Assembly (NCBI RefSeq): GCF_001021165.1
Contig: NZ_AZAY01000048.1
Coordinates: forward strand, 124,149 to 188,148
Direction: 5' to 3'
Source: Marinitoga sp. 1197
Lineage (GTDB): Bacteria; Thermotogota; Thermotogae; Petrotogales; Petrotogaceae
Length of the DNA: 64,000 nucleotides
Shown here: piece after piece, positions 1-64,000 of the stretch
Numbering within the stretch: the stretch's first letter is position 1
How the letters are laid out: each line of letters begins with the position of its first letter
Position numbers and translations under genes: made by a program
The notes under the pieces: model-generated
Seen by the model: the letters and a program-made list of their open reading frames with translations, nothing else
The model's database searches: none
Told to the model about the DNA's origin: nothing

Positions 1-731
1 TCAACAGTCATAGGTATCGGTTTATAATCTTTTTTTTGTACATCTTTCTGCAATTTTTTCGCTATTTTATAACCAATTTTCATTTTTTCAATATGTTTTT
101 TAGCAATTGATAATGTTTTCATATATTGAATTAAATAATATTCATCATCTGGATTTTTTTCCAGATATTTTTGAATAAGCGCCAATGTTCTTTCTGTTTT
201 TTGTTTTCTTCTTAATCTCGTCCAAATATATCCGTAATGTAATAATTCAAGATCTACTTTTACAGTTTTACCTTTATATACAGGTTGATTATGAACAATA
301 TTTTCATATTTTACTTTACCATTTCTGAAAAATCTTGCTGTGCTTGCAATCTCATAATTCTTTTTTTCAAAATCTAGATAATTTATAGTAGGTATATAAA
401 CCCCTACTATATCTTTATCCAATGATTTTAAAACATCTCTAATATTATTTCTCAATTGCTCTGAAGCTTCTTCATCAGCATCAATTATAAATACCCACTC
501 AGAGGTTGCATACTTCAATGTTTCATTTCTTGCATCTGAAAAATTTCCATTCCATGGAAAGAAATATATTTTATCTGTATACTTTTTTGCAATTTCAACT
601 GTATTATCTGTTGATCCTGTATCAACAAAAATTATTTCATCACAAAAATCTTTTATACTGTTCAAGCATCTTTCTATATTTTGTTCTTCATTTTTTGCCA
701 TTATACATGCGCTTATCAAACCTTTTTTCAT
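1..731 (-). CDS. Family 2 glycosyltransferase, 3' end outside window
   Basis: The gene starts at 731 behind a GGGGGAT ribosome site and runs off the left edge, so only about 243 N-terminal residues are present. The protein opens with the GT-A fold pattern of family 2 glycosyltransferases: ISACIMAKNEE, then EIIFVDTGSTDNT, then a DXD-type metal/nucleotide-sugar motif in FIIDADEEAS. The region after about residue 190 looks helical and may be the start of TPR-like repeats, as in SunS-type family members. It probably transfers a sugar from a nucleotide sugar to a protein or envelope glycan; donor and acceptor cannot be read from sequence. It lies 15 bases downstream of dnaX on the same strand and could be co-transcribed with it. 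Confidence 0.85.
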   Translation of the reverse strand, partial: MKKGLISACIMAKNEEQNIERCLNSIKDFCDEIIFVDTGSTDNTVEIAKKYTDKIYFFPWNGNFSDARNETLKYATSEWVFIIDADEEASEQLRNNIRDVLKSLDKDIVGVYIPTINYLDFEKKNYEIASTARFFRNGKVKYENIVHNQPVYKGKTVKVDLELLHYGYIWTRLRRKQKTERTLALIQKYLEKNPDDEYYLIQYMKTLSIAKKHIEKMKIGYKIAKKLQKDVQKKDYKPIPMTV

Positions 732-745
732 GAAAAATCCCCCAT

Positions 746-2110
746 TCAAAACAATTTTAATATATTATTTTTTCTCGTTTTTTCATCTGAATTATCTTCA
801 TAAATAATATCAATTTTAATCAGATGATTTGTTAAAGTGGAATATAATAATTCAAGAATTGTTGAATTATTTTTAACTATTTGATATTCCAATAAATTTT
901 CTTTCTTATATAATATTTTTATATAATCATCCTTTTCATTTATTTTGGCGTTTTTTAATGCAAAATATAAACCCAAATTCATTTTTTCCTTTTTATTTAA
1001 CAATATTTCAAGAACTTTAGAAGTCAAATTTTCTGTGGTATTATTAATATTTTCTTTGTAAGTTTTTATATTAGAAAGATTTATTTCTTCATCCTTTTCA
1101 TGATAGATTCCAGAAGATAATAATAATACATTTACATCAAACAGTATTTTTTTATTTTCAGAATATTTTATCTCTTTTAATAATTCTGATAATTTTTTTG
1201 CTATGTATAAGTTTTTCTCTAATGTTTCATTATTACGAATATTATTTAATATATACTCTAAAATTTCCTCCAGAAAAACTTCAATTTCTTTTCCTTCATT
1301 AAAAATCATAGAAGATATATTCAATAATTTTTCATTATCCTTTTTATATATTGCATTTAAAAAATCCTTTACTATTTTTTCATCAAATAAACCCAATATT
1401 TTTATTACATCATCTTGAGTAATATCAGTATTTGAGAATTTCAAAAGTTGTTCTAAAAGAGATAATGCATCTCTTGCTCCACCTTTTGCTTTTTTGGCAA
1501 TTAAATTAGCTGCATCTTCAGTAATATTTCTATTTTCTTTTCTGGAAATATTTATAATATGCTTTGAAATTTCTGCTTCAGAAATATTTTTAAATTGCAA
1601 AACTTGAGCTCTTGATATTATTGTTTCTGGTACCTTTTCAAGATTTGTTGTAGCTAATATAAATATTACATGTTCTGGTGGCTCTTCTAAAGTTTTCAAA
1701 AGAGCATTAAATGCCTCTTTTGTTAACATATGAAATTCATCAATTATATATACTTTATACTTACCCGAAACCGGCCTAAAATTAGCTGCATCTCTAATTT
1801 TTCTAATTTCATCTATTCCTCTATTAGAAGCGGCATCAAGTTCAATAACATCCATAAAACTACCATTATTTATTGCTATACATTTTTCACATGAATTACA
1901 TGGATTATGACCATTTGGATTTTCACAATTTAATACTTTACTTAAAATACGTGCAGTTGTCGTTTTACCAGTTCCTCTAGGGCCAGAAAATATATATGCA
2001 TGTGAAATTTCATTTTTTTCAATAGATTTCTCAAAGTATTTTTTGATGTGTTCCTGTCCAATTAATTCTTCAAAGGTTGAGGGTCTATATTTTCTATATA
2101 AAGTAATCAT
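746..2110 (-). CDS. dnaX: DNA polymerase III subunit gamma/tau
   Basis: Clamp-loader ATPase that places the sliding clamp on DNA. The N-terminus MITLYRKYRPSTFEELIGQ is typical; a Walker A loop SGPRGTGKTTTA lies near residue 45, four zinc-binding cysteines follow (CENPNGHNPCNSCEKC), then Walker B IIDEFHML and the SRAQVLQF arginine-finger region. At 454 residues it is short, close to a gamma-only or short-tau form, as is usual in Thermotogota; there is no long basic tau tail. The ribosome site AGGAGGAG is ideally placed before ATG at 2110. A hairpin terminator separates it from the GAF-HD-GYP gene upstream, so it probably has its own promoter in the short gap 2111-2164. Confidence 0.97.
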   Translation of the reverse strand: MITLYRKYRPSTFEELIGQEHIKKYFEKSIEKNEISHAYIFSGPRGTGKTTTARILSKVLNCENPNGHNPCNSCEKCIAINNGSFMDVIELDAASNRGIDEIRKIRDAANFRPVSGKYKVYIIDEFHMLTKEAFNALLKTLEEPPEHVIFILATTNLEKVPETIISRAQVLQFKNISEAEISKHIINISRKENRNITEDAANLIAKKAKGGARDALSLLEQLLKFSNTDITQDDVIKILGLFDEKIVKDFLNAIYKKDNEKLLNISSMIFNEGKEIEVFLEEILEYILNNIRNNETLEKNLYIAKKLSELLKEIKYSENKKILFDVNVLLLSSGIYHEKDEEINLSNIKTYKENINNTTENLTSKVLEILLNKKEKMNLGLYFALKNAKINEKDDYIKILYKKENLLEYQIVKNNSTILELLYSTLTNHLIKIDIIYEDNSDEKTRKNNILKLF

Positions 2111-2164
2111 TCAATCTCCTCCTGATAAATTGTCAGTTAAATTATATCATATTATTTAAAAAAT

Positions 2165-2188
2165 AAAAAGGGGATTTCTCCCCTTTTT
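2165..2188 (-). terminator. Rho-independent terminator of the signalling operon
   Basis: Perfect 9-bp stem AAAAAGGGG/CCCCTTTTT with a 6-base loop. The T-rich side, read on the minus strand, runs on into ATTTTTT. It overlaps the stop codon of the GAF-HD-GYP gene and would end the five-gene transcript from 9373. Confidence 0.8.
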
Positions 2189-3443
2189 AAGTATTGACAC
2201 ACTTTTCAAGAGCTAAGACTATTTTACAATCAAATTTTTTAGGACAATTATCTTTTAACATTTTTAAAACCCTATCTTTTGGCCATGGTTCCTTATACAC
2301 TCTTTTGGCAGTTAATGCATCATAAATATCTGCAACAGCTAAAATTTTACCAAATAACGATATTTTATCTTCCGTTTTATTATAAGGATATCCACTTCCA
2401 TCCAATTTTTCATGATGTTCAAGAGCACCTAAAGGTATGTTTTTAGATATAAAATCTATTTCTGATAATAATTTTGCTCCAATAATTGTATGAGATTGAA
2501 TTATTTTAAATTCTTCTTCGGTAAGTTTAGATGGTTTGTTCAATATTTCATCAGGTATCCCGATTTTTCCAACATCATGTAAAAGAGCCGCAATTTCTAA
2601 TTCTTCTAATAGAGAATCATTAAATCCCATTTTTTTCCCGATTTTAATTGCAAGATTAGATACATTCTTTGAATGAGTATGAGTATAATTATCTCTCAAA
2701 TCTATTGCTGTTGCAACTGCAAGAATAATACCTTTAATTGTGCTACTTAAATCATCATATATTTTTGAATTCATCAATTTATTTGATATCAATGAAGAAA
2801 AGAGTTCTATTATATGTTTATCTTCCAAGGTATAATTATCATTTTTTTTATTGACTGCTTCTAAAACACCTATAACCTCATTTTCAAAAAACAACGGAGT
2901 AGCAATTAAATTTTTTGTTTTATATTTAGCCTTTTTATCTGTTTTTTTAAAATGTAAAGGATTATTTTGTGCATCATTTATTATTATAGTTTCCTTTTTT
3001 TTGAAACATTCTCCAGCAATAGAACCTTCAATTGGTACATCTATTGTTTCTATATTTCCACTAGCACCACCAGAAGTAATATAGAAGTTTAACATTTTTT
3101 TATTTTCATTATAAAGTAATATAGCCGCACCATCTGAAGATAACAATTCTCTTAAGGCATCTTCTGTGTATTTTAATACAGTTTCTAACTTAAAATTACT
3201 ACTGATTAATTTTAAGGTTTCTAAAATATGCCTGCTTTTAAATTTTATATTTATAGAATCTGTATATTCAAAACCATTAAAAAAATTTTTCAATGTTATT
3301 ATTTCAAATTGTGTTAATTCCCTTTCCGCATAAATTTCCACATTCTCATCGATTTCTATAGAAAAATCTGTTATTTTCCCATAAAGTTTATCATTAATTT
3401 TTAAACCTTTTAACTCAAACTTTTGTATTGCGATATCTAACAT
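2187..3443 (-). CDS. GAF and HD-GYP cyclic-di-GMP phosphodiesterase
   Basis: Soluble two-domain protein of 418 residues. Residues about 75-225 form a GAF sensory domain (LRELLSSDGAAILLYNE, then IATPLFFENEVIGVLEAVN). Residues about 235-415 are a complete HD-GYP domain: His-Asp at 289-290 in LLHDVGKIG, downstream metal His in IQSHTIIGA, the HHEKLDGSGYP signature at 343-353, and DIYDALT. All canonical metal ligands are visible, so it should hydrolyse c-di-GMP, with the GAF domain setting activity. The first 70 residues match no family I recognise. It is the last gene of an operon that also holds a degenerate HD-GYP protein and a CHASE2 cyclase; only 2 bases separate it from the FecR gene. Confidence 0.92.
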   Translation of the reverse strand: MLDIAIQKFELKGLKINDKLYGKITDFSIEIDENVEIYAERELTQFEIITLKNFFNGFEYTDSINIKFKSRHILETLKLISSNFKLETVLKYTEDALRELLSSDGAAILLYNENKKMLNFYITSGGASGNIETIDVPIEGSIAGECFKKKETIIINDAQNNPLHFKKTDKKAKYKTKNLIATPLFFENEVIGVLEAVNKKNDNYTLEDKHIIELFSSLISNKLMNSKIYDDLSSTIKGIILAVATAIDLRDNYTHTHSKNVSNLAIKIGKKMGFNDSLLEELEIAALLHDVGKIGIPDEILNKPSKLTEEEFKIIQSHTIIGAKLLSEIDFISKNIPLGALEHHEKLDGSGYPYNKTEDKISLFGKILAVADIYDALTAKRVYKEPWPKDRVLKMLKDNCPKKFDCKIVLALEKCVNT

Positions 3444-3445
3444 TT

Positions 3446-5557
3446 TTAGAACTCCTTTGTTTCAAAATTAAGCGTATATTCAAATTTTTGTTTTTTCATA
3501 TTATAGGCTATAGAATATATTACACCAGAATTTTCCAAAACTGGGTAATAAATAAATCCCTGTAAATTTGTATTATCATTTAAAAAAACATTTTCAACTG
3601 TGCTATCTTCTAAAAATTTATATTGCATATAATTAAATCCTGCAGTCAATTGAGGAATTCCTCCCATTGAAGGAATATTCACAGTCATTTGACCTGTCAA
3701 TAAGCTATCTCTATTTTCGCTAAACAATTTGTTATATTTTATTAATATATTTAAGTATGGAGAAATCGAAAAAACGGTTTTTCCAATTATCCCATATGAT
3801 TTTTTACTGTTTAAATTCATATATATACCATTTGCAGAATTGTATTCATAATACGAATTAAGATATTCACTATTAAAACCATTTGACAAATAATTTATTC
3901 CAAACATAAATTGGAAATATGGAGGAAAGTTCATAATTGGTCCAGCAAGAAAACCATATACTATCGTTCCATCATTGGTTAAAACTACGTCACCTTCTAC
4001 TCCAAACCTAAAAAATAGAATATCTTTATATATTGTTGTTAAATATGCCTGATTAAATTCATCTTTCGTTTTTTCTTTATTAAGATTCATTATAGCAGTA
4101 ACTTCTGTGTTGAATATATTTAAATCTGCATCGAGATACGCAAAAAATACATTTGATGTTTGTTGATAATTAAATGGTATTAGTGATGTTATTTCATAAG
4201 GAACATGTCCTCCAATCTTAACATTTCCGAATCTAAGTTCAGTATCAATTACTCTGGAGTAAGGTATAGTATAATTATTCATAAAAAGCCCTAATCCTTT
4301 TGTATAAGACTGACTTATACCATATCTAATATAAAATGTAGAAAAATCAAATTTTAAATAATTAATAGATAAAGCACTTAAAATATTCTCTGAAGGAGAT
4401 GAATTTTCAGTTGGAAGACCATAATATAACGGACTATCTATATCTTCTTGATAAGCATTAAAACCAATTCCTATTCCAAAAGGACCAAAATCGAAATTTG
4501 GTGCAAAAGAATATACTAAATAACTATTAACTCCTTTTTGCTGTTTACCAAAAGAAATATTTCCTATATTTGCTTTAGTTGTCTGCTGCTCTTCAGCTTG
4601 CTTTGTTTTTTCTTCAGATTTTTTTTCTGGTTGTTGTTCTTCTGAAGGCTGCTCTTCAGTTTTAGGAGAAATTTCATTCTCATAATTTTCTAATGGTTTA
4701 TCTAAATTTTGAATATTTGGTTTTGGTTGTTGCGGAGAATAACTAAACATATTACCTGCAGTTACAGGAAATAATTGATTATTAACCATTGTATATACTG
4801 TGCCTTCAAATGTCCTGATTTTAGTATTACCATTAATATTTTCAAATCCAAATTCTGTACCTCTAACTCCTGCAACTACAGAACCAGAACCAACCAGATA
4901 TTTTGATCCTGGGGCCAAAATTTCTTTGATTTTATTAATTGTAGCTCCTTTTTTTAACTCATATTCGATATCAATATCTCCACTTTCTGAAACTCTTAAA
5001 CGTTTGATATATAATTGTGTATCAGCAGCTACTTTAATTTCTATATTTAAATTAGGTTCTTTTAAGTGCACAAAACCATTTTCTAATGTTAATAATTCCG
5101 ATTTTTCCTGAATTACAGTTTCTGTTGCAAGAGAATCCCAAACATCATTATTTGGTTTTTTATATAATACATTACCTTTCTTTTCTAAAATAACTAATTT
5201 TGTTTCTGGTATATCTATTTTTTCTTCAACAACTTTTAGTTTAAGCATTTTTTCAAAAGTTCTTCCTTCATCAAAAAAAGTAATGGTTGTTTCTGTAGGC
5301 ATTAAAGGAGCTAGAAAAGTAAGGCTTGCCTTTCCATCAACAAGATCAAAACCATCAAATAGGATAAACGGATCATCAAAACCTCCACTGGTTACATCAA
5401 CATACAAATGCGTTAACGTTGACTGATCCGTTGTAACTTCAATCAAGGCAGATTCTCCTGCATAAACTGTTGTATTTTCAACATTAATAACGACATTTCC
5501 AAAAAACATAGATGTAAACATCACAAAAAAGAAAATTACCCCTAATTTTTTAAACAT
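3446..5557 (-). CDS. FecR-domain envelope protein with beta-rich C-terminus
   Basis: Exported protein of 703 residues. A signal peptide is clear (MFKKL, then a hydrophobic stretch to about residue 20). Residues about 22-110 look like an Ig-like beta domain. Residues about 125-275 carry a FecR domain with the hallmark pattern GSGSVVAGVRGTEFGF at about 223-238 and a following strand TFEGTVYTMVN. A Pro/Glu/Gln/Lys-rich linker spans about 278-330. The remainder alternates short aromatic-rich strands and turns, as expected of an outer-membrane beta-barrel, though no C-terminal barrel signature was verified. FecR domains sit in the periplasm and often accompany CHASE2 sensors; a CHASE2 cyclase is encoded three genes upstream. 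It probably senses or anchors in the toga/outer envelope. Function is inferred. Confidence 0.8.
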   Translation of the reverse strand: MFKKLGVIFFFVMFTSMFFGNVVINVENTTVYAGESALIEVTTDQSTLTHLYVDVTSGGFDDPFILFDGFDLVDGKASLTFLAPLMPTETTITFFDEGRTFEKMLKLKVVEEKIDIPETKLVILEKKGNVLYKKPNNDVWDSLATETVIQEKSELLTLENGFVHLKEPNLNIEIKVAADTQLYIKRLRVSESGDIDIEYELKKGATINKIKEILAPGSKYLVGSGSVVAGVRGTEFGFENINGNTKIRTFEGTVYTMVNNQLFPVTAGNMFSYSPQQPKPNIQNLDKPLENYENEISPKTEEQPSEEQQPEKKSEEKTKQAEEQQTTKANIGNISFGKQQKGVNSYLVYSFAPNFDFGPFGIGIGFNAYQEDIDSPLYYGLPTENSSPSENILSALSINYLKFDFSTFYIRYGISQSYTKGLGLFMNNYTIPYSRVIDTELRFGNVKIGGHVPYEITSLIPFNYQQTSNVFFAYLDADLNIFNTEVTAIMNLNKEKTKDEFNQAYLTTIYKDILFFRFGVEGDVVLTNDGTIVYGFLAGPIMNFPPYFQFMFGINYLSNGFNSEYLNSYYEYNSANGIYMNLNSKKSYGIIGKTVFSISPYLNILIKYNKLFSENRDSLLTGQMTVNIPSMGGIPQLTAGFNYMQYKFLEDSTVENVFLNDNTNLQGFIYYPVLENSGVIYSIAYNMKKQKFEYTLNFETKEF

Positions 5558-5561
5558 AGTT

Positions 5562-6215
5562 TCACCTCCATATGGTTAAATAAGTAATTATAATGCTAAG
5601 GGACAAAGGTCCTAATTCAGATCTGGTACTTATTTCATTCTTTTTAAAGAATAATAAAATTGAAAACATTACAAACAAAAAAGAGAGTATTAAAAATAAT
5701 ATATTACTATAATATTTTATAAAAGGTAATGCAATTCTGAATATATAACCTAAATAATCTCTTTTATATGGCATCGAAGAATTATCTATCATATAAAATA
5801 AAAGACTTATGAAATACGCGTTAAATAACCCTATTGATAAAATTTTTGTAAATTCCGGTTTAAGAAAAAATTCATTTTGATTATACATCATACTTACTAA
5901 TATTAATGAAGAAAAATGCATCACCTGATCAAGAATATAATAGGTATGTGAATTGAAGTCTTTTTTTGTTCTATTTTTAAATTTTAATGTATCTATTGAT
6001 AAATGGATACCTGTTAAAAAGAGTAATATAATAAAATTATATAAGTTTAAAGAAGAGGGTAAGAACAAAATAAACATTGAAATAAAAATTATAAAAATAT
6101 GCAGAATCAGCACTTTAACTTTAGAATTTTTATAACGTGCTATATAGGATGTTTGAAAGACATAATCTCCAATTAAATGAGATAATAAAAAATAAAAAAA
6201 GATATTTTCAATCAT
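5562..6215 (-). CDS. DUF3307 integral membrane protein
   Basis: Polytopic membrane protein of about 217 residues with roughly six hydrophobic segments. The N-terminal pattern LLSHLIGDYVFQT followed by a helical hairpin is characteristic of DUF3307. The start at ATG 6215 is preferred over TTG 6221 because GAGGTGG lies six bases before it. The gene overlaps the end of the degenerate HD-GYP gene and is followed after 4 bases by the FecR gene, so translation is probably coupled. The molecular role of DUF3307 is not established; within this operon it may link the envelope protein to cytoplasmic signalling, which is inference from position only. Confidence 0.8.
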   Translation of the reverse strand: MIENIFFYFLLSHLIGDYVFQTSYIARYKNSKVKVLILHIFIIFISMFILFLPSSLNLYNFIILLFLTGIHLSIDTLKFKNRTKKDFNSHTYYILDQVMHFSSLILVSMMYNQNEFFLKPEFTKILSIGLFNAYFISLLFYMIDNSSMPYKRDYLGYIFRIALPFIKYYSNILFLILSFLFVMFSILLFFKKNEISTRSELGPLSLSIIITYLTIWR

Positions 6216-7386
6216 TGTCAACCACCTCTTTTAAAGCATTTACCAATTCAGGATTAAAAAATATATCGCTATAACTATCTATTAATTCTAAAACTTTTGT
6301 TTTTGGTAATTTATTTCTATACGGTCTATCTTCTAATAAAGAATAATAGGTATCCAAGAGCCCTATAATTTGAGCCAATAAAGGAATTTGATTTTTTTCG
6401 AGCCCCTCTGGATAACCTTCGCCATTCCATTTTTCATGATGATATAATACTATTTTTTTTACCTTATCTGGAATGGTTGGAATTTTTGATACCAATTCAT
6501 ATCCATATAAAACATGCTTTTTTATTAATTGATTTTCTTCTTTAGTTAATTCTTCTTTTTTTAAAAATATATATTCTGGAATGCCAATTTTACCAATATC
6601 AAATATCATACTTCCAAGCATGAGATTTTGAATATCTTTTTTTTCTAAATTTAAATATTCACCTATTTTTATTGCTGATTTTGCAATATTATGACAATGC
6701 TTTTCGGCTCCAGGAACACGTGTTTCAAGAATGCTTGTTAATACATTTAATGATTTATCAAGGATTATTTCAAATTTATTTTCTAAAAATGAATTTTCAA
6801 TTGTTTTTTTTATATAGTCACTTAATTTATATAATATTGTATAATCGTATAAATCAAATCCCATATTTTTTTTTAGAATAAAATGTCCAAAAATTTCGCT
6901 CTCAAAAAAAATGGGAAAATACATCTTATTAACATTACAATATATAAATTTATTCTTTTTTAATTTAGAATGTTTAAAATCATTTGTTTGAAAAAAAGAT
7001 GATGTTTCATATATATAAAAATCCATATTATCAAGATTTAATAAATTTTTTAGAGTTTCTTTTATATTTTCTATAGTTTTTTTAAAAGTTATATTTGGCT
7101 TTATCCTTGAAAGGATATCAAATATTTTATTATTTATATACTCTTTTTTTTCAATTTTACAGAAATTTCTAATTACGTTGTCAAAACTTAATAAATAATC
7201 CTCGTCAATATTATCAAAAAAAATTATTTCTACCCTATTTTCTTTTTTATATTCCACTTTTATTATTTCTTTTTTTTGTTCTTTTATATTAACAAACTTT
7301 TTATTATTTATAGATATGTAATATTTTATGTTATTCTTTTTCAAAAAATTTATGTTTTCCAAAATTAAGTTATAATCTTTATTCAT
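6208..7386 (-). CDS. Degenerate HD-GYP protein lacking the HD histidine
   Basis: Protein of 392 residues with a poorly conserved, GAF-like N-terminal half (about 95-205) and a C-terminal HD-GYP domain (about 215-390). Most signature positions remain: KHCHNIA at 229-235, IKKHVLYG, HHEKWNGEGYPEG at 316-328, and DRPYR. However, the catalytic His of the HD pair is replaced by Phe (F262-D263 in MIFDIGKIG; codon TTT, directly readable). This removes a metal ligand, so hydrolysis of c-di-GMP is unlikely and a binding or regulatory role is more probable. It overlaps the cyclase gene by 8 bases and the DUF3307 gene by 8 bases. A good AGGAGAT ribosome site precedes ATG 7386. Confidence 0.85.
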   Translation of the reverse strand: MNKDYNLILENINFLKKNNIKYYISINNKKFVNIKEQKKEIIKVEYKKENRVEIIFFDNIDEDYLLSFDNVIRNFCKIEKKEYINNKIFDILSRIKPNITFKKTIENIKETLKNLLNLDNMDFYIYETSSFFQTNDFKHSKLKKNKFIYCNVNKMYFPIFFESEIFGHFILKKNMGFDLYDYTILYKLSDYIKKTIENSFLENKFEIILDKSLNVLTSILETRVPGAEKHCHNIAKSAIKIGEYLNLEKKDIQNLMLGSMIFDIGKIGIPEYIFLKKEELTKEENQLIKKHVLYGYELVSKIPTIPDKVKKIVLYHHEKWNGEGYPEGLEKNQIPLLAQIIGLLDTYYSLLEDRPYRNKLPKTKVLELIDSYSDIFFNPELVNALKEVVDND

Positions 7387-9373
7387 TCTTATCTCCTTCC
7401 TTAATCCTATATAACTTTAATGGTAATTCTTTACCTTTTACTTTAAAATCACCAATATATTCAAACTTATATTTGTTAGATCTTTTTACAATTTCCCCAG
7501 TAACAATAAGCCACTCATTTAATTCTCTTGTTAAATGTTCGATTCTGGAAGTTGTATTAACTGCATCCCCTATACACGTATAATCCATTCTGAAATCTGC
7601 ACCAATATTTCCAATAATCACTTCACCATAATGCATTCCTATTCCAGCATTAACTTCAAAGTCAAATCCCATATTTTTTAGTTCTATATTTATATCTTTT
7701 AATTTTTTACGCATATCTAAAGCGCAGGATATTGCCCTATCCACTTCATCACCAAATTCTATTGGCGCTCCAAAAATTGCCATAATTAAATCCCCTATGA
7801 ACTTATCAATAGTTCCATAATATTTATTTCTTATTATATCAGCCATTTGAGAGAGATAATAATTCAAAAAACGTACAACATCTTCTGGAGATAATTTTTC
7901 AGACTTTTCTGTGAAACCCACAATATCAGACATTATTAAAACAACATTTTTCTTCTCGCCACCTAATTCTGTTTTACCTTGTTCAAGCAGTTTCTGAGCC
8001 ACAAAATCTGGAACATATTTGAAAAAGAAAGATTTTATTTTCTTTTTTTCTCTTGATTCATTTAAAACTGATTGAACTGTATCTATTGTAGATATACTAA
8101 GGGTAGATAATAAAGGATAAAAAGTATCAATCCATATGTTATTTTTGAATAATATGTAAGAAACAAAAATATATGTTATAGGAATTAAAAAAGATATGAG
8201 TTTAATATATATTTTTTTGAAAGACGTAAATAATAAAGACAACAAGAGTACAAATACCAAAATAATAATTGTATAAAAAAAGTTTATTCTCGAGATTTTA
8301 TCCTTGTTTATTAAATTTTGAACTGCTGTTGCATGCAAATAAACACCAGGTTCATTATTTGAAAAAGGGGTGATTCTTAAATCATATAAACCTTTAGCAG
8401 TTGCAGAATATCCTAATATTGCAATTTTACCTTTAAAATCATAATTGTCATATTTATTACTATAAACCAGATCATAAAAAGAGATAGTATCAAATATATT
8501 TTTTCCTTTTCCATAAAAATTCAACAAATAAGATCCATTTTTATCAGTTTTAATATTTTCATTTCCAATTTGAATTTGGTAATTTTTAGGATCAAAAATA
8601 AAATTATTAATATCATAATTTTTATAAAATGCATATAATATAATATCCATATGTGGAAATAACCCGGTACTATATCCTTTTTCTAATGCCCATTCCTCTT
8701 TAAATATAAGAGGTAAACCTCTGGCTACACCATCAGGATCTAATTGCCCAATTTCATATGTTGAAGCTGGCACAAGAGAAGAAAATTCTGGAATAGGTGG
8801 TATTATTTTATATGCAGTTAAAGGATAAAATAATGGTAAATACTCCGGGTTTTTGAGTTTAAATGAATATTTTAGATAATATTTGTTTTTTTCCAATTCT
8901 TTACGAAACTCAGGATTATATTCATCAAAATTCTTTTTTTCAACAGTTAAATATGTTCCCAATACAACTTTATTATATTTTCTTAATATAGCAGATAATA
9001 ATATATCATCTTTTGATTTTCCATTGCTCATTATATTACTTTCTGAAGGTGTTGTAAACGAAACATCAAAACCTACTGCTTTAATTCCAAGCTTGAATAA
9101 TTTGGCAACCATTCTGGCATAATGTTCTCTATTCCACGGCCACTCATCATTAAATTTAGTAGACATATTTATTAAAGAGTTTTCATCTATTGCAATAATA
9201 ATCACATCAGTTTTAATTTTATTTTCTCCCCGAATTCTATATCTCAAATCTAATGTTTTCAATTCAAAAATTTCAATCCATGGATTGTTTAATAAGTAAG
9301 TTATTATATAAATTAATATAAAAGATATAAATAACACATGAGTTATTTTCAATCTAAACTTAAACATTTTCAT
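7379..9373 (-). CDS. CHASE2-domain class III adenylate cyclase
   Basis: Membrane sensor enzyme of 664 residues. TM1 spans about 12-28; an extracytoplasmic CHASE2 domain runs about 30-355 (KTLDLRYRIRG, IIAIDENSL); three TM helices follow at about 365-383, 388-409 and 413-430; a class III nucleotide cyclase domain fills about 470-650. Metal-binding Asp483 (MSDIVGFT) and Asp528 (FIGDLIMA), substrate-specifying Lys524 and Asp597, and transition-state Asn606 and Arg610 (GDAVNTTSR) are all present, favouring ATP over GTP. It should make cAMP in response to an envelope signal. It is the first gene of the five-gene operon and is preceded by AGGTGAT at a normal distance. Confidence 0.93.
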   Translation of the reverse strand: MKMFKFRLKITHVLFISFILIYIITYLLNNPWIEIFELKTLDLRYRIRGENKIKTDVIIIAIDENSLINMSTKFNDEWPWNREHYARMVAKLFKLGIKAVGFDVSFTTPSESNIMSNGKSKDDILLSAILRKYNKVVLGTYLTVEKKNFDEYNPEFRKELEKNKYYLKYSFKLKNPEYLPLFYPLTAYKIIPPIPEFSSLVPASTYEIGQLDPDGVARGLPLIFKEEWALEKGYSTGLFPHMDIILYAFYKNYDINNFIFDPKNYQIQIGNENIKTDKNGSYLLNFYGKGKNIFDTISFYDLVYSNKYDNYDFKGKIAILGYSATAKGLYDLRITPFSNNEPGVYLHATAVQNLINKDKISRINFFYTIIILVFVLLLSLLFTSFKKIYIKLISFLIPITYIFVSYILFKNNIWIDTFYPLLSTLSISTIDTVQSVLNESREKKKIKSFFFKYVPDFVAQKLLEQGKTELGGEKKNVVLIMSDIVGFTEKSEKLSPEDVVRFLNYYLSQMADIIRNKYYGTIDKFIGDLIMAIFGAPIEFGDEVDRAISCALDMRKKLKDINIELKNMGFDFEVNAGIGMHYGEVIIGNIGADFRMDYTCIGDAVNTTSRIEHLTRELNEWLIVTGEIVKRSNKYKFEYIGDFKVKGKELPLKLYRIKEGDKNE

Positions 9374-9433
9374 ACTATCACCTAATATAATTATAACATA
9401 TTATTTGTTTTTTTATATAACAATAATAACAAA

Positions 9434-9458
9434 AACCCCAGGAATTTTCCTGAGGTTC
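9434..9458 (-). terminator. Terminator of the chemoreceptor gene
   Basis: Inverted repeat AACCCCAGGAA/TTCCTGAGGTT with one mismatch. On the minus strand it is followed by TTTTTGTTATTG, so it fits a Rho-independent terminator 58 bases after the chemoreceptor stop codon. It separates that gene from the cyclase operon. Confidence 0.7.
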
Positions 9459-9515
9459 TTTATGACCTTATTAAATAAAGGATTGTAATTATTTTATTCA
9501 TATCAAAAAAATTTC

Positions 9516-11675
9516 TTAACTTTTAAACTTACTGGAAAATTTTATCATTTCTTTTGTCATGTTTTCCAAATCCTCAATCAAGTTATCAAAGTTCTCCAAC
9601 TTATATTTTTGTGTATTCATCATTTTTGCAATGTTTTCTACTTTTTCAGTTACTTGTTGAATTGAAACGGAAATAGCCTCTACTGCTTTTGTTATTTCCG
9701 AAGTTGAAATTTTCTGCTGTTCCGATACATTAGAGGTATATTCAACCATTTCTCCAATAGTATCAATTTCAGAAAGTATAATCTCCATCTGTTTTCCTAT
9801 ACCTTTTATTGATTCTACTATTTGATTAACGTTATTTGTTATATTAGAACTTTCTTTCAAGGCATCACTGGCATCCTCTACAAGAGAATTTAAATTTTCT
9901 GTAATATTAGCAGCTGATCTACTTGAATCGTCAGCAAGCTTTCTTATTTCATCGGCAACTACAGCAAATCCTTTTCCTGCTTCTCCAGCTTTTGCTGCTT
10001 CTATTGCAGCATTCAATGCTAATAAATTTGTTTGCTTTGATATTTCAGTTATTTGATCTACTATTGCTTCAATGGCTTTAGTTTTTTCAAATAATTTAGA
10101 AATCATAGAATTGCTTTTTTCAACTAATTTTTCTATATTAGATACATCATTTATCATACTTTGAATATTTAATTTTCCTGAAGATGCATTAGTTGAAATT
10201 TCTTTTGTTTTTAAATTTAAATCATTTGCTGATTTAGATAATAAATCGGCTCCTGAAGTAATTTCTTCAATATTAGCGGTAGTTTCTTCAGCCGACGATG
10301 CAACAACTTCTAAATTTTCTTTAATTTCCTCAAATGATTCAAATGTTTTATTTGTAATATCTATTAATTCTTCTGAAGTTAGATTTAATTTTTCTTCTAC
10401 ATTATTCAATGTATTCGAATATTTATTAAACGAAATCGATATATTTTTAATAGTGTCTTTTAATAAATTAAAAATATTTGCTATTAATCCTATTTCATCT
10501 TTTCTTTTTATATAAATATCTTTTGTCAAATCACCTTTAGATACTAATAATGCATTATTTTCTATTACTTTTATTGGTCTTGTTAAGCTATTAGAAAATA
10601 CTATTGCAATAATCATAGCAATTATTAATGTAATGGCAATTATAATAATTAATGCATTTCTCAAATTATTTATTGGCATATACGCTATATGTTTATCCTC
10701 TTCCAATATTATTTTTAATTTCTCATTATTTAAAGAAAGTTCAGAAGATATTCCCAATACATCATTGTTTTCAAAATTTGAATATTCCATAATATTATTT
10801 AAAATTGATGGTATTTTTTCTATTTTTTTTCCAGATTTTACACTTTTCAATTTTGTAATCAAGATATTTTTTGAGTTTAAAACATATATATTTGTAAAGT
10901 CTTTTTTGTTTATATTATCAAATATTGTTTTTCCTATCTTTTGAAAATCAATTGCTATTATTATATATCCATATCTTGCATACCTATATACAAAAGGTGT
11001 TCCTATAAATAATATGGGTTTATTATTTTTAAATTTATATATTTCAATACTGGAAAATTCGATATTAATCTTGTCATCTTTTTGCTTTTTAAGTTTATTA
11101 TACAATTTACCTAAAGATGTATTTTTTAATTCTGAATTTTCAATATTTTCAGTGAATTCTTCTCCTTTATTTAAGGTGTAAATAATATCACCTTTATTAT
11201 TTATTAAATACACATCTTCTAAATTTTGAGATAAAGCATAACTTACAAGATTAGGATGATACTTTCTGTGTAATAAATCATAATCTGAAATTGCAAATTC
11301 ATCATCTCCATATTTTTCTAAATTTTCATCATCAATCTTATATAATTTATATCTTTCTTCATAAGAATTAGGATTTTTCTCCACATATACTTCTTTTAAA
11401 TTTTTTATATCCTGAAAATCTTTAAAATACGAATTCATAGATTTTAACATTAATGGTATATATTGAAAATGAGTAATATTCTCAAGATTTCCTTTATAAT
11501 TATTAAGAATCAAAGATAATTCAAAAGTTTTGGAATCCATTATATTTGAAAAATTTGATGCAATCTCGTGTTCAAGAGCTTTTTTTGAATTATTTAGTGA
11601 AAAATATCCTAAAATAAAAAAAGGAACAAATAATGTTAAAATAAAAATAGTGAGTAATTTACTTTTCAATTTCAT
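9516..11675 (-). CDS. Methyl-accepting chemotaxis protein with Cache-type sensor
   Basis: Transmembrane chemoreceptor of 719 residues. TM1 is at about 7-28; a large periplasmic region to about 335 fits a double-Cache sensor; TM2 is an Ile-rich helix at about 338-358; a HAMP domain ([13 protein letters not shown], then [10 protein letters not shown]) follows. The cytoplasmic coiled-coil domain has the conserved CheW/CheA hairpin tip [20 protein letters not shown] and [13 protein letters not shown]. There is no CheR/CheB tethering pentapeptide at the C-terminus. It controls CheA through CheW; a cheW gene is divergently transcribed 152 bases away. The ligand is not deducible. ATG 11675 follows AGGGTGG. 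Confidence 0.95.
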
Positions 11676-11707
11676 TAAACCACCCTTTCTTTGTATCTAT
11701 TAGAATA

Positions 11708-11716
11708 ATTATATCA
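11708..11716 (-). promoter_or_regulatory. Extended -10 promoter of the chemoreceptor gene
   Basis: The minus strand reads TGATATAAT, an extended -10 element (TGN plus a perfect TATAAT), 33 bases before the start codon. No convincing -35 hexamer lies 17 bases upstream, which is usual for extended -10 promoters. Confidence 0.5.
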
Positions 11717-11770
11717 TAAATTTTTGCTTTTTATGTATTGTACAACAAAAATACTATGTATGTATAATTA

Positions 11771-11799
11771 TTCAAAAATACTTTTATTTATGGTATAAT
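11771..11799 (+). promoter_or_regulatory. Promoter of cheW
   Basis: TATAAT at 11794-11799 with TTCAAA 17 bases upstream (4 of 6 matches to TTGACA). The predicted start is about 20 bases before the AAGGAGGG ribosome site of cheW. Confidence 0.55.
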
Positions 11800-11827
11800 A
11801 TAAACAAAAGTATAAGGAGGGATAATT

Positions 11828-12286
11828 ATGTCTGTTGAATTGAAAGCTGTAAGTTTTGAAATTGATGATGAAAAATTTGCTATTGATATTAATCATGTTG
11901 ATACAGTTATTGAATATCAAAAAACTACAAAAGTACCTGAAGCATCTGATTTTATTGAAGGAATCGTTAATTTTAGAGACGGTGTCTTGCCTATAATAAA
12001 TTTAAGATTGAAATTCAATTATCCTCAGTTTCAAGACAAATATAAAGCTAAAGTTTTGGTTGTAAAAGCAGGAGAAAAAAAATTCGGCTTGATGGTTGAC
12101 GAAGTGAAAGAGGTTATGAATATAAAACAAGAACAAATCGAAGAATCACCATCAGTAGGCGGAACAAAAGCCGATTATATAAGCGGAATTATTAAAACTG
12201 AAGAGGATATGATTTTCTTAATAGATGTTGAAAAAATATTATCAGCAGAAGAAAAGATTGAATTAGATAAGGTTATTAGATCATAA
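11828..12286 (+). CDS. cheW: Chemotaxis coupling protein CheW
   Basis: Small soluble adaptor of 152 residues consisting of a single CheW domain. It links chemoreceptors to the kinase CheA. Conserved features include FEIDDEKFAIDINHVDTVIE, the VPEASDFIEGIVNFRDGVLPIINL core, and GLMVDEVKEVM. The ribosome site AAGGAGGG stands 7 bases before ATG. It has its own promoter and shares an intergenic region with the divergent chemoreceptor gene, suggesting a functional pair; cheA, cheY and other chemotaxis genes are not in the window. Confidence 0.96.
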   Translation: MSVELKAVSFEIDDEKFAIDINHVDTVIEYQKTTKVPEASDFIEGIVNFRDGVLPIINLRLKFNYPQFQDKYKAKVLVVKAGEKKFGLMVDEVKEVMNIKQEQIEESPSVGGTKADYISGIIKTEEDMIFLIDVEKILSAEEKIELDKVIRS

Positions 12287-12288
12287 TA

Positions 12289-13446
12289 TTATGGGAGTCT
12301 GACAGCAAAAATATCAGGCTCCCCATTTTTATAATATAATGAAAATAATACGATATTATTATATACATAAGGGTAAAATGCATCATCATAAATATCTGAT
12401 GTTAAACAAAATTCTTTCTTATTTTTTACATCATATAATGATATTTTATAATAACCTTTTTCTAATTTAGAATATACTATATAATTTTTATAAACATATG
12501 GATCAACTTCATTTTGATCTGAAAATATCAAAGGTATAATTTTATTCTTTTCAAGCATATATATATTATTTTGTCCATTCGTTGGATTTATCATTTGAAA
12601 TATTATTTTGTTTTTAAATACTACTGGTCTAAACTTAAATGTGTCTTTCAATGAAGTAATTTTTTCAATATTGTCTTCTATTATATTATATTTATAAATT
12701 TCCGTCCAACTTTTTCCATTTCTCTCTTCTGCCGAAAAATATACATTCCCTTTATGATAATACGGAGTATATGCGTTATAAGAATCGTCAGATATCCTCT
12801 TTATACTTTCTAATTCAGGATTATAAATTAAAACGTCCCATTTTCCATACAGCGAACTCTGAAATACAAAAGAACCATCTTCTGTTATATTTGGGAAATA
12901 CTCAGAAGAAAAATTTAAAGGAATACTTATATATTTATTTTCCATAAAATCGTATCCCCATATATTTCTATTACCTATATATCTATCAGAAATAAAAATT
13001 ATTTTGTTTCCATCTGGTGACATTGATGGATATTCATCCACACCATCCCAGTAAGTTAATTGTAAAAAATCCCATTGCTTACTATAAAAAAATCGATTAA
13101 AAGATATTTTTTCAAGTACTTTAATAGTAAATTTTTTCACCCATTCCTCATTATCCTTTATTTTCTCAGACAAATCTAGAACAGTTCCATCAAATGAAGC
13201 CAAAATTCGAACATTGTTTTTAGAAGCATCTTCTGAAAACACTATCTTTAAATTATAATCTTCATTCTTATCTTCTTTATATACATTATATGAATACGAA
13301 AGCTTAGACTCAAATTCATCGACAATCTCGTTCATAATCCATGAATTTGAGTTTTGAATTAATAATATATTTTCTTTTTTTATTTTTATTTGAGAAAAAT
13401 TGATAATAATTATGGATAAAAACAAGAATAATAGTATTTTTTTCAT
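12289..13446 (-). CDS. Secreted TolB-like beta-propeller protein
   Basis: Protein of 385 residues with an N-terminal signal peptide (MKKILLFLFLSIIIINFSQ). The mature part has repeated WD40-like PD40 units: YPSMSPDGNKIIFISDR near residue 140-157, then similar YFPNITEDGSFVFQS and later repeats, forming a propeller like the C-terminal half of TolB. The N-terminal part may correspond to the TolB N-domain but is weakly conserved. TolB proteins work in the periplasm in envelope maintenance; no other Tol genes are nearby. The gene follows the YqeY gene after 2 bases with no strong ribosome site, indicating translational coupling. Confidence 0.75.
   Translation of the reverse strand: MKKILLFLFLSIIIINFSQIKIKKENILLIQNSNSWIMNEIVDEFESKLSYSYNVYKEDKNEDYNLKIVFSEDASKNNVRILASFDGTVLDLSEKIKDNEEWVKKFTIKVLEKISFNRFFYSKQWDFLQLTYWDGVDEYPSMSPDGNKIIFISDRYIGNRNIWGYDFMENKYISIPLNFSSEYFPNITEDGSFVFQSSLYGKWDVLIYNPELESIKRISDDSYNAYTPYYHKGNVYFSAEERNGKSWTEIYKYNIIEDNIEKITSLKDTFKFRPVVFKNKIIFQMINPTNGQNNIYMLEKNKIIPLIFSDQNEVDPYVYKNYIVYSKLEKGYYKISLYDVKNKKEFCLTSDIYDDAFYPYVYNNIVLFSLYYKNGEPDIFAVRLP
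12293..12330 (+). terminator. Terminator of cheW, inside the convergent gene
   Basis: Stem GGGAGTCTGA/TCAGGCTCCC (one G-T pair) followed by CATTTTTATAA on the plus strand. It lies within the last codons of the convergent TolB-like gene, so the same bases code for protein on one strand and terminate cheW on the other. Confidence 0.6.
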
Positions 13447-13447
13447 T

Positions 13448-13885
13448 TTAACTCAACAACTTTTTTACTATTGAATTAACCCTATTTCCATCAACTTTTC
13501 CTTTTAATTTTTTCATAGCCAATCCCATTATTTGCCCGAATTTTGCATTTTCTCCAATTTCATTAATAATATTTTTTACTATATTTTCAATTTCTTCATC
13601 TGACATTTCAGGTGGAAGATATTGTTGCAAAATCTCTAATTCATATTTCTCTTCTTCAACTAAATCTTTTCTACCAGCATTGCTATATTGTTCAATAGAG
13701 TCTCTTCTCATTTTTATTTGCTTTCTTATTATGGTTAAAATTTCTTCTTCGTTTAATTCTCTTTGTTTTTCAACTTCAGCTTTTTTTATTTCTGTTTTAA
13801 GTATTTTTATAGCGTTTAAAGCTTTAGAATTTTTTTCTTTCATGAATTTTTTTATATCATTATTTAATTTGTTAATTAATTCCAT
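13448..13885 (-). CDS. GatB/YqeY domain protein
   Basis: Cytosolic protein of 145 residues covering the whole YqeY family: an N-terminal helical half (LNNDIKKFMKEKNSKALNAIKILKTEIK) and a C-terminal half resembling the tRNA-binding tail domain of GatB (LQQYLPPEMSDEEIE, and FGQIMGLAMKKLKGKVDGN). Family members are thought to bind tRNA or assist amidotransferase function, but no firm role is known. Its promoter TTGAAC-16-TATAAT lies just upstream, and it is first in a two-gene unit with the TolB-like gene. Confidence 0.93.
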   Translation of the reverse strand: MELINKLNNDIKKFMKEKNSKALNAIKILKTEIKKAEVEKQRELNEEEILTIIRKQIKMRRDSIEQYSNAGRKDLVEEEKYELEILQQYLPPEMSDEEIENIVKNIINEIGENAKFGQIMGLAMKKLKGKVDGNRVNSIVKKLLS

Positions 13886-13913
13886 ACCTTCACACTCCTT
13901 TCAATTTTCATAT

Positions 13914-13941
13914 ATTATACCATATATAATTTAAAGTTCAA
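13914..13941 (-). promoter_or_regulatory. Promoter of the YqeY/TolB-like operon
   Basis: On the minus strand TTGAAC (13936-13941) is followed after 16 bases by TATAAT (13914-13919). It sits about 28 bases before the start codon of the YqeY gene. Confidence 0.6.
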
Positions 13942-14029
13942 TAAAAATATTTGAAATTTAGAGGGTTATTTTATGAAAATATATATATTTATTTAATATC
14001 AACAGAAATAAATTAGCATATTTTTAATA

Positions 14030-14058
14030 TTGACAAAAATAAAAAAAAATGTTATAAT
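14030..14058 (+). promoter_or_regulatory. Consensus promoter of the TetR-FabK-ACP operon
   Basis: A perfect TTGACA (14030-14035), a 17-base spacer and a perfect TATAAT (14053-14058). Transcription would begin near 14065, a few bases before the TGAC-N5-GTCA palindrome, which is well placed for a repressor. This is one of two TTGACA/TATAAT promoters with full consensus hexamers seen in the window. Confidence 0.85.
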
Positions 14059-14069
14059 CATCGAGAGAA

Positions 14070-14084
14070 AATGACCAATAGTCA
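14070..14084. promoter_or_regulatory. Probable TetR operator O1
   Basis: Palindrome TGAC-CAATA-GTCA, directly downstream of the predicted transcription start and partly overlapping the upstream ATG at 14071. The same TGAC-N5-GTCA arrangement recurs before the next gene. Two matching palindromes flanking a TetR gene are the expected pattern for autoregulation. Assignment is inference. Confidence 0.6.
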
Positions 14085-14094
14085 GGAGAATTGT

Positions 14095-14739
14095 ATGACA
14101 CGAAAAAAATATAATGAGGATAAAATTCTTGAGAAGAAAAGAATTATAATGCAAACTGCTAAAGAGATTTTTTATAATAAAGGTTATGAAAATACAACTA
14201 TGAATGAAATTGCCAGAAATTCAAAAATGGCAAAAGGTACGTTGTATTTATATTTCTCCAGTAAAAAAGATTTGTTTTTTTCTTTAGTATATGAAGGGCT
14301 TATAATATTAGAAGATTTAATAAAAAATAAAATAAATTCTGTAAATACTGGATTGGATAAAATTTTAAATATGGGACGTGCATATATTCAGTTTTATAGA
14401 GAATATCCTGATTACTATAGTTTTGTTATCAAATACGAATCTGAAAAGGCTATTCTGGACCCTTCCGAAATAATTATAATAAATACTTATGAAAAAAGCG
14501 AAGAGATTTATGATATTTTAAAATTATTGATTCTAAAAGGTATTGATGATGGTTCTATAAGAAAAGATATTGATGTAAATAAATTATCTATGTTATTGTG
14601 GTTACAGACTGTCGGTATTGTTCAACAGTTTAATTTAAGAAAAAAGTTATATGAAAATTGGGATGAAGATTTTCCAGCCGAAGAAATACTGGATTATTAT
14701 GTAATGTTTATTGAAAAAAGTTTAAAAAATGACGAATAA
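14095..14739 (+). CDS. TetR family transcriptional regulator
   Basis: Dimeric repressor of about 214 residues. The N-terminal helix-turn-helix is typical: AKEIFYNKGYENTTMNEIA, then KMAKGTLYLYFSSKKDLF. The C-terminal ligand domain is divergent, so the inducer is unknown. ATG 14095 is preferred over the in-frame ATG 14071 because AGGAGA stands just before it, while 14071 lies within the operator about 6 bases from the predicted transcript start and has no ribosome site. It is followed by a flavoprotein and an acyl carrier protein gene, with a second operator between, so it likely controls this lipid-related unit and itself, perhaps in response to an acyl-CoA or acyl-ACP. Confidence 0.93.
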   Translation: MTRKKYNEDKILEKKRIIMQTAKEIFYNKGYENTTMNEIARNSKMAKGTLYLYFSSKKDLFFSLVYEGLIILEDLIKNKINSVNTGLDKILNMGRAYIQFYREYPDYYSFVIKYESEKAILDPSEIIIINTYEKSEEIYDILKLLILKGIDDGSIRKDIDVNKLSMLLWLQTVGIVQQFNLRKKLYENWDEDFPAEEILDYYVMFIEKSLKNDE

Positions 14740-14760
14740 TATTTTTTTATTTTATCTTTT

Positions 14761-14777
14761 AATGACCATGAGTCATT
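14761..14777. promoter_or_regulatory. Probable TetR operator O2
   Basis: Perfect palindrome AATGAC-CATGA-GTCATT, 17 bases long, between the regulator and the FabK-like gene. It shares the TGAC-N5-GTCA core with the site at 14070-14084. No strong promoter was seen right beside it, so it could act as a roadblock or on a weak promoter. Confidence 0.65.
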
Positions 14778-14798
14778 TTAAATGAGCGAGGTGATATT

Positions 14799-15845
14799 AT
14801 TATAAGAAAGTTGAAAATAGGAAATATTATACCTAAATATCCAATTGTTCAAGGAGGAATGGCTGTTGGAATATCGCTTGATGGATTAGCTTCTGCAGTT
14901 GCAAATGCTGGAGGAATTGGAGTTATAGGTACTGCTGGAATAGGCTTTTTTTCTAATATAAAAAACTATAAAGAAGCGAGTATAGAAAGTCTTAGAAATT
15001 ATATTAAAAGTGCTAAGAAAAAAACAAAAGGCATTATTGGGGTTAATATAATGGTTGCACTTACTAATTATTCTGATATGGTTAAAACTGCTATCGATGA
15101 AGGTATTGATATCATTTTTTCTGGTGCAGGACTACCTTTAAATTTGCCATCTTTTTTGAATAATAGTAAGACTAAATTAGTTCCTATTATATCTTCTTTA
15201 AAAGCAGCTCAAATAATAGTAAAAAGGTGGATGTCTAGATATAACTATTTGCCTGATGCTTTTGTCTTAGAAGGCCCATTAGCAGGTGGTCATCTTGGCT
15301 ATAAAAAAGAAAAAATATTTTCGGAAGATTCCAAACTTGAAAAAAATATCCCTATTATTAAAAACTATTTATTAACTATAGAACAAAAGTTTGGAAAGAA
15401 TATTCCTTTAATAGCAGGAGGTGGTTTATTTTCAAAAAGTGATGTTAATAGAGTGTTAGATTTAGGAGCTGATGGTATTCAAATGGGTACAAGATTTATA
15501 GCAACAGAAGAGTGTGACGCTGATATTAAATTCAAAGAAACTATAATAAATGCAAAATCTGATGATATCGCTATTATTGAAAGCCCTGTTGGATTGCCTG
15601 GTAGAGCTATTAGAAATAAATTTATTGAATCTGTTGAAAAAGGAAAAAGGAAACCTTATGAATGCAGATATCATTGTATAAAAACATGTGATTTTAAAAA
15701 TGCTCCTTATTGTATTGCAAAAGCTTTGTATAATGCGGCTATAGGCAATATCAATGATGGATTTGTTTTTAGTGGTGGTTCCGTTTCGAAAATCAATAAA
15801 ATGCAAAAGGTTAAAGATATTATAGAAGAATTATTTGAAAATTAA
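14799..15845 (+). CDS. FabK/nitronate monooxygenase-like FMN enzyme
   Basis: TIM-barrel flavoprotein of about 348 residues in the family shared by enoyl-ACP reductase II (FabK) and nitronate monooxygenase. Visible motifs: PIVQGGMAVGISL at the N-terminus, GGIGVIGTAGIG, the catalytic His region EGPLAGGHLG, and the phosphate-binding IPLIAGGGL and DGIQMGTRF. A Cys-rich tail (YECRYHCIKTCDF, then YCIAKA) may bind metal. The adjacent acyl carrier protein favours a role in enoyl reduction. Start: TTG 14811 is 15 bases past the GAGGTGAT ribosome site, too far; the site points to ATT 14799 or ATA 14802, and the upstream residues (IRKLKIGN) fit the family. The start is therefore probably non-canonical. 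Confidence 0.85.
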   Translation: MIRKLKIGNIIPKYPIVQGGMAVGISLDGLASAVANAGGIGVIGTAGIGFFSNIKNYKEASIESLRNYIKSAKKKTKGIIGVNIMVALTNYSDMVKTAIDEGIDIIFSGAGLPLNLPSFLNNSKTKLVPIISSLKAAQIIVKRWMSRYNYLPDAFVLEGPLAGGHLGYKKEKIFSEDSKLEKNIPIIKNYLLTIEQKFGKNIPLIAGGGLFSKSDVNRVLDLGADGIQMGTRFIATEECDADIKFKETIINAKSDDIAIIESPVGLPGRAIRNKFIESVEKGKRKPYECRYHCIKTCDFKNAPYCIAKALYNAAIGNINDGFVFSGGSVSKINKMQKVKDIIEELFEN

Positions 15846-15857
15846 GGAGGAAAGAAT

Positions 15858-16097
15858 ATGGATAAGAAAGAATTATTTGAAAAAGTTGTTGATATTATGG
15901 CTGAAAGTTTAAGTATCGAAAAAGAAAAAATAACCGAAGATGCTAATTTAACAGATGATCTCGATCTTGATTCTTTAGAACTCGTTGATTTAACTATGGA
16001 CTTTGAAAATGAATTAGGTATATCCATAGAAGATTCAGAACTTGAGAAAATAAAGACAGTTGGAGATATTGTTGAAATATTAGCAGCAAAAAATTAA
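15858..16097 (+). CDS. acpP: Acyl carrier protein
   Basis: Small acidic protein of 79 residues with the phosphopantetheine attachment serine in DLDSLELVDL at about residue 38, and a typical four-helix pattern. It carries growing acyl chains in fatty acid synthesis. It follows the FabK-like gene after 12 bases, with AAGGAGG as ribosome site, and ends at a strong bidirectional terminator. The gene for its activating enzyme, acpS, lies about 2.7 kb away on the other strand. Because the rest of the fatty acid gene set is not here, this may be either the housekeeping carrier or a second, regulated one. Confidence 0.95.
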   Translation: MDKKELFEKVVDIMAESLSIEKEKITEDANLTDDLDLDSLELVDLTMDFENELGISIEDSELEKIKTVGDIVEILAAKN

Positions 16098-16119
16098 CTT
16101 CCCCTTTTGGAATTTTTTT

Positions 16120-16150
16120 AATAAAAGGAGCATCTTGTGCTCCTTTTATT
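16120..16150. terminator. Bidirectional terminator between acpP and ligA
   Basis: Perfect 13-bp stem AATAAAAGGAGCA/TGCTCCTTTTATT with a 5-base loop, between two convergent genes. T-rich arms on both strands suit termination in both directions. Confidence 0.9.
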
Positions 16151-16158
16151 ATTAATGC

Positions 16159-18823
<2,665 letters not shown>

Positions 18824-18827
<4 letters not shown>

Positions 18828-19180
18828 TCCACCTCTTCGATTATCACCATTGAAACTGCGTAATTTTTTTCGTGAGATATTGATATATGTATTTTTATTT
18901 CACCGAATATTTCTTCTATATATCTTAATGTTTCTTCATCTATATAAGGTTTTCCATTTTCATTATTAAGAATGACTATTTTTTTAAAAGGTATAAAAAT
19001 CCCACATGCTTTTATTAATGATTCTTTTATAGAAAATCTTCCTGCAATAAACTCTTTTTTTCTTTTTCTACCTTGAAATTTATTTAATATTTTTAATTCT
19101 TTTTCGCTTAATATTTTATTTTCAATACCATCTGTTATTCTATCAATCTCAACTATATCTATGCCTATTCCCTTTATCAT
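18824..19180 (-). CDS. acpS: Holo-[acyl-carrier-protein] synthase
   Basis: Transfers 4'-phosphopantetheine from CoA to the serine of ACP. The 118-residue length fits the trimeric AcpS type. Key motifs: GIGIDIVEIDRI at the N-terminus with the Mg-binding Asp, and GRFSIKESLIKACG with the Glu and Lys that coordinate metal and CoA near residue 47-60. It overlaps the FtsA-like gene upstream by 4 bases (ATGA) and MgtC downstream, so it is part of a coupled unit. Confidence 0.95.
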
Positions 19181-21246
19181 TCAAATTCCATCCTTATATT
19201 ATCTCCATTGTTTATTTTCTCATTAAAACTGAATATTTCTTTATTATTTATAAATATTCTATATTTGGTGAAACTGCTTATATCTAAATCTATATGTAAA
19301 AATAGGTCTAATAATTTTATATCTTTTTCCACTTTTTCTACCTTAATATGCATACCGTTATAAACTTTATTATTTATATCTATTTTATTGTTTTTATCTT
19401 TTACTATAATTTCTTCTATCGGTATTTCTATGTTATTCCCATTCAAAACCACCGTAATAAACTTTTCTGGTTTAATATCAATAAAATCGGCAATATTTGG
19501 TAAATCAATAAATTTTGTGTTTAATATGTCACCATCTTTTATTTCATCATAATCATTCAATATATTTCCATTTCTTAGAATGATTTTTCCTGCTGGTATT
19601 TCATAAGAATTATCGTTAATCGAGAATTTTATTACTGTAGTTTTTATATTTAAATCTTTTACAAAAGGATTTTTTATTTCTATTTTATCCCCATCATTTA
19701 ATTCCTCTGAAATATCTATTTCTTTATCTTCTCTAAAAATTTTGGGATATATTTCATATAATTTTCCATCAATATATATTTTATATGCTTTTATAATATC
19801 TTTAAAGTATACCTTTTTTATTTTTCCATTTTCAGGCTTGCCAACTTCGATTATATCTCCTGGTTTTATAGGTGATTTTAAATCGGCTTTCATTCCATTT
19901 ATTTTTATTTCAGCTTCTTTTCCTTTTTCACCAGGAATAAATTTCAATTCACCATTTATCTCATAAGATATTGCTGGGGCTGGTTTGCCTACAAGATCAT
20001 TTATTCCAAATCCAGCTTGTAATAATACCTGTATTACAGAAATATTTCCACCAACCAGCATCATATTAATAGGCTTATTGTTAACCAAAACTCTTGCAAA
20101 TACATTTCCTTCATTTTTATGTGCAACATATGCTATTCCAATTGGCGTGATAAATTCACTACCTTCAATAGTTTCATCTTCATTTTCAAATTTTACATAA
20201 TCTATATTTTTTACATCTTTTAAAGTTATTCTATTTTTTGATAAATTTAATTTTAAAGATAATTTTTCTACAAATCCTGGAACTTTACCACCACCTCCAA
20301 CTACCATTACTGCTATTGGAGATTTTCCGTTTAATTCTAAAACTTTTTCTGCTATTTTACCTGTAATTTCTTCAATTATTGGATCTATAATTTCCATAAT
20401 TTCATTTTTTGTTATTTCATGCTCAAAATCTAAAATGTCTTTATATTTTAATATAGTATCATCGCCAGAATTCAGAGCCCTTTTCAATCGCTCAGCAGTT
20501 TTAAAGTCGACAAGTAATTCTTTAGAAATTGCTTCTGAAATTTCATCTCCAGCCATTGGTACCATTCCATAACCAATTATTGTTCCATCTTTGGATATGG
20601 CTATATCGCTGGTACCTGCTCCAACATCTATCATAGCTATATTTAGTGTTCTTAAATCTTCTGGTACAATTAAATTCATAGCTGCTATAGGTTCAAGCGT
20701 AATATGAACAGGTTCTAAATTATTAAGTTCTAATACAGCCAACATAGCATCTACAACATTTTTCGGCAAAAAAGCTGCTATTACTTTTACTTTTGCAACA
20801 TTCCCTTTTTGACCTTCTAATTTTTTTATCCACTCTCCGTCAATTTCATAATATAATACAGAATATCCCACACAATAAAAATTTTTCTCAATTTCTAAAT
20901 TTTCAACTGCATTTTTTACCGCTTCTAATTCTAAAGTCTTTACTGTATTATAATCAATATATTTGTTTTCAGATATGTTTTTTTCATATTCTCCAACAGT
21001 TGTAACCAGGAATCTACCTGCTAAGGCTACAGCAACATGTTTTATTTCGTTATTTTTTTCTTTAAGCTTATTTATTACTTTCTCAACACCTTTTGACACT
21101 TTAGTAACATCATGAATTTGCCCATCAAGCATAGCACGGTTCTCATGCTCTTTTATTGCAATATCTTTTATTACAATTTCTGAATCTTCATTCATTTCTG
21201 ATATTAATCCAACAATAAATCTTGTGCCTATATCCAGTGCAAACAT
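19177..21246 (-). CDS. Large FtsA-like actin-family ATPase
   Basis: Protein of 689 residues, far longer than FtsA (about 420). Residues 1 to about 370 form an actin/FtsA fold: phosphate 1 loop FALDIGTRFIVGLI, an SHS2-like insertion, phosphate 2 MIDVGAGTSDIAIS near 205-220 and adenosine motif VMVVGGGGKVPGF near 315. The C-terminal 300 residues contain repeated short beta units with the pattern of an Ile-rich strand, then GDxI or GDKI, possibly beta-grasp modules. No membrane-anchoring amphipathic tail is evident at the end. Similar long FtsA-like proteins occur in Clostridia and Thermotogota, separate from the ftsZ-linked ftsA. It may be cytoskeletal or pilus related (PilM-like). Confidence 0.75.
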   Translation of the reverse strand: MFALDIGTRFIVGLISEMNEDSEIVIKDIAIKEHENRAMLDGQIHDVTKVSKGVEKVINKLKEKNNEIKHVAVALAGRFLVTTVGEYEKNISENKYIDYNTVKTLELEAVKNAVENLEIEKNFYCVGYSVLYYEIDGEWIKKLEGQKGNVAKVKVIAAFLPKNVVDAMLAVLELNNLEPVHITLEPIAAMNLIVPEDLRTLNIAMIDVGAGTSDIAISKDGTIIGYGMVPMAGDEISEAISKELLVDFKTAERLKRALNSGDDTILKYKDILDFEHEITKNEIMEIIDPIIEEITGKIAEKVLELNGKSPIAVMVVGGGGKVPGFVEKLSLKLNLSKNRITLKDVKNIDYVKFENEDETIEGSEFITPIGIAYVAHKNEGNVFARVLVNNKPINMMLVGGNISVIQVLLQAGFGINDLVGKPAPAISYEINGELKFIPGEKGKEAEIKINGMKADLKSPIKPGDIIEVGKPENGKIKKVYFKDIIKAYKIYIDGKLYEIYPKIFREDKEIDISEELNDGDKIEIKNPFVKDLNIKTTVIKFSINDNSYEIPAGKIILRNGNILNDYDEIKDGDILNTKFIDLPNIADFIDIKPEKFITVVLNGNNIEIPIEEIIVKDKNNKIDINNKVYNGMHIKVEKVEKDIKLLDLFLHIDLDISSFTKYRIFINNKEIFSFNEKINNGDNIRMEFE

Positions 21247-21269
21247 AATACACCTCCAATGAGGATTTG

Positions 21270-23582
21270 TTATTTTATCTCTATATATGTAACTCCAGTT
21301 CCGCCTTCTTTATCATTACCAAGTCTAAATGATTTTATTTTTTTATTTTTTCTTAAAAAATTCCATATACCCATTGCTAATTTTCCAGTTCCCTTACCAT
21401 GAATTATATATCCATTATTAGAATTTGACAAAATCATATCGGAAATAAATTTTTCTATTTCCGGTATAGCTTCTTCTACAGTCATACCTCTTATATCTAT
21501 TTCATTCTTTTTATTATGAACAATATATGCCTTTTCAATTTTCTTTTCTTTTTTTATCTCATCTTTTTCAATATTAATTTCATCCATCGAAACACTTAAT
21601 TCAAAAGGTTTATCAAAGAATTTTATTATAATTTTGTCACCTTTTATTTTTATAACTTTTGCCTTTTCACCTGAAATATTCACTATATCTCCAATTTGTA
21701 TATTTGTTTCTTTTCTTTTTTTATCGTTAATTTTTATTTTTTCTATTTCTCTTTTTTTATTTTCGACCGTTTTACCCAATTCTCTCAGTTGATTTATGTT
21801 TTTTTCTTTTTTTAGTATACTAATGTAATAATCTATTTCTTTTTTCAATTCTCTCAGATAATTTTTATATTTTTTTATGTCTTCATCTATCTTTTCAATT
21901 TCTTTTTTCTTTAATATTTCCATTTTTTCTTCTAAATTCTGTTTTAATTCTATAACTTCTTTATGTTTTAATTCATGTTTTTCCTTTTCTTTTTCTAATT
22001 CTTCATATATTTGAGTTAAGTTTTCTATAATTTTATCATCAAAGACCTGTTCTTTGCTTAAAAAATTATTTGCCTTTAATAATACATCATTTGGTAATCC
22101 CAATCGCTCTGCAATATCAATAGCATGAGATGCTCCTGGAACACCGACTAATAATTTATAAGTGGGCATTAAGTTTTCTTTGTCGAACCCCATTGAAGCA
22201 GACATTAAATTTTCGTTTTCTATTGAAAATATTTTTACTGCTGATAAATGAGAAGTTATAAAAAATGTAGATTTAAGTTCTATCAATTTTTCAATTATCG
22301 CTAATGCTAATGCAGAACCTTCTATAGGATCTGTTCCTGTTCCAAGTTCGTCTATTAGTATCAACGAATTTTCGTCGCTATTATCCAAAATATATTTTAT
22401 ATTTTTCAAATGAGCAGAAAATGTGCTCAATGTTTGTTCAATGCTTTGCTCATCCCCAATATCTGTATATACATTGTTAAAATATGGAATTTTTGCATTA
22501 TATGCTGGAATTGGGAAAACTGCGTGAGAAAAAATCACACTAATTCCAATTGATTTTAAGACTACTGTTTTTCCTCCCGTATTAGGCCCTGTAATTATCA
22601 TTCCACATTTATCTTTCGATAATTTCAGATTTACAGGAACAACTTCATCTTTTTTTATTAATGGATGTCTAATACCATCAAGTACTATTGTATTATTTTT
22701 ATAATCAGGTAATGAAAATACATAATTATACTCTTTTGCATATCTGATTTTAGCTGTTAAACCATCAATATACTCAACTATTTCAATAGTTTTATTTATT
22801 GAATATATATTTTTTGTAATTTCTAAAAAAATATTCCCCAATATCCTTGAGATTTCAGATTTTTCCAACGCTATTAAATCCTGAAGTTCTGAATTTAATT
22901 TTCCTATCTCATATGGTTCAATATAAACGGAAACTCCAGTATCAGAATACGCAATTATCGTACCACCTATTTTATTTTTATATTCACTCCTTACTACTAT
23001 ACAATATTTATTGTTTTTTAACGTCGGTTGTTCTAAAGATACATATTTATGATATTTTGATATGGTTCTTTTTAGAGTAGCGCTTAGATTTTTTTTTATT
23101 ATATCAATTTTTTTTCTTAATTGTCTTAACCTATCACTCGCTGTGTCTTTAACATTCCCATCTTCATCTATAGATTTATCCACTAATTTTATAACTTTGT
23201 TCGTATCAGGAATAGAATTAAATATTTTATCTAATTCATTGTGGGTTTTTAATAGTTTCTTATTTTCATCTCTGACACTTAATATTTGAGATAAAAAATT
23301 TGAGATTTTTTTATATTCAACAGGTGTTAAATATATATTATTTTCGATTTTTTCCATTTCTAAATAAATTGCAGGAATTCCCCTTAAATCAAATTCTCCA
23401 CATTTTAGAATAAACTCCTGATATTCTTTTAATATCATATATTCTTTTTCTAACAATTTATAATCTTTTATATATTCAAATTTTTCTAAAATATATTTCT
23501 TTCCATAGTTTGAAAAAGAATATCTTGAAATCTTTTCCAATATCTTGTTTATTTCTAAATCGTTATATGTTTTTTGATTCAT
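21270..23582 (-). CDS. mutS2: Endonuclease MutS2
   Basis: MutS-family ATPase of 770 residues without the mismatch-binding domain, with a C-terminal Smr nuclease. Seen: MutS lever/clamp region, Walker A GPNTGGKTVVLKS near 330, Walker B LILIDELGTGTDP, a long charged coiled coil about 510-620, and the Smr domain with IDIRGMTVEEA and IIHGKGTGKL. MutS2 proteins suppress recombination and in some bacteria rescue collided ribosomes. It lies between the FtsA-like gene and an envelope protein gene; GGAGGTG is somewhat far (12 bases) from ATG 23582. A separate mismatch-repair mutS is also in the window. Confidence 0.95.
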   Translation of the reverse strand: MNQKTYNDLEINKILEKISRYSFSNYGKKYILEKFEYIKDYKLLEKEYMILKEYQEFILKCGEFDLRGIPAIYLEMEKIENNIYLTPVEYKKISNFLSQILSVRDENKKLLKTHNELDKIFNSIPDTNKVIKLVDKSIDEDGNVKDTASDRLRQLRKKIDIIKKNLSATLKRTISKYHKYVSLEQPTLKNNKYCIVVRSEYKNKIGGTIIAYSDTGVSVYIEPYEIGKLNSELQDLIALEKSEISRILGNIFLEITKNIYSINKTIEIVEYIDGLTAKIRYAKEYNYVFSLPDYKNNTIVLDGIRHPLIKKDEVVPVNLKLSKDKCGMIITGPNTGGKTVVLKSIGISVIFSHAVFPIPAYNAKIPYFNNVYTDIGDEQSIEQTLSTFSAHLKNIKYILDNSDENSLILIDELGTGTDPIEGSALALAIIEKLIELKSTFFITSHLSAVKIFSIENENLMSASMGFDKENLMPTYKLLVGVPGASHAIDIAERLGLPNDVLLKANNFLSKEQVFDDKIIENLTQIYEELEKEKEKHELKHKEVIELKQNLEEKMEILKKKEIEKIDEDIKKYKNYLRELKKEIDYYISILKKEKNINQLRELGKTVENKKREIEKIKINDKKRKETNIQIGDIVNISGEKAKVIKIKGDKIIIKFFDKPFELSVSMDEINIEKDEIKKEKKIEKAYIVHNKKNEIDIRGMTVEEAIPEIEKFISDMILSNSNNGYIIHGKGTGKLAMGIWNFLRKNKKIKSFRLGNDKEGGTGVTYIEIK

Positions 23583-23585
23583 TAA

Positions 23586-24149
23586 TTAAAAGAGCACCTC
23601 CATACCTAAAGAAACGGGAAAATAATTTATTGTTGCCATCTTATTATCCGTTGTAAAATATCTTGATTCATATCCTGTAAATATTGATAAATCAAAACTT
23701 GATATTTTATATGAAATACCCAGATTTATGCTAATAGAAGTTGATAATGATTGGAATTGATCCTCTGTATGAACTCCACCAAATGCTAATACATTAAATT
23801 TTGAGTTAAACAAAAATTCTGTATTGTATAATGTTGCAATACCAAATTCGTATCCAGCACTTTCTATTATGGCATTTAAATCTTTCATCTGTGTTTTATC
23901 AAGATTATCATAAATTGTATATCCAAAATAAGGTCCAAAAAGCATTTCTGGAGAATCTTCAGCTGGATACATTATGGCAATTTTAAAAGAATAATAATTA
24001 AAATCTTTGAAGGTTTCATCCCATGTGTTTATATCTAAAGATGTTGATGATGAAGTTATTCCATAAGTTCCTAATGTAAAAAGATTAAAAGAAAATCCAA
24101 AAAAACTAAACAATATTAAGAATAGTAGTAAGATCTTATTTTTTGCCAT
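23586..24149 (-). CDS. Exported protein, possible small outer-membrane barrel
   Basis: No family recognised. About 187 residues: a signal peptide (MAKNKILLLFLILFSFFGFSF), then a beta-rich part with alternating hydrophobic residues and aromatic girdles (LFGPYFGYTIYDN, INLGISYKIS, FTGYESRYF) ending in GMEVLF, which suggests an 8-stranded outer-membrane barrel. ATG 24149 is chosen because GGGGAGGG lies 4 bases before it; the longer reading from TTG 24167 would translate through this ribosome site. It sits between dxs and mutS2 with 22 and 3 bases, apparently in the same transcript. Barrel topology is an inference from pattern only. Confidence 0.6.
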   Translation of the reverse strand: MAKNKILLLFLILFSFFGFSFNLFTLGTYGITSSSTSLDINTWDETFKDFNYYSFKIAIMYPAEDSPEMLFGPYFGYTIYDNLDKTQMKDLNAIIESAGYEFGIATLYNTEFLFNSKFNVLAFGGVHTEDQFQSLSTSISINLGISYKISSFDLSIFTGYESRYFTTDNKMATINYFPVSLGMEVLF

Positions 24150-24171
24150 TTTACCCTCCCCTTTCAATTGG

Positions 24172-26007
24172 TTAATTTACCCTTTCTGTAGATAAAATTA
24201 TCTTTTTCAATTTTTCAGAATTCAACACATATTCTTCTAAAAGTTCTTTTCTTGTTCCCTGGGGTACGAATTCATCTTTTATTCCAAATGCATGAAAATT
24301 GCATTTTATTTTATTTTCTAATATATACGTTTTTATTTCTTCGTTAAATCCTCCTTTTATATTATTTTCTTCAATAGTAATAATATTAGATCCATTTTTT
24401 AAATAAATATCTAAAATGTGTTTATCCAATGTTTTTATACTTCTTACACCAATTATAGTTGCGTTTAATTCATCCCATAAATCTTTATATTCTTCTATCA
24501 ATTGCCCAACAACAAAAATGACATTTTTTTCATTTCCCCTTTTTAGTACTTTCCAGTTATAATCTACAATTTTTAAATTATCAATTATCTCATTTATGTT
24601 TAACAATTCACCTCCACGCGGAAATCGTATAAATGTAGGAACATTTAAATCTTTCTCTAAAGATGTATATATCATATTTGCTAAATCCTGAGCATTTAAA
24701 GGTGTTAGTATCTCAATATCTGGAATCAATCTTAAATATGAAATGTCAAATACTCCGTGATGTGTAGGTCCATCTTCACCAACTATTCCTGCTCTATCCA
24801 GTAAAAATAAAACAGGAATTTTTTGCAATGCTATATCGTGGATTATTGAATCAAAAGCTCTTTGCATAAATGTTGAATAAATATCAACAATGGCAAATGT
24901 ACCTGCCAATCTTACTCCACCAGCTGCGGTAACAATAGAAGGCTCTGTAATACCGAGATCTATAACCTTCTCTGGATATTCTTTTTTTAATATATTAAGT
25001 CCTGTACCTTCTTCCATTGCAGCAGTAAAAGCTACAAATTCATAATTTTCAGCAATATATTTTAATGTATTTCCAACTACTTTCGAGTAAGAAATCTTTT
25101 CTGTTTTTTTATTACTAACTCCATGAAATTTTGTTGGATTCTTTTCTGCAAAATCCATTCCTTTACCTTTAATAGTCTTCAAATGTAAAATACACGGTCC
25201 ATCTTTATAGTTTTTTATAAAATTCATATATTTTTCTAATTCTTTTATATTATGTCCATCCACTGGTCCATAATACTTTATTCCCATATCTTCAAAAACA
25301 CCTATAGCATTATTATAAACTGTATGTTTTATTCCATCTCTTAGTCTTTTCAAAGCATGTTCAATGTCAATTCCTACTTCGGTGCTTTCCAAAGAACCCT
25401 TAAGTTTTTCTTTAAGAGTAAAATAATCATTTGATATTCTAATTTTATTGAGCATCTTAGCTAAAGCTCCGACATTAGGGGAAATAGACATTTCATTGTT
25501 TAACAAAATTAATTTTATTTTTGAGTCTACTGATTTTAATTGATTTAGCGATTCGAGCATCATACCGCTTGTCATAGCGCCATCGCCAAAAATAGCTATA
25601 ATATTTTTTTCAATTCCCTGTTTTCTAAAGCCTATTTCATAGCCCAATGCTGCAGCTATTGATGTTCCCGCATGCCCTGCACCAAAATAATCATATTCAC
25701 TTTCAAAAATGTTTGTAAAACCACTAATGCCATTTTTTTGTCTCAATGTTTTAAAACTATCCCATCTTCCTGTTAATAATTTATGTATATATGCCTGATG
25801 ACTTGTATCCCATATTATAATATCTTTTTTCGGATCAAAAACTCTATATAAAGCCAGTGTTAATTCAACAACTCCCAGATTAGAAGACAAATGACCCGTA
25901 TTTTTGATTACTGTATTATATATATATTCCCTTATTCTTTTTGCAAAAGAATTTAGCTGTTCATAATTCATTTTTTGAATTGAATGATATAATGGTTTTT
26001 CTTTCAT
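24172..26007 (-). CDS. dxs: 1-deoxy-D-xylulose-5-phosphate synthase
   Basis: Thiamine-diphosphate enzyme joining pyruvate and glyceraldehyde 3-phosphate, first step of the MEP isoprenoid pathway and source of thiamine and pyridoxal precursors. Length 611 is normal. ThDP motif: AIFGDGAMTSGMMLESLN to LLNNEMSIS; the transketolase central domain has AGIVGEDGPTHHG; the substrate region GHAGTSIAAALG is intact. GAGGTGAT precedes ATG 26007 by 3 bases. It follows nusB after 10 bases. Confidence 0.96.
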   Translation of the reverse strand: MKEKPLYHSIQKMNYEQLNSFAKRIREYIYNTVIKNTGHLSSNLGVVELTLALYRVFDPKKDIIIWDTSHQAYIHKLLTGRWDSFKTLRQKNGISGFTNIFESEYDYFGAGHAGTSIAAALGYEIGFRKQGIEKNIIAIFGDGAMTSGMMLESLNQLKSVDSKIKLILLNNEMSISPNVGALAKMLNKIRISNDYFTLKEKLKGSLESTEVGIDIEHALKRLRDGIKHTVYNNAIGVFEDMGIKYYGPVDGHNIKELEKYMNFIKNYKDGPCILHLKTIKGKGMDFAEKNPTKFHGVSNKKTEKISYSKVVGNTLKYIAENYEFVAFTAAMEEGTGLNILKKEYPEKVIDLGITEPSIVTAAGGVRLAGTFAIVDIYSTFMQRAFDSIIHDIALQKIPVLFLLDRAGIVGEDGPTHHGVFDISYLRLIPDIEILTPLNAQDLANMIYTSLEKDLNVPTFIRFPRGGELLNINEIIDNLKIVDYNWKVLKRGNEKNVIFVVGQLIEEYKDLWDELNATIIGVRSIKTLDKHILDIYLKNGSNIITIEENNIKGGFNEEIKTYILENKIKCNFHAFGIKDEFVPQGTRKELLEEYVLNSEKLKKIILSTERVN

Positions 26008-26017
26008 ATAATCACCT

Positions 26018-26446
26018 CTATAATCTCTTAAATTCTTCCTTAGCGAGTCTATCTAATATTCCATTAATAAATTTCGCACTCTTTTCATTAGAGTATTTTT
26101 TTGCTAACTCCACTGCTTCATCTAAAATAACTTTTGGAGGTATATCTTTTCTATTATTTAATTCAAAAATTGACAATCTTAAAATTGCTTTTTCAATATA
26201 AGCAACTCTATCAAATTCCCAATTAACTAAATATTTTTTTATCAATTCATCATAATCATTTTTGTTATTAATTATATTTTCTAAATAAATTTCCGCTTCC
26301 TCTATAAGGCTTTGAGGGACCTTTTTATCTTTCAAAAGGTCCCTCAATAAATTTTTTATTGTTTCATAAGATATTTCTTTATTAAAATCAATTTGAAATG
26401 TGCTTTCTAAGACTGCTTCTCTAATTTTTCTTCTTTTTGATATCAA
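26018..26446 (-). CDS. nusB: Transcription antitermination factor NusB
   Basis: Small helical RNA-binding protein of 142 residues that acts with NusE in rRNA antitermination. The family pattern RRKIREAVLESTFQID at the N-terminus and the conserved C-terminal ILDEAVELAKKYSNEKSAKFINGILD are present. It starts with TTG at 26446, 7 bases after GGGAGTG, overlapping the Asp23 gene by 4 bases. A perfect 14-bp inverted repeat lies inside the coding region at 26312-26347 (listed separately). Confidence 0.95.
   Translation of the reverse strand: MISKRRKIREAVLESTFQIDFNKEISYETIKNLLRDLLKDKKVPQSLIEEAEIYLENIINNKNDYDELIKKYLVNWEFDRVAYIEKAILRLSIFELNNRKDIPPKVILDEAVELAKKYSNEKSAKFINGILDRLAKEEFKRL
26312..26347 (-). 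other. Perfect hairpin inside nusB coding sequence
   Basis: TTGAGGGACCTTTT, an 8-base loop and AAAAGGTCCCTCAA form a 14-bp stem within codons for RDLLKDKKVPQS. The stem is GC-richer than its surroundings. No T-run follows on either strand, so it is not a classical terminator; a pause, RNase or translation-control element is possible. Confidence 0.5.
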
Positions 26447-26880
26447 TTTTCAACACTCCCATTATTTTCATCCTCTTCAAATTCATTTTCTGAAGTGATT
26501 TCATCTTCAAATTCTGGACGCTTTTCCAGTTCTTCAAAACTTTCTTCATTTTGACTTACTATCAAACCATCTAAGACTATATCCACATTTCTAACAGGAA
26601 CTTCTGTCATTTTTTCTACTTCTGATTTCAAAAATTTTTGTAAATTTTTTGCAAATTCAATAATACTAACACCGTATTTTGCTTTAGTTTTAATATATAC
26701 AGATATTGTCTCATCATCATTTTCAACAATTTTTATCATTTTAGCAATATCTTTTTCATTTAATTCAATTTCTGGAACATTTTCTTTAAAATACAACTGA
26801 TAAGATTTCATGGTCAATTCTTTTAAAGCTCCATCAGTAAACGAAAGCTCTCCAAATTGGTTATTTTCATTGATGGGCAT
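26443..26880 (-). CDS. Asp23/Gls24 family protein
   Basis: Cytosolic protein of 145 residues. The Asp23 (DUF322) domain spans about residues 8-110: GELSFTDGALKELTMKS, VSVYIKTKAKYGVSI-like strand pattern, and EVPVRNVDIVLDGL. The last 30 residues are mostly Glu and Asp. In Firmicutes such proteins associate with the membrane under alkaline or envelope stress; a copy next to nusB is a widespread arrangement. AGGAGGG precedes ATG 26880. Confidence 0.88.
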   Translation of the reverse strand: MPINENNQFGELSFTDGALKELTMKSYQLYFKENVPEIELNEKDIAKMIKIVENDDETISVYIKTKAKYGVSIIEFAKNLQKFLKSEVEKMTEVPVRNVDIVLDGLIVSQNEESFEELEKRPEFEDEITSENEFEEDENNGSVEN

Positions 26881-26893
26881 ACTTTCCCTCCTC

Positions 26894-27451
26894 TCAGGCT
26901 CTTTCTATATAATCTCCTGTTCTCGTATCAATTTTTACTTTTTGTCCAACTTCAACAAAAAAAGGAACTGTTGTTTTCAAACCCGTTTCTAATTTTGCAG
27001 GTTTTCCTCCACCAGATGCTGTGTCACCTTTAAAGTTTGGTTCAGTTTCAACTACTTCTAAAATTACTACAGTAGGCAAGACTATCCCAACTGGCTTTTC
27101 ATCATAAAATGTTAAAGTTACTTCTAAATTATCAATCAAATAATCTTTTGCTTCTGAAACATCTTCTTCTGATAATAAATATTGTTCATATGTGTTCAAA
27201 TCCATAAAAACATAATTATCTCCATCATGATATAAATATTCGGCAGGTCTATAATCAAGGGCAGCTTCTTCAACCTTTTCACCGGAATTAAAATTTTTAT
27301 CTACAACATATCCTGTTTTTAAATTTTTTAATTTTGTTTTTATTATTCCACTGCCTCTTCCGGTAAAATGTTTTTGCATACCCAAAACTCTATATAATTC
27401 ACCATCCATAACAATAATCATTCCTTTTTTTAAATCACCTACAACTACCAT
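26894..27451 (-). CDS. efp: Elongation factor P
   Basis: Three-domain, tRNA-shaped factor of 185 residues that relieves ribosome stalling at polyproline. KOW-like domain I, OB domain II ([14 protein letters not shown] region) and domain III ([27 protein letters not shown]-type ending) are present. The tip loop reads FTGRGSG, giving Arg32 at the position normally modified Lys or Arg; flanking GRGSG differs from the PGKG loop of lysylated EF-P. No earP, epmA or ymfI gene is in the window, so modification is undetermined. Confidence 0.96.
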
Positions 27452-27474
27452 AACTCTTATAACCTCCCTTAGAA

Positions 27475-28557
27475 TTATAAAATAATTAAATTTTTATCAA
27501 AAGATGTTAATATTTCACAACCTTCTTCTGTTATTACAATATCATCTTCTATTCTTACACCAAATTCCCCTGGTAGATATATACCTGGCTCAATAGTAAT
27601 AACCTCACCCACTTGAGATATAGTTTCAGAATTTTTTGATACTCTTGGATTTTCGTGAACTTCAATTCCCAAGCCATGACCCAGACTATGAGTAAAGTAT
27701 TCTCCATAACCACCTTCAGAAATAATATCTCTTGCTACTTTATCCAATTCAGAATATTTCATCCCTGATTTTGCTGTTGCAATTGCTGTTTTTTGCGCTT
27801 TTAACACAAGTTCATAAATTTCTTTTTGTTTTTCAGAAATATTACCGACAGCTATTGTTCTTGTTATATCAGAATTATACCCATTTGCATATGCACCAAA
27901 ATCTATAACTATTAGTTCTCCATTTTCTATTTGCTTTTCGCTTGCAATACCATGTGGAAGAGCACCTCTATAACCTGATGCAACTATTGTTTCAAATGCA
28001 TAGTTATCAGCTCCGTATAATTTCATATTATATTCTAATTTTGCAGCAAATTCCTTTTCTGTCATACCTATTTTAAAAGTATCAAGAGTTTCCTCCAAAG
28101 CCTTTTCAGCAATAATTGCTGCTTCTTTAATAAAAGATATTTCTTCTGGAGTTTTAATTCTTCTCATTTCATTTATTATATCCTCTGCTGGTACAAATTC
28201 ATAATTTTCGAACTTTTTTAAAATATTTATATAAATATTTGAAGATACCATGTTTGACTCAAATCCTATTTTTGACCCCTTTGGAATTGTAATAATAGTA
28301 TTCAATTCTTCTGATAATTTATTTTTAAAAAGAATAGGTTTTATTCCTGTTTGTTTTTCTGCTTGTTCAGTATATCTACCATCAGTTGAAAACTTTATAT
28401 CGTTATGTGTAATAAAAATTACTGAAAAAGATCCTGTGAATCCTGTTAAATAATAAGATGTTGGTTTTGAAGAATTTTCAATATTTATTATCAAAAAGCC
28501 ATCCAATCCTTTTTCCATCATTTTTTCTCTTAATTTATTTATTCTATTTTCAAACAT
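27475..28557 (-). CDS. M24B family Xaa-Pro peptidase
   Basis: Metallopeptidase of 360 residues that releases N-terminal residues preceding proline. The N-terminal creatinase-like domain spans about 1-130; the pita-bread catalytic domain follows with its metal ligands visible: [18 protein letters not shown] (two Asp), [13 protein letters not shown] (His), [10 protein letters not shown] (Glu) and [10 protein letters not shown] (Glu). It directly precedes efp by 23 bases, a frequent pairing in Firmicutes and Thermotogota, both linked to proline-containing peptides. Its own extended -10 promoter lies at 28592-28600. Confidence 0.93.
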
Positions 28558-28591
28558 GCTGAAATCCCCTTTCTTAAATTTATATATTCAT

Positions 28592-28600
28592 ATTATATCA
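28592..28600 (-). promoter_or_regulatory. Extended -10 promoter before the Xaa-Pro peptidase
   Basis: Minus strand TGATATAAT, an extended -10 with perfect TATAAT, 35 bases before the start codon. It may begin the transcript running through efp, nusB and dxs. Confidence 0.5.
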
Positions 28601-28605
28601 TAGAA

Positions 28606-31041
28606 TTAAAAAAGTTTTAATTGATTTTCATTTCGCTTGAATCTTTTTTGCTTTATTTTTTTCATACTTTTTAATTTGTTTTCAAATTCTGTTTTATTTG
28701 AAATTTCTTCCATTATTTCCTTAGCTCTATCCACAACTTCTCCAGGAAGGCCTGCTAACTTTGCCACTTCTATACCATAACTTTTATCACTAATCCCATC
28801 CTCGATTTTATGTAAAAAGATTATACCAGATTCAGTTTCTAAAACTTTTACTCTTTTATTAATAATACCATCATAAAAATCATTTAACATTGTTAATTCC
28901 ATATAATGTGTGGCAAAAATTGTATATGATTTTAATACCTGATATATATATTCAGACGTGGCCCAGGCTACGCTTATTCCATCAATAGTACCTGTGCCTC
29001 TTCCAACCTCATCGAGTAAAATCAAACTATTCTCATCGGCGTTATTCAATATTGTTGATACTTCTGACATCTCCACTAAAAATGTGGATTTACCACTTAC
29101 AACGTCATCTTTTGCCCCTATTCTCGTAAATATATTTTTTAAAACAGGTATTTCTGCTTTTTTTGCGGGAACATAAGATCCTATTTGTGCCATTATAGAA
29201 ATAATACCGATTTGCCTTAAATATGTGGATTTACCACTCATATTTGGTCCTGTAAGTATTACAAATCTATTTTCTTTAGTAAGATTTATTGTATTAGGAA
29301 TAAAGTTATCAGTAAATTGTTCTACAACCGGATGCCTTCCATCGATAATTATAAAATTTTCTTCATCAAATTTTGGTCTGATATATTTATTTTTTATCGA
29401 AACTTCTGCAAATCCCCTTAAAATATCTATTTCAGATATTTTATTAGAAAGTTTTTTTAAATCTTTAATATATTTTTGAAGTTCAACTATTAAATTATTA
29501 AATATTTTCTTTTCTAACTCATCTATTTTTTTCTCCGCAATTGCATATTTTTCTTCTAATTCTCTTAGTTCTTGTGTAATAAACCTTTCAGAATTAACTA
29601 ACGTTTGTTTTCTTATATAATACTGCGGAATTTTATCAATATTTGCTTTTGTAACTTCAATATAAAAACCATATATTTTATTTCTTGAAACTTTCAAATT
29701 TGATATTCCTGTTTTTTGTTTTTCTTTTGATTCTATTTCTTTTAAATACAAATTTGAATTTTCAAAAATTTCTTTATATTGATCCAATTCATCATTATAC
29801 CCTTTTCTTATAACCTTTCCAGTTCCAACCTGCGTTGTTGGTTCATCAACTATTGCTCTATTTAATAACTCTTTCAAATTATGAAATTCATTTAATGTCT
29901 CTAATCCCATTATAGTTAATAATTCATTAATATAAGGCAAAGCATCAAGAGATGTTTTTAATGCAATCAGATCTCTTGGTGTAGCCCTTAACAGTGAAAT
30001 CCTTGAAGATATTCTTTCTATATCCCTAATGGAACTTAAATATTCTTTCATTTCTTCCATAATTAATGTATCATTTCTAAATAATTCAACGATATTTAAT
30101 CTATCCTCAATTAGATTCTTATCAATTAAAGGTTTTGAAATCCATTGCTGAAGCATTCTTGCTCCCATGGATGTTTTTGTAACTTTAATAATATCATACA
30201 AAGTTTTTCCTTTATTTTCTTTATTTGGAAGTAACCCTAAATTCAATATTGTAGTAGAATCCAAAATCATATTGTTTGTATTTTTAAATCGTTTCGGAAA
30301 AGAAAAGTGGGTTATTTTCTGCTTTTGAGTAATTTCAAGATATTTAAACATAGCACCTAATGCTAATAATTCATTTTTATTCAAATTTAAAACATCAATA
30401 TTCACAATTTCATAACTTTCTTTTATTATATCTTCAAAATTTTTATTGAAATACCATTCATCTAATTCTTCAATGTAAATATTTGATTGAACGTTTTTTA
30501 TTTTATTTTTTAATGTTTTTAGATTTTTAGAAATTAGAATCTGGACAAAAGAATATGAAGAAATGAAATCTAAAATTTCATTTTCTGAATAATTGAATGT
30601 ATCTATATACAACTCTCCAGTACTAAAATCAAAAACAACAAATATATATTCTTCACCTTTTAATGAATATATTAAAAGAGAATATCTATTGTTTTCATCT
30701 ATCATATTTTCTTCCACTACAGTGCCAGGAGTTAAAATTTTTGTTACTTCTCTTTTTACAATTCCTTTCGCAGTGGCTGGATCTTCAACTTGCTCACATA
30801 CAGCTACTTTCAAACCACTTTCAAGAAGCTTTTTTAAATAATTATCAAGAGCATGATAAGGTATCCCTGCCATTGGATGACCATTTCGCTGAGTTAAGGT
30901 TATTTGAAGAATTTCGCTGGTAATCTTAGCATCATCAAAAAAAGTTTCATAAAAATCTCCTAATCGAAACAATAAAATACAATCTTTATATTCGTTTTTT
31001 ATTTCCAGATATTGTTTCATCATTGGAGTTAAATTGTTGAT
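28606..31041 (-). CDS. mutS: DNA mismatch repair protein MutS
   Basis: Recognises mismatches and recruits repair. The mismatch-binding Phe-x-Glu motif lies in FRLGDFYETFFDDA near the N-terminus; the ATPase has Walker A TGPNMSGKSTYL near 610, Walker B LILLDEVGRGTGTIDG and the FATHYMEL switch. Start: the first ATG (31023) lacks a ribosome site, and the conserved LTPMM motif is encoded partly upstream of it (codons for NNLTP). AAGGTGAT at 31045-31052 stands 3 bases before ATC 31041 and immediately before ATT 31044; no ATG, GTG or TTG lies in the window. The start is therefore likely AUC or AUU. Total length is then about 811 residues. Confidence 0.95.
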   Translation of the reverse strand: MNNLTPMMKQYLEIKNEYKDCILLFRLGDFYETFFDDAKITSEILQITLTQRNGHPMAGIPYHALDNYLKKLLESGLKVAVCEQVEDPATAKGIVKREVTKILTPGTVVEENMIDENNRYSLLIYSLKGEEYIFVVFDFSTGELYIDTFNYSENEILDFISSYSFVQILISKNLKTLKNKIKNVQSNIYIEELDEWYFNKNFEDIIKESYEIVNIDVLNLNKNELLALGAMFKYLEITQKQKITHFSFPKRFKNTNNMILDSTTILNLGLLPNKENKGKTLYDIIKVTKTSMGARMLQQWISKPLIDKNLIEDRLNIVELFRNDTLIMEEMKEYLSSIRDIERISSRISLLRATPRDLIALKTSLDALPYINELLTIMGLETLNEFHNLKELLNRAIVDEPTTQVGTGKVIRKGYNDELDQYKEIFENSNLYLKEIESKEKQKTGISNLKVSRNKIYGFYIEVTKANIDKIPQYYIRKQTLVNSERFITQELRELEEKYAIAEKKIDELEKKIFNNLIVELQKYIKDLKKLSNKISEIDILRGFAEVSIKNKYIRPKFDEENFIIIDGRHPVVEQFTDNFIPNTINLTKENRFVILTGPNMSGKSTYLRQIGIISIMAQIGSYVPAKKAEIPVLKNIFTRIGAKDDVVSGKSTFLVEMSEVSTILNNADENSLILLDEVGRGTGTIDGISVAWATSEYIYQVLKSYTIFATHYMELTMLNDFYDGIINKRVKVLETESGIIFLHKIEDGISDKSYGIEVAKLAGLPGEVVDRAKEIMEEISNKTEFENKLKSMKKIKQKRFKRNENQLKLF

Positions 31042-31059
31042 AATATCACCTTCCCATTA

Positions 31060-31085
31060 CATTAGGGTGCTTTCGCACCCCAATG
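31060..31085. other. GC-rich hairpin upstream of mutS
   Basis: CATTAGGGTGC and GCACCCCAATG pair with one mismatch around a TTTC/GAAA tetraloop. It lies 8 bases upstream of the mutS ribosome site and could shield or stabilise the leader, or be a second terminator for clpP. Confidence 0.55.
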
Positions 31086-31106
31086 ATGTTTCATTATGAA
31101 ATTATT

Positions 31107-31134
31107 GTATCAGGGCGCAAATGCGCCCTGATAC
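31107..31134 (-). terminator. Terminator downstream of clpP
   Basis: Near-perfect palindrome GTATCAGGGCGCA/TGCGCCCTGATAC, 12-13 bp, starting one base after the clpP stop codon. It is unusually GC-rich for this genome. The T-run on the minus strand is weak (AATAATTTC), so termination may be partial, with read-through into mutS. Confidence 0.65.
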
Positions 31135-31135
31135 T

Positions 31136-31731
31136 TTATTTTATTTCTTTTCTGCTTTTGATAACCTTATCGATCAAACCGTATTTCAAAGCTTCTTCAG
31201 CGGACATGAAATAATCCCTATCTGTATCTTTTTCTATTGTTTTTAAATCCTGACCTGTATGTTCACTTAATATATTATTTAGCATTTTTTTAATTCTTAA
31301 TAATTCTTGAACCTGAATTTCAACATCTTTAGCCGTTCCCTGAGCACCACCCCATGGTTGATGGATCATGATTCTTGAATTAGGCAAGGCAAACCTTTTT
31401 CCTTTTGCCCCAGCTGCTAATAATACAGCTCCCATTGATGCTGCCTGCCCTATACATATAGTTGCAACGTCTGGTTTTATATATTGCATTGTATCGTACA
31501 TTGCCAAACCAGCAGTTACAGAACCACCTGGACTGTTAATGTATAAATATATATCTTTTTCAGGATCCTGCGCTTCTAAAAAAAGTAATTGTGCTACAAC
31601 TAAATTTGAAATATAATCATTAACATCTGATCCTAAAAATATAATTCTATCTTTTAATAATCTTGAATAAATATCATAAGCTCTCTCATATCTCCCTGTA
31701 GACTCAACTACAACTGGTATTGGCATACTCA

Positions 31732-31732
<1 letters not shown>
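31136..31732 (-). CDS. clpP: ATP-dependent Clp protease proteolytic subunit
   Basis: Serine protease of 198 residues forming the 14-subunit chamber used by ClpX or ClpA/C. Catalytic triad: Ser in [14 protein letters not shown], His in IMIHQPWGG, Asp in [10 protein letters not shown]. The hydrophobic docking and handle regions look normal. AAGGTG precedes ATG 31732, which overlaps the remA stop as TAATG. No clpX follows; the gene is next to a strong hairpin. Confidence 0.97.
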
Positions 31733-33368
<1,636 letters not shown>

Positions 33369-33372
33369 TTTT

Positions 33373-33954
33373 ATGATAGTTCTTTTTGGAGGGAGTTATA
33401 ATCCACCACATATTGGTCATAGAATTATTGCAGAATATGCATACGATTATTTGAAACCAGACAAGTTTTTAATTATACCTGCTGTAATTCCACCACACAA
33501 ATTAAAAAATAATGAAATTGCTGATTTTAAAATCAGATTTTCCTGGTGTGAAAAAACCTTTCCTAAAGAACGGTTTATTGTGAGTGATATTGAAAAAAAA
33601 TTACCAACACCGTCTTATACGCATCAAACAGTTTCATATTTAAAAGAAAAATATAATGATGAAATTTTTTTGTTAATAGGGGAAGATTCGCTAATTAATT
33701 TCCATACTTGGTATAAATGGAAAGATTTATTAAAAAAAGTAACATTAGTTGTATATAAAAGATACTCAGAAAAGTTAAAATTTGACAACTATAATTTGCC
33801 TCACATATTTTTAAATTCACCTTTAATAGAAATATCCGCAACAGAAATACGAGACAGAATAAAAAAAAGCCTCAGTATTTATGGAATGGTAGATGATAAA
33901 ATTAGTAATGAAGTTATAAAATATTATAAAAAATATTATAAAAATAATAATTAG
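33373..33954 (+). CDS. nadD: Nicotinate-nucleotide adenylyltransferase
   Basis: Makes deamido-NAD from nicotinate mononucleotide and ATP. The 193-residue protein has the nucleotidyltransferase motif FGGSYNPPHIGH at the N-terminus and the ISATEIRDRI motif near the C-terminus. ATG 33373 is used rather than 33352: the TGGAG ribosome site lies in the end of obg and the longer reading would add non-family residues. Downstream is a 21-bp bidirectional terminator. Confidence 0.95.
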   Translation: MIVLFGGSYNPPHIGHRIIAEYAYDYLKPDKFLIIPAVIPPHKLKNNEIADFKIRFSWCEKTFPKERFIVSDIEKKLPTPSYTHQTVSYLKEKYNDEIFLLIGEDSLINFHTWYKWKDLLKKVTLVVYKRYSEKLKFDNYNLPHIFLNSPLIEISATEIRDRIKKSLSIYGMVDDKISNEVIKYYKKYYKNNN

Positions 33955-34017
33955 AAAAATTAAATACTTACAAAGATGTCCAAAAATTCAAACTCATTCA
34001 TATTATTTTTTAGAAAT

Positions 34018-34064
34018 AATAAAACTAAAATGGAAGCTTTTGTAGCTTCCATTTTAGTTTTATT
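34018..34064. terminator. Bidirectional terminator between nadD and AIM24 gene
   Basis: A perfect 21-bp stem from AATAAAACTAAAATGGAAGCT and its complement with a 5-base loop. It overlaps the stop codon of the AIM24 gene and serves both convergent units. Confidence 0.9.
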
Positions 34065-34836
34065 AAAATCTCGTGTCGCCACCAAATAGACCTCCCAATA
34101 AATTTCCACCTATTCCATCGATTCCACGTGTTTCACCTTTATTAGAAAATCTTGCAGCAGAATATATTCTATCAGCAAGTCTGGAAAATGGAAGGCTTTG
34201 TAAATAAACAATTCCTGGTCCTGTTACTCTTGTTAAAAACATTCCTTCTCCACCAAAAAGAGCATTTTTAAAACCTCCAACAAATTGAATATCATAATCT
34301 ACTGTATTAGAAAAGCCGACAATACACCCTGTATCAACCCTTAACGATTCTCCAGGCATAAGATTTTTCTCAATTATCATGCCACCTGCATGAATAAAAG
34401 CCATTCCATCCCCAACTAATCTTTCTAAAATAAAACCTTCACCACCAAATAATCCTGCACCAATTTTTTTAGTAAATGCTATTTCTATTTCTATACCAGC
34501 TGCGGAACATAAATAACTATCTTTTTGACATATAAATTCACCATTAAATCTTTTTAAATCTATTGGAATAACTTTCCCAGGATATGGCGCTCCAAATGCC
34601 ACATGTTTTTTTCCATGAGCGACATTAATAAAATTTGTAATAAAAAAGCTTTCACCAACGAACATTCTTTTTAATCCTTTAAAAAAGCCACCCCCTGTGT
34701 TGGTTTGCATTTCAATTCCATCATCCATATACATCATAGCTCCAGCTTCAGCTCTAACTCCCTCTCCTGGATCAAGTTCAATTTCCACAAGTTGCATATC
34801 ATCTCCAATAATTTTATAATCGATAATATCAGCCAT
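34063..34836 (-). CDS. AIM24/TIGR00266 family protein
   Basis: Cytosolic beta-rich protein of about 257 residues. The family pattern is strong: EIELDPGEGVRAEAGAMMYM at the N-terminus, several glycine-rich repeats (GGGFFKGLKRMF, AGLFGGEGFILERL, NALFGGEGMFLTRV) and a Gly-rich C-terminus. The fold is a tryptophan-RNA-binding attenuation protein-like trimer; the biological role in bacteria is unknown. ATG 34836 is preferred to ATG 34842 because it stands at a normal distance from AAGGAGG. It is a single-gene unit. Confidence 0.88.
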   Translation of the reverse strand: MADIIDYKIIGDDMQLVEIELDPGEGVRAEAGAMMYMDDGIEMQTNTGGGFFKGLKRMFVGESFFITNFINVAHGKKHVAFGAPYPGKVIPIDLKRFNGEFICQKDSYLCSAAGIEIEIAFTKKIGAGLFGGEGFILERLVGDGMAFIHAGGMIIEKNLMPGESLRVDTGCIVGFSNTVDYDIQFVGGFKNALFGGEGMFLTRVTGPGIVYLQSLPFSRLADRIYSAARFSNKGETRGIDGIGGNLLGGLFGGDTRF

Positions 34837-34943
34837 AACCATTCCTCCTTAAATTTTATTCTCTTTCACATTATATCATATTATTCTTTTCTCTAAATTT
34901 CAAAGTTAAATAATAATATGATATAATTATATTAGGTGATAAC

Positions 34944-35615
34944 ATGAAAATATTTGAAATAAAAAATACTCAGAAAGGTATTTTTATTGAGAGAGTTAAC
35001 AGATATTTAGCTAAAATTCTAATAAATGATAAAATAGAAGATGTTCATGTTCACGATCCTGGTAGATTGAAAGAGCTTCTATATAAAAATAACAGTGTTT
35101 TAATTAAAAGAGTATATAATCCTAAAAGAAAAACAAAATATGATTTAATTGCTGCAAAAAAATTTAAGGAATTTGTTTTGGTAAATTCAATATATCATAG
35201 ATATATAGCTGAAAATATATTGAGGAAAAAATATAAAAATTTAAAGCCTGAAGTAAAATATAATAACAGCCGAATAGATTTTTTAGCAAATGAAAAAATA
35301 TGGATAGAGATAAAAGGATGCACTTTATCTGAAAATAATATTGCTAAGTTTCCTGATGCACCTACAAAACGCGGATTAAAACATTTAAACGAACTAATAG
35401 AACTTAAAGAAAAAGGATATGAAAGTCATATATATTTTTTAGTTTTTTCAACAGCAGAATATTTTTCACCTAATTATGAAACGGATCCGGAATTTTCAAA
35501 AAAACTTATTGAAGCATATAAAAAAGGTGTGAAAATATTTCCGCTTTTATTTTCTTTCAAAAATAATTTGATTATTTTTGAAAGAAAACTTGATATATTA
35601 ATGGAAAAGGTGTGA
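34944..35615 (+). CDS. sfsA: SfsA family DNA/RNA nuclease
   Basis: Protein of 223 residues. SfsA pattern: FIERVNRYLAKI (OB-like N-domain), VHVHDPGRLKELL, then a PD-(D/E)XK-like core with VKYNNSRIDFLANE and WIEIKGCTL, and FPDAPTKRGLKHLNEL. First described as a sugar fermentation regulator; biochemical work on the family indicates nuclease activity. AGGTGAT stands 3 bases before ATG. The next frameshifted gene starts 3 bases after its stop. Confidence 0.93.
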   Translation: MKIFEIKNTQKGIFIERVNRYLAKILINDKIEDVHVHDPGRLKELLYKNNSVLIKRVYNPKRKTKYDLIAAKKFKEFVLVNSIYHRYIAENILRKKYKNLKPEVKYNNSRIDFLANEKIWIEIKGCTLSENNIAKFPDAPTKRGLKHLNELIELKEKGYESHIYFLVFSTAEYFSPNYETDPEFSKKLIEAYKKGVKIFPLLFSFKNNLIIFERKLDILMEKV

Positions 35616-35618
35616 AAA

Positions 35619-36003
35619 ATGTCTAATTATGATATTTTTTTTAAAGACTTAGAATATGATTATATAAAAATAATAGAATATTTGAAACAATTTAAAAATA
35701 ATGAGAATTTGCTTATTAAGAAAGCAAAGAAAATATAATACCTGAAATTAAGTTAATTAGTGATATATGCACAATTTCAAATAATGAAGTAATAAAATAT
35801 GCTATTATAATTTCTGCTTTAGATAATGTATACGATAATCTAAAAAAAATTATAATAATAAAGATATAAATAAATTAATTCGGTTATTATTGTATATAGA
35901 AAATTATGTTTATAGCGAATTTAATAATAAACTTTATATAGATAAACTTTTAAAAAAGGTTTATCATATATCAAATAAATTACAGAAAATTATTTCAAAG
36001 TAG
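35619..36003 (+). pseudogene. Frameshifted small gene after sfsA
   Basis: Three consecutive reading frames keep protein-like content: ATG 35619 reads MSNYDIFFKDLEYDYIKII to a stop after 39 codons; a second frame continues from about 35730 (IIPEIKLISDICTIS) to a stop near 35869; a third continues (KDINKLIRLLLYIENYVYS) to TAG 36003. Joined, they give a helical, Lys/Ile-rich protein of about 128 residues with no recognised family. The breaks lie at A-rich runs, so they could be real mutations or assembly errors. It would be co-transcribed with sfsA. Confidence 0.6.
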
Positions 36004-36094
36004 AAAAATGGAATTTCTCCCAATTTTTGCTATTGAAAACAATATATACTAAATACAAAAAATGTTTTTAAAAAATTATTTGTTAATAAATTAT

Positions 36095-36124
36095 AAACCA
36101 GGGTTTCCCCTGGCTTGTTTTATT
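36095..36124. terminator. Bidirectional terminator before the proline operon end
   Basis: CCAGGG-TTTC-CCCTGG stem with TTGTTTTATTT on the plus strand and TTTATAATTT on the minus strand. It ends both the sfsA transcript and the convergent proline catabolism operon. Confidence 0.75.
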
Positions 36125-37739
36125 TCATAAATGGATAAGTATAATTTGTTGGTGGATTAAAGTTTTCTTTAATTGATCTTGCGGAAGTCCATCGCAAAAG
36201 ATTGAGATAACTGCCTGCTTTATCATTTGTCCCGGAACCTCTTGAACCTCCAAATGGCTGCTGGTCAACAACAGCACCTGTAGGTTTATCATTAATATAG
36301 AAATTTCCTGCTGCATGGATCAATATTCTTTCAGCCTTTCTAATTGCTTCTCTATCCTGTGCAAAAATAGAACCGGTTAAACCATATGGCGATGTTTTAT
36401 CACAAAGTTTTAAAATATCTTCATATTTATCATCATCATATATATATACTGTCAATACTGGTCCAAATATTTCTTCTTCCATTGTTTTGAAGTGAGGATC
36501 ATCTGTTAAAACAATTGTAGGATCTATAAAATAACCAATGGAATCATCATATTTTCCACCAACTAATATTTCTGCATTTTCCCGTGCATATTCAATATAA
36601 CCAGTTATTTTTTTGAATGCTGCTTTATCAATTACTGCATTAACAAAATTTGAAAAATCTGTTGGGGAACCCATTTTTAAATTCATCGTAGTTTCTATTA
36701 ACTCATCTTTTATGTCATCCCAAATACTTTTTGAAATATATGCCCTTGAAGCTGCTGAACATTTTTGTCCCTGATATTCAAAAGCACCTCTTATCAATGC
36801 TGTTATCAATGCTTTTCTATTTGCAGTATGATGAGCGATTACAAAATCCTTTCCTCCAGTTTCCCCTACAATTCTTGGATACGATTTGTAGTTTCTAATA
36901 TTCTTGCCTATCATTTCCCACATTGAATTAAATGTATTAACAGATCCTGTGAAATGTACTCCTCCGAAATTTGGATTTGAAAAGATTATTTCTCCAACTT
37001 TAGCACCTGGGCCTGGAATAAAATTAATAACTCCATCTGGTAAACCGGCTTCTTGTAATAATTTCATTATGTAATAAGCAGTATAAACTGCAGATGAAGC
37101 TGGTTTCCATAATACAACATTACCCATTATTGCAGGTGCTGTTGGTAAATTTCCGGAAATTGACGCAAAATTAAATGGCGGAACTGCAAAAATAAATCCA
37201 TCTAAAGCTCTATATTCCATTCTATTAAGAATACCTTTGGAAGATTGGGGTTGTTCTGTATAAATTTTTGTTGCATAATATGAATTAAATCTGAAGAAAT
37301 CTATCAATTCACACGCTGCATCAATTTCTGCCTGGAAAACATTTTTCCCAAGATCCAACATTGCTGCAGCATTCAATGTGTTTCTCCATGTGGTAGATAA
37401 TAATTCAGCGGCTTTTAAAAATATTGAAATTCTATCAATATACGAATAACTTTCCCATTCTGCTTTTGCTTTTAATGCACTTTCAATAGCCATTTTTATT
37501 TCTTTTTCTCCAGCAATATGATAATGAGCTAATATATGCTTGTGATTATGAGGCATTATACATTTTCCTAAATTACCAGTTTTTATTTCCTTTCCTCCGA
37601 TTATTAAAGGAATTTCAATTTCTTTTGAAGATAATTCTTTTAATTTTTCTTTTAATTCTTCCCTTTCTTTTGTTCCTGGCTCATAAGATAAAATAGGTTC
37701 ATTTTTTGGTCTTTCCATAACAAAAATACTGTTAAACAT
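36120..37739 (-). CDS. L-glutamate gamma-semialdehyde (P5C) dehydrogenase
   Basis: Aldehyde dehydrogenase of 539 residues that oxidises glutamate semialdehyde (from pyrroline-5-carboxylate) to glutamate with NAD. Catalytic Cys327 lies in EYQGQKCSAASR and the general base Glu293 in VGETGGKDF; the NAD-binding FTGSVNTF and the family-specific PPFNFASISGNLP are visible. Length and motifs match the stand-alone RocA/PruA dehydrogenase rather than fused PutA. It is last in an operon with four proline dehydrogenase subunits, giving the full path from proline to glutamate. Confidence 0.93.
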   Translation of the reverse strand: MFNSIFVMERPKNEPILSYEPGTKEREELKEKLKELSSKEIEIPLIIGGKEIKTGNLGKCIMPHNHKHILAHYHIAGEKEIKMAIESALKAKAEWESYSYIDRISIFLKAAELLSTTWRNTLNAAAMLDLGKNVFQAEIDAACELIDFFRFNSYYATKIYTEQPQSSKGILNRMEYRALDGFIFAVPPFNFASISGNLPTAPAIMGNVVLWKPASSAVYTAYYIMKLLQEAGLPDGVINFIPGPGAKVGEIIFSNPNFGGVHFTGSVNTFNSMWEMIGKNIRNYKSYPRIVGETGGKDFVIAHHTANRKALITALIRGAFEYQGQKCSAASRAYISKSIWDDIKDELIETTMNLKMGSPTDFSNFVNAVIDKAAFKKITGYIEYARENAEILVGGKYDDSIGYFIDPTIVLTDDPHFKTMEEEIFGPVLTVYIYDDDKYEDILKLCDKTSPYGLTGSIFAQDREAIRKAERILIHAAGNFYINDKPTGAVVDQQPFGGSRGSGTNDKAGSYLNLLRWTSARSIKENFNPPTNYTYPFMK

Positions 37740-37755
37740 TCCTCTATCCCTCCTT

Positions 37756-38898
37756 TTAAACTACTGATGGTTCAGTAATAATTTCATTACGTTCAAATCT
37801 ACCAATATCAAGAATAACTTCCCATGTTAACTTATTACTCAAAATAATATCTTTCATTAAAATTCCCACCGCTGGTGCTAGCATAAATCCATGTCCGCTA
37901 AAACCTATTGCCATATAAAATCCTTCAATTTCTTTGCAATCACCAACTATTGGTTGATGATCAGGTGATATATTATAATAACCCGCCCATTGACGTACAA
38001 CTCTTAAATTTTTTGTTGGTGGAAGTAGCCATGTTACTTTTTCAGCCATGCTTTCAAGAAATTGCCATGTGCTCTTAATGTTTTTTTCTACACTTTTTTC
38101 TGGCCCCTCACCCATCACAAACGAACCATTCGGTGTTTGTTGACAGTATATATTGTAAGAAAAAGACATAACCATTGGTCCAAGTATTTCATTTACAGGT
38201 TCTGTAGCGAGTATTTCATGCCTCTCAGAATATACAGGTAAATCAACACCTACCATCTTACCTATTTCGCCTGACCAGCCTCCAGCTGCATTTACAACTT
38301 TTTCTGTTTCAATAAATCCTTTATCTGTATAAACACCTTTAATTCTTCCATTTTTTACATATATATCCTTTACTTCTACACCTTTATTAATTTCAACTCC
38401 TAATCTTTCTGCAGCTTGCGCATAAGCTATGGTTGTTAAAAACGGATTGGCATGTCCATCTTTATCATGGAATGCAGCCCCAAGCAACTTTTCAGTATTC
38501 AAAAATGGAACTATCTCTTTAGCTTCTTGTGGAGTTAAAAGTTTTGAATTTATACCAAAAGAATTCTGTAACTTCACATTTTTCTTAAATTGATTCCACT
38601 CTTTTTCTGTATATGCTAAAAGCAAATATCCTTTTTGTTTAAATTCTATATTTATATCTGTTTCAAGTATATCATTTATATTTTCAAATATTTTCACACT
38701 TTCACGGGATAAAATACAGTTTTGTTTTGTACCCCATTGTTGTCTAACTCCTGCCCCACACCTTCCCGTAGCTCCATATGCAAGATATTTCTTTTCAAGT
38801 AAAACTACATCTTTCATACCAACTTTAGCAAGATTATATGCTATAGATACCCCTATTACTCCTCCACCAATAATAACAACTGAAGCCTTATTTTTCAT
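37756..38898 (-). CDS. Proline dehydrogenase complex, catalytic FAD (beta) subunit
   Basis: D-amino acid oxidase-type flavoprotein of about 380 residues. The FAD-binding motif VVIIGGGVIGVSIAYNLAK is at the N-terminus and GFSGHGFMLAPAVG near the C-terminus. The family includes sarcosine oxidase beta, HcnC and the beta subunit of the heterotetrameric dye-linked L-proline dehydrogenase of Thermococcales. The neighbouring P5C dehydrogenase makes proline the most likely substrate. ATG 38898 is chosen over GTG 38907 as TAGGTGG precedes it. It overlaps the BFD-like gene by 11 bases. Confidence 0.85.
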   Translation of the reverse strand: MKNKASVVIIGGGVIGVSIAYNLAKVGMKDVVLLEKKYLAYGATGRCGAGVRQQWGTKQNCILSRESVKIFENINDILETDINIEFKQKGYLLLAYTEKEWNQFKKNVKLQNSFGINSKLLTPQEAKEIVPFLNTEKLLGAAFHDKDGHANPFLTTIAYAQAAERLGVEINKGVEVKDIYVKNGRIKGVYTDKGFIETEKVVNAAGGWSGEIGKMVGVDLPVYSERHEILATEPVNEILGPMVMSFSYNIYCQQTPNGSFVMGEGPEKSVEKNIKSTWQFLESMAEKVTWLLPPTKNLRVVRQWAGYYNISPDHQPIVGDCKEIEGFYMAIGFSGHGFMLAPAVGILMKDIILSNKLTWEVILDIGRFERNEIITEPSVV

Positions 38899-39166
38899 AT
38901 TTTCCACCTACAATCTCCTTAAAGAAAATCCCCCCAAATGGTGGTCTGTTATGTGGATTATAAACTTCTTCTATTGGTTTCCCAGTAAATTTAGAAATTT
39001 CTCTTGCAATAATTGGACCACAAGTTTTACCCTGACATGGCCCCATTCCAGCTCTTGAAACTCTTTTTATTTCTTCAACAGTAGTGAATCCTTGTTTTAT
39101 TAAATCTTTAATTTCTCTAAGAGTAATATCTTCGCATCTACATACAATAATTTTGTCTTCATCCAT
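38888..39166 (-). CDS. BFD-like [2Fe-2S] subunit of proline dehydrogenase complex
   Basis: Small iron-sulfur protein of 92 residues. The bacterioferritin-associated ferredoxin-like (Fer2_BFD) pattern is complete: two cysteines in VCRCEDIT and two in PCQGKTCG, spaced by about 32 residues. In sarcosine oxidase and archaeal proline dehydrogenase complexes this module can be a separate small subunit or fused to the alpha subunit; here it is separate. Electrons would pass between the two flavoprotein subunits. It starts right at the stop of the alpha gene. Confidence 0.85.
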   Translation of the reverse strand: MDEDKIIVCRCEDITLREIKDLIKQGFTTVEEIKRVSRAGMGPCQGKTCGPIIAREISKFTGKPIEEVYNPHNRPPFGGIFFKEIVGGKYEK

Positions 39167-40701
39167 TATCTCATCACCTCAATGTTTCTTACTTCCATAA
39201 TCAATTCTTTGGGAACTTCTACTTCTACTATATTTGTTTTGTCTTTTAATTTTCTGATAGACAAAACCTTTCCATCTGCAATTTTTTCTCCTTTCCTATT
39301 TAATAAATCTACTTTTTCACCTTTTTCCGGTAATGGTAACATCTCATATGGCAAGAAAACAGACGATTTTTTCTTATCAACAACAAATATTGCCAAACCA
39401 GGACAAACACCTATACAGTTACCACATCCTGTACACAAATCATATTCCAATTTTGGTAGTCCATTTAAAGTATCCATTTTTATAGCATTCGTAGGACAAC
39501 TTACTACACATGGATTACAAGGAATCTTTTGAAAACATTCTATTACAGCAAATTTTGCCTTTTCAGTATTTGAAACACTTTCTATTCTTTCTTTTTCTGG
39601 AATTCCATTTCTATGCAATTCGTCTAAATCTTCCTGCTCTTCAATTATAAAATCTACATTTAAATTTAACTTTTTTAAACCACTAACTATCTTTGTGGAA
39701 GTTTTTCGTAATTCAGCCAATCTATTTTTTATCTCATTTATCCTTTTGTCAAATTCACCGGTCAATTCATATGAAGCATACAAACCTGCAAGTTCTCCTT
39801 CGAGCATTGCAGCAGTAGCCTCTTCAATTCCAGCAACGTCACCAGCGACAAATATATTATCAATTGTTGTTTTTAAATTATCGTCTCTGACTGGAACAAA
39901 TCCGCCAAGCTCAGGAATATACATCATCTCACAACCCATCTGATTTAAAATATCTCCTAAAGGACTTAATCCAGTTGCAAGGCATACAACATCACATTTT
40001 ATCTCTTTTTTCTCATGTGTTTTTACATTTTCAATTATTGCACCTTCAACTTTCCTTCCTCCCAGTGCCTTTATTATCGTATATGATGTATATATAGGAA
40101 TTCCTAACCTTCTAATTTTAGAAGCATGAACAAGATATCCACCAATTTTTTCTGAAATTTCAACTATTCCTTTAACCTTAACTCCAGCCTGTGTCAGTTG
40201 ATACGAAACAATCAAACCAATATTTCCAGAACCAACCATCAATACTTCTTTTCCAGGCAAAATTCCATATACATTCATAAGTGTTTGGACCGCACCAGCT
40301 CCAAAAATTCCTGGTAAATCATTATTTTCAAATGGCAATGACCTCTCAAACGCACCTGTTGCAACAATTACTTTTTTGGGTTTTATCTTAAACATTCTTT
40401 CATCTTTTAATATCGTTACTACTCCATCTTCATAATATCCCATTACCATTGCCGACAACATTAAATCTATATTTTTATCGTTATTAATCTTTTCAATAAA
40501 TTCTCTTACTATTTGAATACCCCTTGTTCCTGCGTATTCATCCTTTGAACCAAAAAATTTATGTGTTTGTTTAATCAATTGTCCCCCTAAAAATTCCTTT
40601 TCCTCTGCAAGTAATACTCTTAATCCCTTTCTACTTGCACTCAAGGCAGCATTTATCCCAGCTGGACCTCCCCCTATAACTAAAATATCATACTCTCTCA
40701 A
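39166..40701 (-). CDS. Proline dehydrogenase complex, alpha subunit with ferredoxin domain
   Basis: Flavoprotein of 511 residues. An FAD Rossmann motif VIGGGPAGINAALSA begins the protein; a second nucleotide-binding motif VLMVGSGNIGLIVSYQL lies near 155; ATG-type FVAGDVAGIEEAT near 285 completes the pyridine nucleotide-disulfide oxidoreductase fold. Unlike HcnB, it carries an additional ferredoxin-like region near 395-450 with two cysteine sets, CNPCVVSCP and CTGCGNCIGVCP, for [4Fe-4S] clusters. It begins with TTG 40701, 4 bases after AGGGTGAT, and overlaps the next upstream gene. It probably relays electrons from proline to NAD or ferredoxin. Confidence 0.85.
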   Translation of the reverse strand: MREYDILVIGGGPAGINAALSASRKGLRVLLAEEKEFLGGQLIKQTHKFFGSKDEYAGTRGIQIVREFIEKINNDKNIDLMLSAMVMGYYEDGVVTILKDERMFKIKPKKVIVATGAFERSLPFENNDLPGIFGAGAVQTLMNVYGILPGKEVLMVGSGNIGLIVSYQLTQAGVKVKGIVEISEKIGGYLVHASKIRRLGIPIYTSYTIIKALGGRKVEGAIIENVKTHEKKEIKCDVVCLATGLSPLGDILNQMGCEMMYIPELGGFVPVRDDNLKTTIDNIFVAGDVAGIEEATAAMLEGELAGLYASYELTGEFDKRINEIKNRLAELRKTSTKIVSGLKKLNLNVDFIIEEQEDLDELHRNGIPEKERIESVSNTEKAKFAVIECFQKIPCNPCVVSCPTNAIKMDTLNGLPKLEYDLCTGCGNCIGVCPGLAIFVVDKKKSSVFLPYEMLPLPEKGEKVDLLNRKGEKIADGKVLSIRKLKDKTNIVEVEVPKELIMEVRNIEVMR

Positions 40702-41002
40702 TTAAATCACCCTTTGGTTTTTGTTTTTTTACTACCATTCCTTCTTTTAATGGTGTAATACAAATTCTCGTATTTGGAACACCATCAACAACCATTAAAC
40801 ATGAAGAACAATGTCCTATTGCACAAAACAAACCTCTTGGTCTTTTTGTTTTCAAACCCTCTCTGTATTCCCAAATTCCTAAAGCGTGCAGCGCCGCAGC
40901 AATAGTATCTCCTTCATAACCATATAATTCCTGATCTTCAAAATAAAACTTAATTTTTTTTCTCCTTTTAAATTCTAAAATTGGATGCTCTTGAATTCTC
41001 AA
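40688..41002 (-). CDS. [2Fe-2S] ferredoxin-like subunit of proline dehydrogenase complex
   Basis: Protein of about 104 residues with a plant-type ferredoxin-like fold similar to HcnA and sarcosine oxidase alpha N-terminus: FYFEDQELYGYEGDTIAAAL, then cysteines in LFCAIGHCSSCLM and a fourth in TRICITP. TTG 41002 is chosen, 3 bases after GGGGGGATAAT; the longer reading from ATG 41047 would start upstream of the predicted -10 element and is unlikely. It is the first gene of the five-gene proline operon. Confidence 0.85.
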   Translation of the reverse strand: MRIQEHPILEFKRRKKIKFYFEDQELYGYEGDTIAAALHALGIWEYREGLKTKRPRGLFCAIGHCSSCLMVVDGVPNTRICITPLKEGMVVKKQKPKGDLIERV

Positions 41003-41035
41003 ATTATCCCCCCCTGTGAAAAAACTTTCATTAAC

Positions 41036-41041
41036 ATTATA
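41036..41041 (-). promoter_or_regulatory. -10 element of the proline catabolism operon
   Basis: Perfect TATAAT on the minus strand, 33 bases before TTG 41002. No good -35 is seen 17 bases upstream (TTTTTA). The remaining gap to 41228 is AT-rich with nothing else recognised. Confidence 0.45.
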
Positions 41042-41228
41042 CAACAAAGCTTAATATATAAAAACTTTAAAATAAATTATCTTTACTTAGTATTACGAAT
41101 TAATTAACCGTAACTTCTTATAACGTCATATTTTAAACTAAAAAAACAAATATTAATTATAGAGAATCCAAAAAACAAAAATGCTCAAACATTAACTCTT
41201 AACTTTCAAAAATGGAATATCACGATTT

Positions 41229-41718
41229 TATGATATAATAAGTTTTTATGAAAACTTATTAAAATACTTTACAAAAGATGAAAAACTAAAAACAAACGAA
41301 CTTATGAAGAAAGACATAGAGTATATAAAAAAAACGTGGAGGAGAATATGATATTTCACCAATAAAAAATAATTTACCAACAAGATTTGGACATTTAATA
41401 ACAGAATTAAGTAAAAAATACAAAGAAAAAACAGTAATACTCATAGACGAATATGAATCATCAATATTAGAACATATAAACAATAAAGAAAAAGCAGAAG
41501 AATTAACAAACTTAGGACGAAGCGACCTTGTAATAGATTTTGATGAAAGGATATATCTTTTTGAAATAAAAATGGATAAAAGCGCAATTGATGCGATAAA
41601 CCAAATAAAAGAAAAGAAATATTATGAAAAATACAGTGGAAAAGAAATATATATAATAGGGATAAACATAGATTCAGAAAAAAGGAATATTGAGGATTAT
41701 ATAATAGAAAAGATATAA
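41229..41718 (+). pseudogene. Remnant of AAA-ATPase/PD-(D/E)XK family gene
   Basis: No start codon, one frameshift near 41335 and an apparent internal deletion. The first frame reads FYENLLKYFTKDEKLKT; the next frame from 41338 runs to TAA 41716 and contains a Walker B strand TVILIDEYESSI, then abruptly NLGRSDLVIDFDERIYLFEIK, the PD-(D/E)XK core, and ends GINIDSEKRNIEDYIIEK. These belong to the two ends of the AAA-ATPase-like protein family with a C-terminal nuclease domain, common as multiple copies in Thermotogota. The middle of the ATPase is missing. It lies next to transposase debris. Confidence 0.75.
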
Positions 41719-42090
41719 CTGCACACAATCTCGAATTAACAAAATCCCCGAAAACGGTTTTTTTGTGGGACTATCCAAAATTCTGTGTAAATTGATAATA
41801 GTTGATTAATGGGAATTATTATAAAATATTAGTAAATATAAAGTTTTTTCTTAGTTTTTCGTAAAATTAATACACTTTGTGAAATTTAAATGTTAGAGTT
41901 ATAATTTCATAGTGTTTATAATAATTTTTATGTTGGATTTTAATTGAGAATTTTTCTTTTTAATGAATATTCAATTTTTTTGTTCTCATCCTTTTGTGCA
42001 CATTTCTGTGCAGTGATTTAAGTAATATTCACTTTTCAAAATGAGTTTAATATTCAATTGTGATTTTATCTAATTTTTTTAAAAATCTTT
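41719..42090. other. Non-coding decayed region with IS256-like end
   Basis: No convincing coding content in either strand. The stretch at about 41768-41790 (GGACTATCCAAAATTCTG then TGTAA) resembles terminal inverted repeats of IS256-family elements. A second short palindromic motif, GTGCACATTTCTGTGCAG, lies at about 41996-42013. Together with the adjacent transposase fragment it appears to be what is left of one or more insertion elements. Confidence 0.45.
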
Positions 42091-42420
42091 TTAAAATATA
42101 GGTACTCTATCATCTTCAAAATATATTCTAAGTTCATTTAATATTTGATCCCAATCTCTGATTCTACCAGTCCATTTTTCTGTTACTCTCATTGCTGCAA
42201 GATATATTGCTTTTATTAATGATTCATCTGTTGGGAATACACTTTTATTTTTTGTTATTTTTCTAAATTGTCTATGTACATTTTCTATGGGATTTGTGGT
42301 ATATATCAGCTTTCTAATAGGTTCTGAATATTTAAAATAAGCGAGTTTCCAAAGTTGAAAAACGTTTCTTTCAAAAATAGGTGAAAATGGTTTATATATA
42401 AATTTGCTTATAATATAAAC
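42091..42420 (-). pseudogene. IS256-family transposase C-terminal fragment
   Basis: The minus strand encodes the highly conserved end of an IS256 (mutator-type) transposase: YFKYSEPIRKLIYTTNPIE, then VHRQFRKITKNKSVFP, and TEKWTGRIRDWDQIL, stopping at TAA 42091. Upstream, past about 42395, similarity fades and the reading is cut by the terminator at 42421, so the N-terminal three quarters with the first two catalytic Asp residues are gone. It cannot be functional. Confidence 0.85.
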
Positions 42421-42451
42421 CTAAAAGGAATCGCATAGCGATTCCTTTTAG
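42421..42451 (-). terminator. Terminator of transglycosylase/glucosidase operon
   Basis: Perfect 14-bp stem CTAAAAGGAATCGC/GCGATTCCTTTTAG with ATA loop, 17 bases after the transglycosylase stop codon. Confidence 0.85.
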
Positions 42452-42467
42452 ATTACGTTTGAATATT

Positions 42468-43064
42468 TTAGATTATTGGATATTCTATTGTTATTTGAGC
42501 TATTTTAAATACAACTTTATCTAAATAATATGAATTTCCACCACCATTATACCAACTAATAGCATGCGTAATATCTCCATGTAATTCTTTTAAATAATCA
42601 AGATATGCAGTTCCAACAAGTATATTATATTTTGGATCATATAATAATCTTTGTTTAATCCATTTCAAATCCAGATTATAATATTTATATTTCTCAAATG
42701 TTTCTTTATACATTTCTATGATATATTTAGCTGTTTCTGGTCTAATCTGCATATAACCTATTTCACCATACTTACCTATGACATTTCTAAAACTTGTTTC
42801 GATATCGATAATAGATGCAATAAGTATTGGAGAAATATTAAATTCCTTTGATGCCATTAAAATTCCATCTGTCAATAATATTTTCCTTTCAGATTTTAAA
42901 TCTTTTCCTGTAGTTAATTTATATTCACGATTCATAAAATCCACTAAAAATAGTTTTAAATTCGTTTCATTTGTTAAATTATAATTTTTCACTTCACCAA
43001 ATACAAAAGCTGTCAATAAAACAACAACTAATATCAGATACTTTTTTATAAGTATCACCTCCAT
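42468..43064 (-). CDS. Lytic transglycosylase, SLT domain
   Basis: Exported muramidase-like enzyme of up to 198 residues. A signal peptide (KKYLILVVVLLTAFVFG) is followed by an SLT domain: ILIASIIDIETSFRN with the catalytic Glu, GEIGYMQIRPETAKYI, LVGTAYLDYL and AISWYNGGG. It cleaves peptidoglycan glycan strands. Start is ambiguous: ATG 43064 has no good ribosome site before it and is itself part of TTATGGAGGTGAT; that strong site points 4 bases further to ATA 43049, which begins IKKYLIL. It overlaps no gene and follows the GH13 gene by 3 bases. Confidence 0.9.
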   Translation of the reverse strand: MEVILIKKYLILVVVLLTAFVFGEVKNYNLTNETNLKLFLVDFMNREYKLTTGKDLKSERKILLTDGILMASKEFNISPILIASIIDIETSFRNVIGKYGEIGYMQIRPETAKYIIEMYKETFEKYKYYNLDLKWIKQRLLYDPKYNILVGTAYLDYLKELHGDITHAISWYNGGGNSYYLDKVVFKIAQITIEYPII

Positions 43065-43067
43065 AAT

Positions 43068-44510
43068 TTATTTTTCCAAAATTAATGTTGAGTATCCATT
43101 TAAATAAGCTATATTATTTTTTACAGTTGCAGAACCAAATACACTATATGAATTATACACTTCTAAGTTTATTTTTACTATTTGTGGTTTAACATTATGA
43201 TAAATTAATATGTTTTTTTCATTATTTTTCAATTCATATTTTATTACAAACCTATCATTTTTTAGATTAGATATTAATGCATTTTCAATCCATTTATTTT
43301 CACTTCTAAATTCCGTCAACTTTTTGACATGAATTAACAACGAATTTTTATCCTTTTCCTGTTCTTCTACCGAAACAAAAGAATATGGTTTATTAAATTT
43401 ACACCCCTTCCATTCTGTCTGCCCTGGACCAAAACCAGACTCATACCATTGCATCGGTTCCTGAGAATCCTCTGTATAATTTACATCAATTATTTCTCCT
43501 CTCATACCCAATTCTTCTCCATAAAAAACAAAAGGATAACCAGGTAGCGTAAATAGAATATTAAATGCCATCTTAGCCATATTAGAATTATTATATAATG
43601 TTGAAATTAACCTTTCCATATCATGATTTGTAAAAAAATTCCCAGATATAGATTCAATATCTCCTGTTATATAATGACTTAATGTTTCTTTTATTCCTTC
43701 AATCAATATTTTGGGATCATGATATTTAAGAGAATCTTTTATATAATAAGATAATGGAAAATTAAATTCCACATCAAAAATACCATGATATTTTTTTACA
43801 ATATCGGGAGAATCCCAGATTTCACTGATAATAATTGCATCGTGTTTTAAATTTTTTATGTATGTTACCATTTCTTTCCAAAATCTTATGTTTTTTTCAT
43901 GTTGATATTTAAACTTCATATTTTTTATATCATAATCAAAAATATGTTTAGCCGCGTCCAATCTAAATCCATCCACGCCTAAATCAAGCCAATATTTAAA
44001 AACTGCTTTCATCTCTTTCCATAATTCTTTATTATCAAAATTTAAGTCTGGAGATGATGAACCAAATAATCCATAAAAATACTTATCTCTATATCTAAAC
44101 CATATGTTACTATCATCCCAATGCCTTTTCTCGTTTAAATCTGTTTTTTCATTTGCCCAAATATAATAATTTTTATATCTTTCATCTCCATTTATAGCTT
44201 TTTGGAACCACTCACACTTAACAGACGTATGATTTATTGGAATATCTAAAACTATTTTAATATCTTTTTTATGTGCTTCTTTCACCAATTCTTTAAAATC
44301 TTCCAATGTGCCATATGACGGATTAATTGAATAGAAGTCAATTACGGTATATCCATGAAATGCAGACGATTGCATAATAGGTAACAACCAAATTCCTTCT
44401 ACACCTAAATTTTTTAAATAATCAAGTTTTTTAGTGATTCCTTTTATATCGCCTATTCCGTCATTATTTGAATCATAAAAAGATCTTACAAACAATTCGT
44501 AAAAAAACAT
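43068..44510 (-). CDS. GH13 alpha-glucosidase/alpha-amylase family enzyme
   Basis: Cytosolic enzyme of 480 residues (no signal peptide) acting on alpha-glucosidic bonds. The GH13 regions are present: region I LDIPINHTS, region II DGFRLDAAKH with the nucleophile Asp, region III IISEIWD with the acid/base Glu, and region IV FTNHDMERL with the third Asp. The C-terminal beta domain is short. GVEGIWLLPI and the Y-rich middle are typical of maltodextrin-degrading or oligo-1,6-glucosidase-like enzymes, but substrate is not decided by these motifs. Only 3 bases separate it from the transglycosylase gene. Confidence 0.9.
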   Translation of the reverse strand: MFFYELFVRSFYDSNNDGIGDIKGITKKLDYLKNLGVEGIWLLPIMQSSAFHGYTVIDFYSINPSYGTLEDFKELVKEAHKKDIKIVLDIPINHTSVKCEWFQKAINGDERYKNYYIWANEKTDLNEKRHWDDSNIWFRYRDKYFYGLFGSSSPDLNFDNKELWKEMKAVFKYWLDLGVDGFRLDAAKHIFDYDIKNMKFKYQHEKNIRFWKEMVTYIKNLKHDAIIISEIWDSPDIVKKYHGIFDVEFNFPLSYYIKDSLKYHDPKILIEGIKETLSHYITGDIESISGNFFTNHDMERLISTLYNNSNMAKMAFNILFTLPGYPFVFYGEELGMRGEIIDVNYTEDSQEPMQWYESGFGPGQTEWKGCKFNKPYSFVSVEEQEKDKNSLLIHVKKLTEFRSENKWIENALISNLKNDRFVIKYELKNNEKNILIYHNVKPQIVKINLEVYNSYSVFGSATVKNNIAYLNGYSTLILEK

Positions 44511-44528
44511 ATTTATTTCTCCTTTCTA

Positions 44529-44537
44529 TGATATAAT
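44529..44537 (+). promoter_or_regulatory. Extended -10 promoter of membrane HD-GYP gene
   Basis: TGATATAAT, extended -10 with perfect TATAAT, 31 bases before ATG 44569. The divergent GH13 gene begins at 44510, so little room remains for a -35 element. Confidence 0.5.
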
Positions 44538-44568
44538 ATTTACGAAACTAATAAAGAGGGTGTATTAA

Positions 44569-46302
44569 ATGAAAAATTTATCTATGCATAAAATAACATT
44601 AATGACAATGAGTATTATTTTGCTATCTTTTTCTCTTTCATTTATTATCATATCATCTTTTTTGAAACAAAATGAGCAAATAGATAAATTTTATGAAAAT
44701 ATAAAATTAACAATCGAAGTTATAAATGATGTTATAGTAAATGATTTCGAACATACAATAATAAATTATTATTCATCAGAAGTAAAACCTCCTTTTGTTT
44801 TAAAAACACAAATAATTCCTTTTGAAAACAGTGAATTTGTAAAAAATATTTTTGATTTAAATGTTTATGTTTATGGAATTAAAAATAATTGTATTTATTT
44901 AAAAATAAGAAACAAAGATGATTTTAAAAATTTAAAATTTAAATTGGATACTTTTTTTGACACCCATTTTTCAAAATTAAATTTAGATTTTAAATTTTAT
45001 ATTACAGATCTTTCTGGAAAATTCATTTATGGCAATGAAAGTTATTATGAAAAATATAAAAATATTCATTTTATTAAAGATACTTTCAAAATTAAAAATT
45101 TTTATATGAGTTATTTTGATTTTTTTTATTTTGGAAATAAACCACTTTTAAAGATTTATACATTTTTTAAACCTGGTATTTTTGATTTTCCTTTAAATTA
45201 TTTCAAATCTTTTTTTTATTCTTTTATTATATCAATAATAATTGTTTTTATCTATCACTTCTTTCTTTTTAAATTTATAATGTCAAGATTTAATATAAAT
45301 AAAGATATTATAAAAAACTTAAACTTAAATTCCGTTATTAAAAAAAAGGATTACTTTAAAACAATAGAAACATCTATTCCTGAATTCGATGAACTTTTTA
45401 ATTCTTTTTTTTATATAATAAATTCATTAAAAATCCCTTTACAAACAACTATATCAGAAAATAAAATTTTAAAAAATAAATTAGATAGAATAGAAAAAGA
45501 AAATTTTGCAATTATAACTTTTCTTTCTTCTTTTAAAAAATTCATTTATGAAGAATATGATAGAAGGAATTTTGAATTGTCCATAAATAAACTAATTGCA
45601 GAACTACCTTTTGAATCCGAATTATTAAGACAAAACCTAAATAATCTGGCAACGAAGTTAAATATTAAGGTTCTTGAAATAAATAATATTAAAAATAATT
45701 ATTACTCCCAATTAGAAAACCTTTTTAATATTGTTGGAATAATGTCTGAATCGAAAGAATATAATTATATTCACAATTATCTACTTGGGGATATTTCTTT
45801 ATTTCTTGGAAAACAAATAGAATTAGATGAATTAAAACTAAAAGGTTTATATTATGGAGCTAAAATTCATGATTTAGGAAAGATATTTATTCCTGAAAAT
45901 ATTTTACTAAAAAAAGGACCACTTAATGAAAATGAGTGGAAAATTGTCAGGAAACATACAAAATTAGGTCTAATTTTATTAAATAATATAAATATATTTC
46001 CATTTTCAAATGCCGGGAAAATTATTATTTCACATCATGAAAATTGGGATGGTTCAGGTTATCCTTATGGTCTTTCAAAAGACGAAATACCAATAGAAGG
46101 AAGAATTGTTGCTATTGTTGATACTTTAATAGCTTTAATAACAAAAAAGGTATATAGAAACGCATATTCATTTGAAGAAGCTGTTGAAATTATTAAATCA
46201 GATTCTGGAAAAAGATTTGATCCTGATTTAATTGATATTTTCATAAAAAATAAAATAACTATTAAGAAAATTATTAATAAAAATATTGAATCTAACAATT
46301 AA
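44569..46302 (+). CDS. Membrane-bound HD-GYP phosphodiesterase
   Basis: Sensor protein of 577 residues. TM1 at about 10-32 and TM2 at about 214-236 flank an extracytoplasmic domain of about 180 residues that I do not recognise. A cytoplasmic coiled-coil linker (about 290-315) leads to an HD-GYP domain: His434-Asp435 in AKIHDLGKI, KHTKLGLIL, HHENWDGSGYPYG at 489-501 and a metal Asp518. All metal ligands are kept, although the usual YDAL is TLIAL. It likely lowers c-di-GMP in response to an envelope signal. It is transcribed alone. Confidence 0.92.
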   Translation: MKNLSMHKITLMTMSIILLSFSLSFIIISSFLKQNEQIDKFYENIKLTIEVINDVIVNDFEHTIINYYSSEVKPPFVLKTQIIPFENSEFVKNIFDLNVYVYGIKNNCIYLKIRNKDDFKNLKFKLDTFFDTHFSKLNLDFKFYITDLSGKFIYGNESYYEKYKNIHFIKDTFKIKNFYMSYFDFFYFGNKPLLKIYTFFKPGIFDFPLNYFKSFFYSFIISIIIVFIYHFFLFKFIMSRFNINKDIIKNLNLNSVIKKKDYFKTIETSIPEFDELFNSFFYIINSLKIPLQTTISENKILKNKLDRIEKENFAIITFLSSFKKFIYEEYDRRNFELSINKLIAELPFESELLRQNLNNLATKLNIKVLEINNIKNNYYSQLENLFNIVGIMSESKEYNYIHNYLLGDISLFLGKQIELDELKLKGLYYGAKIHDLGKIFIPENILLKKGPLNENEWKIVRKHTKLGLILLNNINIFPFSNAGKIIISHHENWDGSGYPYGLSKDEIPIEGRIVAIVDTLIALITKKVYRNAYSFEEAVEIIKSDSGKRFDPDLIDIFIKNKITIKKIINKNIESNN

Positions 46303-46326
46303 AGAATTATAAAAATAATTACCATA

Positions 46327-46365
46327 TTAAAAACAAAATGAGCAATATGCTCATTTTGTTTTTAA
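46327..46365. terminator. Bidirectional terminator overlapping the mnmG stop
   Basis: An 18-bp perfect stem with ATA loop whose right arm includes the last mnmG codons (LKTK stop). It lies between convergent mnmG and the HD-GYP gene. Confidence 0.85.
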
Positions 46366-48225
46366 ATACATGGTTAAGTTCATTATATCCGCTGGGGTAA
46401 TCCCTGGAATTCTCATTGCTTGACCTATTGATTTTGGTTTAACATTACTTAACTTTTCAACTGCTTCGTAAGCTAGATTAGGAATTTCTTTATAATCTAT
46501 ATTTTCAGGAATTTTTTCATTTTCAAGTTTTTTCATTCTTTCCACATCTTCCATCATTCTTTTTATATAACCACCGTATTTTATTGCTATTTCAACCTGT
46601 TCTAAAAGTTCTATATCTGAAATTGGATTATTGTCAAATTCTCTTATGTTTACATATAACACCTGTGGCCTTTTTAATAATTCATATAAATTCATCCCAC
46701 TTTTTATAGGTGTTGTCCCACTTTTTACTAAAATATCGTTAATCCTATTATTAGGTTTTATCTTAACTGTTTTAAATCTTTCAATTTCTTCTTGAACTTT
46801 CTTTTCCAACTTTATAACCTTTTCATAAAATTCTTTAGGAATCAATCCATATTTATAACCATACTTAGCTAATCTTATATGCGCATTATCATGCCTTAAG
46901 AGTAATCTAAATTCAGCTCTTGATGTTAATAATCTATATGGCTCATTTGTACCTTTTATAATTAAATCATCTATTAATACTCCAATATAAGATTCTGCTC
47001 GTGATAAAATAAATGGTTTTTCTCCTCTAATTTTCAATGCTGCATTTATTCCAGCAATTAATCCCTGACCTGCAGCCTCTTCATAACCACTTGTTCCATT
47101 AATTTGCCCCGCAAAGTATAAACCTTCTATTATACTTGATTCCAGAGTATGTTGAAGCTGATCAGGATAAGCAAAATCATATTCAACTGCATATGCTGGT
47201 CTAACTATAACTGCATTTTCCAATCCTGGAACGCTTCTCACCATTTGAATTTGTGCTTCATACGGTAAACTAGTGCTCAATCCATTAATATAATACTCTT
47301 TTGTTCTTCTTCCTTCAGGTTCTATAAATAGTTGATGAGAATCTTTATTAAATTTAACCACTTTATCTTCTATTGATGGGCAATATCTTGGCCCAACACT
47401 TTCTATTAATTTTATATCACCATATAATGGCGAAAACATCAAATATTTTTTTATTATATCATGTGTTTTTTTAGTAGTTCTTGTAAGCCAACAAGGATAT
47501 TCTTTATTTAACACTTTAGGCTGAGAAAAATACGAAAAAGCTAATGGTTCATCAGAGGTATCTTGTCGTTCCATTTTAGAAAAATCTATACTTTCTTTTA
47601 GAATTCTTGCAGGTGTTCCAGTTTTAAATCTTCCCAATTTAATACCATTTTTCAAAAGAGATTTGCTTAATCCATTTGCTGGAAAATCTCCCATTCTTCC
47701 AGATTCAAATACACTTCTTCCTACAAAAATTTTTCCTCTTAAAAAAGTCCCAGTAGTTAAAACAACTGCCCTTGCTTCATACTTCGCTCCTAATTCAGTA
47801 ATTACGCCTTTTATTTTTCCTTTTTCTATAATCAGGTCTTTAACAAGACCATATCTCAATAATAAGTTTGGTGTAGAATGTAAAATTTCTTTCATATGCT
47901 GAGAATAATCATATTTATCTATTTGAGCTCTCAATGCTCTTACTGCAGGTCCTTTTTTAGTATTTAACATTCTAATATTTATCATATTTTCATCTGTAAC
48001 TTTAGCCTGAATCCCACCTAACACATCTATTTCGCGTGTAACGATTCCCTTTGCCGGCCCTCCTATTGCAGGATTACACGGCGCCCATCCAACATTATCC
48101 AAGTTTATAGTAAGCAATAATGTTTTCATACCCATTTTTGCAGAAATATGAGCTGCTTCAATTCCAGCATGTCCAGCTCCTACCACAATAACATCATATT
48201 TTAAATCATCTTCATAATTAATCAC
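46351..48225 (-). CDS. mnmG: tRNA U34 5-carboxymethylaminomethyl modification enzyme MnmG
   Basis: FAD-dependent subunit of MnmEG, which modifies U34 of certain tRNAs. The FAD motif DVIVVGAGHAGIEAAHISAKMG, the CNPAIGGPAKGIVTREIDVLGG signature, the family Cys in PRYCPSIEDK and the C-terminal tRNA-binding helical region are present. GTG 48225 is chosen because TTGGAGGG stands 7 bases before it; the longer reading from ATG 48267 would add 14 residues not found in the family. mnmE is not in the window. TATAAT elements lie just upstream. Confidence 0.96.
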   Translation of the reverse strand: MINYEDDLKYDVIVVGAGHAGIEAAHISAKMGMKTLLLTINLDNVGWAPCNPAIGGPAKGIVTREIDVLGGIQAKVTDENMINIRMLNTKKGPAVRALRAQIDKYDYSQHMKEILHSTPNLLLRYGLVKDLIIEKGKIKGVITELGAKYEARAVVLTTGTFLRGKIFVGRSVFESGRMGDFPANGLSKSLLKNGIKLGRFKTGTPARILKESIDFSKMERQDTSDEPLAFSYFSQPKVLNKEYPCWLTRTTKKTHDIIKKYLMFSPLYGDIKLIESVGPRYCPSIEDKVVKFNKDSHQLFIEPEGRRTKEYYINGLSTSLPYEAQIQMVRSVPGLENAVIVRPAYAVEYDFAYPDQLQHTLESSIIEGLYFAGQINGTSGYEEAAGQGLIAGINAALKIRGEKPFILSRAESYIGVLIDDLIIKGTNEPYRLLTSRAEFRLLLRHDNAHIRLAKYGYKYGLIPKEFYEKVIKLEKKVQEEIERFKTVKIKPNNRINDILVKSGTTPIKSGMNLYELLKRPQVLYVNIREFDNNPISDIELLEQVEIAIKYGGYIKRMMEDVERMKKLENEKIPENIDYKEIPNLAYEAVEKLSNVKPKSIGQAMRIPGITPADIMNLTMYLKTK

Positions 48226-48304
48226 AAGAATTCCCTCCAAATTACATATTATACATTTATTATACACTTATTGTTTTTCTTTTAATAATATAGTTTGTGA
48301 ATTT

Positions 48305-49363
48305 TTATTTTTCTGGAGTTAAAAATGCTTTTGATGCAAGTATTAATAAAAACGTACCTGATACAAACATTATTATATTTAAAAATATAAAATAATATAT
48401 ATTCATAATATCTATACCTGCTACATATCTTAGTGAATCAACAATATATTTTATCGGTAAAAAATTAGAAATTATTTGAAATGTTTTTGGTAAAAATTCT
48501 ATTGGAAAATAAACTCCAGAAAAAAACATCATTATTGTAAAAAATATTGATGCTACATTTTGCGCAGTTTCACTTTTCTTAAATACAAATAAAAATACCA
48601 ATCCAAGACCCATCATACCAATTGTACTTGTAAATGACAGTAATAAATATAATATCCAGTTTATTTCTATATTTGACTTAAATATAATCATACCTGTTAT
48701 TATAAGAAAAATCAATGATATAAAACTAATTATTACCCTTGTAAGAACTATTCCTACAGTAAATGCATATGATTTTATGGGAATTAATATAAACCTTTTT
48801 AAAATATTTAATTTTTTATATCTACCAAAAACAGTTATCATAGAAAACATCCCGTTTGATAAAATAGAAATTGCAATTACTCCAGTAAGTAAAAAATCAA
48901 TATACTTACTTTGGATTTTTGTTGGATAAACATTTATCTCATTAATTTTTAAGTATTCAAAAAAAGTTTCTTTCTTTTTCATTGCTATCTTTTTCAAATC
49001 AAGTTCCAAACTTCTTAAAATTGATGAGTTATTCATATTTGAGTTATCATAATATAAGGTTATTTGGTCATTTTCTATAATTATACCAACATCATAATTG
49101 CCATTTTTTATGTCTTTTGATATGGTTTCTATATTATTTATAATTTTAACTGTATATACTTTTGACAACTCAGCTGAATAATAATTTATATTTTTATCGG
49201 CATATATAGCTATGTTTAACATACTTTCATTATCTTCATCATTAAATAGAAAACCAAAAATAATAAGAAATATTAACGGAAAAAACAATATAAAAAAAAT
49301 CTCCGCTTTGTTTCTCAATGCTTCCTTTGTAATATATTTTGAAAGCCATAATATTTTATTCAT
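48305..49363 (-). CDS. ABC-2 type exporter permease (second)
   Basis: Membrane protein of 352 residues: one N-terminal helix (FFILFFPLIFLIIFGFLF), a large extracytoplasmic loop (about 45-165) and five C-terminal helices, the arrangement of DrrB/YhgE-related ABC-2 permeases. MFFSGVYFPIEFLP near 290 is a family-type motif. It overlaps the next permease gene by 8 bases, so the two probably form a heterodimer powered by the ATPase at 50529. Cargo is unknown; drugs, lipids or antimicrobial peptides are usual for this class. Confidence 0.88.
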   Translation of the reverse strand: MNKILWLSKYITKEALRNKAEIFFILFFPLIFLIIFGFLFNDEDNESMLNIAIYADKNINYYSAELSKVYTVKIINNIETISKDIKNGNYDVGIIIENDQITLYYDNSNMNNSSILRSLELDLKKIAMKKKETFFEYLKINEINVYPTKIQSKYIDFLLTGVIAISILSNGMFSMITVFGRYKKLNILKRFILIPIKSYAFTVGIVLTRVIISFISLIFLIITGMIIFKSNIEINWILYLLLSFTSTIGMMGLGLVFLFVFKKSETAQNVASIFFTIMMFFSGVYFPIEFLPKTFQIISNFLPIKYIVDSLRYVAGIDIMNIYYFIFLNIIMFVSGTFLLILASKAFLTPEK

Positions 49364-50519
49364 ATCCCATCACCCTTTTATAATTTACAGAAAATGTTAC
49401 TATAGAAAATATCCCCCAAATCATTGGTATTATATAAACCCAATGATTTTGAAAAGGCGCTAAATTAAATCCCACTATTCTTCGCATTCCTTCAACTAAA
49501 TAAGTTATTGGATTAATATACACAAACCATTTAATCGTCCACGAAACATTAAAAACTGGAAAATATAATCCTCCTAAAAACATGGAAACTTGAAATATTA
49601 TATTTATCAATGCCATTGCTGTTGATAATTTCTTCGATATAGTTATAAACATTAATCCAAGGGAGAAAATTATTATTATAGAAAATATATAAAATATTAA
49701 AAACTCAAATGAAAAAAATTTAGTTGAAACTTTCATTATAATAGCTTCAATTATAACAAATACACTTGATATTACTACCATTAAAAAACTACTTATAATC
49801 AAAGAAAAAAAATAAGAAAACCCATTTATTGGAATGATTAAAAATCTTTTGTTTATTCCTTTTTCACGAGCAAATAAAATATTAAAAGGAATATTAAAAA
49901 AACCCACTGACATAATTGATAAAACCAATATTCCAGGAAAAACAAAATCTTTATAGGAAAACTCGTTTTTTAACGTTGTTATTGATACTTTATTAATATT
50001 TATCTCCTTTATTTTTTTTGCACTCGTTTCATTGATTCTTTTTAATATTTCAATATTCACATATTCAAAAAATGTTTTTAATATGTCTTTTGTGATATTT
50101 GAATCACTTCTCCCTTTCACATAATATATATCAATATTGGATTCTTTCTTTTTTAACCCCATTAATGAAGTATTAAAATCTAAAGAAAATTTAGCTGGGA
50201 AATATAATACAGCATTTAATTCTTTATTTTTCAATTTTTTAATTGCAGCATCCACATTTTCATATATTTCTTTTTCAAATGGAACATTATTAAATGTTTT
50301 TTCTATTATTATTTTTGAAAATCCGGATAATTCTTTTTCATAAACTACTCCAACCTTTAAACTTGATAAATCTATATTTTCAGTATTTTTCATACTTCCA
50401 AAAATTGAAACCAATATAAAAAATAAAATAAGTGGAAAAATAAAAGACCAGAAAAAAGAATCAAATTCTCTCATATCATTTTTAAAGTGGAAATATGCAA
50501 GTTTTAATATCTTTTTCAT
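49356..50519 (-). CDS. ABC-2 type exporter permease (first)
   Basis: Membrane protein of 387 residues with the same topology as its neighbour: N-terminal helix (FFWSFIFPLILFFILVSIFG), extracytoplasmic domain about 45-180, and a C-terminal helical bundle with MFLGGLYFPVFNVSW. AAGGTGAT stands 3 bases before ATG. It is 9 bases downstream of the ATPase gene. The paired ABC-2 permeases in one operon with PspC and LiaF-like proteins suggest an envelope-protecting or detoxifying exporter. Confidence 0.88.
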   Translation of the reverse strand: MKKILKLAYFHFKNDMREFDSFFWSFIFPLILFFILVSIFGSMKNTENIDLSSLKVGVVYEKELSGFSKIIIEKTFNNVPFEKEIYENVDAAIKKLKNKELNAVLYFPAKFSLDFNTSLMGLKKKESNIDIYYVKGRSDSNITKDILKTFFEYVNIEILKRINETSAKKIKEININKVSITTLKNEFSYKDFVFPGILVLSIMSVGFFNIPFNILFAREKGINKRFLIIPINGFSYFFSLIISSFLMVVISSVFVIIEAIIMKVSTKFFSFEFLIFYIFSIIIIFSLGLMFITISKKLSTAMALINIIFQVSMFLGGLYFPVFNVSWTIKWFVYINPITYLVEGMRRIVGFNLAPFQNHWVYIIPMIWGIFSIVTFSVNYKRVMGYE

Positions 50520-50528
50520 TTTATCACC

Positions 50529-51440
50529 TTATTCTCGTAAAGTTCGCCCTGTAAGGTTTAAAAACACATCTTCTAAGTTTGGTTTTCTTATAACTATATC
50601 ATCCAGATATATATCTTTATCTTTTGAAAAACTCATTATATTAAACAGAGTATCTTCAACATTATCTGTTTTAATTTCTACTTTTTCATCAAAAATAACA
50701 CCATTAAATTTTTCTTCAAATATTTTATTATTACTACTTTTAAACACTATTACCGATTCCTTATTTAATAATTTTATCAATTTATCAACTGTACCTTTTG
50801 CAATTATCTTACCATGATCTATTATTTGAACACTATCTGCTAAATATTCAGCTTCTTCCATATAGTGTGTAGTTAAAACTATAGTTTTACCCTGATGTTT
50901 TAACTCCAACACTATATCCCAAATATTTCTTCTCGATTGAGGGTCAAGCCCGGTTGTAGGTTCATCTAAAAACACGATTTCAGGATCATTCACTAATGCT
51001 ACAGCAATTGCCAACCTTTGTTTTTGACCTCCAGATAATTCTTTTACTTTAGCATTCTTTTTTTCATTTAGGGACATTTTATTAATTAATTCAATAGGTT
51101 CAATTGATTTTTTATATAAGCCGCCAAACATTTTCAAAGTCTCATACACTGTTAGATTATCAAAAAAAGCATTGTTCTGCAACTGAACCCCTATTTGTTC
51201 TTTAATATAAAAATCCTGAGGAGATGTGTATTTTTCAAAAAAAATTATTTCTCCTGAATCTTTTTTTCTTAATCCTTCTATTATCTCAAGTGTAGTTGTT
51301 TTACCTGCACCATTTGGCCCTAAAAATGCAAAAATTTCACCTTTTCTTACAACAAAAGAAATATCATCAACGGCTTTAACTTTACCATAATACTTCTTTA
51401 AATTCCTTATTTCTATTACATTATTCATTATTACCCACAT
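50529..51440 (-). CDS. ABC exporter ATP-binding subunit
   Basis: Nucleotide-binding subunit of about 300 residues. Walker A LGPNGAGKTTTLEI, Q-loop near VQLQNNAFF, signature LSGGQKQRLAIA, Walker B IVFLDEPTTGLDP and the switch His in LTTHYMEEAE are intact. A C-terminal extension after about 225 is typical of drug-type ABC-2 systems. ATG 51440 and ATG 51428 are both possible; the latter is better spaced from AAAGGATG. It overlaps the upstream membrane-protein gene. Confidence 0.93.
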   Translation of the reverse strand: MWVIMNNVIEIRNLKKYYGKVKAVDDISFVVRKGEIFAFLGPNGAGKTTTLEIIEGLRKKDSGEIIFFEKYTSPQDFYIKEQIGVQLQNNAFFDNLTVYETLKMFGGLYKKSIEPIELINKMSLNEKKNAKVKELSGGQKQRLAIAVALVNDPEIVFLDEPTTGLDPQSRRNIWDIVLELKHQGKTIVLTTHYMEEAEYLADSVQIIDHGKIIAKGTVDKLIKLLNKESVIVFKSSNNKIFEEKFNGVIFDEKVEIKTDNVEDTLFNIMSFSKDKDIYLDDIVIRKPNLEDVFLNLTGRTLRE

Positions 51441-51912
51441 CCTTTTTTATTAAAAACATTAAACCAAAAAGAATAAAAATTATACCAATAGTATAATTCC
51501 ATACTCTTACACTATTTGAAATTTCTTCAATAAAAAATATAATAGATATACCGCTTAATAAAAAAGATGGAAATAAAAGATTTTTTCTTTTAGTTGCCAA
51601 ATACATTTGAAATAATCCAACAGCTGGTGCTAAAATAAATCCTGGCCATAATAAATTCAATACTTTATTCCCAAAAAAAGAACTTATTAAAAATATTATT
51701 CCAATTGTAGTTAATACTCCTCCCGGAACCAAAATACCTGGGTTCTTTTTATATTTAAAATAATCATATTCAAATTTTATCCCAGGAATTAGTATAAATA
51801 GAGGCCAGATATAATTCCAAGAAATATTTATATTAAAAATATTAGAAAATATTAAATATATCCCTATTATTATTAAAAACATACCACCTAAAATATTTTT
51901 ATTTTTTCTCAT
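51421..51912 (-). CDS. Multi-helix membrane protein, DUF5668/LiaF-TM-like
   Basis: Small membrane protein of 163 residues made almost entirely of about six hydrophobic helices in pairs: GGMFLIIIGIYLIFSNIF, then YIWPLFILIPGI, and further copies. The pattern of a Gly-rich helix followed by a WPLFIL/ILIPG helix is that of the LiaI/LiaF transmembrane region. No extracellular domain. In Bacillus such proteins accompany LiaFSR envelope-stress control. It sits between a LiaF-like gene and the exporter ATPase. Confidence 0.65.
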   Translation of the reverse strand: MRKNKNILGGMFLIIIGIYLIFSNIFNINISWNYIWPLFILIPGIKFEYDYFKYKKNPGILVPGGVLTTIGIIFLISSFFGNKVLNLLWPGFILAPAVGLFQMYLATKRKNLLFPSFLLSGISIIFFIEEISNSVRVWNYTIGIIFILFGLMFLIKKDVGNNE

Positions 51913-51913
51913 C

Positions 51914-52774
51914 TTATTTCACCTCTTTTTCCAATTTTTCAAAATCATTTGTTTTTAAATTAATGGTTAATACTCCAGCATCTATATTTCCTTGAAAATC
52001 ACCTTCGCTATCTTTAATCATATCACTACTAATATTAATCTTTTTTATTCCTGCATCATATTTTAAAAAATACGTTGTTTTATCTGGTAATATCATATTA
52101 AACTTAGTTACTCCACTATCTATATCAAAAAATATTTTTTCTTTAAACATTCCTATTTTACCCTCAATTCTACTAACACCTGAGTCTATCTGAAAATATT
52201 TTATAGTATTTACTTCTTCATTTAAATTAACATTTGCAACACCGCTATCAATATAAAATTTATATATATATTTAGATGGTATTTTCAAATAAATTTTATA
52301 TCCTTTTGAACCAAATATATTACTTTCAAAATTTATTTTCCCTCTTTTTTGAATTATATTCAAATCCTTTAAACCATAATAATATCCATATATTTTATCA
52401 GAATTATCATCTATTGATATATCAAGTGTAACTGTCAAAACATCAAATCTTAAAGTTATTATTTCAGAATCTGGTAATATTGCAAATTCAAACTTTTCAT
52501 AATTAGCATAATTAATATCATTATTATAATCAAAAAAATCCGCATTATAATTCCAAAAAACAAGTAGCAATAAAAATATTAAAGTTATGATCCAATTAAT
52601 ATATTTAATCCATTTGATGTTTTTTGATAATATTGACATACCTGTAATTATCAAAAGAAAAGGCCAGAATTTTAAAAAATTAAATCCCATTTTAATTAAT
52701 ATATCAACGGTAAAACCCTGTAATATAAATATTATTCCTATTACAACAAAAAAAAGACCAAATACATATCTCAT
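51914..52774 (-). CDS. LiaF-like membrane protein with beta-helix-like C-terminus
   Basis: Protein of 286 residues. The N-terminus has two helical pairs (FGLFFVVIGIIFILQGF, FWPFLLIITGMSIL). Residues about 125-286 form a repeated beta structure with the recurring phrase DSGV/DAGV (IDSGVANVNL, IDSGVSRIEG, DIDSGVTKFN, YDAGIKKIN, NIDAGVLTIN), as in DUF4097/LiaF C-terminal adhesin-like domains. It likely senses or reports envelope damage. It starts 2 bases downstream of the PspC-like gene and is co-transcribed with it. Confidence 0.75.
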   Translation of the reverse strand: MRYVFGLFFVVIGIIFILQGFTVDILIKMGFNFLKFWPFLLIITGMSILSKNIKWIKYINWIITLIFLLLLVFWNYNADFFDYNNDINYANYEKFEFAILPDSEIITLRFDVLTVTLDISIDDNSDKIYGYYYGLKDLNIIQKRGKINFESNIFGSKGYKIYLKIPSKYIYKFYIDSGVANVNLNEEVNTIKYFQIDSGVSRIEGKIGMFKEKIFFDIDSGVTKFNMILPDKTTYFLKYDAGIKKINISSDMIKDSEGDFQGNIDAGVLTINLKTNDFEKLEKEVK

Positions 52775-52775
52775 T

Positions 52776-53180
52776 TTATCTCCCCCTTTTCATCAATAAA
52801 TATAACCCAAAGATCAAAAAGATAATTCCAAAAAATAAACTTAAAGATATTAAATCAGGAAAAAAATTTTTTATTACAAAAATAATTCCAATTGTTATGA
52901 AAAATAGACCAATAAAAAAATTATTTCTTTCACTATGTTTTTTATAAAAATTATTTTGTTCAGAATTTTTATCTTCTTTTTCTACTGTTTTATTTATCGG
53001 TTCTTCAGGAATAATTATCCAGGCTATTATATATAATATTATGCCTATGCCATCTGCCAAAATTAATCCAAAATATAATAATCTAACAAGTGTAGAACTA
53101 ATATTAAAATAATTTGCTATACCTCCACAAACCCCTCCAACAAATCTATCCTTCCTTGAACGATATATCTCTTTTTCCAT
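52776..53180 (-). CDS. PspC-domain membrane protein
   Basis: Protein of 134 residues. The PspC domain covers about 1-60: YRSRKDRFVGGVCGGIANYFNIS, then a helix GIGIILYIIAWIIIPEEP. A charged linker and two more helices (IGLFFITIGIIFVIKNFF, LFFGIIFLIFGLYLLMKR) like those of its neighbours follow. PspC proteins take part in phage-shock and other envelope-stress responses. It is the first gene of the six-gene operon ending at 48305. TGGGGTGAT precedes ATG 53180. Confidence 0.9.
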   Translation of the reverse strand: MEKEIYRSRKDRFVGGVCGGIANYFNISSTLVRLLYFGLILADGIGIILYIIAWIIIPEEPINKTVEKEDKNSEQNNFYKKHSERNNFFIGLFFITIGIIFVIKNFFPDLISLSLFFGIIFLIFGLYLLMKRGR

Positions 53181-53217
53181 ACCATCACCCCACTTTACTA
53201 TCTTTTTGTCTACTTAA

Positions 53218-53223
53218 ATTATA
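53218..53223 (-). promoter_or_regulatory. -10 element of the PspC/ABC operon
   Basis: Perfect TATAAT on the minus strand, 38 bases before the PspC-like start. The -35 candidate is TTTAAA (53241-53246), 17 bases away, only half matching. Confidence 0.45.
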
Positions 53224-53255
53224 TATTACTTTTATTACCTTTTAAACAATAAAAA

Positions 53256-53291
53256 GACATATTGTCATTTTTATACAATAAAATGTCATTT
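53256..53291. promoter_or_regulatory. TGTCATTT repeats between divergent units
   Basis: GACA-TAT-TGTC (53256-53266) is an 11-base palindrome, and TGTCATTT occurs at 53263-53270 and 53284-53291, exactly 21 bases (two helix turns) apart. The site lies upstream of the PspC operon promoter and between it and the divergent gene at 53356, as expected for a regulator binding site. No regulator gene is adjacent. Confidence 0.4.
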
Positions 53292-53355
53292 AATATGATA
53301 TAATATTATTGTTATTTTTTAGTGTTAATGTCAGCTTTAAAAAGGAGGCTTATAT

Positions 53356-53892
53356 ATGAGTTTAAACTATCTCGCTTTACAATTTAATACACTTGACACT
53401 TTAGAAGATAATTTAGAATTTATAGAAGGAATTATGGATTTTGTATATCATAAAAAACTATCCTTTTTCCTCATTAATGGCAATCCATTTAAAAATGGCT
53501 CTATATCCGATGAAGATATAGAACAAATCAGTGATTTTTTATCAGCTATTTCTGATTATAATAATTGTACTATAATTACAGCACAAATGTATAATAAGAG
53601 ATATCAATTATTTATTCAAAAACCATATGAAGAATTGGAAATAGTAACAACCTATTCATTTAAACTTACTGGTGAAAAAAAGATAATTATAAACTCTAAT
53701 CCTGAAAATAATAAAAATATTTTAAACATTTTTATTAACCCTTATTTTGAAATTATAAATCAAAATAATTTAATTAATCTAGAAAATTATCTTTATTTAA
53801 CTCCACCATCATTGGGTAAAACAAAAATAAAATTAGGTGATAAAACATGGATAGGCGGAAATTCAGAAGGATATCTATATTTTTCCTGGTAA
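53356..53892 (+). CDS. Uncharacterised protein, faintly nitrilase-like
   Basis: I do not recognise this 178-residue protein with confidence. Its start (LNYLALQFNTLDTLEDNLEFIEGIM) resembles the first strand and helix of carbon-nitrogen hydrolases, and YNNCTIITAQMYNKRYQLFI mimics the later strand that follows a variable loop, but none of the Glu-Lys-Cys catalytic residues is at an expected place. It has no signal peptide. AAAGGAGG precedes ATG. The next gene begins inside it, 46 bases before its stop, implying coupling with a membrane peptidase-like protein. Confidence 0.55.
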   Translation: MSLNYLALQFNTLDTLEDNLEFIEGIMDFVYHKKLSFFLINGNPFKNGSISDEDIEQISDFLSAISDYNNCTIITAQMYNKRYQLFIQKPYEELEIVTTYSFKLTGEKKIIINSNPENNKNILNIFINPYFEIINQNNLINLENYLYLTPPSLGKTKIKLGDKTWIGGNSEGYLYFSW

Positions 53893-54674
53893 TAATATTA
53901 ATTAATTTTCTTAAAATAATATTGGTAACTGATGACTACTTATATATACTAAATTTATCCTTTTATCCTCATTTTGAATTAATAAATAATAATAATTTAT
54001 ATTCTGAAATTTCAACATATAAAAAAATCCCATTTAAAGGAAACGGTGTATTAAAATTTAATAGTCCTGGAAAAAAAATAATTATCAATATTTCTAAAAA
54101 AATAATATCAAAATCTGACAATTTATTTTTAGTTTATAACAACACATTTAAACAGATATATTTAAGTAATTTAACTATATTTACCCAATTAAACATCCCT
54201 ACAGAAACTTTTAAAATAATTGAACTATTCTTTAAAAACAATTATATTTCCTTACCAAAACAATTATATATTATTTCAACAGAATACATGCAATCATTTT
54301 TTACACCACCTAATTATATATTTTTAAGAAAAAATGATTTATTTAATGGAGTAATAGTTCATGAACTTTCACATTATACATTTGGATACCTTATTAAAAA
54401 GAAAAACAAAGAAGATACATGGCCAGAAATTTTATGTGAAAGTATAAGACTCAAATACCTTTATTTAGATAATCAAAAATTATATAATAATTTATTAAAT
54501 AAAAAAGAAAAAAACGAAGAAGATATATACTCTCTGGTGCTAAAATACCCTTTAATAATAAATAAATTTCATTTCTTCATTACTGATTTTATAAATACCT
54601 ATAAAAACAAAACGTTATCCGATAAAGATTTTAACAATTTTTATAAAGACTTTGAAAGGAGAGAAAATAATTGA
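53847..54674 (+). CDS. Putative membrane-anchored zinc metallopeptidase
   Basis: Protein of 275 residues with an N-terminal basic stretch and one hydrophobic helix (about 9-28), which should anchor it with the rest outside the membrane. A zinc motif HELSH lies at 172-176 in GVIVHELSHYTFG, followed by Glu193 and Glu198 in WPEILCESIR as candidates for the third ligand, as in gluzincins. The intervening region is poorly conserved and no named family is recognised. AGGTGAT stands 5 bases before ATG 53847, inside the preceding gene. It overlaps the exchanger gene start by 4 bases. Confidence 0.7.
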   Translation: MDRRKFRRISIFFLVIILINFLKIILVTDDYLYILNLSFYPHFELINNNNLYSEISTYKKIPFKGNGVLKFNSPGKKIIINISKKIISKSDNLFLVYNNTFKQIYLSNLTIFTQLNIPTETFKIIELFFKNNYISLPKQLYIISTEYMQSFFTPPNYIFLRKNDLFNGVIVHELSHYTFGYLIKKKNKEDTWPEILCESIRLKYLYLDNQKLYNNLLNKKEKNEEDIYSLVLKYPLIINKFHFFITDFINTYKNKTLSDKDFNNFYKDFERRENN

Positions 54675-55630
54675 TTTTAGATATAATCCTTATTATAATT
54701 GGAATGTTATTGTTGATAAAAGGTGCAGATTATCTAATTGAAGGATCTGTTGGATTTTCAAGAAAAATCGGAGTTTCAGAATTATTCACAGGCCTTACAT
54801 TAGTAGCTTTTGGAACAAGTGCGCCTGAATTATTTGTTAGTATTAGTGCTGCTTTAAACGGTTCTGCTGGCATTGCCCTTGGAAATGTAATAGGAAGTAA
54901 TATTACCAATATAGCTTTAATTTTAGGATTATCATTAATGATTAAAAAAAGTTCCATTCCAAAAAGCACACTTGCATATGAAATCCCTTTTGTAATATTA
55001 ATATCACTAACTTTATTATTTATGTTATTAGATGGAAATAGTTCTCTTTCAAATTTTGATGGTTTTATTTTACTAACCTATTTGATTATATTCATAGCAT
55101 ATATGTATAATATGGCAAAAAATGATAAAACTATTCAGGAACAATTGTTAGAAGAAATACATGAAGTCAAAACAGATGAAATTTCATGGAATAAAATTGT
55201 ATTTCTTGTTTTACTTGGAATTGTTATGCTTGCAATAGGCGGCGAAATAACCGTAAGAGGTGCTTCAGATTTCGCAAAAATTCTCGGCTTAACAGAAACA
55301 CTAATCGGTGTAACAATTATTGCAATTGGAACATCTTTACCAGAATTAGTAACAAGTATTATTGCAGCCCAAAAAGGAACAAATGATATTTTAATAGGTA
55401 ATCTTATAGGATCAAATGCCTTTAATATTCTTGTTGTTTTAGGAATAACTGCAAGTATTCATCCTGTAATTCCTGATAGAAGCGTTATATTTGATGCTTA
55501 TTATATGGTTGGAGTTGTCTTTCTTACAGAAATATTTTTATTCAAAAAAAGAGAAGCTGGTTTCTGGAAAGGTTTGATTTTATTATTATCTTATATTTTT
55601 TATATTCTTATAAACATAAAATTAGGATAA
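54671..55630 (+). CDS. Calcium/sodium antiporter, CaCA family
   Basis: Membrane exchanger of 319 residues with about ten helices in two inverted repeats. The two alpha-repeat motifs are present: VAFGTSAPELFVSISAA with GNVIGSNITNIALILG, and AIGTSLPELVTSIIAA with GNLIGSNAFNILVVLG; their Glu residues bind the cation. The type is YrbG-like. It starts at TTG 54671 behind GGAGAG. It is the third gene of a unit beginning at 53356. Confidence 0.93.
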   Translation: MILDIILIIIGMLLLIKGADYLIEGSVGFSRKIGVSELFTGLTLVAFGTSAPELFVSISAALNGSAGIALGNVIGSNITNIALILGLSLMIKKSSIPKSTLAYEIPFVILISLTLLFMLLDGNSSLSNFDGFILLTYLIIFIAYMYNMAKNDKTIQEQLLEEIHEVKTDEISWNKIVFLVLLGIVMLAIGGEITVRGASDFAKILGLTETLIGVTIIAIGTSLPELVTSIIAAQKGTNDILIGNLIGSNAFNILVVLGITASIHPVIPDRSVIFDAYYMVGVVFLTEIFLFKKREAGFWKGLILLLSYIFYILINIKLG

Positions 55631-55642
55631 GGAGGGGATTTC

Positions 55643-56326
55643 ATGAAAGTATATTTTTTAGGTCACGCTGTTGTATATATTGAAGCAAGTAAAAAAATAT
55701 TAATAGATCCATTTTTGAATGGCAATCCTCAAGCTACTAAAAAAATATCAGATTTTAAAGAATTAGATTATATACTTATAACTCATGGACATTTGGATCA
55801 TATGGGTGATGTGGTAGAAATAGCCAGAAATACTCAAGCTACTGTTATTTCTAACTTTGAAATAATAAATTATCTTGAAAAAAAAGGAGTAAAAAATTTA
55901 CATCCCATGCATATTGGTGGAAGAAAGGAGTTTGATTTCGGAAGTATTAAAATGACTCCTGCTTTACATGGTTCTGGAATTATAGAGGGCGACGATATTA
56001 TTTATGGTGGTAATCCTGGTGGGTTTATAGTAAAAATTGATGGAAAAAAAATATATCACTCAGGAGATACCGGATTAACAAAAGATATGGAATTATTGGA
56101 TTTAGAGAATATAGACCTTGCATTTTTGCCTATTGGAGGTAACTTCGTTATGGATGTTGAAGATGCCGTTATTGCAGCTAAAATGATTAAACCTAAAATA
56201 GTTGTTCCCTTTCATTACAATACATGGGAAATAATTAATGCTGATTCAAATGCATTTAAAACCAAGGTTGAAAGCTTAAATATTAAATGTAAAATATTAA
56301 AACCTGGAGATTATATAGAATTTTAA
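55643..56326 (+). CDS. UPF0173 metallo-beta-lactamase-fold hydrolase
   Basis: Cytosolic hydrolase of 227 residues. Metal ligands: HGHLDHMGD near residue 50, HGSG near 110, the Asp in YHSGDTGLT near 140, and the C-terminal VPFHYNTWE. The family (YtkL, UPF0173) is widespread and has no established physiological substrate. AAGGAGGGG precedes ATG. It follows the exchanger by 12 bases and may be co-transcribed. Confidence 0.93.
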
Positions 56327-56416
56327 AATTTGATTCTTGTTAACTATTTTTCTTTAATATTTAAAGTCTATTTGTTAAAATCCCCTGAAAAGAATTTTTG
56401 AAAAGGGGGTAATTAA

Positions 56417-56689
56417 GTGAAAGCTTACTATTTTGCAAACAAAACATGTAGAACATGTAAAGGACTATGGCCAAAGGTTGAAGGATTAATGGATGAATAT
56501 AATGTAGAACTTGAATATGTCGATGTTGAAGAAAAACCTGAAATTTCTGGTCAGATGTTAGTGTTTTCAGTTCCAACATTGGTTTTTGTTGATGAAGATA
56601 ACAGAGAATTAAATAGATTTTACAGAAATTTCGGAATGCAAGAAGTTAGAAATTTTATCGAAAGGTATATATCAATAATGAATTCTTAA
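56417..56689 (+). CDS. Thioredoxin-like protein
   Basis: Protein of 90 residues with a thioredoxin fold and redox pair CRTC at about residues 10-13 (ANKTCRTCKGLWP), a cis-Pro in FSVPTLVFVDE and a C-terminal helix. It lacks the canonical WCGPC sequence, so its redox potential and partners may differ; CRTC variants are seen in small thioredoxins of anaerobes. Start is GTG 56417 behind GGGGGT. An 18-bp hairpin overlaps its stop codon. Confidence 0.85.
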   Translation: MKAYYFANKTCRTCKGLWPKVEGLMDEYNVELEYVDVEEKPEISGQMLVFSVPTLVFVDEDNRELNRFYRNFGMQEVRNFIERYISIMNS

Positions 56690-56727
56690 TTAATAGACTC
56701 TCTGAATTATCAGAGAGTCTATTAATT
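56688..56727 (+). terminator. Long hairpin at the end of the thioredoxin-like gene
   Basis: AATTAATAGACTCTCTGA and its exact complement form an 18-bp stem around ATTA, beginning within the stop codon. There is no clear T-run after it, so it might stabilise the 3' end as much as terminate. The rest of the gap to 56934 is AT-rich without further features. Confidence 0.7.
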
Positions 56728-56934
56728 ACAGATTGTAAAAAAATTATTTCCACATTTTTTATAAATACATTGTCTTCGGAATATATTTAATAGCTTCTCT
56801 AATAGAAACTATTGATTATTTACTTTTGAAAAAGCATGGAAACATTTTTTCAAAGTATTTATGATACAATAAATTTGTGAAATAAAATATTTATCTATAA
56901 ATACTAATTATAAGTTTATGAAAGAAGGAATACT

Positions 56935-57375
56935 ATGGAAAGTTTATTAACCTTTATCGGATTATTAGTTGTTATATCAATATTTTTCAGATTTATTGGA
57001 CTAATTTTTGCTATGATGTTTAGATATCCTATATTATTTCTTTTTGGAATATTCGGAATATACTTTATATTCAGAAATATGAGATTCAAATTTTACACTT
57101 ATAGACGATACTACAACCAAAATAGAAATTACAATGACACTTCTCAACATTCATATGGTTCACAAAACTACTATGAGTTGAGGCAGAAATATGATTATTA
57201 CAGAAATTTATTCAATTTACCAGAAAATTACACTAAAGATGAATTAAAAAAGAAATTCAGAGAGTTAACAAAAAAATATCATCCTGATAAATGTCAAGAA
57301 GATAAAGAAAAATGCGAAGAGAGATTTAAAAAAATAAATGAAGCTTATGAATTTTTATTAAAATATGCAAAATAA
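56935..57375 (+). CDS. Membrane-anchored J-domain protein
   Basis: Protein of 146 residues. An N-terminal hydrophobic region with one or two helices (about 3-48) is followed by a basic, Tyr/Asn-rich linker and a C-terminal J domain (about 82-145) with the essential HPD motif in KKYHPDKCQEDKEKCEERF. J domains stimulate the ATPase of DnaK; position at the C-terminus of a membrane anchor suggests recruitment of DnaK to the membrane. AGAAGGAAT precedes ATG. It is followed after 28 bases by the DUF47 gene. Confidence 0.88.
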   Translation: MESLLTFIGLLVVISIFFRFIGLIFAMMFRYPILFLFGIFGIYFIFRNMRFKFYTYRRYYNQNRNYNDTSQHSYGSQNYYELRQKYDYYRNLFNLPENYTKDELKKKFRELTKKYHPDKCQEDKEKCEERFKKINEAYEFLLKYAK

Positions 57376-57403
57376 CTTAAAAACAGCTCTGGAGGTGATT
57401 GTT

Positions 57404-58072
57404 ATTAGTATTTGGGGTAAAATGTTTCAAAAATTTAGTCCCATAGAAGAACTTATAAAACATGCTCGTATAGTTGAAGAAGCATCTGATTATTTACCAG
57501 AATTATTCGAAAGATATCTAAACAACAAACCTATTGATGATATAGTAAACAAAATTGATAAATTAGAAGATGACGCAGATGATATAAAAAGAAACTTTCG
57601 ACAATATTTAAAAAGAGGACACTTATACAGATTTGAAAGATCTGAATTATTGAATTTCATTGACTTACAAGATAAAATAATAGATTTGATAGAAGATGTC
57701 GCAAAAAAAATGACTTTTAATAGAATAGAGTTTGATGAAGAACATAAAAAAATGATATATTCTGTAGTTGATGAAATTGAAAAAATGTTAGATCATTTCA
57801 AAAAAACTGTAAAATATATAAATGTAATACTCGAATCAGACTTTTCAAAATCAACCATTTCTTCTGAAGAAAAAGATATTTCAGAAATGAAATGGTTTGA
57901 AAAAGATATAGATAATAGACTGTTTGAGTTTGGAAAATGGCTTTATTCACAAAAAAATAATATACACCCTATTGATTTCTTATATATTAGAGAATTAATT
58001 TTATTACTTGCAAGAATAGCAGACGTAACCCAAAACGTATGTGATAGAGTACATATTCTAATAAATGAATAA
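57404..58072 (+). CDS. DUF47 (PhoU-like) phosphate transport accessory protein
   Basis: All-helical cytosolic protein of about 222 residues of the DUF47/TIGR00153 family: FSPIEELIKHARIVEEAS, KIDKLEDDADDIKRNF and LLLARIADVTQNVCDRV. Such proteins accompany and probably regulate Pit-type phosphate transporters; a Pit gene follows after 12 bases. The start is unusual: GGAGGTGAT (57391-57399) is followed after 4 bases by ATT 57404 (reading ISIWGKM). The first ATG, 57422, is 22 bases away; the GTG at 57395 is inside the ribosome site. Confidence 0.9.
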   Translation: MSIWGKMFQKFSPIEELIKHARIVEEASDYLPELFERYLNNKPIDDIVNKIDKLEDDADDIKRNFRQYLKRGHLYRFERSELLNFIDLQDKIIDLIEDVAKKMTFNRIEFDEEHKKMIYSVVDEIEKMLDHFKKTVKYINVILESDFSKSTISSEEKDISEMKWFEKDIDNRLFEFGKWLYSQKNNIHPIDFLYIRELILLLARIADVTQNVCDRVHILINE

Positions 58073-58084
58073 AGGAGGAATATC

Positions 58085-59299
58085 GTGAGCGCGATACTTA
58101 TTATCGGACTATTAATAGGATTTGGAATGGCATTAGCAATTGGTGCCAATGATGTTGCTAATTCTATGGCTACCGCTGTTGGAGCTAAAGCCATAACTCC
58201 TAAACAGGCTGTTGTAATTGCTGGTGTGTTGGAATTCGTTGGAGCCACGTTTTTCGGAAAACAAGTTACAGACACTATAAGGAAAGGAATCCTACATTTA
58301 GACATTTTAGCAGATCCAAAACTGGTTATATGGGGTTCTATGGCTGCTTTACTTGGTGCTACTATATGGCTTGCAATTGCAACATATAAATCGTGGCCTG
58401 TTTCAACAACACATTCAATCGTTGGTGGAATGGTTGGTTATGGTATTGCCGCAGGTGGGCTTGCAGTAGTTAACTGGTCTAAAATCATTACCATTACCTT
58501 AAGCTGGATCATTTCTCCTTTAGTTGGTTTAGCAGTTTCATTTGCAATGTTTAAAGCTATTTCTGCAACTATTCTTCATAGTAAAAATATCAAGAAAAAC
58601 TCCAAAATTTGGATTCCATTCTTTCTTGGATTAGCTGCATTTATCATAGGTCTTTCTTTTATAGTAAAAACACTTCATATTCCGATAACCTTTAAAGCTA
58701 TATTATATGCTATACTTTTTGGAATATTTATGTCTTTAATAATTATGATTTATATAATAATAAAATTGAAAAATGTTTCAGATGATCCTTATGTATATGT
58801 TGAGGAAATATTCAGAAAATCTCAGGTTGTTACTTCATGTTATGTTGCATTAGCCCATGGTGCCAATGATGTTGCTAATGCAATTGGTCCCGTAGCTGCT
58901 ATATATGCTGCTGTAGTAACAGGTACAGTTGGTGCCAAAGCTGAAATTCCAAGATATATTCTCGCATTAGGTGGTTTAGGTATAGCTATAGGTGTTGCAA
59001 TATGGGGAAGCAGAGTAATGAAAACAGTTGGAACAGAAATTACAGAGTTAAACAATTCAAGAGGATTCGCAATAGACTTTTCAACCGCAACAACAGTATT
59101 ATTAGCTTCAAATATGGGAATGCCAATATCAACAACACATACAGTAGTTGGTTCTGTTATAGGAAATGGGTTAGCCAGAGGTACCGGTTCAATTAACCTG
59201 GGAGTTATCAAAGACATATTTGTTTCATGGTTTTTAACAGTTCCAGCAGCTGCTATTGTGTCTTATATATTATTTAAAGTTTTCGCTTTATTCTTCTGA
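58085..59299 (+). CDS. Pit family inorganic phosphate transporter
   Basis: Proton- or sodium-coupled phosphate carrier of 404 residues with about ten helices in two repeats. The PHO4 signature appears twice: GANDVANSMATAVGAKA near residue 20 and HGANDVANAIGPVAA near 258; matching VSTTHSIVGG and ISTTHTVVGS motifs follow each. Start is GTG 58085 behind AAAGGAGG. With the preceding DUF47 gene it forms the standard two-gene low-affinity phosphate uptake unit. Confidence 0.95.
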   Translation: MSAILIIGLLIGFGMALAIGANDVANSMATAVGAKAITPKQAVVIAGVLEFVGATFFGKQVTDTIRKGILHLDILADPKLVIWGSMAALLGATIWLAIATYKSWPVSTTHSIVGGMVGYGIAAGGLAVVNWSKIITITLSWIISPLVGLAVSFAMFKAISATILHSKNIKKNSKIWIPFFLGLAAFIIGLSFIVKTLHIPITFKAILYAILFGIFMSLIIMIYIIIKLKNVSDDPYVYVEEIFRKSQVVTSCYVALAHGANDVANAIGPVAAIYAAVVTGTVGAKAEIPRYILALGGLGIAIGVAIWGSRVMKTVGTEITELNNSRGFAIDFSTATTVLLASNMGMPISTTHTVVGSVIGNGLARGTGSINLGVIKDIFVSWFLTVPAAAIVSYILFKVFALFF

Positions 59300-59353
59300 A
59301 AAATTGTTATATGATATTTACAAATCTTTTTTTAAATGAAGCTTTAATATGCT

Positions 59354-59388
59354 AAAATATCCCTGTCATAAGATGGGGATATTTTTTA
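59354..59388 (+). terminator. Terminator of the phosphate transport operon
   Basis: AAAATATCCC/GGGATATTTT stem with a 12-base loop and TTTTTTATTTTTTC following, 55 bases after the Pit stop codon. Confidence 0.8.
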
Positions 59389-59426
59389 TTTTTTCTATAT
59401 AATTTTGCTCCTCAAGTTTCCGCTTG

Positions 59427-59465
59427 TTTGACTTTTTAAATAAGAAGAATATCTAAAAAGTCAAA
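59427..59465. repeat. 12-bp inverted repeat in the pit-pfkA gap
   Basis: TTTGACTTTTTA and TAAAAAGTCAAA, perfectly complementary and separated by 15 bases. It is the first of several inverted repeats in a 463-base gap without genes; similar CTTTTTA ends occur in the 53-bp repeat below, so it may be an end of the same element. Confidence 0.55.
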
Positions 59466-59505
59466 TTCACTCAGACAGCGATTATCCTTAAAATTATTCA
59501 TTCTC

Positions 59506-59571
59506 AGCCGTCGCTCAAACAATACATCGTGTATTGTTTCACGGCATTACATCCATGTAATTTTGACGGCT
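59506..59571. other. Predicted three-way junction element
   Basis: Outer stem AGCCGTC/GACGGCT encloses two perfect hairpins, AAACAATACA-TCG-TGTATTGTTT (59517-59539) and ATTACAT-CC-ATGTAAT (59546-59561). The nested geometry is not a terminator. It could be a structured RNA, a folded single-stranded DNA recognition site or a palindromic interspersed repeat. No open frame of note overlaps it. Confidence 0.55.
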
Positions 59572-59573
59572 TT

Positions 59574-59610
59574 CATTTACGCTTAGATTTTTTAGGATAA
59601 AAAATCTAAG
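59574..59610. repeat. CTTAGATTTTTT hairpin, left copy
   Basis: CTTAGATTTTTT and AAAAAATCTAAG form a perfect 12-bp stem with a 5-base loop. Its outer 20 bases (59574-59593) are an exact inverted copy of 61174-61193 on the other side of pfkA. A near-identical hairpin occurs at 61061-61101. Confidence 0.65.
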
Positions 59611-59657
59611 GGAAAAAGATTTATAATTATATAATAAAAATCTTTTATCCTATACCC

Positions 59658-59710
59658 GCGGTAGCGTGTAAGGGCAATCCTCGAGTCTTCTTTTCATTTG
59701 AAACTTTTTA
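59658..59710. repeat. 53-bp repeat, copy 1
   Basis: Begins GCGGTAGCGTGTA and ends CATTTGAAACTTTTTA; matches 61107-61159 at 48 of 53 positions with no gaps. Both copies follow a CTTAGATTTTTT hairpin and lie upstream of a gene on the plus strand (pfkA here, uvrB for copy 2). Noncoding. Confidence 0.75.
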
Positions 59711-59762
59711 AACATTCTATAAATAAGTTATAAATTAAAATTGTTATATTGGAGGGATTAAC

Positions 59763-60980
59763 ATGAAAAATGCTATATATGCACAATCAGGTGGTGTAAC
59801 AAGTGTTATAAATGCATCAGCATATGGTGTAATAAAAGCGGCTTTAAATTCTGAAAAAATTGATAATATATATGTTGCCATTAATGGAATTAACGGCGTT
59901 TTTAATGAAAAATTAGCTGATATGAGTAAAGAAGATCCTGATCAAATTGAATTATTAAAATTCACACCATCCAGCGCATTTGGTTCTTGTAGAAGGAAAT
60001 TAAAAACAGAAGAAGAATTTCAAAAAATATTTGAAATATTTGAAAAATATAACATACATTACTTTTTTTACAATGGTGGAAATGATTCAATGGATACAGC
60101 TAACAAAATTCACCAATATGCACAAAAAATAAATTATGATTTAAGGGTCATTGGTGTGCCAAAAACAGTGGATAATGACTTACCAGAAACTGACCATACC
60201 CCAGGATTTGGGTCTATTGCAAAATATTTATCGGTTTCTATTTTAGAAGGAACATTAGATGTTAAAAGTATGGCAGCAGATTCCACAAAGGTATTTATAT
60301 TAGAAACAATGGGAAGGCATGCAGGCTGGGTTGCTGCTTCAACTGCATTGGCTAAAAGACATGAAAGTGATGGTCCACATATCATTTTAATACCTGAAGT
60401 GCCTTTTCACAAAGAAAAATTCTTTGAAAAAATCCAGAATACAATTAAAAGATACGGATATTGTTCTATAGCTGCATCTGAAGGTATAAAATACGAAGAT
60501 GGTACATTTGTTGCCGCGAGAGGCTATCAAGATAATTTTGGAAATGTTCAATTAGGTGGAATTGGTTCAACTTTAGCAAATTTAATAAAAACAGAGTTAA
60601 ATATAAAAACGCATTATGCAGTACCTGATTATTTACAAAGAAGTGGAAGACATATATCAAGTCAGATAGATGTTAATGAGGCTATAGAAGTTGGAACAAT
60701 GGCTGTAAAATATGCATTAGAAGGATATAGTGGATATATGGTTGGAATAGAAAGAATATATAACAACCCCTATTTAAGCAAAACAAAATTAATATCTTTA
60801 GAAAATGTTGCAAATGAAACAAAATTAATTCCAGAAGAATTCATAACCGAAGACGGTATGTTTGTAAATGAAAAATTTATTGAATACGCATTACCTCTAA
60901 TCGAAGGTGAATATTATCCACCTTATCTAAACGGTATCCCTGTATATGCAAGATTAAAATTAGAATTGGTAAAAAAATAA
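59763..60980 (+). CDS. PPi-dependent 6-phosphofructokinase
   Basis: Glycolytic enzyme of 405 residues. The active site carries the markers of diphosphate-linked enzymes: GGNDSMDTANKI has Asp where ATP-dependent forms have Gly, and PKTVDNDL has Lys where ATP forms have Gly. FGSIAKYLS and the fructose-6-phosphate-binding GRHAGWVAAS are present. It should therefore use pyrophosphate and may run reversibly. GGAGGG precedes ATG. The gene stands alone between two copies of an intergenic repeat. Confidence 0.92.
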   Translation: MKNAIYAQSGGVTSVINASAYGVIKAALNSEKIDNIYVAINGINGVFNEKLADMSKEDPDQIELLKFTPSSAFGSCRRKLKTEEEFQKIFEIFEKYNIHYFFYNGGNDSMDTANKIHQYAQKINYDLRVIGVPKTVDNDLPETDHTPGFGSIAKYLSVSILEGTLDVKSMAADSTKVFILETMGRHAGWVAASTALAKRHESDGPHIILIPEVPFHKEKFFEKIQNTIKRYGYCSIAASEGIKYEDGTFVAARGYQDNFGNVQLGGIGSTLANLIKTELNIKTHYAVPDYLQRSGRHISSQIDVNEAIEVGTMAVKYALEGYSGYMVGIERIYNNPYLSKTKLISLENVANETKLIPEEFITEDGMFVNEKFIEYALPLIEGEYYPPYLNGIPVYARLKLELVKK

Positions 60981-60983
60981 AAT

Positions 60984-61014
60984 AAATCCCAATTGTTAAC
61001 ACAATTGGGATTTT
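60984..61014 (+). terminator. Terminator of the phosphofructokinase gene
   Basis: Perfect 13-bp stem AAATCCCAATTGT/ACAATTGGGATTT with TAAC loop, ending in a short T-run, 4 bases after the stop codon. Confidence 0.85.
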
Positions 61015-61060
61015 ATAGTATATAAGATAAATGATTTTTATTATTTAATTATAAATCCTT

Positions 61061-61101
61061 TTTCCCCTTAGATTTTTTAATATAAAAAATCTAAGGGGAA
61101 A
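61061..61101. repeat. CTTAGATTTTTT hairpin, right copy
   Basis: A 19-bp perfect stem, TTTCCCCTTAGATTTTTTA and complement, with 3-base loop. Its core equals the hairpin at 59582-59610, and like it stands just upstream of the 53-bp repeat. Confidence 0.7.
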
Positions 61102-61106
61102 GGAGA

Positions 61107-61159
61107 GCGGTAGCGTGTAGGGGCAATCTTCGAATCTTCGTTGCATTTGAAACTTTTTA
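61107..61159. repeat. 53-bp repeat, copy 2
   Basis: Same length as copy 1 at 59658-59710 with five substitutions. The spacing to the preceding hairpin is 5 bases here and 47 bases in copy 1, where an extra AT-rich hairpin (AAAAGATTT / AAATCTTTT) is inserted. Confidence 0.75.
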
Positions 61160-61173
61160 GATCATGTATAATT

Positions 61174-61193
61174 AAAAAATCTAAGCGTAAATG
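61174..61193. repeat. 20-bp inverted copy of 59574-59593
   Basis: Exact reverse complement of the left element, so pfkA and the 53-bp repeats lie between a perfect 20-bp inverted repeat about 1.6 kb apart. It ends 27 bases before uvrB and contains no promoter that I can see. Confidence 0.65.
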
Positions 61194-61220
61194 GTGTATT
61201 TTTAAAAGAAGGTGATGTAT

Positions 61221-63194
61221 ATGACCAAATTTAAATTAAATTCAAAATATAAACCACAAGGCGATCAGCCAGAAGCTATAAAAAAAATAATAGATGGAAT
61301 TAATAAAAATTACAGATTTCAAACCCTACTTGGTGTAACCGGCTCTGGAAAAACCTTCACAATGGCCAATGTTATTGAAAAATTAAACAGACCAACACTT
61401 ATATTATCCCCAAACAAAATACTTGCCGTACAATTATATAGAGAATTTAAAGATTTTTTCCCAGAAAACAAAGTAGAATTTTTTATTAGCTATTATGACT
61501 ATTATCAACCAGAAGCATATTTACCCGGACGAGATATGTACATTGAAAAAGATGCAACAATAAATGACGTTTTACAAAAAATGAGGCTTTCTACACTAAA
61601 ATCTATATTAACAAGAAGAGATGTTATAGTTGTTGCAAGTGTTTCAACTATTTACGCTTCAGGTAATCCGGAAGATTTTGCAAATATAAATTTAAAACTA
61701 CAGATTGGAAAAGAATATAAAAGAAGATTCATTTTAGAATCACTAGCAAAAATGTTATATACCCGTTCTGAAGATAAGCATACCGGTGGAAATTTTAGAT
61801 TTAAAGGAGATATTCTTGAAATCTACCCTCCATATGAAGATTTTGGAATTAGAATAGAATTTTTTGATGATGAAATTGAAAGAATTTATTCTTTTGATAT
61901 ATTGAATAGAACAAAAATAGAATTTTTTGATAAAATTACCATTTATCCTGCCAGTGAATTTGTCACAACAGAAGAAAAAATCCAGAGGGCAATTGACTCC
62001 ATAAAAAAAGAATTAGAAATAAGAATAAACGAATTTCAAAAAATGGGGAAATTACTTGAATCCCAAAGGCTAAAGCAACGTACCTTAATGGATATGGAAT
62101 TACTTGAAACACTTGGCCATTGTAAAGGTATTGAAAATTATTCCAGACACTTTGATAATAGAAATCCAGGAGATCCACCATGGACATTACTCGATTATTT
62201 TGACAAAGATTTTATAACCTTTATTGACGAATCTCATATAGCAATACCCCAATTAAGAGCTATGTGGGCTGGGGATCATTCAAGAAAAAGAAACTTAATC
62301 GAATACGGTTTCAGATTACCTTCTGCATATGATAATAGACCTTTAAAATTTGAAGAATTTTTATCAAAGATAGGTCAAACGATTTTCGTTTCTGCAACTC
62401 CAGGACCATTTGAATTTGAACATTCTAACCAGATTGTCGAACAAATAATAAGACCAACTGGACTAATAGATCCAGAAGTACTTGTTAAACCTACTATAGG
62501 GCAGGTTGATGATTTTATAGATGAATTGCAAAAAGTTATTAAAAGAAACGAAAGAGCAATAGCCGTTGTCTTAACAAAAAAAGATGCAGAAATGCTTGCG
62601 GATCATCTAAATCTAATTGGAATAAAAGCAACTTATTTACATTCTGAATTGGATGCTATGGAAAGATCTGAAGTAGTAAGAAAACTAAGAAGTGGAGATG
62701 TAGATGTTGTTATTGGAGTTAATTTATTAAGAGAAGGGCTTGACCTACCGGAAGTTTCACTAGTTGCTATAATGGATTCTGATAGAGAAGGATTTTTAAG
62801 ATCAGAAACTACATTAATCCAGACAATAGGCCGTGCTGCAAGAAATATAAATGGAAAAGTTATATTGTATGCAGATAAAATTACAGAAGCAATGCAAAAC
62901 GCTATTTACGAAACAAATAGAAGAAGAAAATTGCAAATGGATTATAATGAAAGAAATAATATAAAACCAAAAAGTATAATAAAAGAACTACCTAAAAATA
63001 TATTTGAACAATTTATGGAAAAAGTTGAAAAACCAGAATTTATATTTGAAGTTGCTGAAAATACAACACCAGAAGAATATATACAACTACTGGAATTAGA
63101 AATGTTTAAAGCCGCATCAGAACTAAGATATGAAGATGCAGCAAAATACAGAGATGAAATCAAAAAAGTAAAAAAGAAATATAGATTAAAATAA
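61221..63194 (+). CDS. uvrB: Excinuclease ABC subunit B
   Basis: Helicase-like damage-verification subunit of nucleotide excision repair, about 657 residues. Walker [15 protein letters not shown], the beta-hairpin [21 protein letters not shown], Walker B FIDESH, helicase motif [17 protein letters not shown] and a C-terminal UVR motif [21 protein letters not shown]-like are present. ATG 61221 is used rather than GTG 61212, since AAGGTGAT overlaps the latter and stands 4 bases before the former. A terminator follows. uvrA and uvrC are not in the window. Confidence 0.97.
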
Positions 63195-63206
63195 CATTAA
63201 TCAAAG

Positions 63207-63230
63207 AACTGCTGAAAAAGCAGTTTTTTT
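63207..63230 (+). terminator. Terminator of uvrB
   Basis: AACTGCT-GAAAA-AGCAGTT followed by TTTTT, 12 bases after the uvrB stop codon. Textbook form. Confidence 0.9.
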
Positions 63231-63243
63231 ATTTAAAAGAGTG

Positions 63244-63273
63244 TTGACAAAATATTAATAAAAGCGATATAAT
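63244..63273 (+). promoter_or_regulatory. Strong promoter with long leader
   Basis: TTGACA (63244-63249), an 18-base spacer and TATAAT (63268-63273). The next gene starts about 385 bases later. A perfect 12-base palindrome AGGTTATAACCT lies at 63312-63323, some 30 bases after the expected transcript start. The rest of the gap holds an AT-rich stretch with TTAATTAATTAATTAATT and a transposase remnant. Confidence 0.6.
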
Positions 63274-63461
63274 AGACTTTAGGTAAACATAAGTAAATTT
63301 TTTGTAAAATAAGGTTATAACCTGAAAATGATATCTATTTTTTGAAATTCTAACATAATTAGTATATCAAAGATATATTAATGACGTTAATTTTTTAATT
63401 AATTAATTAATTGTAAGTATAAACTATTATATAAAGAAAAAATAAGAAAAGTATGTATTAA

Positions 63462-63578
63462 GATGACTTTGTGATAAAAAAAAGATAAACATATTGAACA
63501 GTAATGATAGATATAGAAAGCAGAAAAATAATAGACATAATCGACGCACAAGGAGATAGAATTACTATAGTTATATAA
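63462..63578 (+). pseudogene. ISL3-family transposase fragment
   Basis: One reading frame gives DDFVIKKR, stop, TY, stop, then TVMIDIESRKIIDIIDAQGDR, matching the first DDE-domain block of ISL3-type transposases (pattern D-D-F-x-x-K-K-x-x-x-Y-x-T-x-x-x-D). Both stops are one base away from a sense codon (CAA to TAA, GGA to TGA). Only about 39 codons remain, with no terminal repeats found. Confidence 0.55.
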
Positions 63579-63664
63579 TAACTCAGAGTTAGAATCAAAT
63601 CTTTAAAATAATTTATCATTTTTATTATTTTTACAAAAACATTATACACAAGGTGGTGAATAAA

Positions 63665-64000
63665 ATGAAAAGAAGGTTATCTTTATTAGTATTGTTAATA
63701 ATAGTATTTTTATCAGGATGTTTAAATGAAAACAATATCCCACCATCAAAAGCACTTGAAGTATATCCGATAAACCATAGCACAAATATTCCATTAAAAA
63801 TAACATTAAAATGGGAAGGTTATGATGAAGAAAACGGAACAAATTTGAATTATGACGTATATTTAGGGAAAAATAAAGAAAATTTGAATTTAATGGAAAA
63901 TAAAACAGCAAAAACTAAATATCAAGTAATTGGATTAGAACCGAACACAACATATTATTGGAAAATAGATAGTATAGACAGTAAAGGAGCAAAGACAGAA
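63665..64000 (+). CDS. Lipoprotein with fibronectin type III-like domain, partial
   Basis: The first 112 residues of a gene that continues past the right edge. A lipoprotein signal peptide is clear: MKRRLSLLVLLIIVFLSGC with lipobox LSGC at about 16-19. The next segment (EVYPINHSTNIPLKITLKW, then YDVYLGKNKENL and LEPNTTYYWKIDSIDSKG) has the strand and TYYW pattern of a fibronectin type III domain. It is probably an envelope-attached surface or substrate-binding protein. AAGGTGGTGA precedes ATG. Confidence 0.85.
   Translation, partial: MKRRLSLLVLLIIVFLSGCLNENNIPPSKALEVYPINHSTNIPLKITLKWEGYDEENGTNLNYDVYLGKNKENLNLMENKTAKTKYQVIGLEPNTTYYWKIDSIDSKGAKTE

Follow-up and report, generated by a model that had tools for sequence, protein, structure and literature searches.

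Comparison across the genus indicates that mutS of the heat-loving Marinitoga almost certainly starts at AUC, AUU or AUA instead of AUG. In the 64,000-nucleotide stretch of Marinitoga sp. 1197 DNA analysed here (the window), local sequence and conservation together identify ATC 31041, on the minus strand, as the start codon with high confidence (Table 1). To our knowledge, bacterial starts beyond AUG, GUG and UUG have very rarely been documented, and no report of such a start for mutS was found in the literature examined. The gene is a further example of the known class of AUH starts (H being A, C or U; ATH in DNA), a trait shared by several Marinitoga genes. Its product is identified by family profiles as the DNA mismatch repair protein MutS, scoring 944.3 bits against a curated cut-off of 480 and carrying five Pfam MutS domains, I to V (NF003810, TIGR01070).

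On the minus strand, the mutS frame reads TAA (31059-57), TGG, GAA, GGT, GAT, ATT (31044), ATC (31041), AAC, AAT, TTA, ACT, CCA and ATG (31023), with no ATG, GTG or TTG codon between the stop and ATG 31023. The 3' end of the genome's 16S rRNA is GGATCACCTCCTTTCT; it is complementary to AGGTGAT in the Shine-Dalgarno (SD) sequence of mutS, and full pairing of this part is therefore possible. SD spacing (d) was measured against the 16S tail, with 968 canonical starts having a good SD as reference. By this measure ATC 31041 lies at d = 1, the mode of the genus (346 of the 968 starts), whereas ATT 31044 lies at d = -2, a spacing seen in 32 of them, and ATG 31023, which is 21 bases past the ribosome site, is without a good ribosome site. 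The mutS SD is good, not exceptional, its pairing energy being equalled or exceeded in 35% of ATG genes. A preliminary description of this locus, made from the window alone, had placed the SD and noted the lack of an ATG, GTG or TTG before ATG 31023 with exact coordinates, and its prediction of ATC 31041 from spacing agrees with the modal value found here.

Table 1. Features of the mutS start region and of a second AUH-start gene in the window
Feature	Position	Strand	Remarks
mutS coding region, corrected start	28606..31041	-	811 codons + stop; NF003810 match
mutS start codon ATC (AUC)	31039..31041	-	ATH in 7/7 Marinitoga; modal SD spacing
mutS Shine-Dalgarno AAGGTGAT	31045..31052	-	pairing part AGGTGAT, -13.1 kcal/mol with 16S tail
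In-frame stop TAA closing the frame upstream of mutS	31057..31059	-	sequence read
First ATG, an internal Met (codon 7, TPMM motif)	31021..31023	-	MutS profiles start upstream
Leader hairpin GGGTGC-GAAA-GCACCC, upstream of the ribosome site	31065..31080	-	predicted fold
Nitronate monooxygenase (NMO) family gene	14799..15845	+	start ATT 14799, SD GAGGTGAT 14788-14795

The preliminary description had proposed an alignment of this region in relatives as a check on the codon and its spacing, and both proved to be kept in all seven Marinitoga genomes compared. The start codons, in genome order, are ATC, ATC, ATT, ATA, ATT, ATT and ATC, each 18 bases before the first conserved ATG and each at d = 1. 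The SD is identical in six genomes and reads AAGGTGGT in M. lauensis. Inspection of all seven revealed no canonical start in frame ahead of the ATH codon; each has an in-frame stop a few codons before it. The residues after ATH follow the pattern x-x-L/M/V-T-P, in which T and P are kept with synonymous changes (ACT/ACG/ACC and CCA/CCT). Since Marinitoga species are separated by about 0.8 to 1.5 changes per fourfold-degenerate site of mutS, the ATH pattern is not a mere product of recent ancestry. A sequencing error at the start, which the preliminary description had named as grounds for rejecting an AUH start, is ruled out by the agreement of the seven assemblies. Several frame breaks were observed in mutS and folK of M. 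lauensis LG1 (L032, L033, L306); these are more likely assembly indel errors than real pseudogenes.

Outside the genus, most other genera of the family carry an ATG at exactly the position of the Marinitoga ATH codon (MxxLTPMI). A scan of the phylum covered 85 Thermotogota mutS N-terminus records, some genomes being read more than once, and, apart from seven loci, found a canonical start in the 40 codons before the TP motif. These seven represent six of the seven Marinitoga genomes, M. lauensis being counted twice, and in every locus without a canonical start a stop precedes the TP motif by 8-9 codons. The remaining genome, G023, was left unflagged only because its ATT is followed, 9 bases downstream and still ahead of the TP motif, by an ATG that is codon 4 of MutS.

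These comparisons bear on three other ways in which translation of mutS might begin. ATG 31023 is the first canonical codon and the choice of gene finders limited to ATG, GTG and TTG; if it were used, the AUH-x-x-L-T-P stretch would be an untranslated leader. The T-P codons, though, are kept as amino acids in all genomes, the only good ribosome site lies beyond normal spacing from this ATG, and the MutS profiles extend upstream of it: with the ATC start NF003810 matches from profile position 1 (protein residue 4) at 944.3 bits, with the ATG start from position 4 at 936.9 bits, a loss of about 7 bits, and Pfam MutS_I begins at the Thr of TPMM. Neither was a convincing promoter that would favour a leaderless ATG seen in the sequence near 31023. 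With the family's ATG standing exactly at the ATH position as well, initiation at ATG 31023 is very unlikely, and the preliminary description's claim that translation starts upstream of it is strongly supported by the seven genomes, the family ATG position and the spacing alike. That description had also held ATT 31044 to be a possible start. This codon directly follows the ribosome site and is likewise an in-frame AUH codon, but the triplet at its position reads, in the same genome order, ATT, AGC, AAC, AAT, AAT, ATT and ATT; with four of the seven genomes departing from AUH there and d = -2 being rare, only ATC 31041 stands of the two candidates, and a start at ATT 31044 is hardly credible. 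A canonical start in another frame, in the region of ATG 31057 or at the GTG inside the SD, followed by a frameshift into mutS, is just as hard to credit. The strand does hold ATGGGAAGGTGA and GTGATATTATC, yet the ATG is missing in G023, G025 and G027, and the GTG frame ends within a few codons, at varying places and, as read by eye, without a conserved slippery site.

The leader between clpP and mutS (31065-31128) contains two strong predicted hairpins, GGGCGC..GCGCCC and GGGTGC-GAAA-GCACCC. The latter, nearer to mutS, has no T run on the mutS strand and is kept in five of the seven Marinitoga genomes. Control of the mutS start by this leader was considered and rejected: the near hairpin is absent in G025 and G027, and is thus dispensable for the start.

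infC, the textbook AUH-start gene, served as positive control. Across the whole order an ATT, ATA or ATC stands at the distance expected for its start, which establishes that these organisms initiate at AUH, and its third base drifts among A, C and U, as in mutS. The initiation machinery itself looks ordinary: IF3 aligns normally with its E. coli counterpart, and the anticodon stem of the initiator tRNA, GGGCTCATAACCC, is normal, so that neither was seen to be unusual in a way that would cause AUH starts. Both being normal, they give no direct sign that initiation is altered or regulated.

A control over all 64 codons was run on about 1.19 Mb from three Marinitoga genomes, with 1159 mechanically called genes of at least 80 codons; for genes without a canonical start, it counted the codon at d = 1 behind an SD of -11 kcal/mol or better. 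ATT was found six times, ATC twice, AAT once and every other codon never. Three of the eight AUH cases are mutS itself; with these removed, five of six cases are AUH, for which hand arithmetic gives a chance probability of roughly 1e-4, taking for Ile its share in six mutS genes, 532 of about 4860 codons or ~11%. Where a gene lacks a canonical start, the start position is occupied almost exclusively by AUH codons. Two non-Marinitoga genera yielded few AUH-start cases. AUH starts may account for about 1% of Marinitoga genes, a rough estimate from a screen whose count is too low, since a GTG within the SD can hide an AUH start. In a scan of the genus for the AAGGTGATNNNATH motif, most matches fell inside coding frames, so the motif alone proves nothing.

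Besides infC and mutS, three genes carry the trait across Marinitoga. The NMO-family gene (Pfam match 178 bits) starts with ATT or ATA at the same position in all seven genomes. Upstream of it a 13-base palindrome, TGACCNNNGGTCA, occurs in all seven, at 14763-14775 in the window, where it is degenerate (TGACCATGAGTCA); it looks like a putative operator for a transcription regulator. The phoH gene (L281-L301) starts with ATT or ATA in all seven genomes, behind an SD of -15.5 to -16.9 kcal/mol that ranks in about the top tenth. Since several genomes of a neighbouring genus apparently share the ATT (gaggagggatattgaATTACGAGATAT in L295), the AUH start of phoH may predate that of mutS. In the five Marinitoga genomes that have folK, this gene starts with ATA or ATT. 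Its start overlaps the stop of the preceding gene (ATATTAA; L302-L306, about 1500 bases into the oriented locus), which suggests translational coupling with an AUH start. A Cas6-like gene in G026 (L065, G026:C2:406876-406889) may start at an ATT behind AAGGTGAT as well, but was left undecided because a GTG lies eight codons upstream. No mutL was found in the genome stretches examined, and there was thus no mutL start to compare.

AUH codons match the initiator anticodon at two of their three bases, are initiated inefficiently and are discriminated against by IF3. On this background we consider it likely that mutS has an AUH start with a low, initiation-limited MutS supply, targeted by IF3 and kept since the ancestor of the genus. 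The ordinary initiator tRNA would decode the AUC at 31041 as formyl-methionine, with the SD AGGTGAT placing the ribosome at optimal spacing; the third-position mismatch to the CAU anticodon would render initiation inefficient and a target for rejection by IF3, and weak initiation would in turn keep the supply of MutS low. The change from AUG to AUH would have occurred in the genus ancestor and been retained since. Start position and codon identity are read from comparison; that the start is weak, IF3-sensitive and maintained because low MutS suits the cell we infer from analogy with infC, pcnB, sigR and ccpN. By the same analogy, MutS output is probably held low by the AUH start, attenuation of mutS being likely and a response to IF3 plausible. 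In line with the preliminary description, the behaviour of infC, pcnB and sigR makes it reasonable to expect that mutS responds to initiation stringency.

Measured examples of AUH and GUC starts, together with the behaviour of IF3 in the literature, make a weak, MutS-limiting start the most likely reading. In Staphylococcus aureus, cvfC1 (AUU) and ccpN (AUA) have lower expression and extended strong SDs (PMC13009471), and in a series of rsbW starts in Listeria expression fell in the order ATG > ATA > ATT (PMC13068326). The GUC start of Streptomyces sigR is repressed by IF3 (PMC5472188), which prefers stronger third-base pairs in vitro (PMC10158994). The AUU start of E. coli pcnB limits expression, according to Binns and Masters 2002 as cited in PMC13009471, and the ATC start of Listeria rnhC is cited as experimentally confirmed (PMC13068326). 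Given these cases in S. aureus, Listeria and Streptomyces and the further genes in Marinitoga, the preliminary description was too narrow in giving infC and pcnB as the main known cases.

The AUH start could also be real but neutral: behind a strong, well-placed SD the third base would be little constrained and would drift in a few genes. The occurrence of the trait in the unrelated genes mutS, phoH, NMO and folK speaks for this, and the A/T-rich fourfold sites make the missing G unremarkable in mutS alone; G occupies 8% of mutS fourfold sites, and seven starts without G have a probability of (1-0.082)^7 = 0.55, so their lack of G is not by itself evidence of selection. Across ~33 gene-genome cases without G (mutS, phoH, NMO, folK and infC) the corresponding value against neutrality is (1-0.082)^33 = 0.06, on an assumption of independence that does not hold. 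Free drift is hard to square with the retention of AUH by the same genes throughout the genus, and canonical starts with an SD in these genomes are mostly ATG. Purifying selection for AUG also argues against it, with only one of 61,358 ancestral AUG starts having become AUU across 36 genome groups (PMC5622118). Neutral drift is accordingly possible but doubtful. A broader proposal, that infC, mutS, phoH, the NMO-family gene, folK and others form a small AUH set in Marinitoga and relatives whose translation co-varies with IF3 activity, which would tie mismatch repair and mutation rate to initiation fidelity, is improbable.

If the start is weak, its presence throughout the genus would make mutS a naturally weakened repair gene, in which the supply of MutS could set the mutation rate, and would offer a direct test of whether IF3 reaches past its own gene. 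For annotation, gene callers limited to AUG, GUG and UUG would misannotate N-termini in Marinitoga, and a comparative screen with a 64-codon control provides a cheap route to AUH-start genes.

Among known systems, infC resembles mutS in combining an AUH start with normal SD spacing and a third base that is A, C or U, never G, across relatives. It differs in that its AUU, AUA and AUC starts are autoregulated by IF3, whereas mutS is without a feedback loop because MutS has no role in initiation; the trait is order-wide in infC and confined to one genus in mutS. E. coli pcnB is, as proposed for mutS, a single non-ribosomal gene held low by an AUH start, but the two genes are unrelated, and the effect on expression was measured for pcnB while mutS is known from sequence comparison. 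S. aureus ccpN and cvfC1 share a conserved AUH start with mutS; theirs has an extended SD close to the start codon and is proven by ribosome profiling and reporters, whereas that of mutS is supported by comparison and its SD is not unusually strong. Like the role proposed for mutS, sigR exemplifies a non-canonical start through which IF3 can act on a pathway of cell maintenance, although its codon is GUC and its IF3 control experimental, while in mutS the codon is AUH and IF3 control would follow by analogy. Finally, Listeria rnhC, like mutS, serves the maintenance of nucleic acids and has AUC as its fixed start codon, albeit as a different gene in a different phylum.
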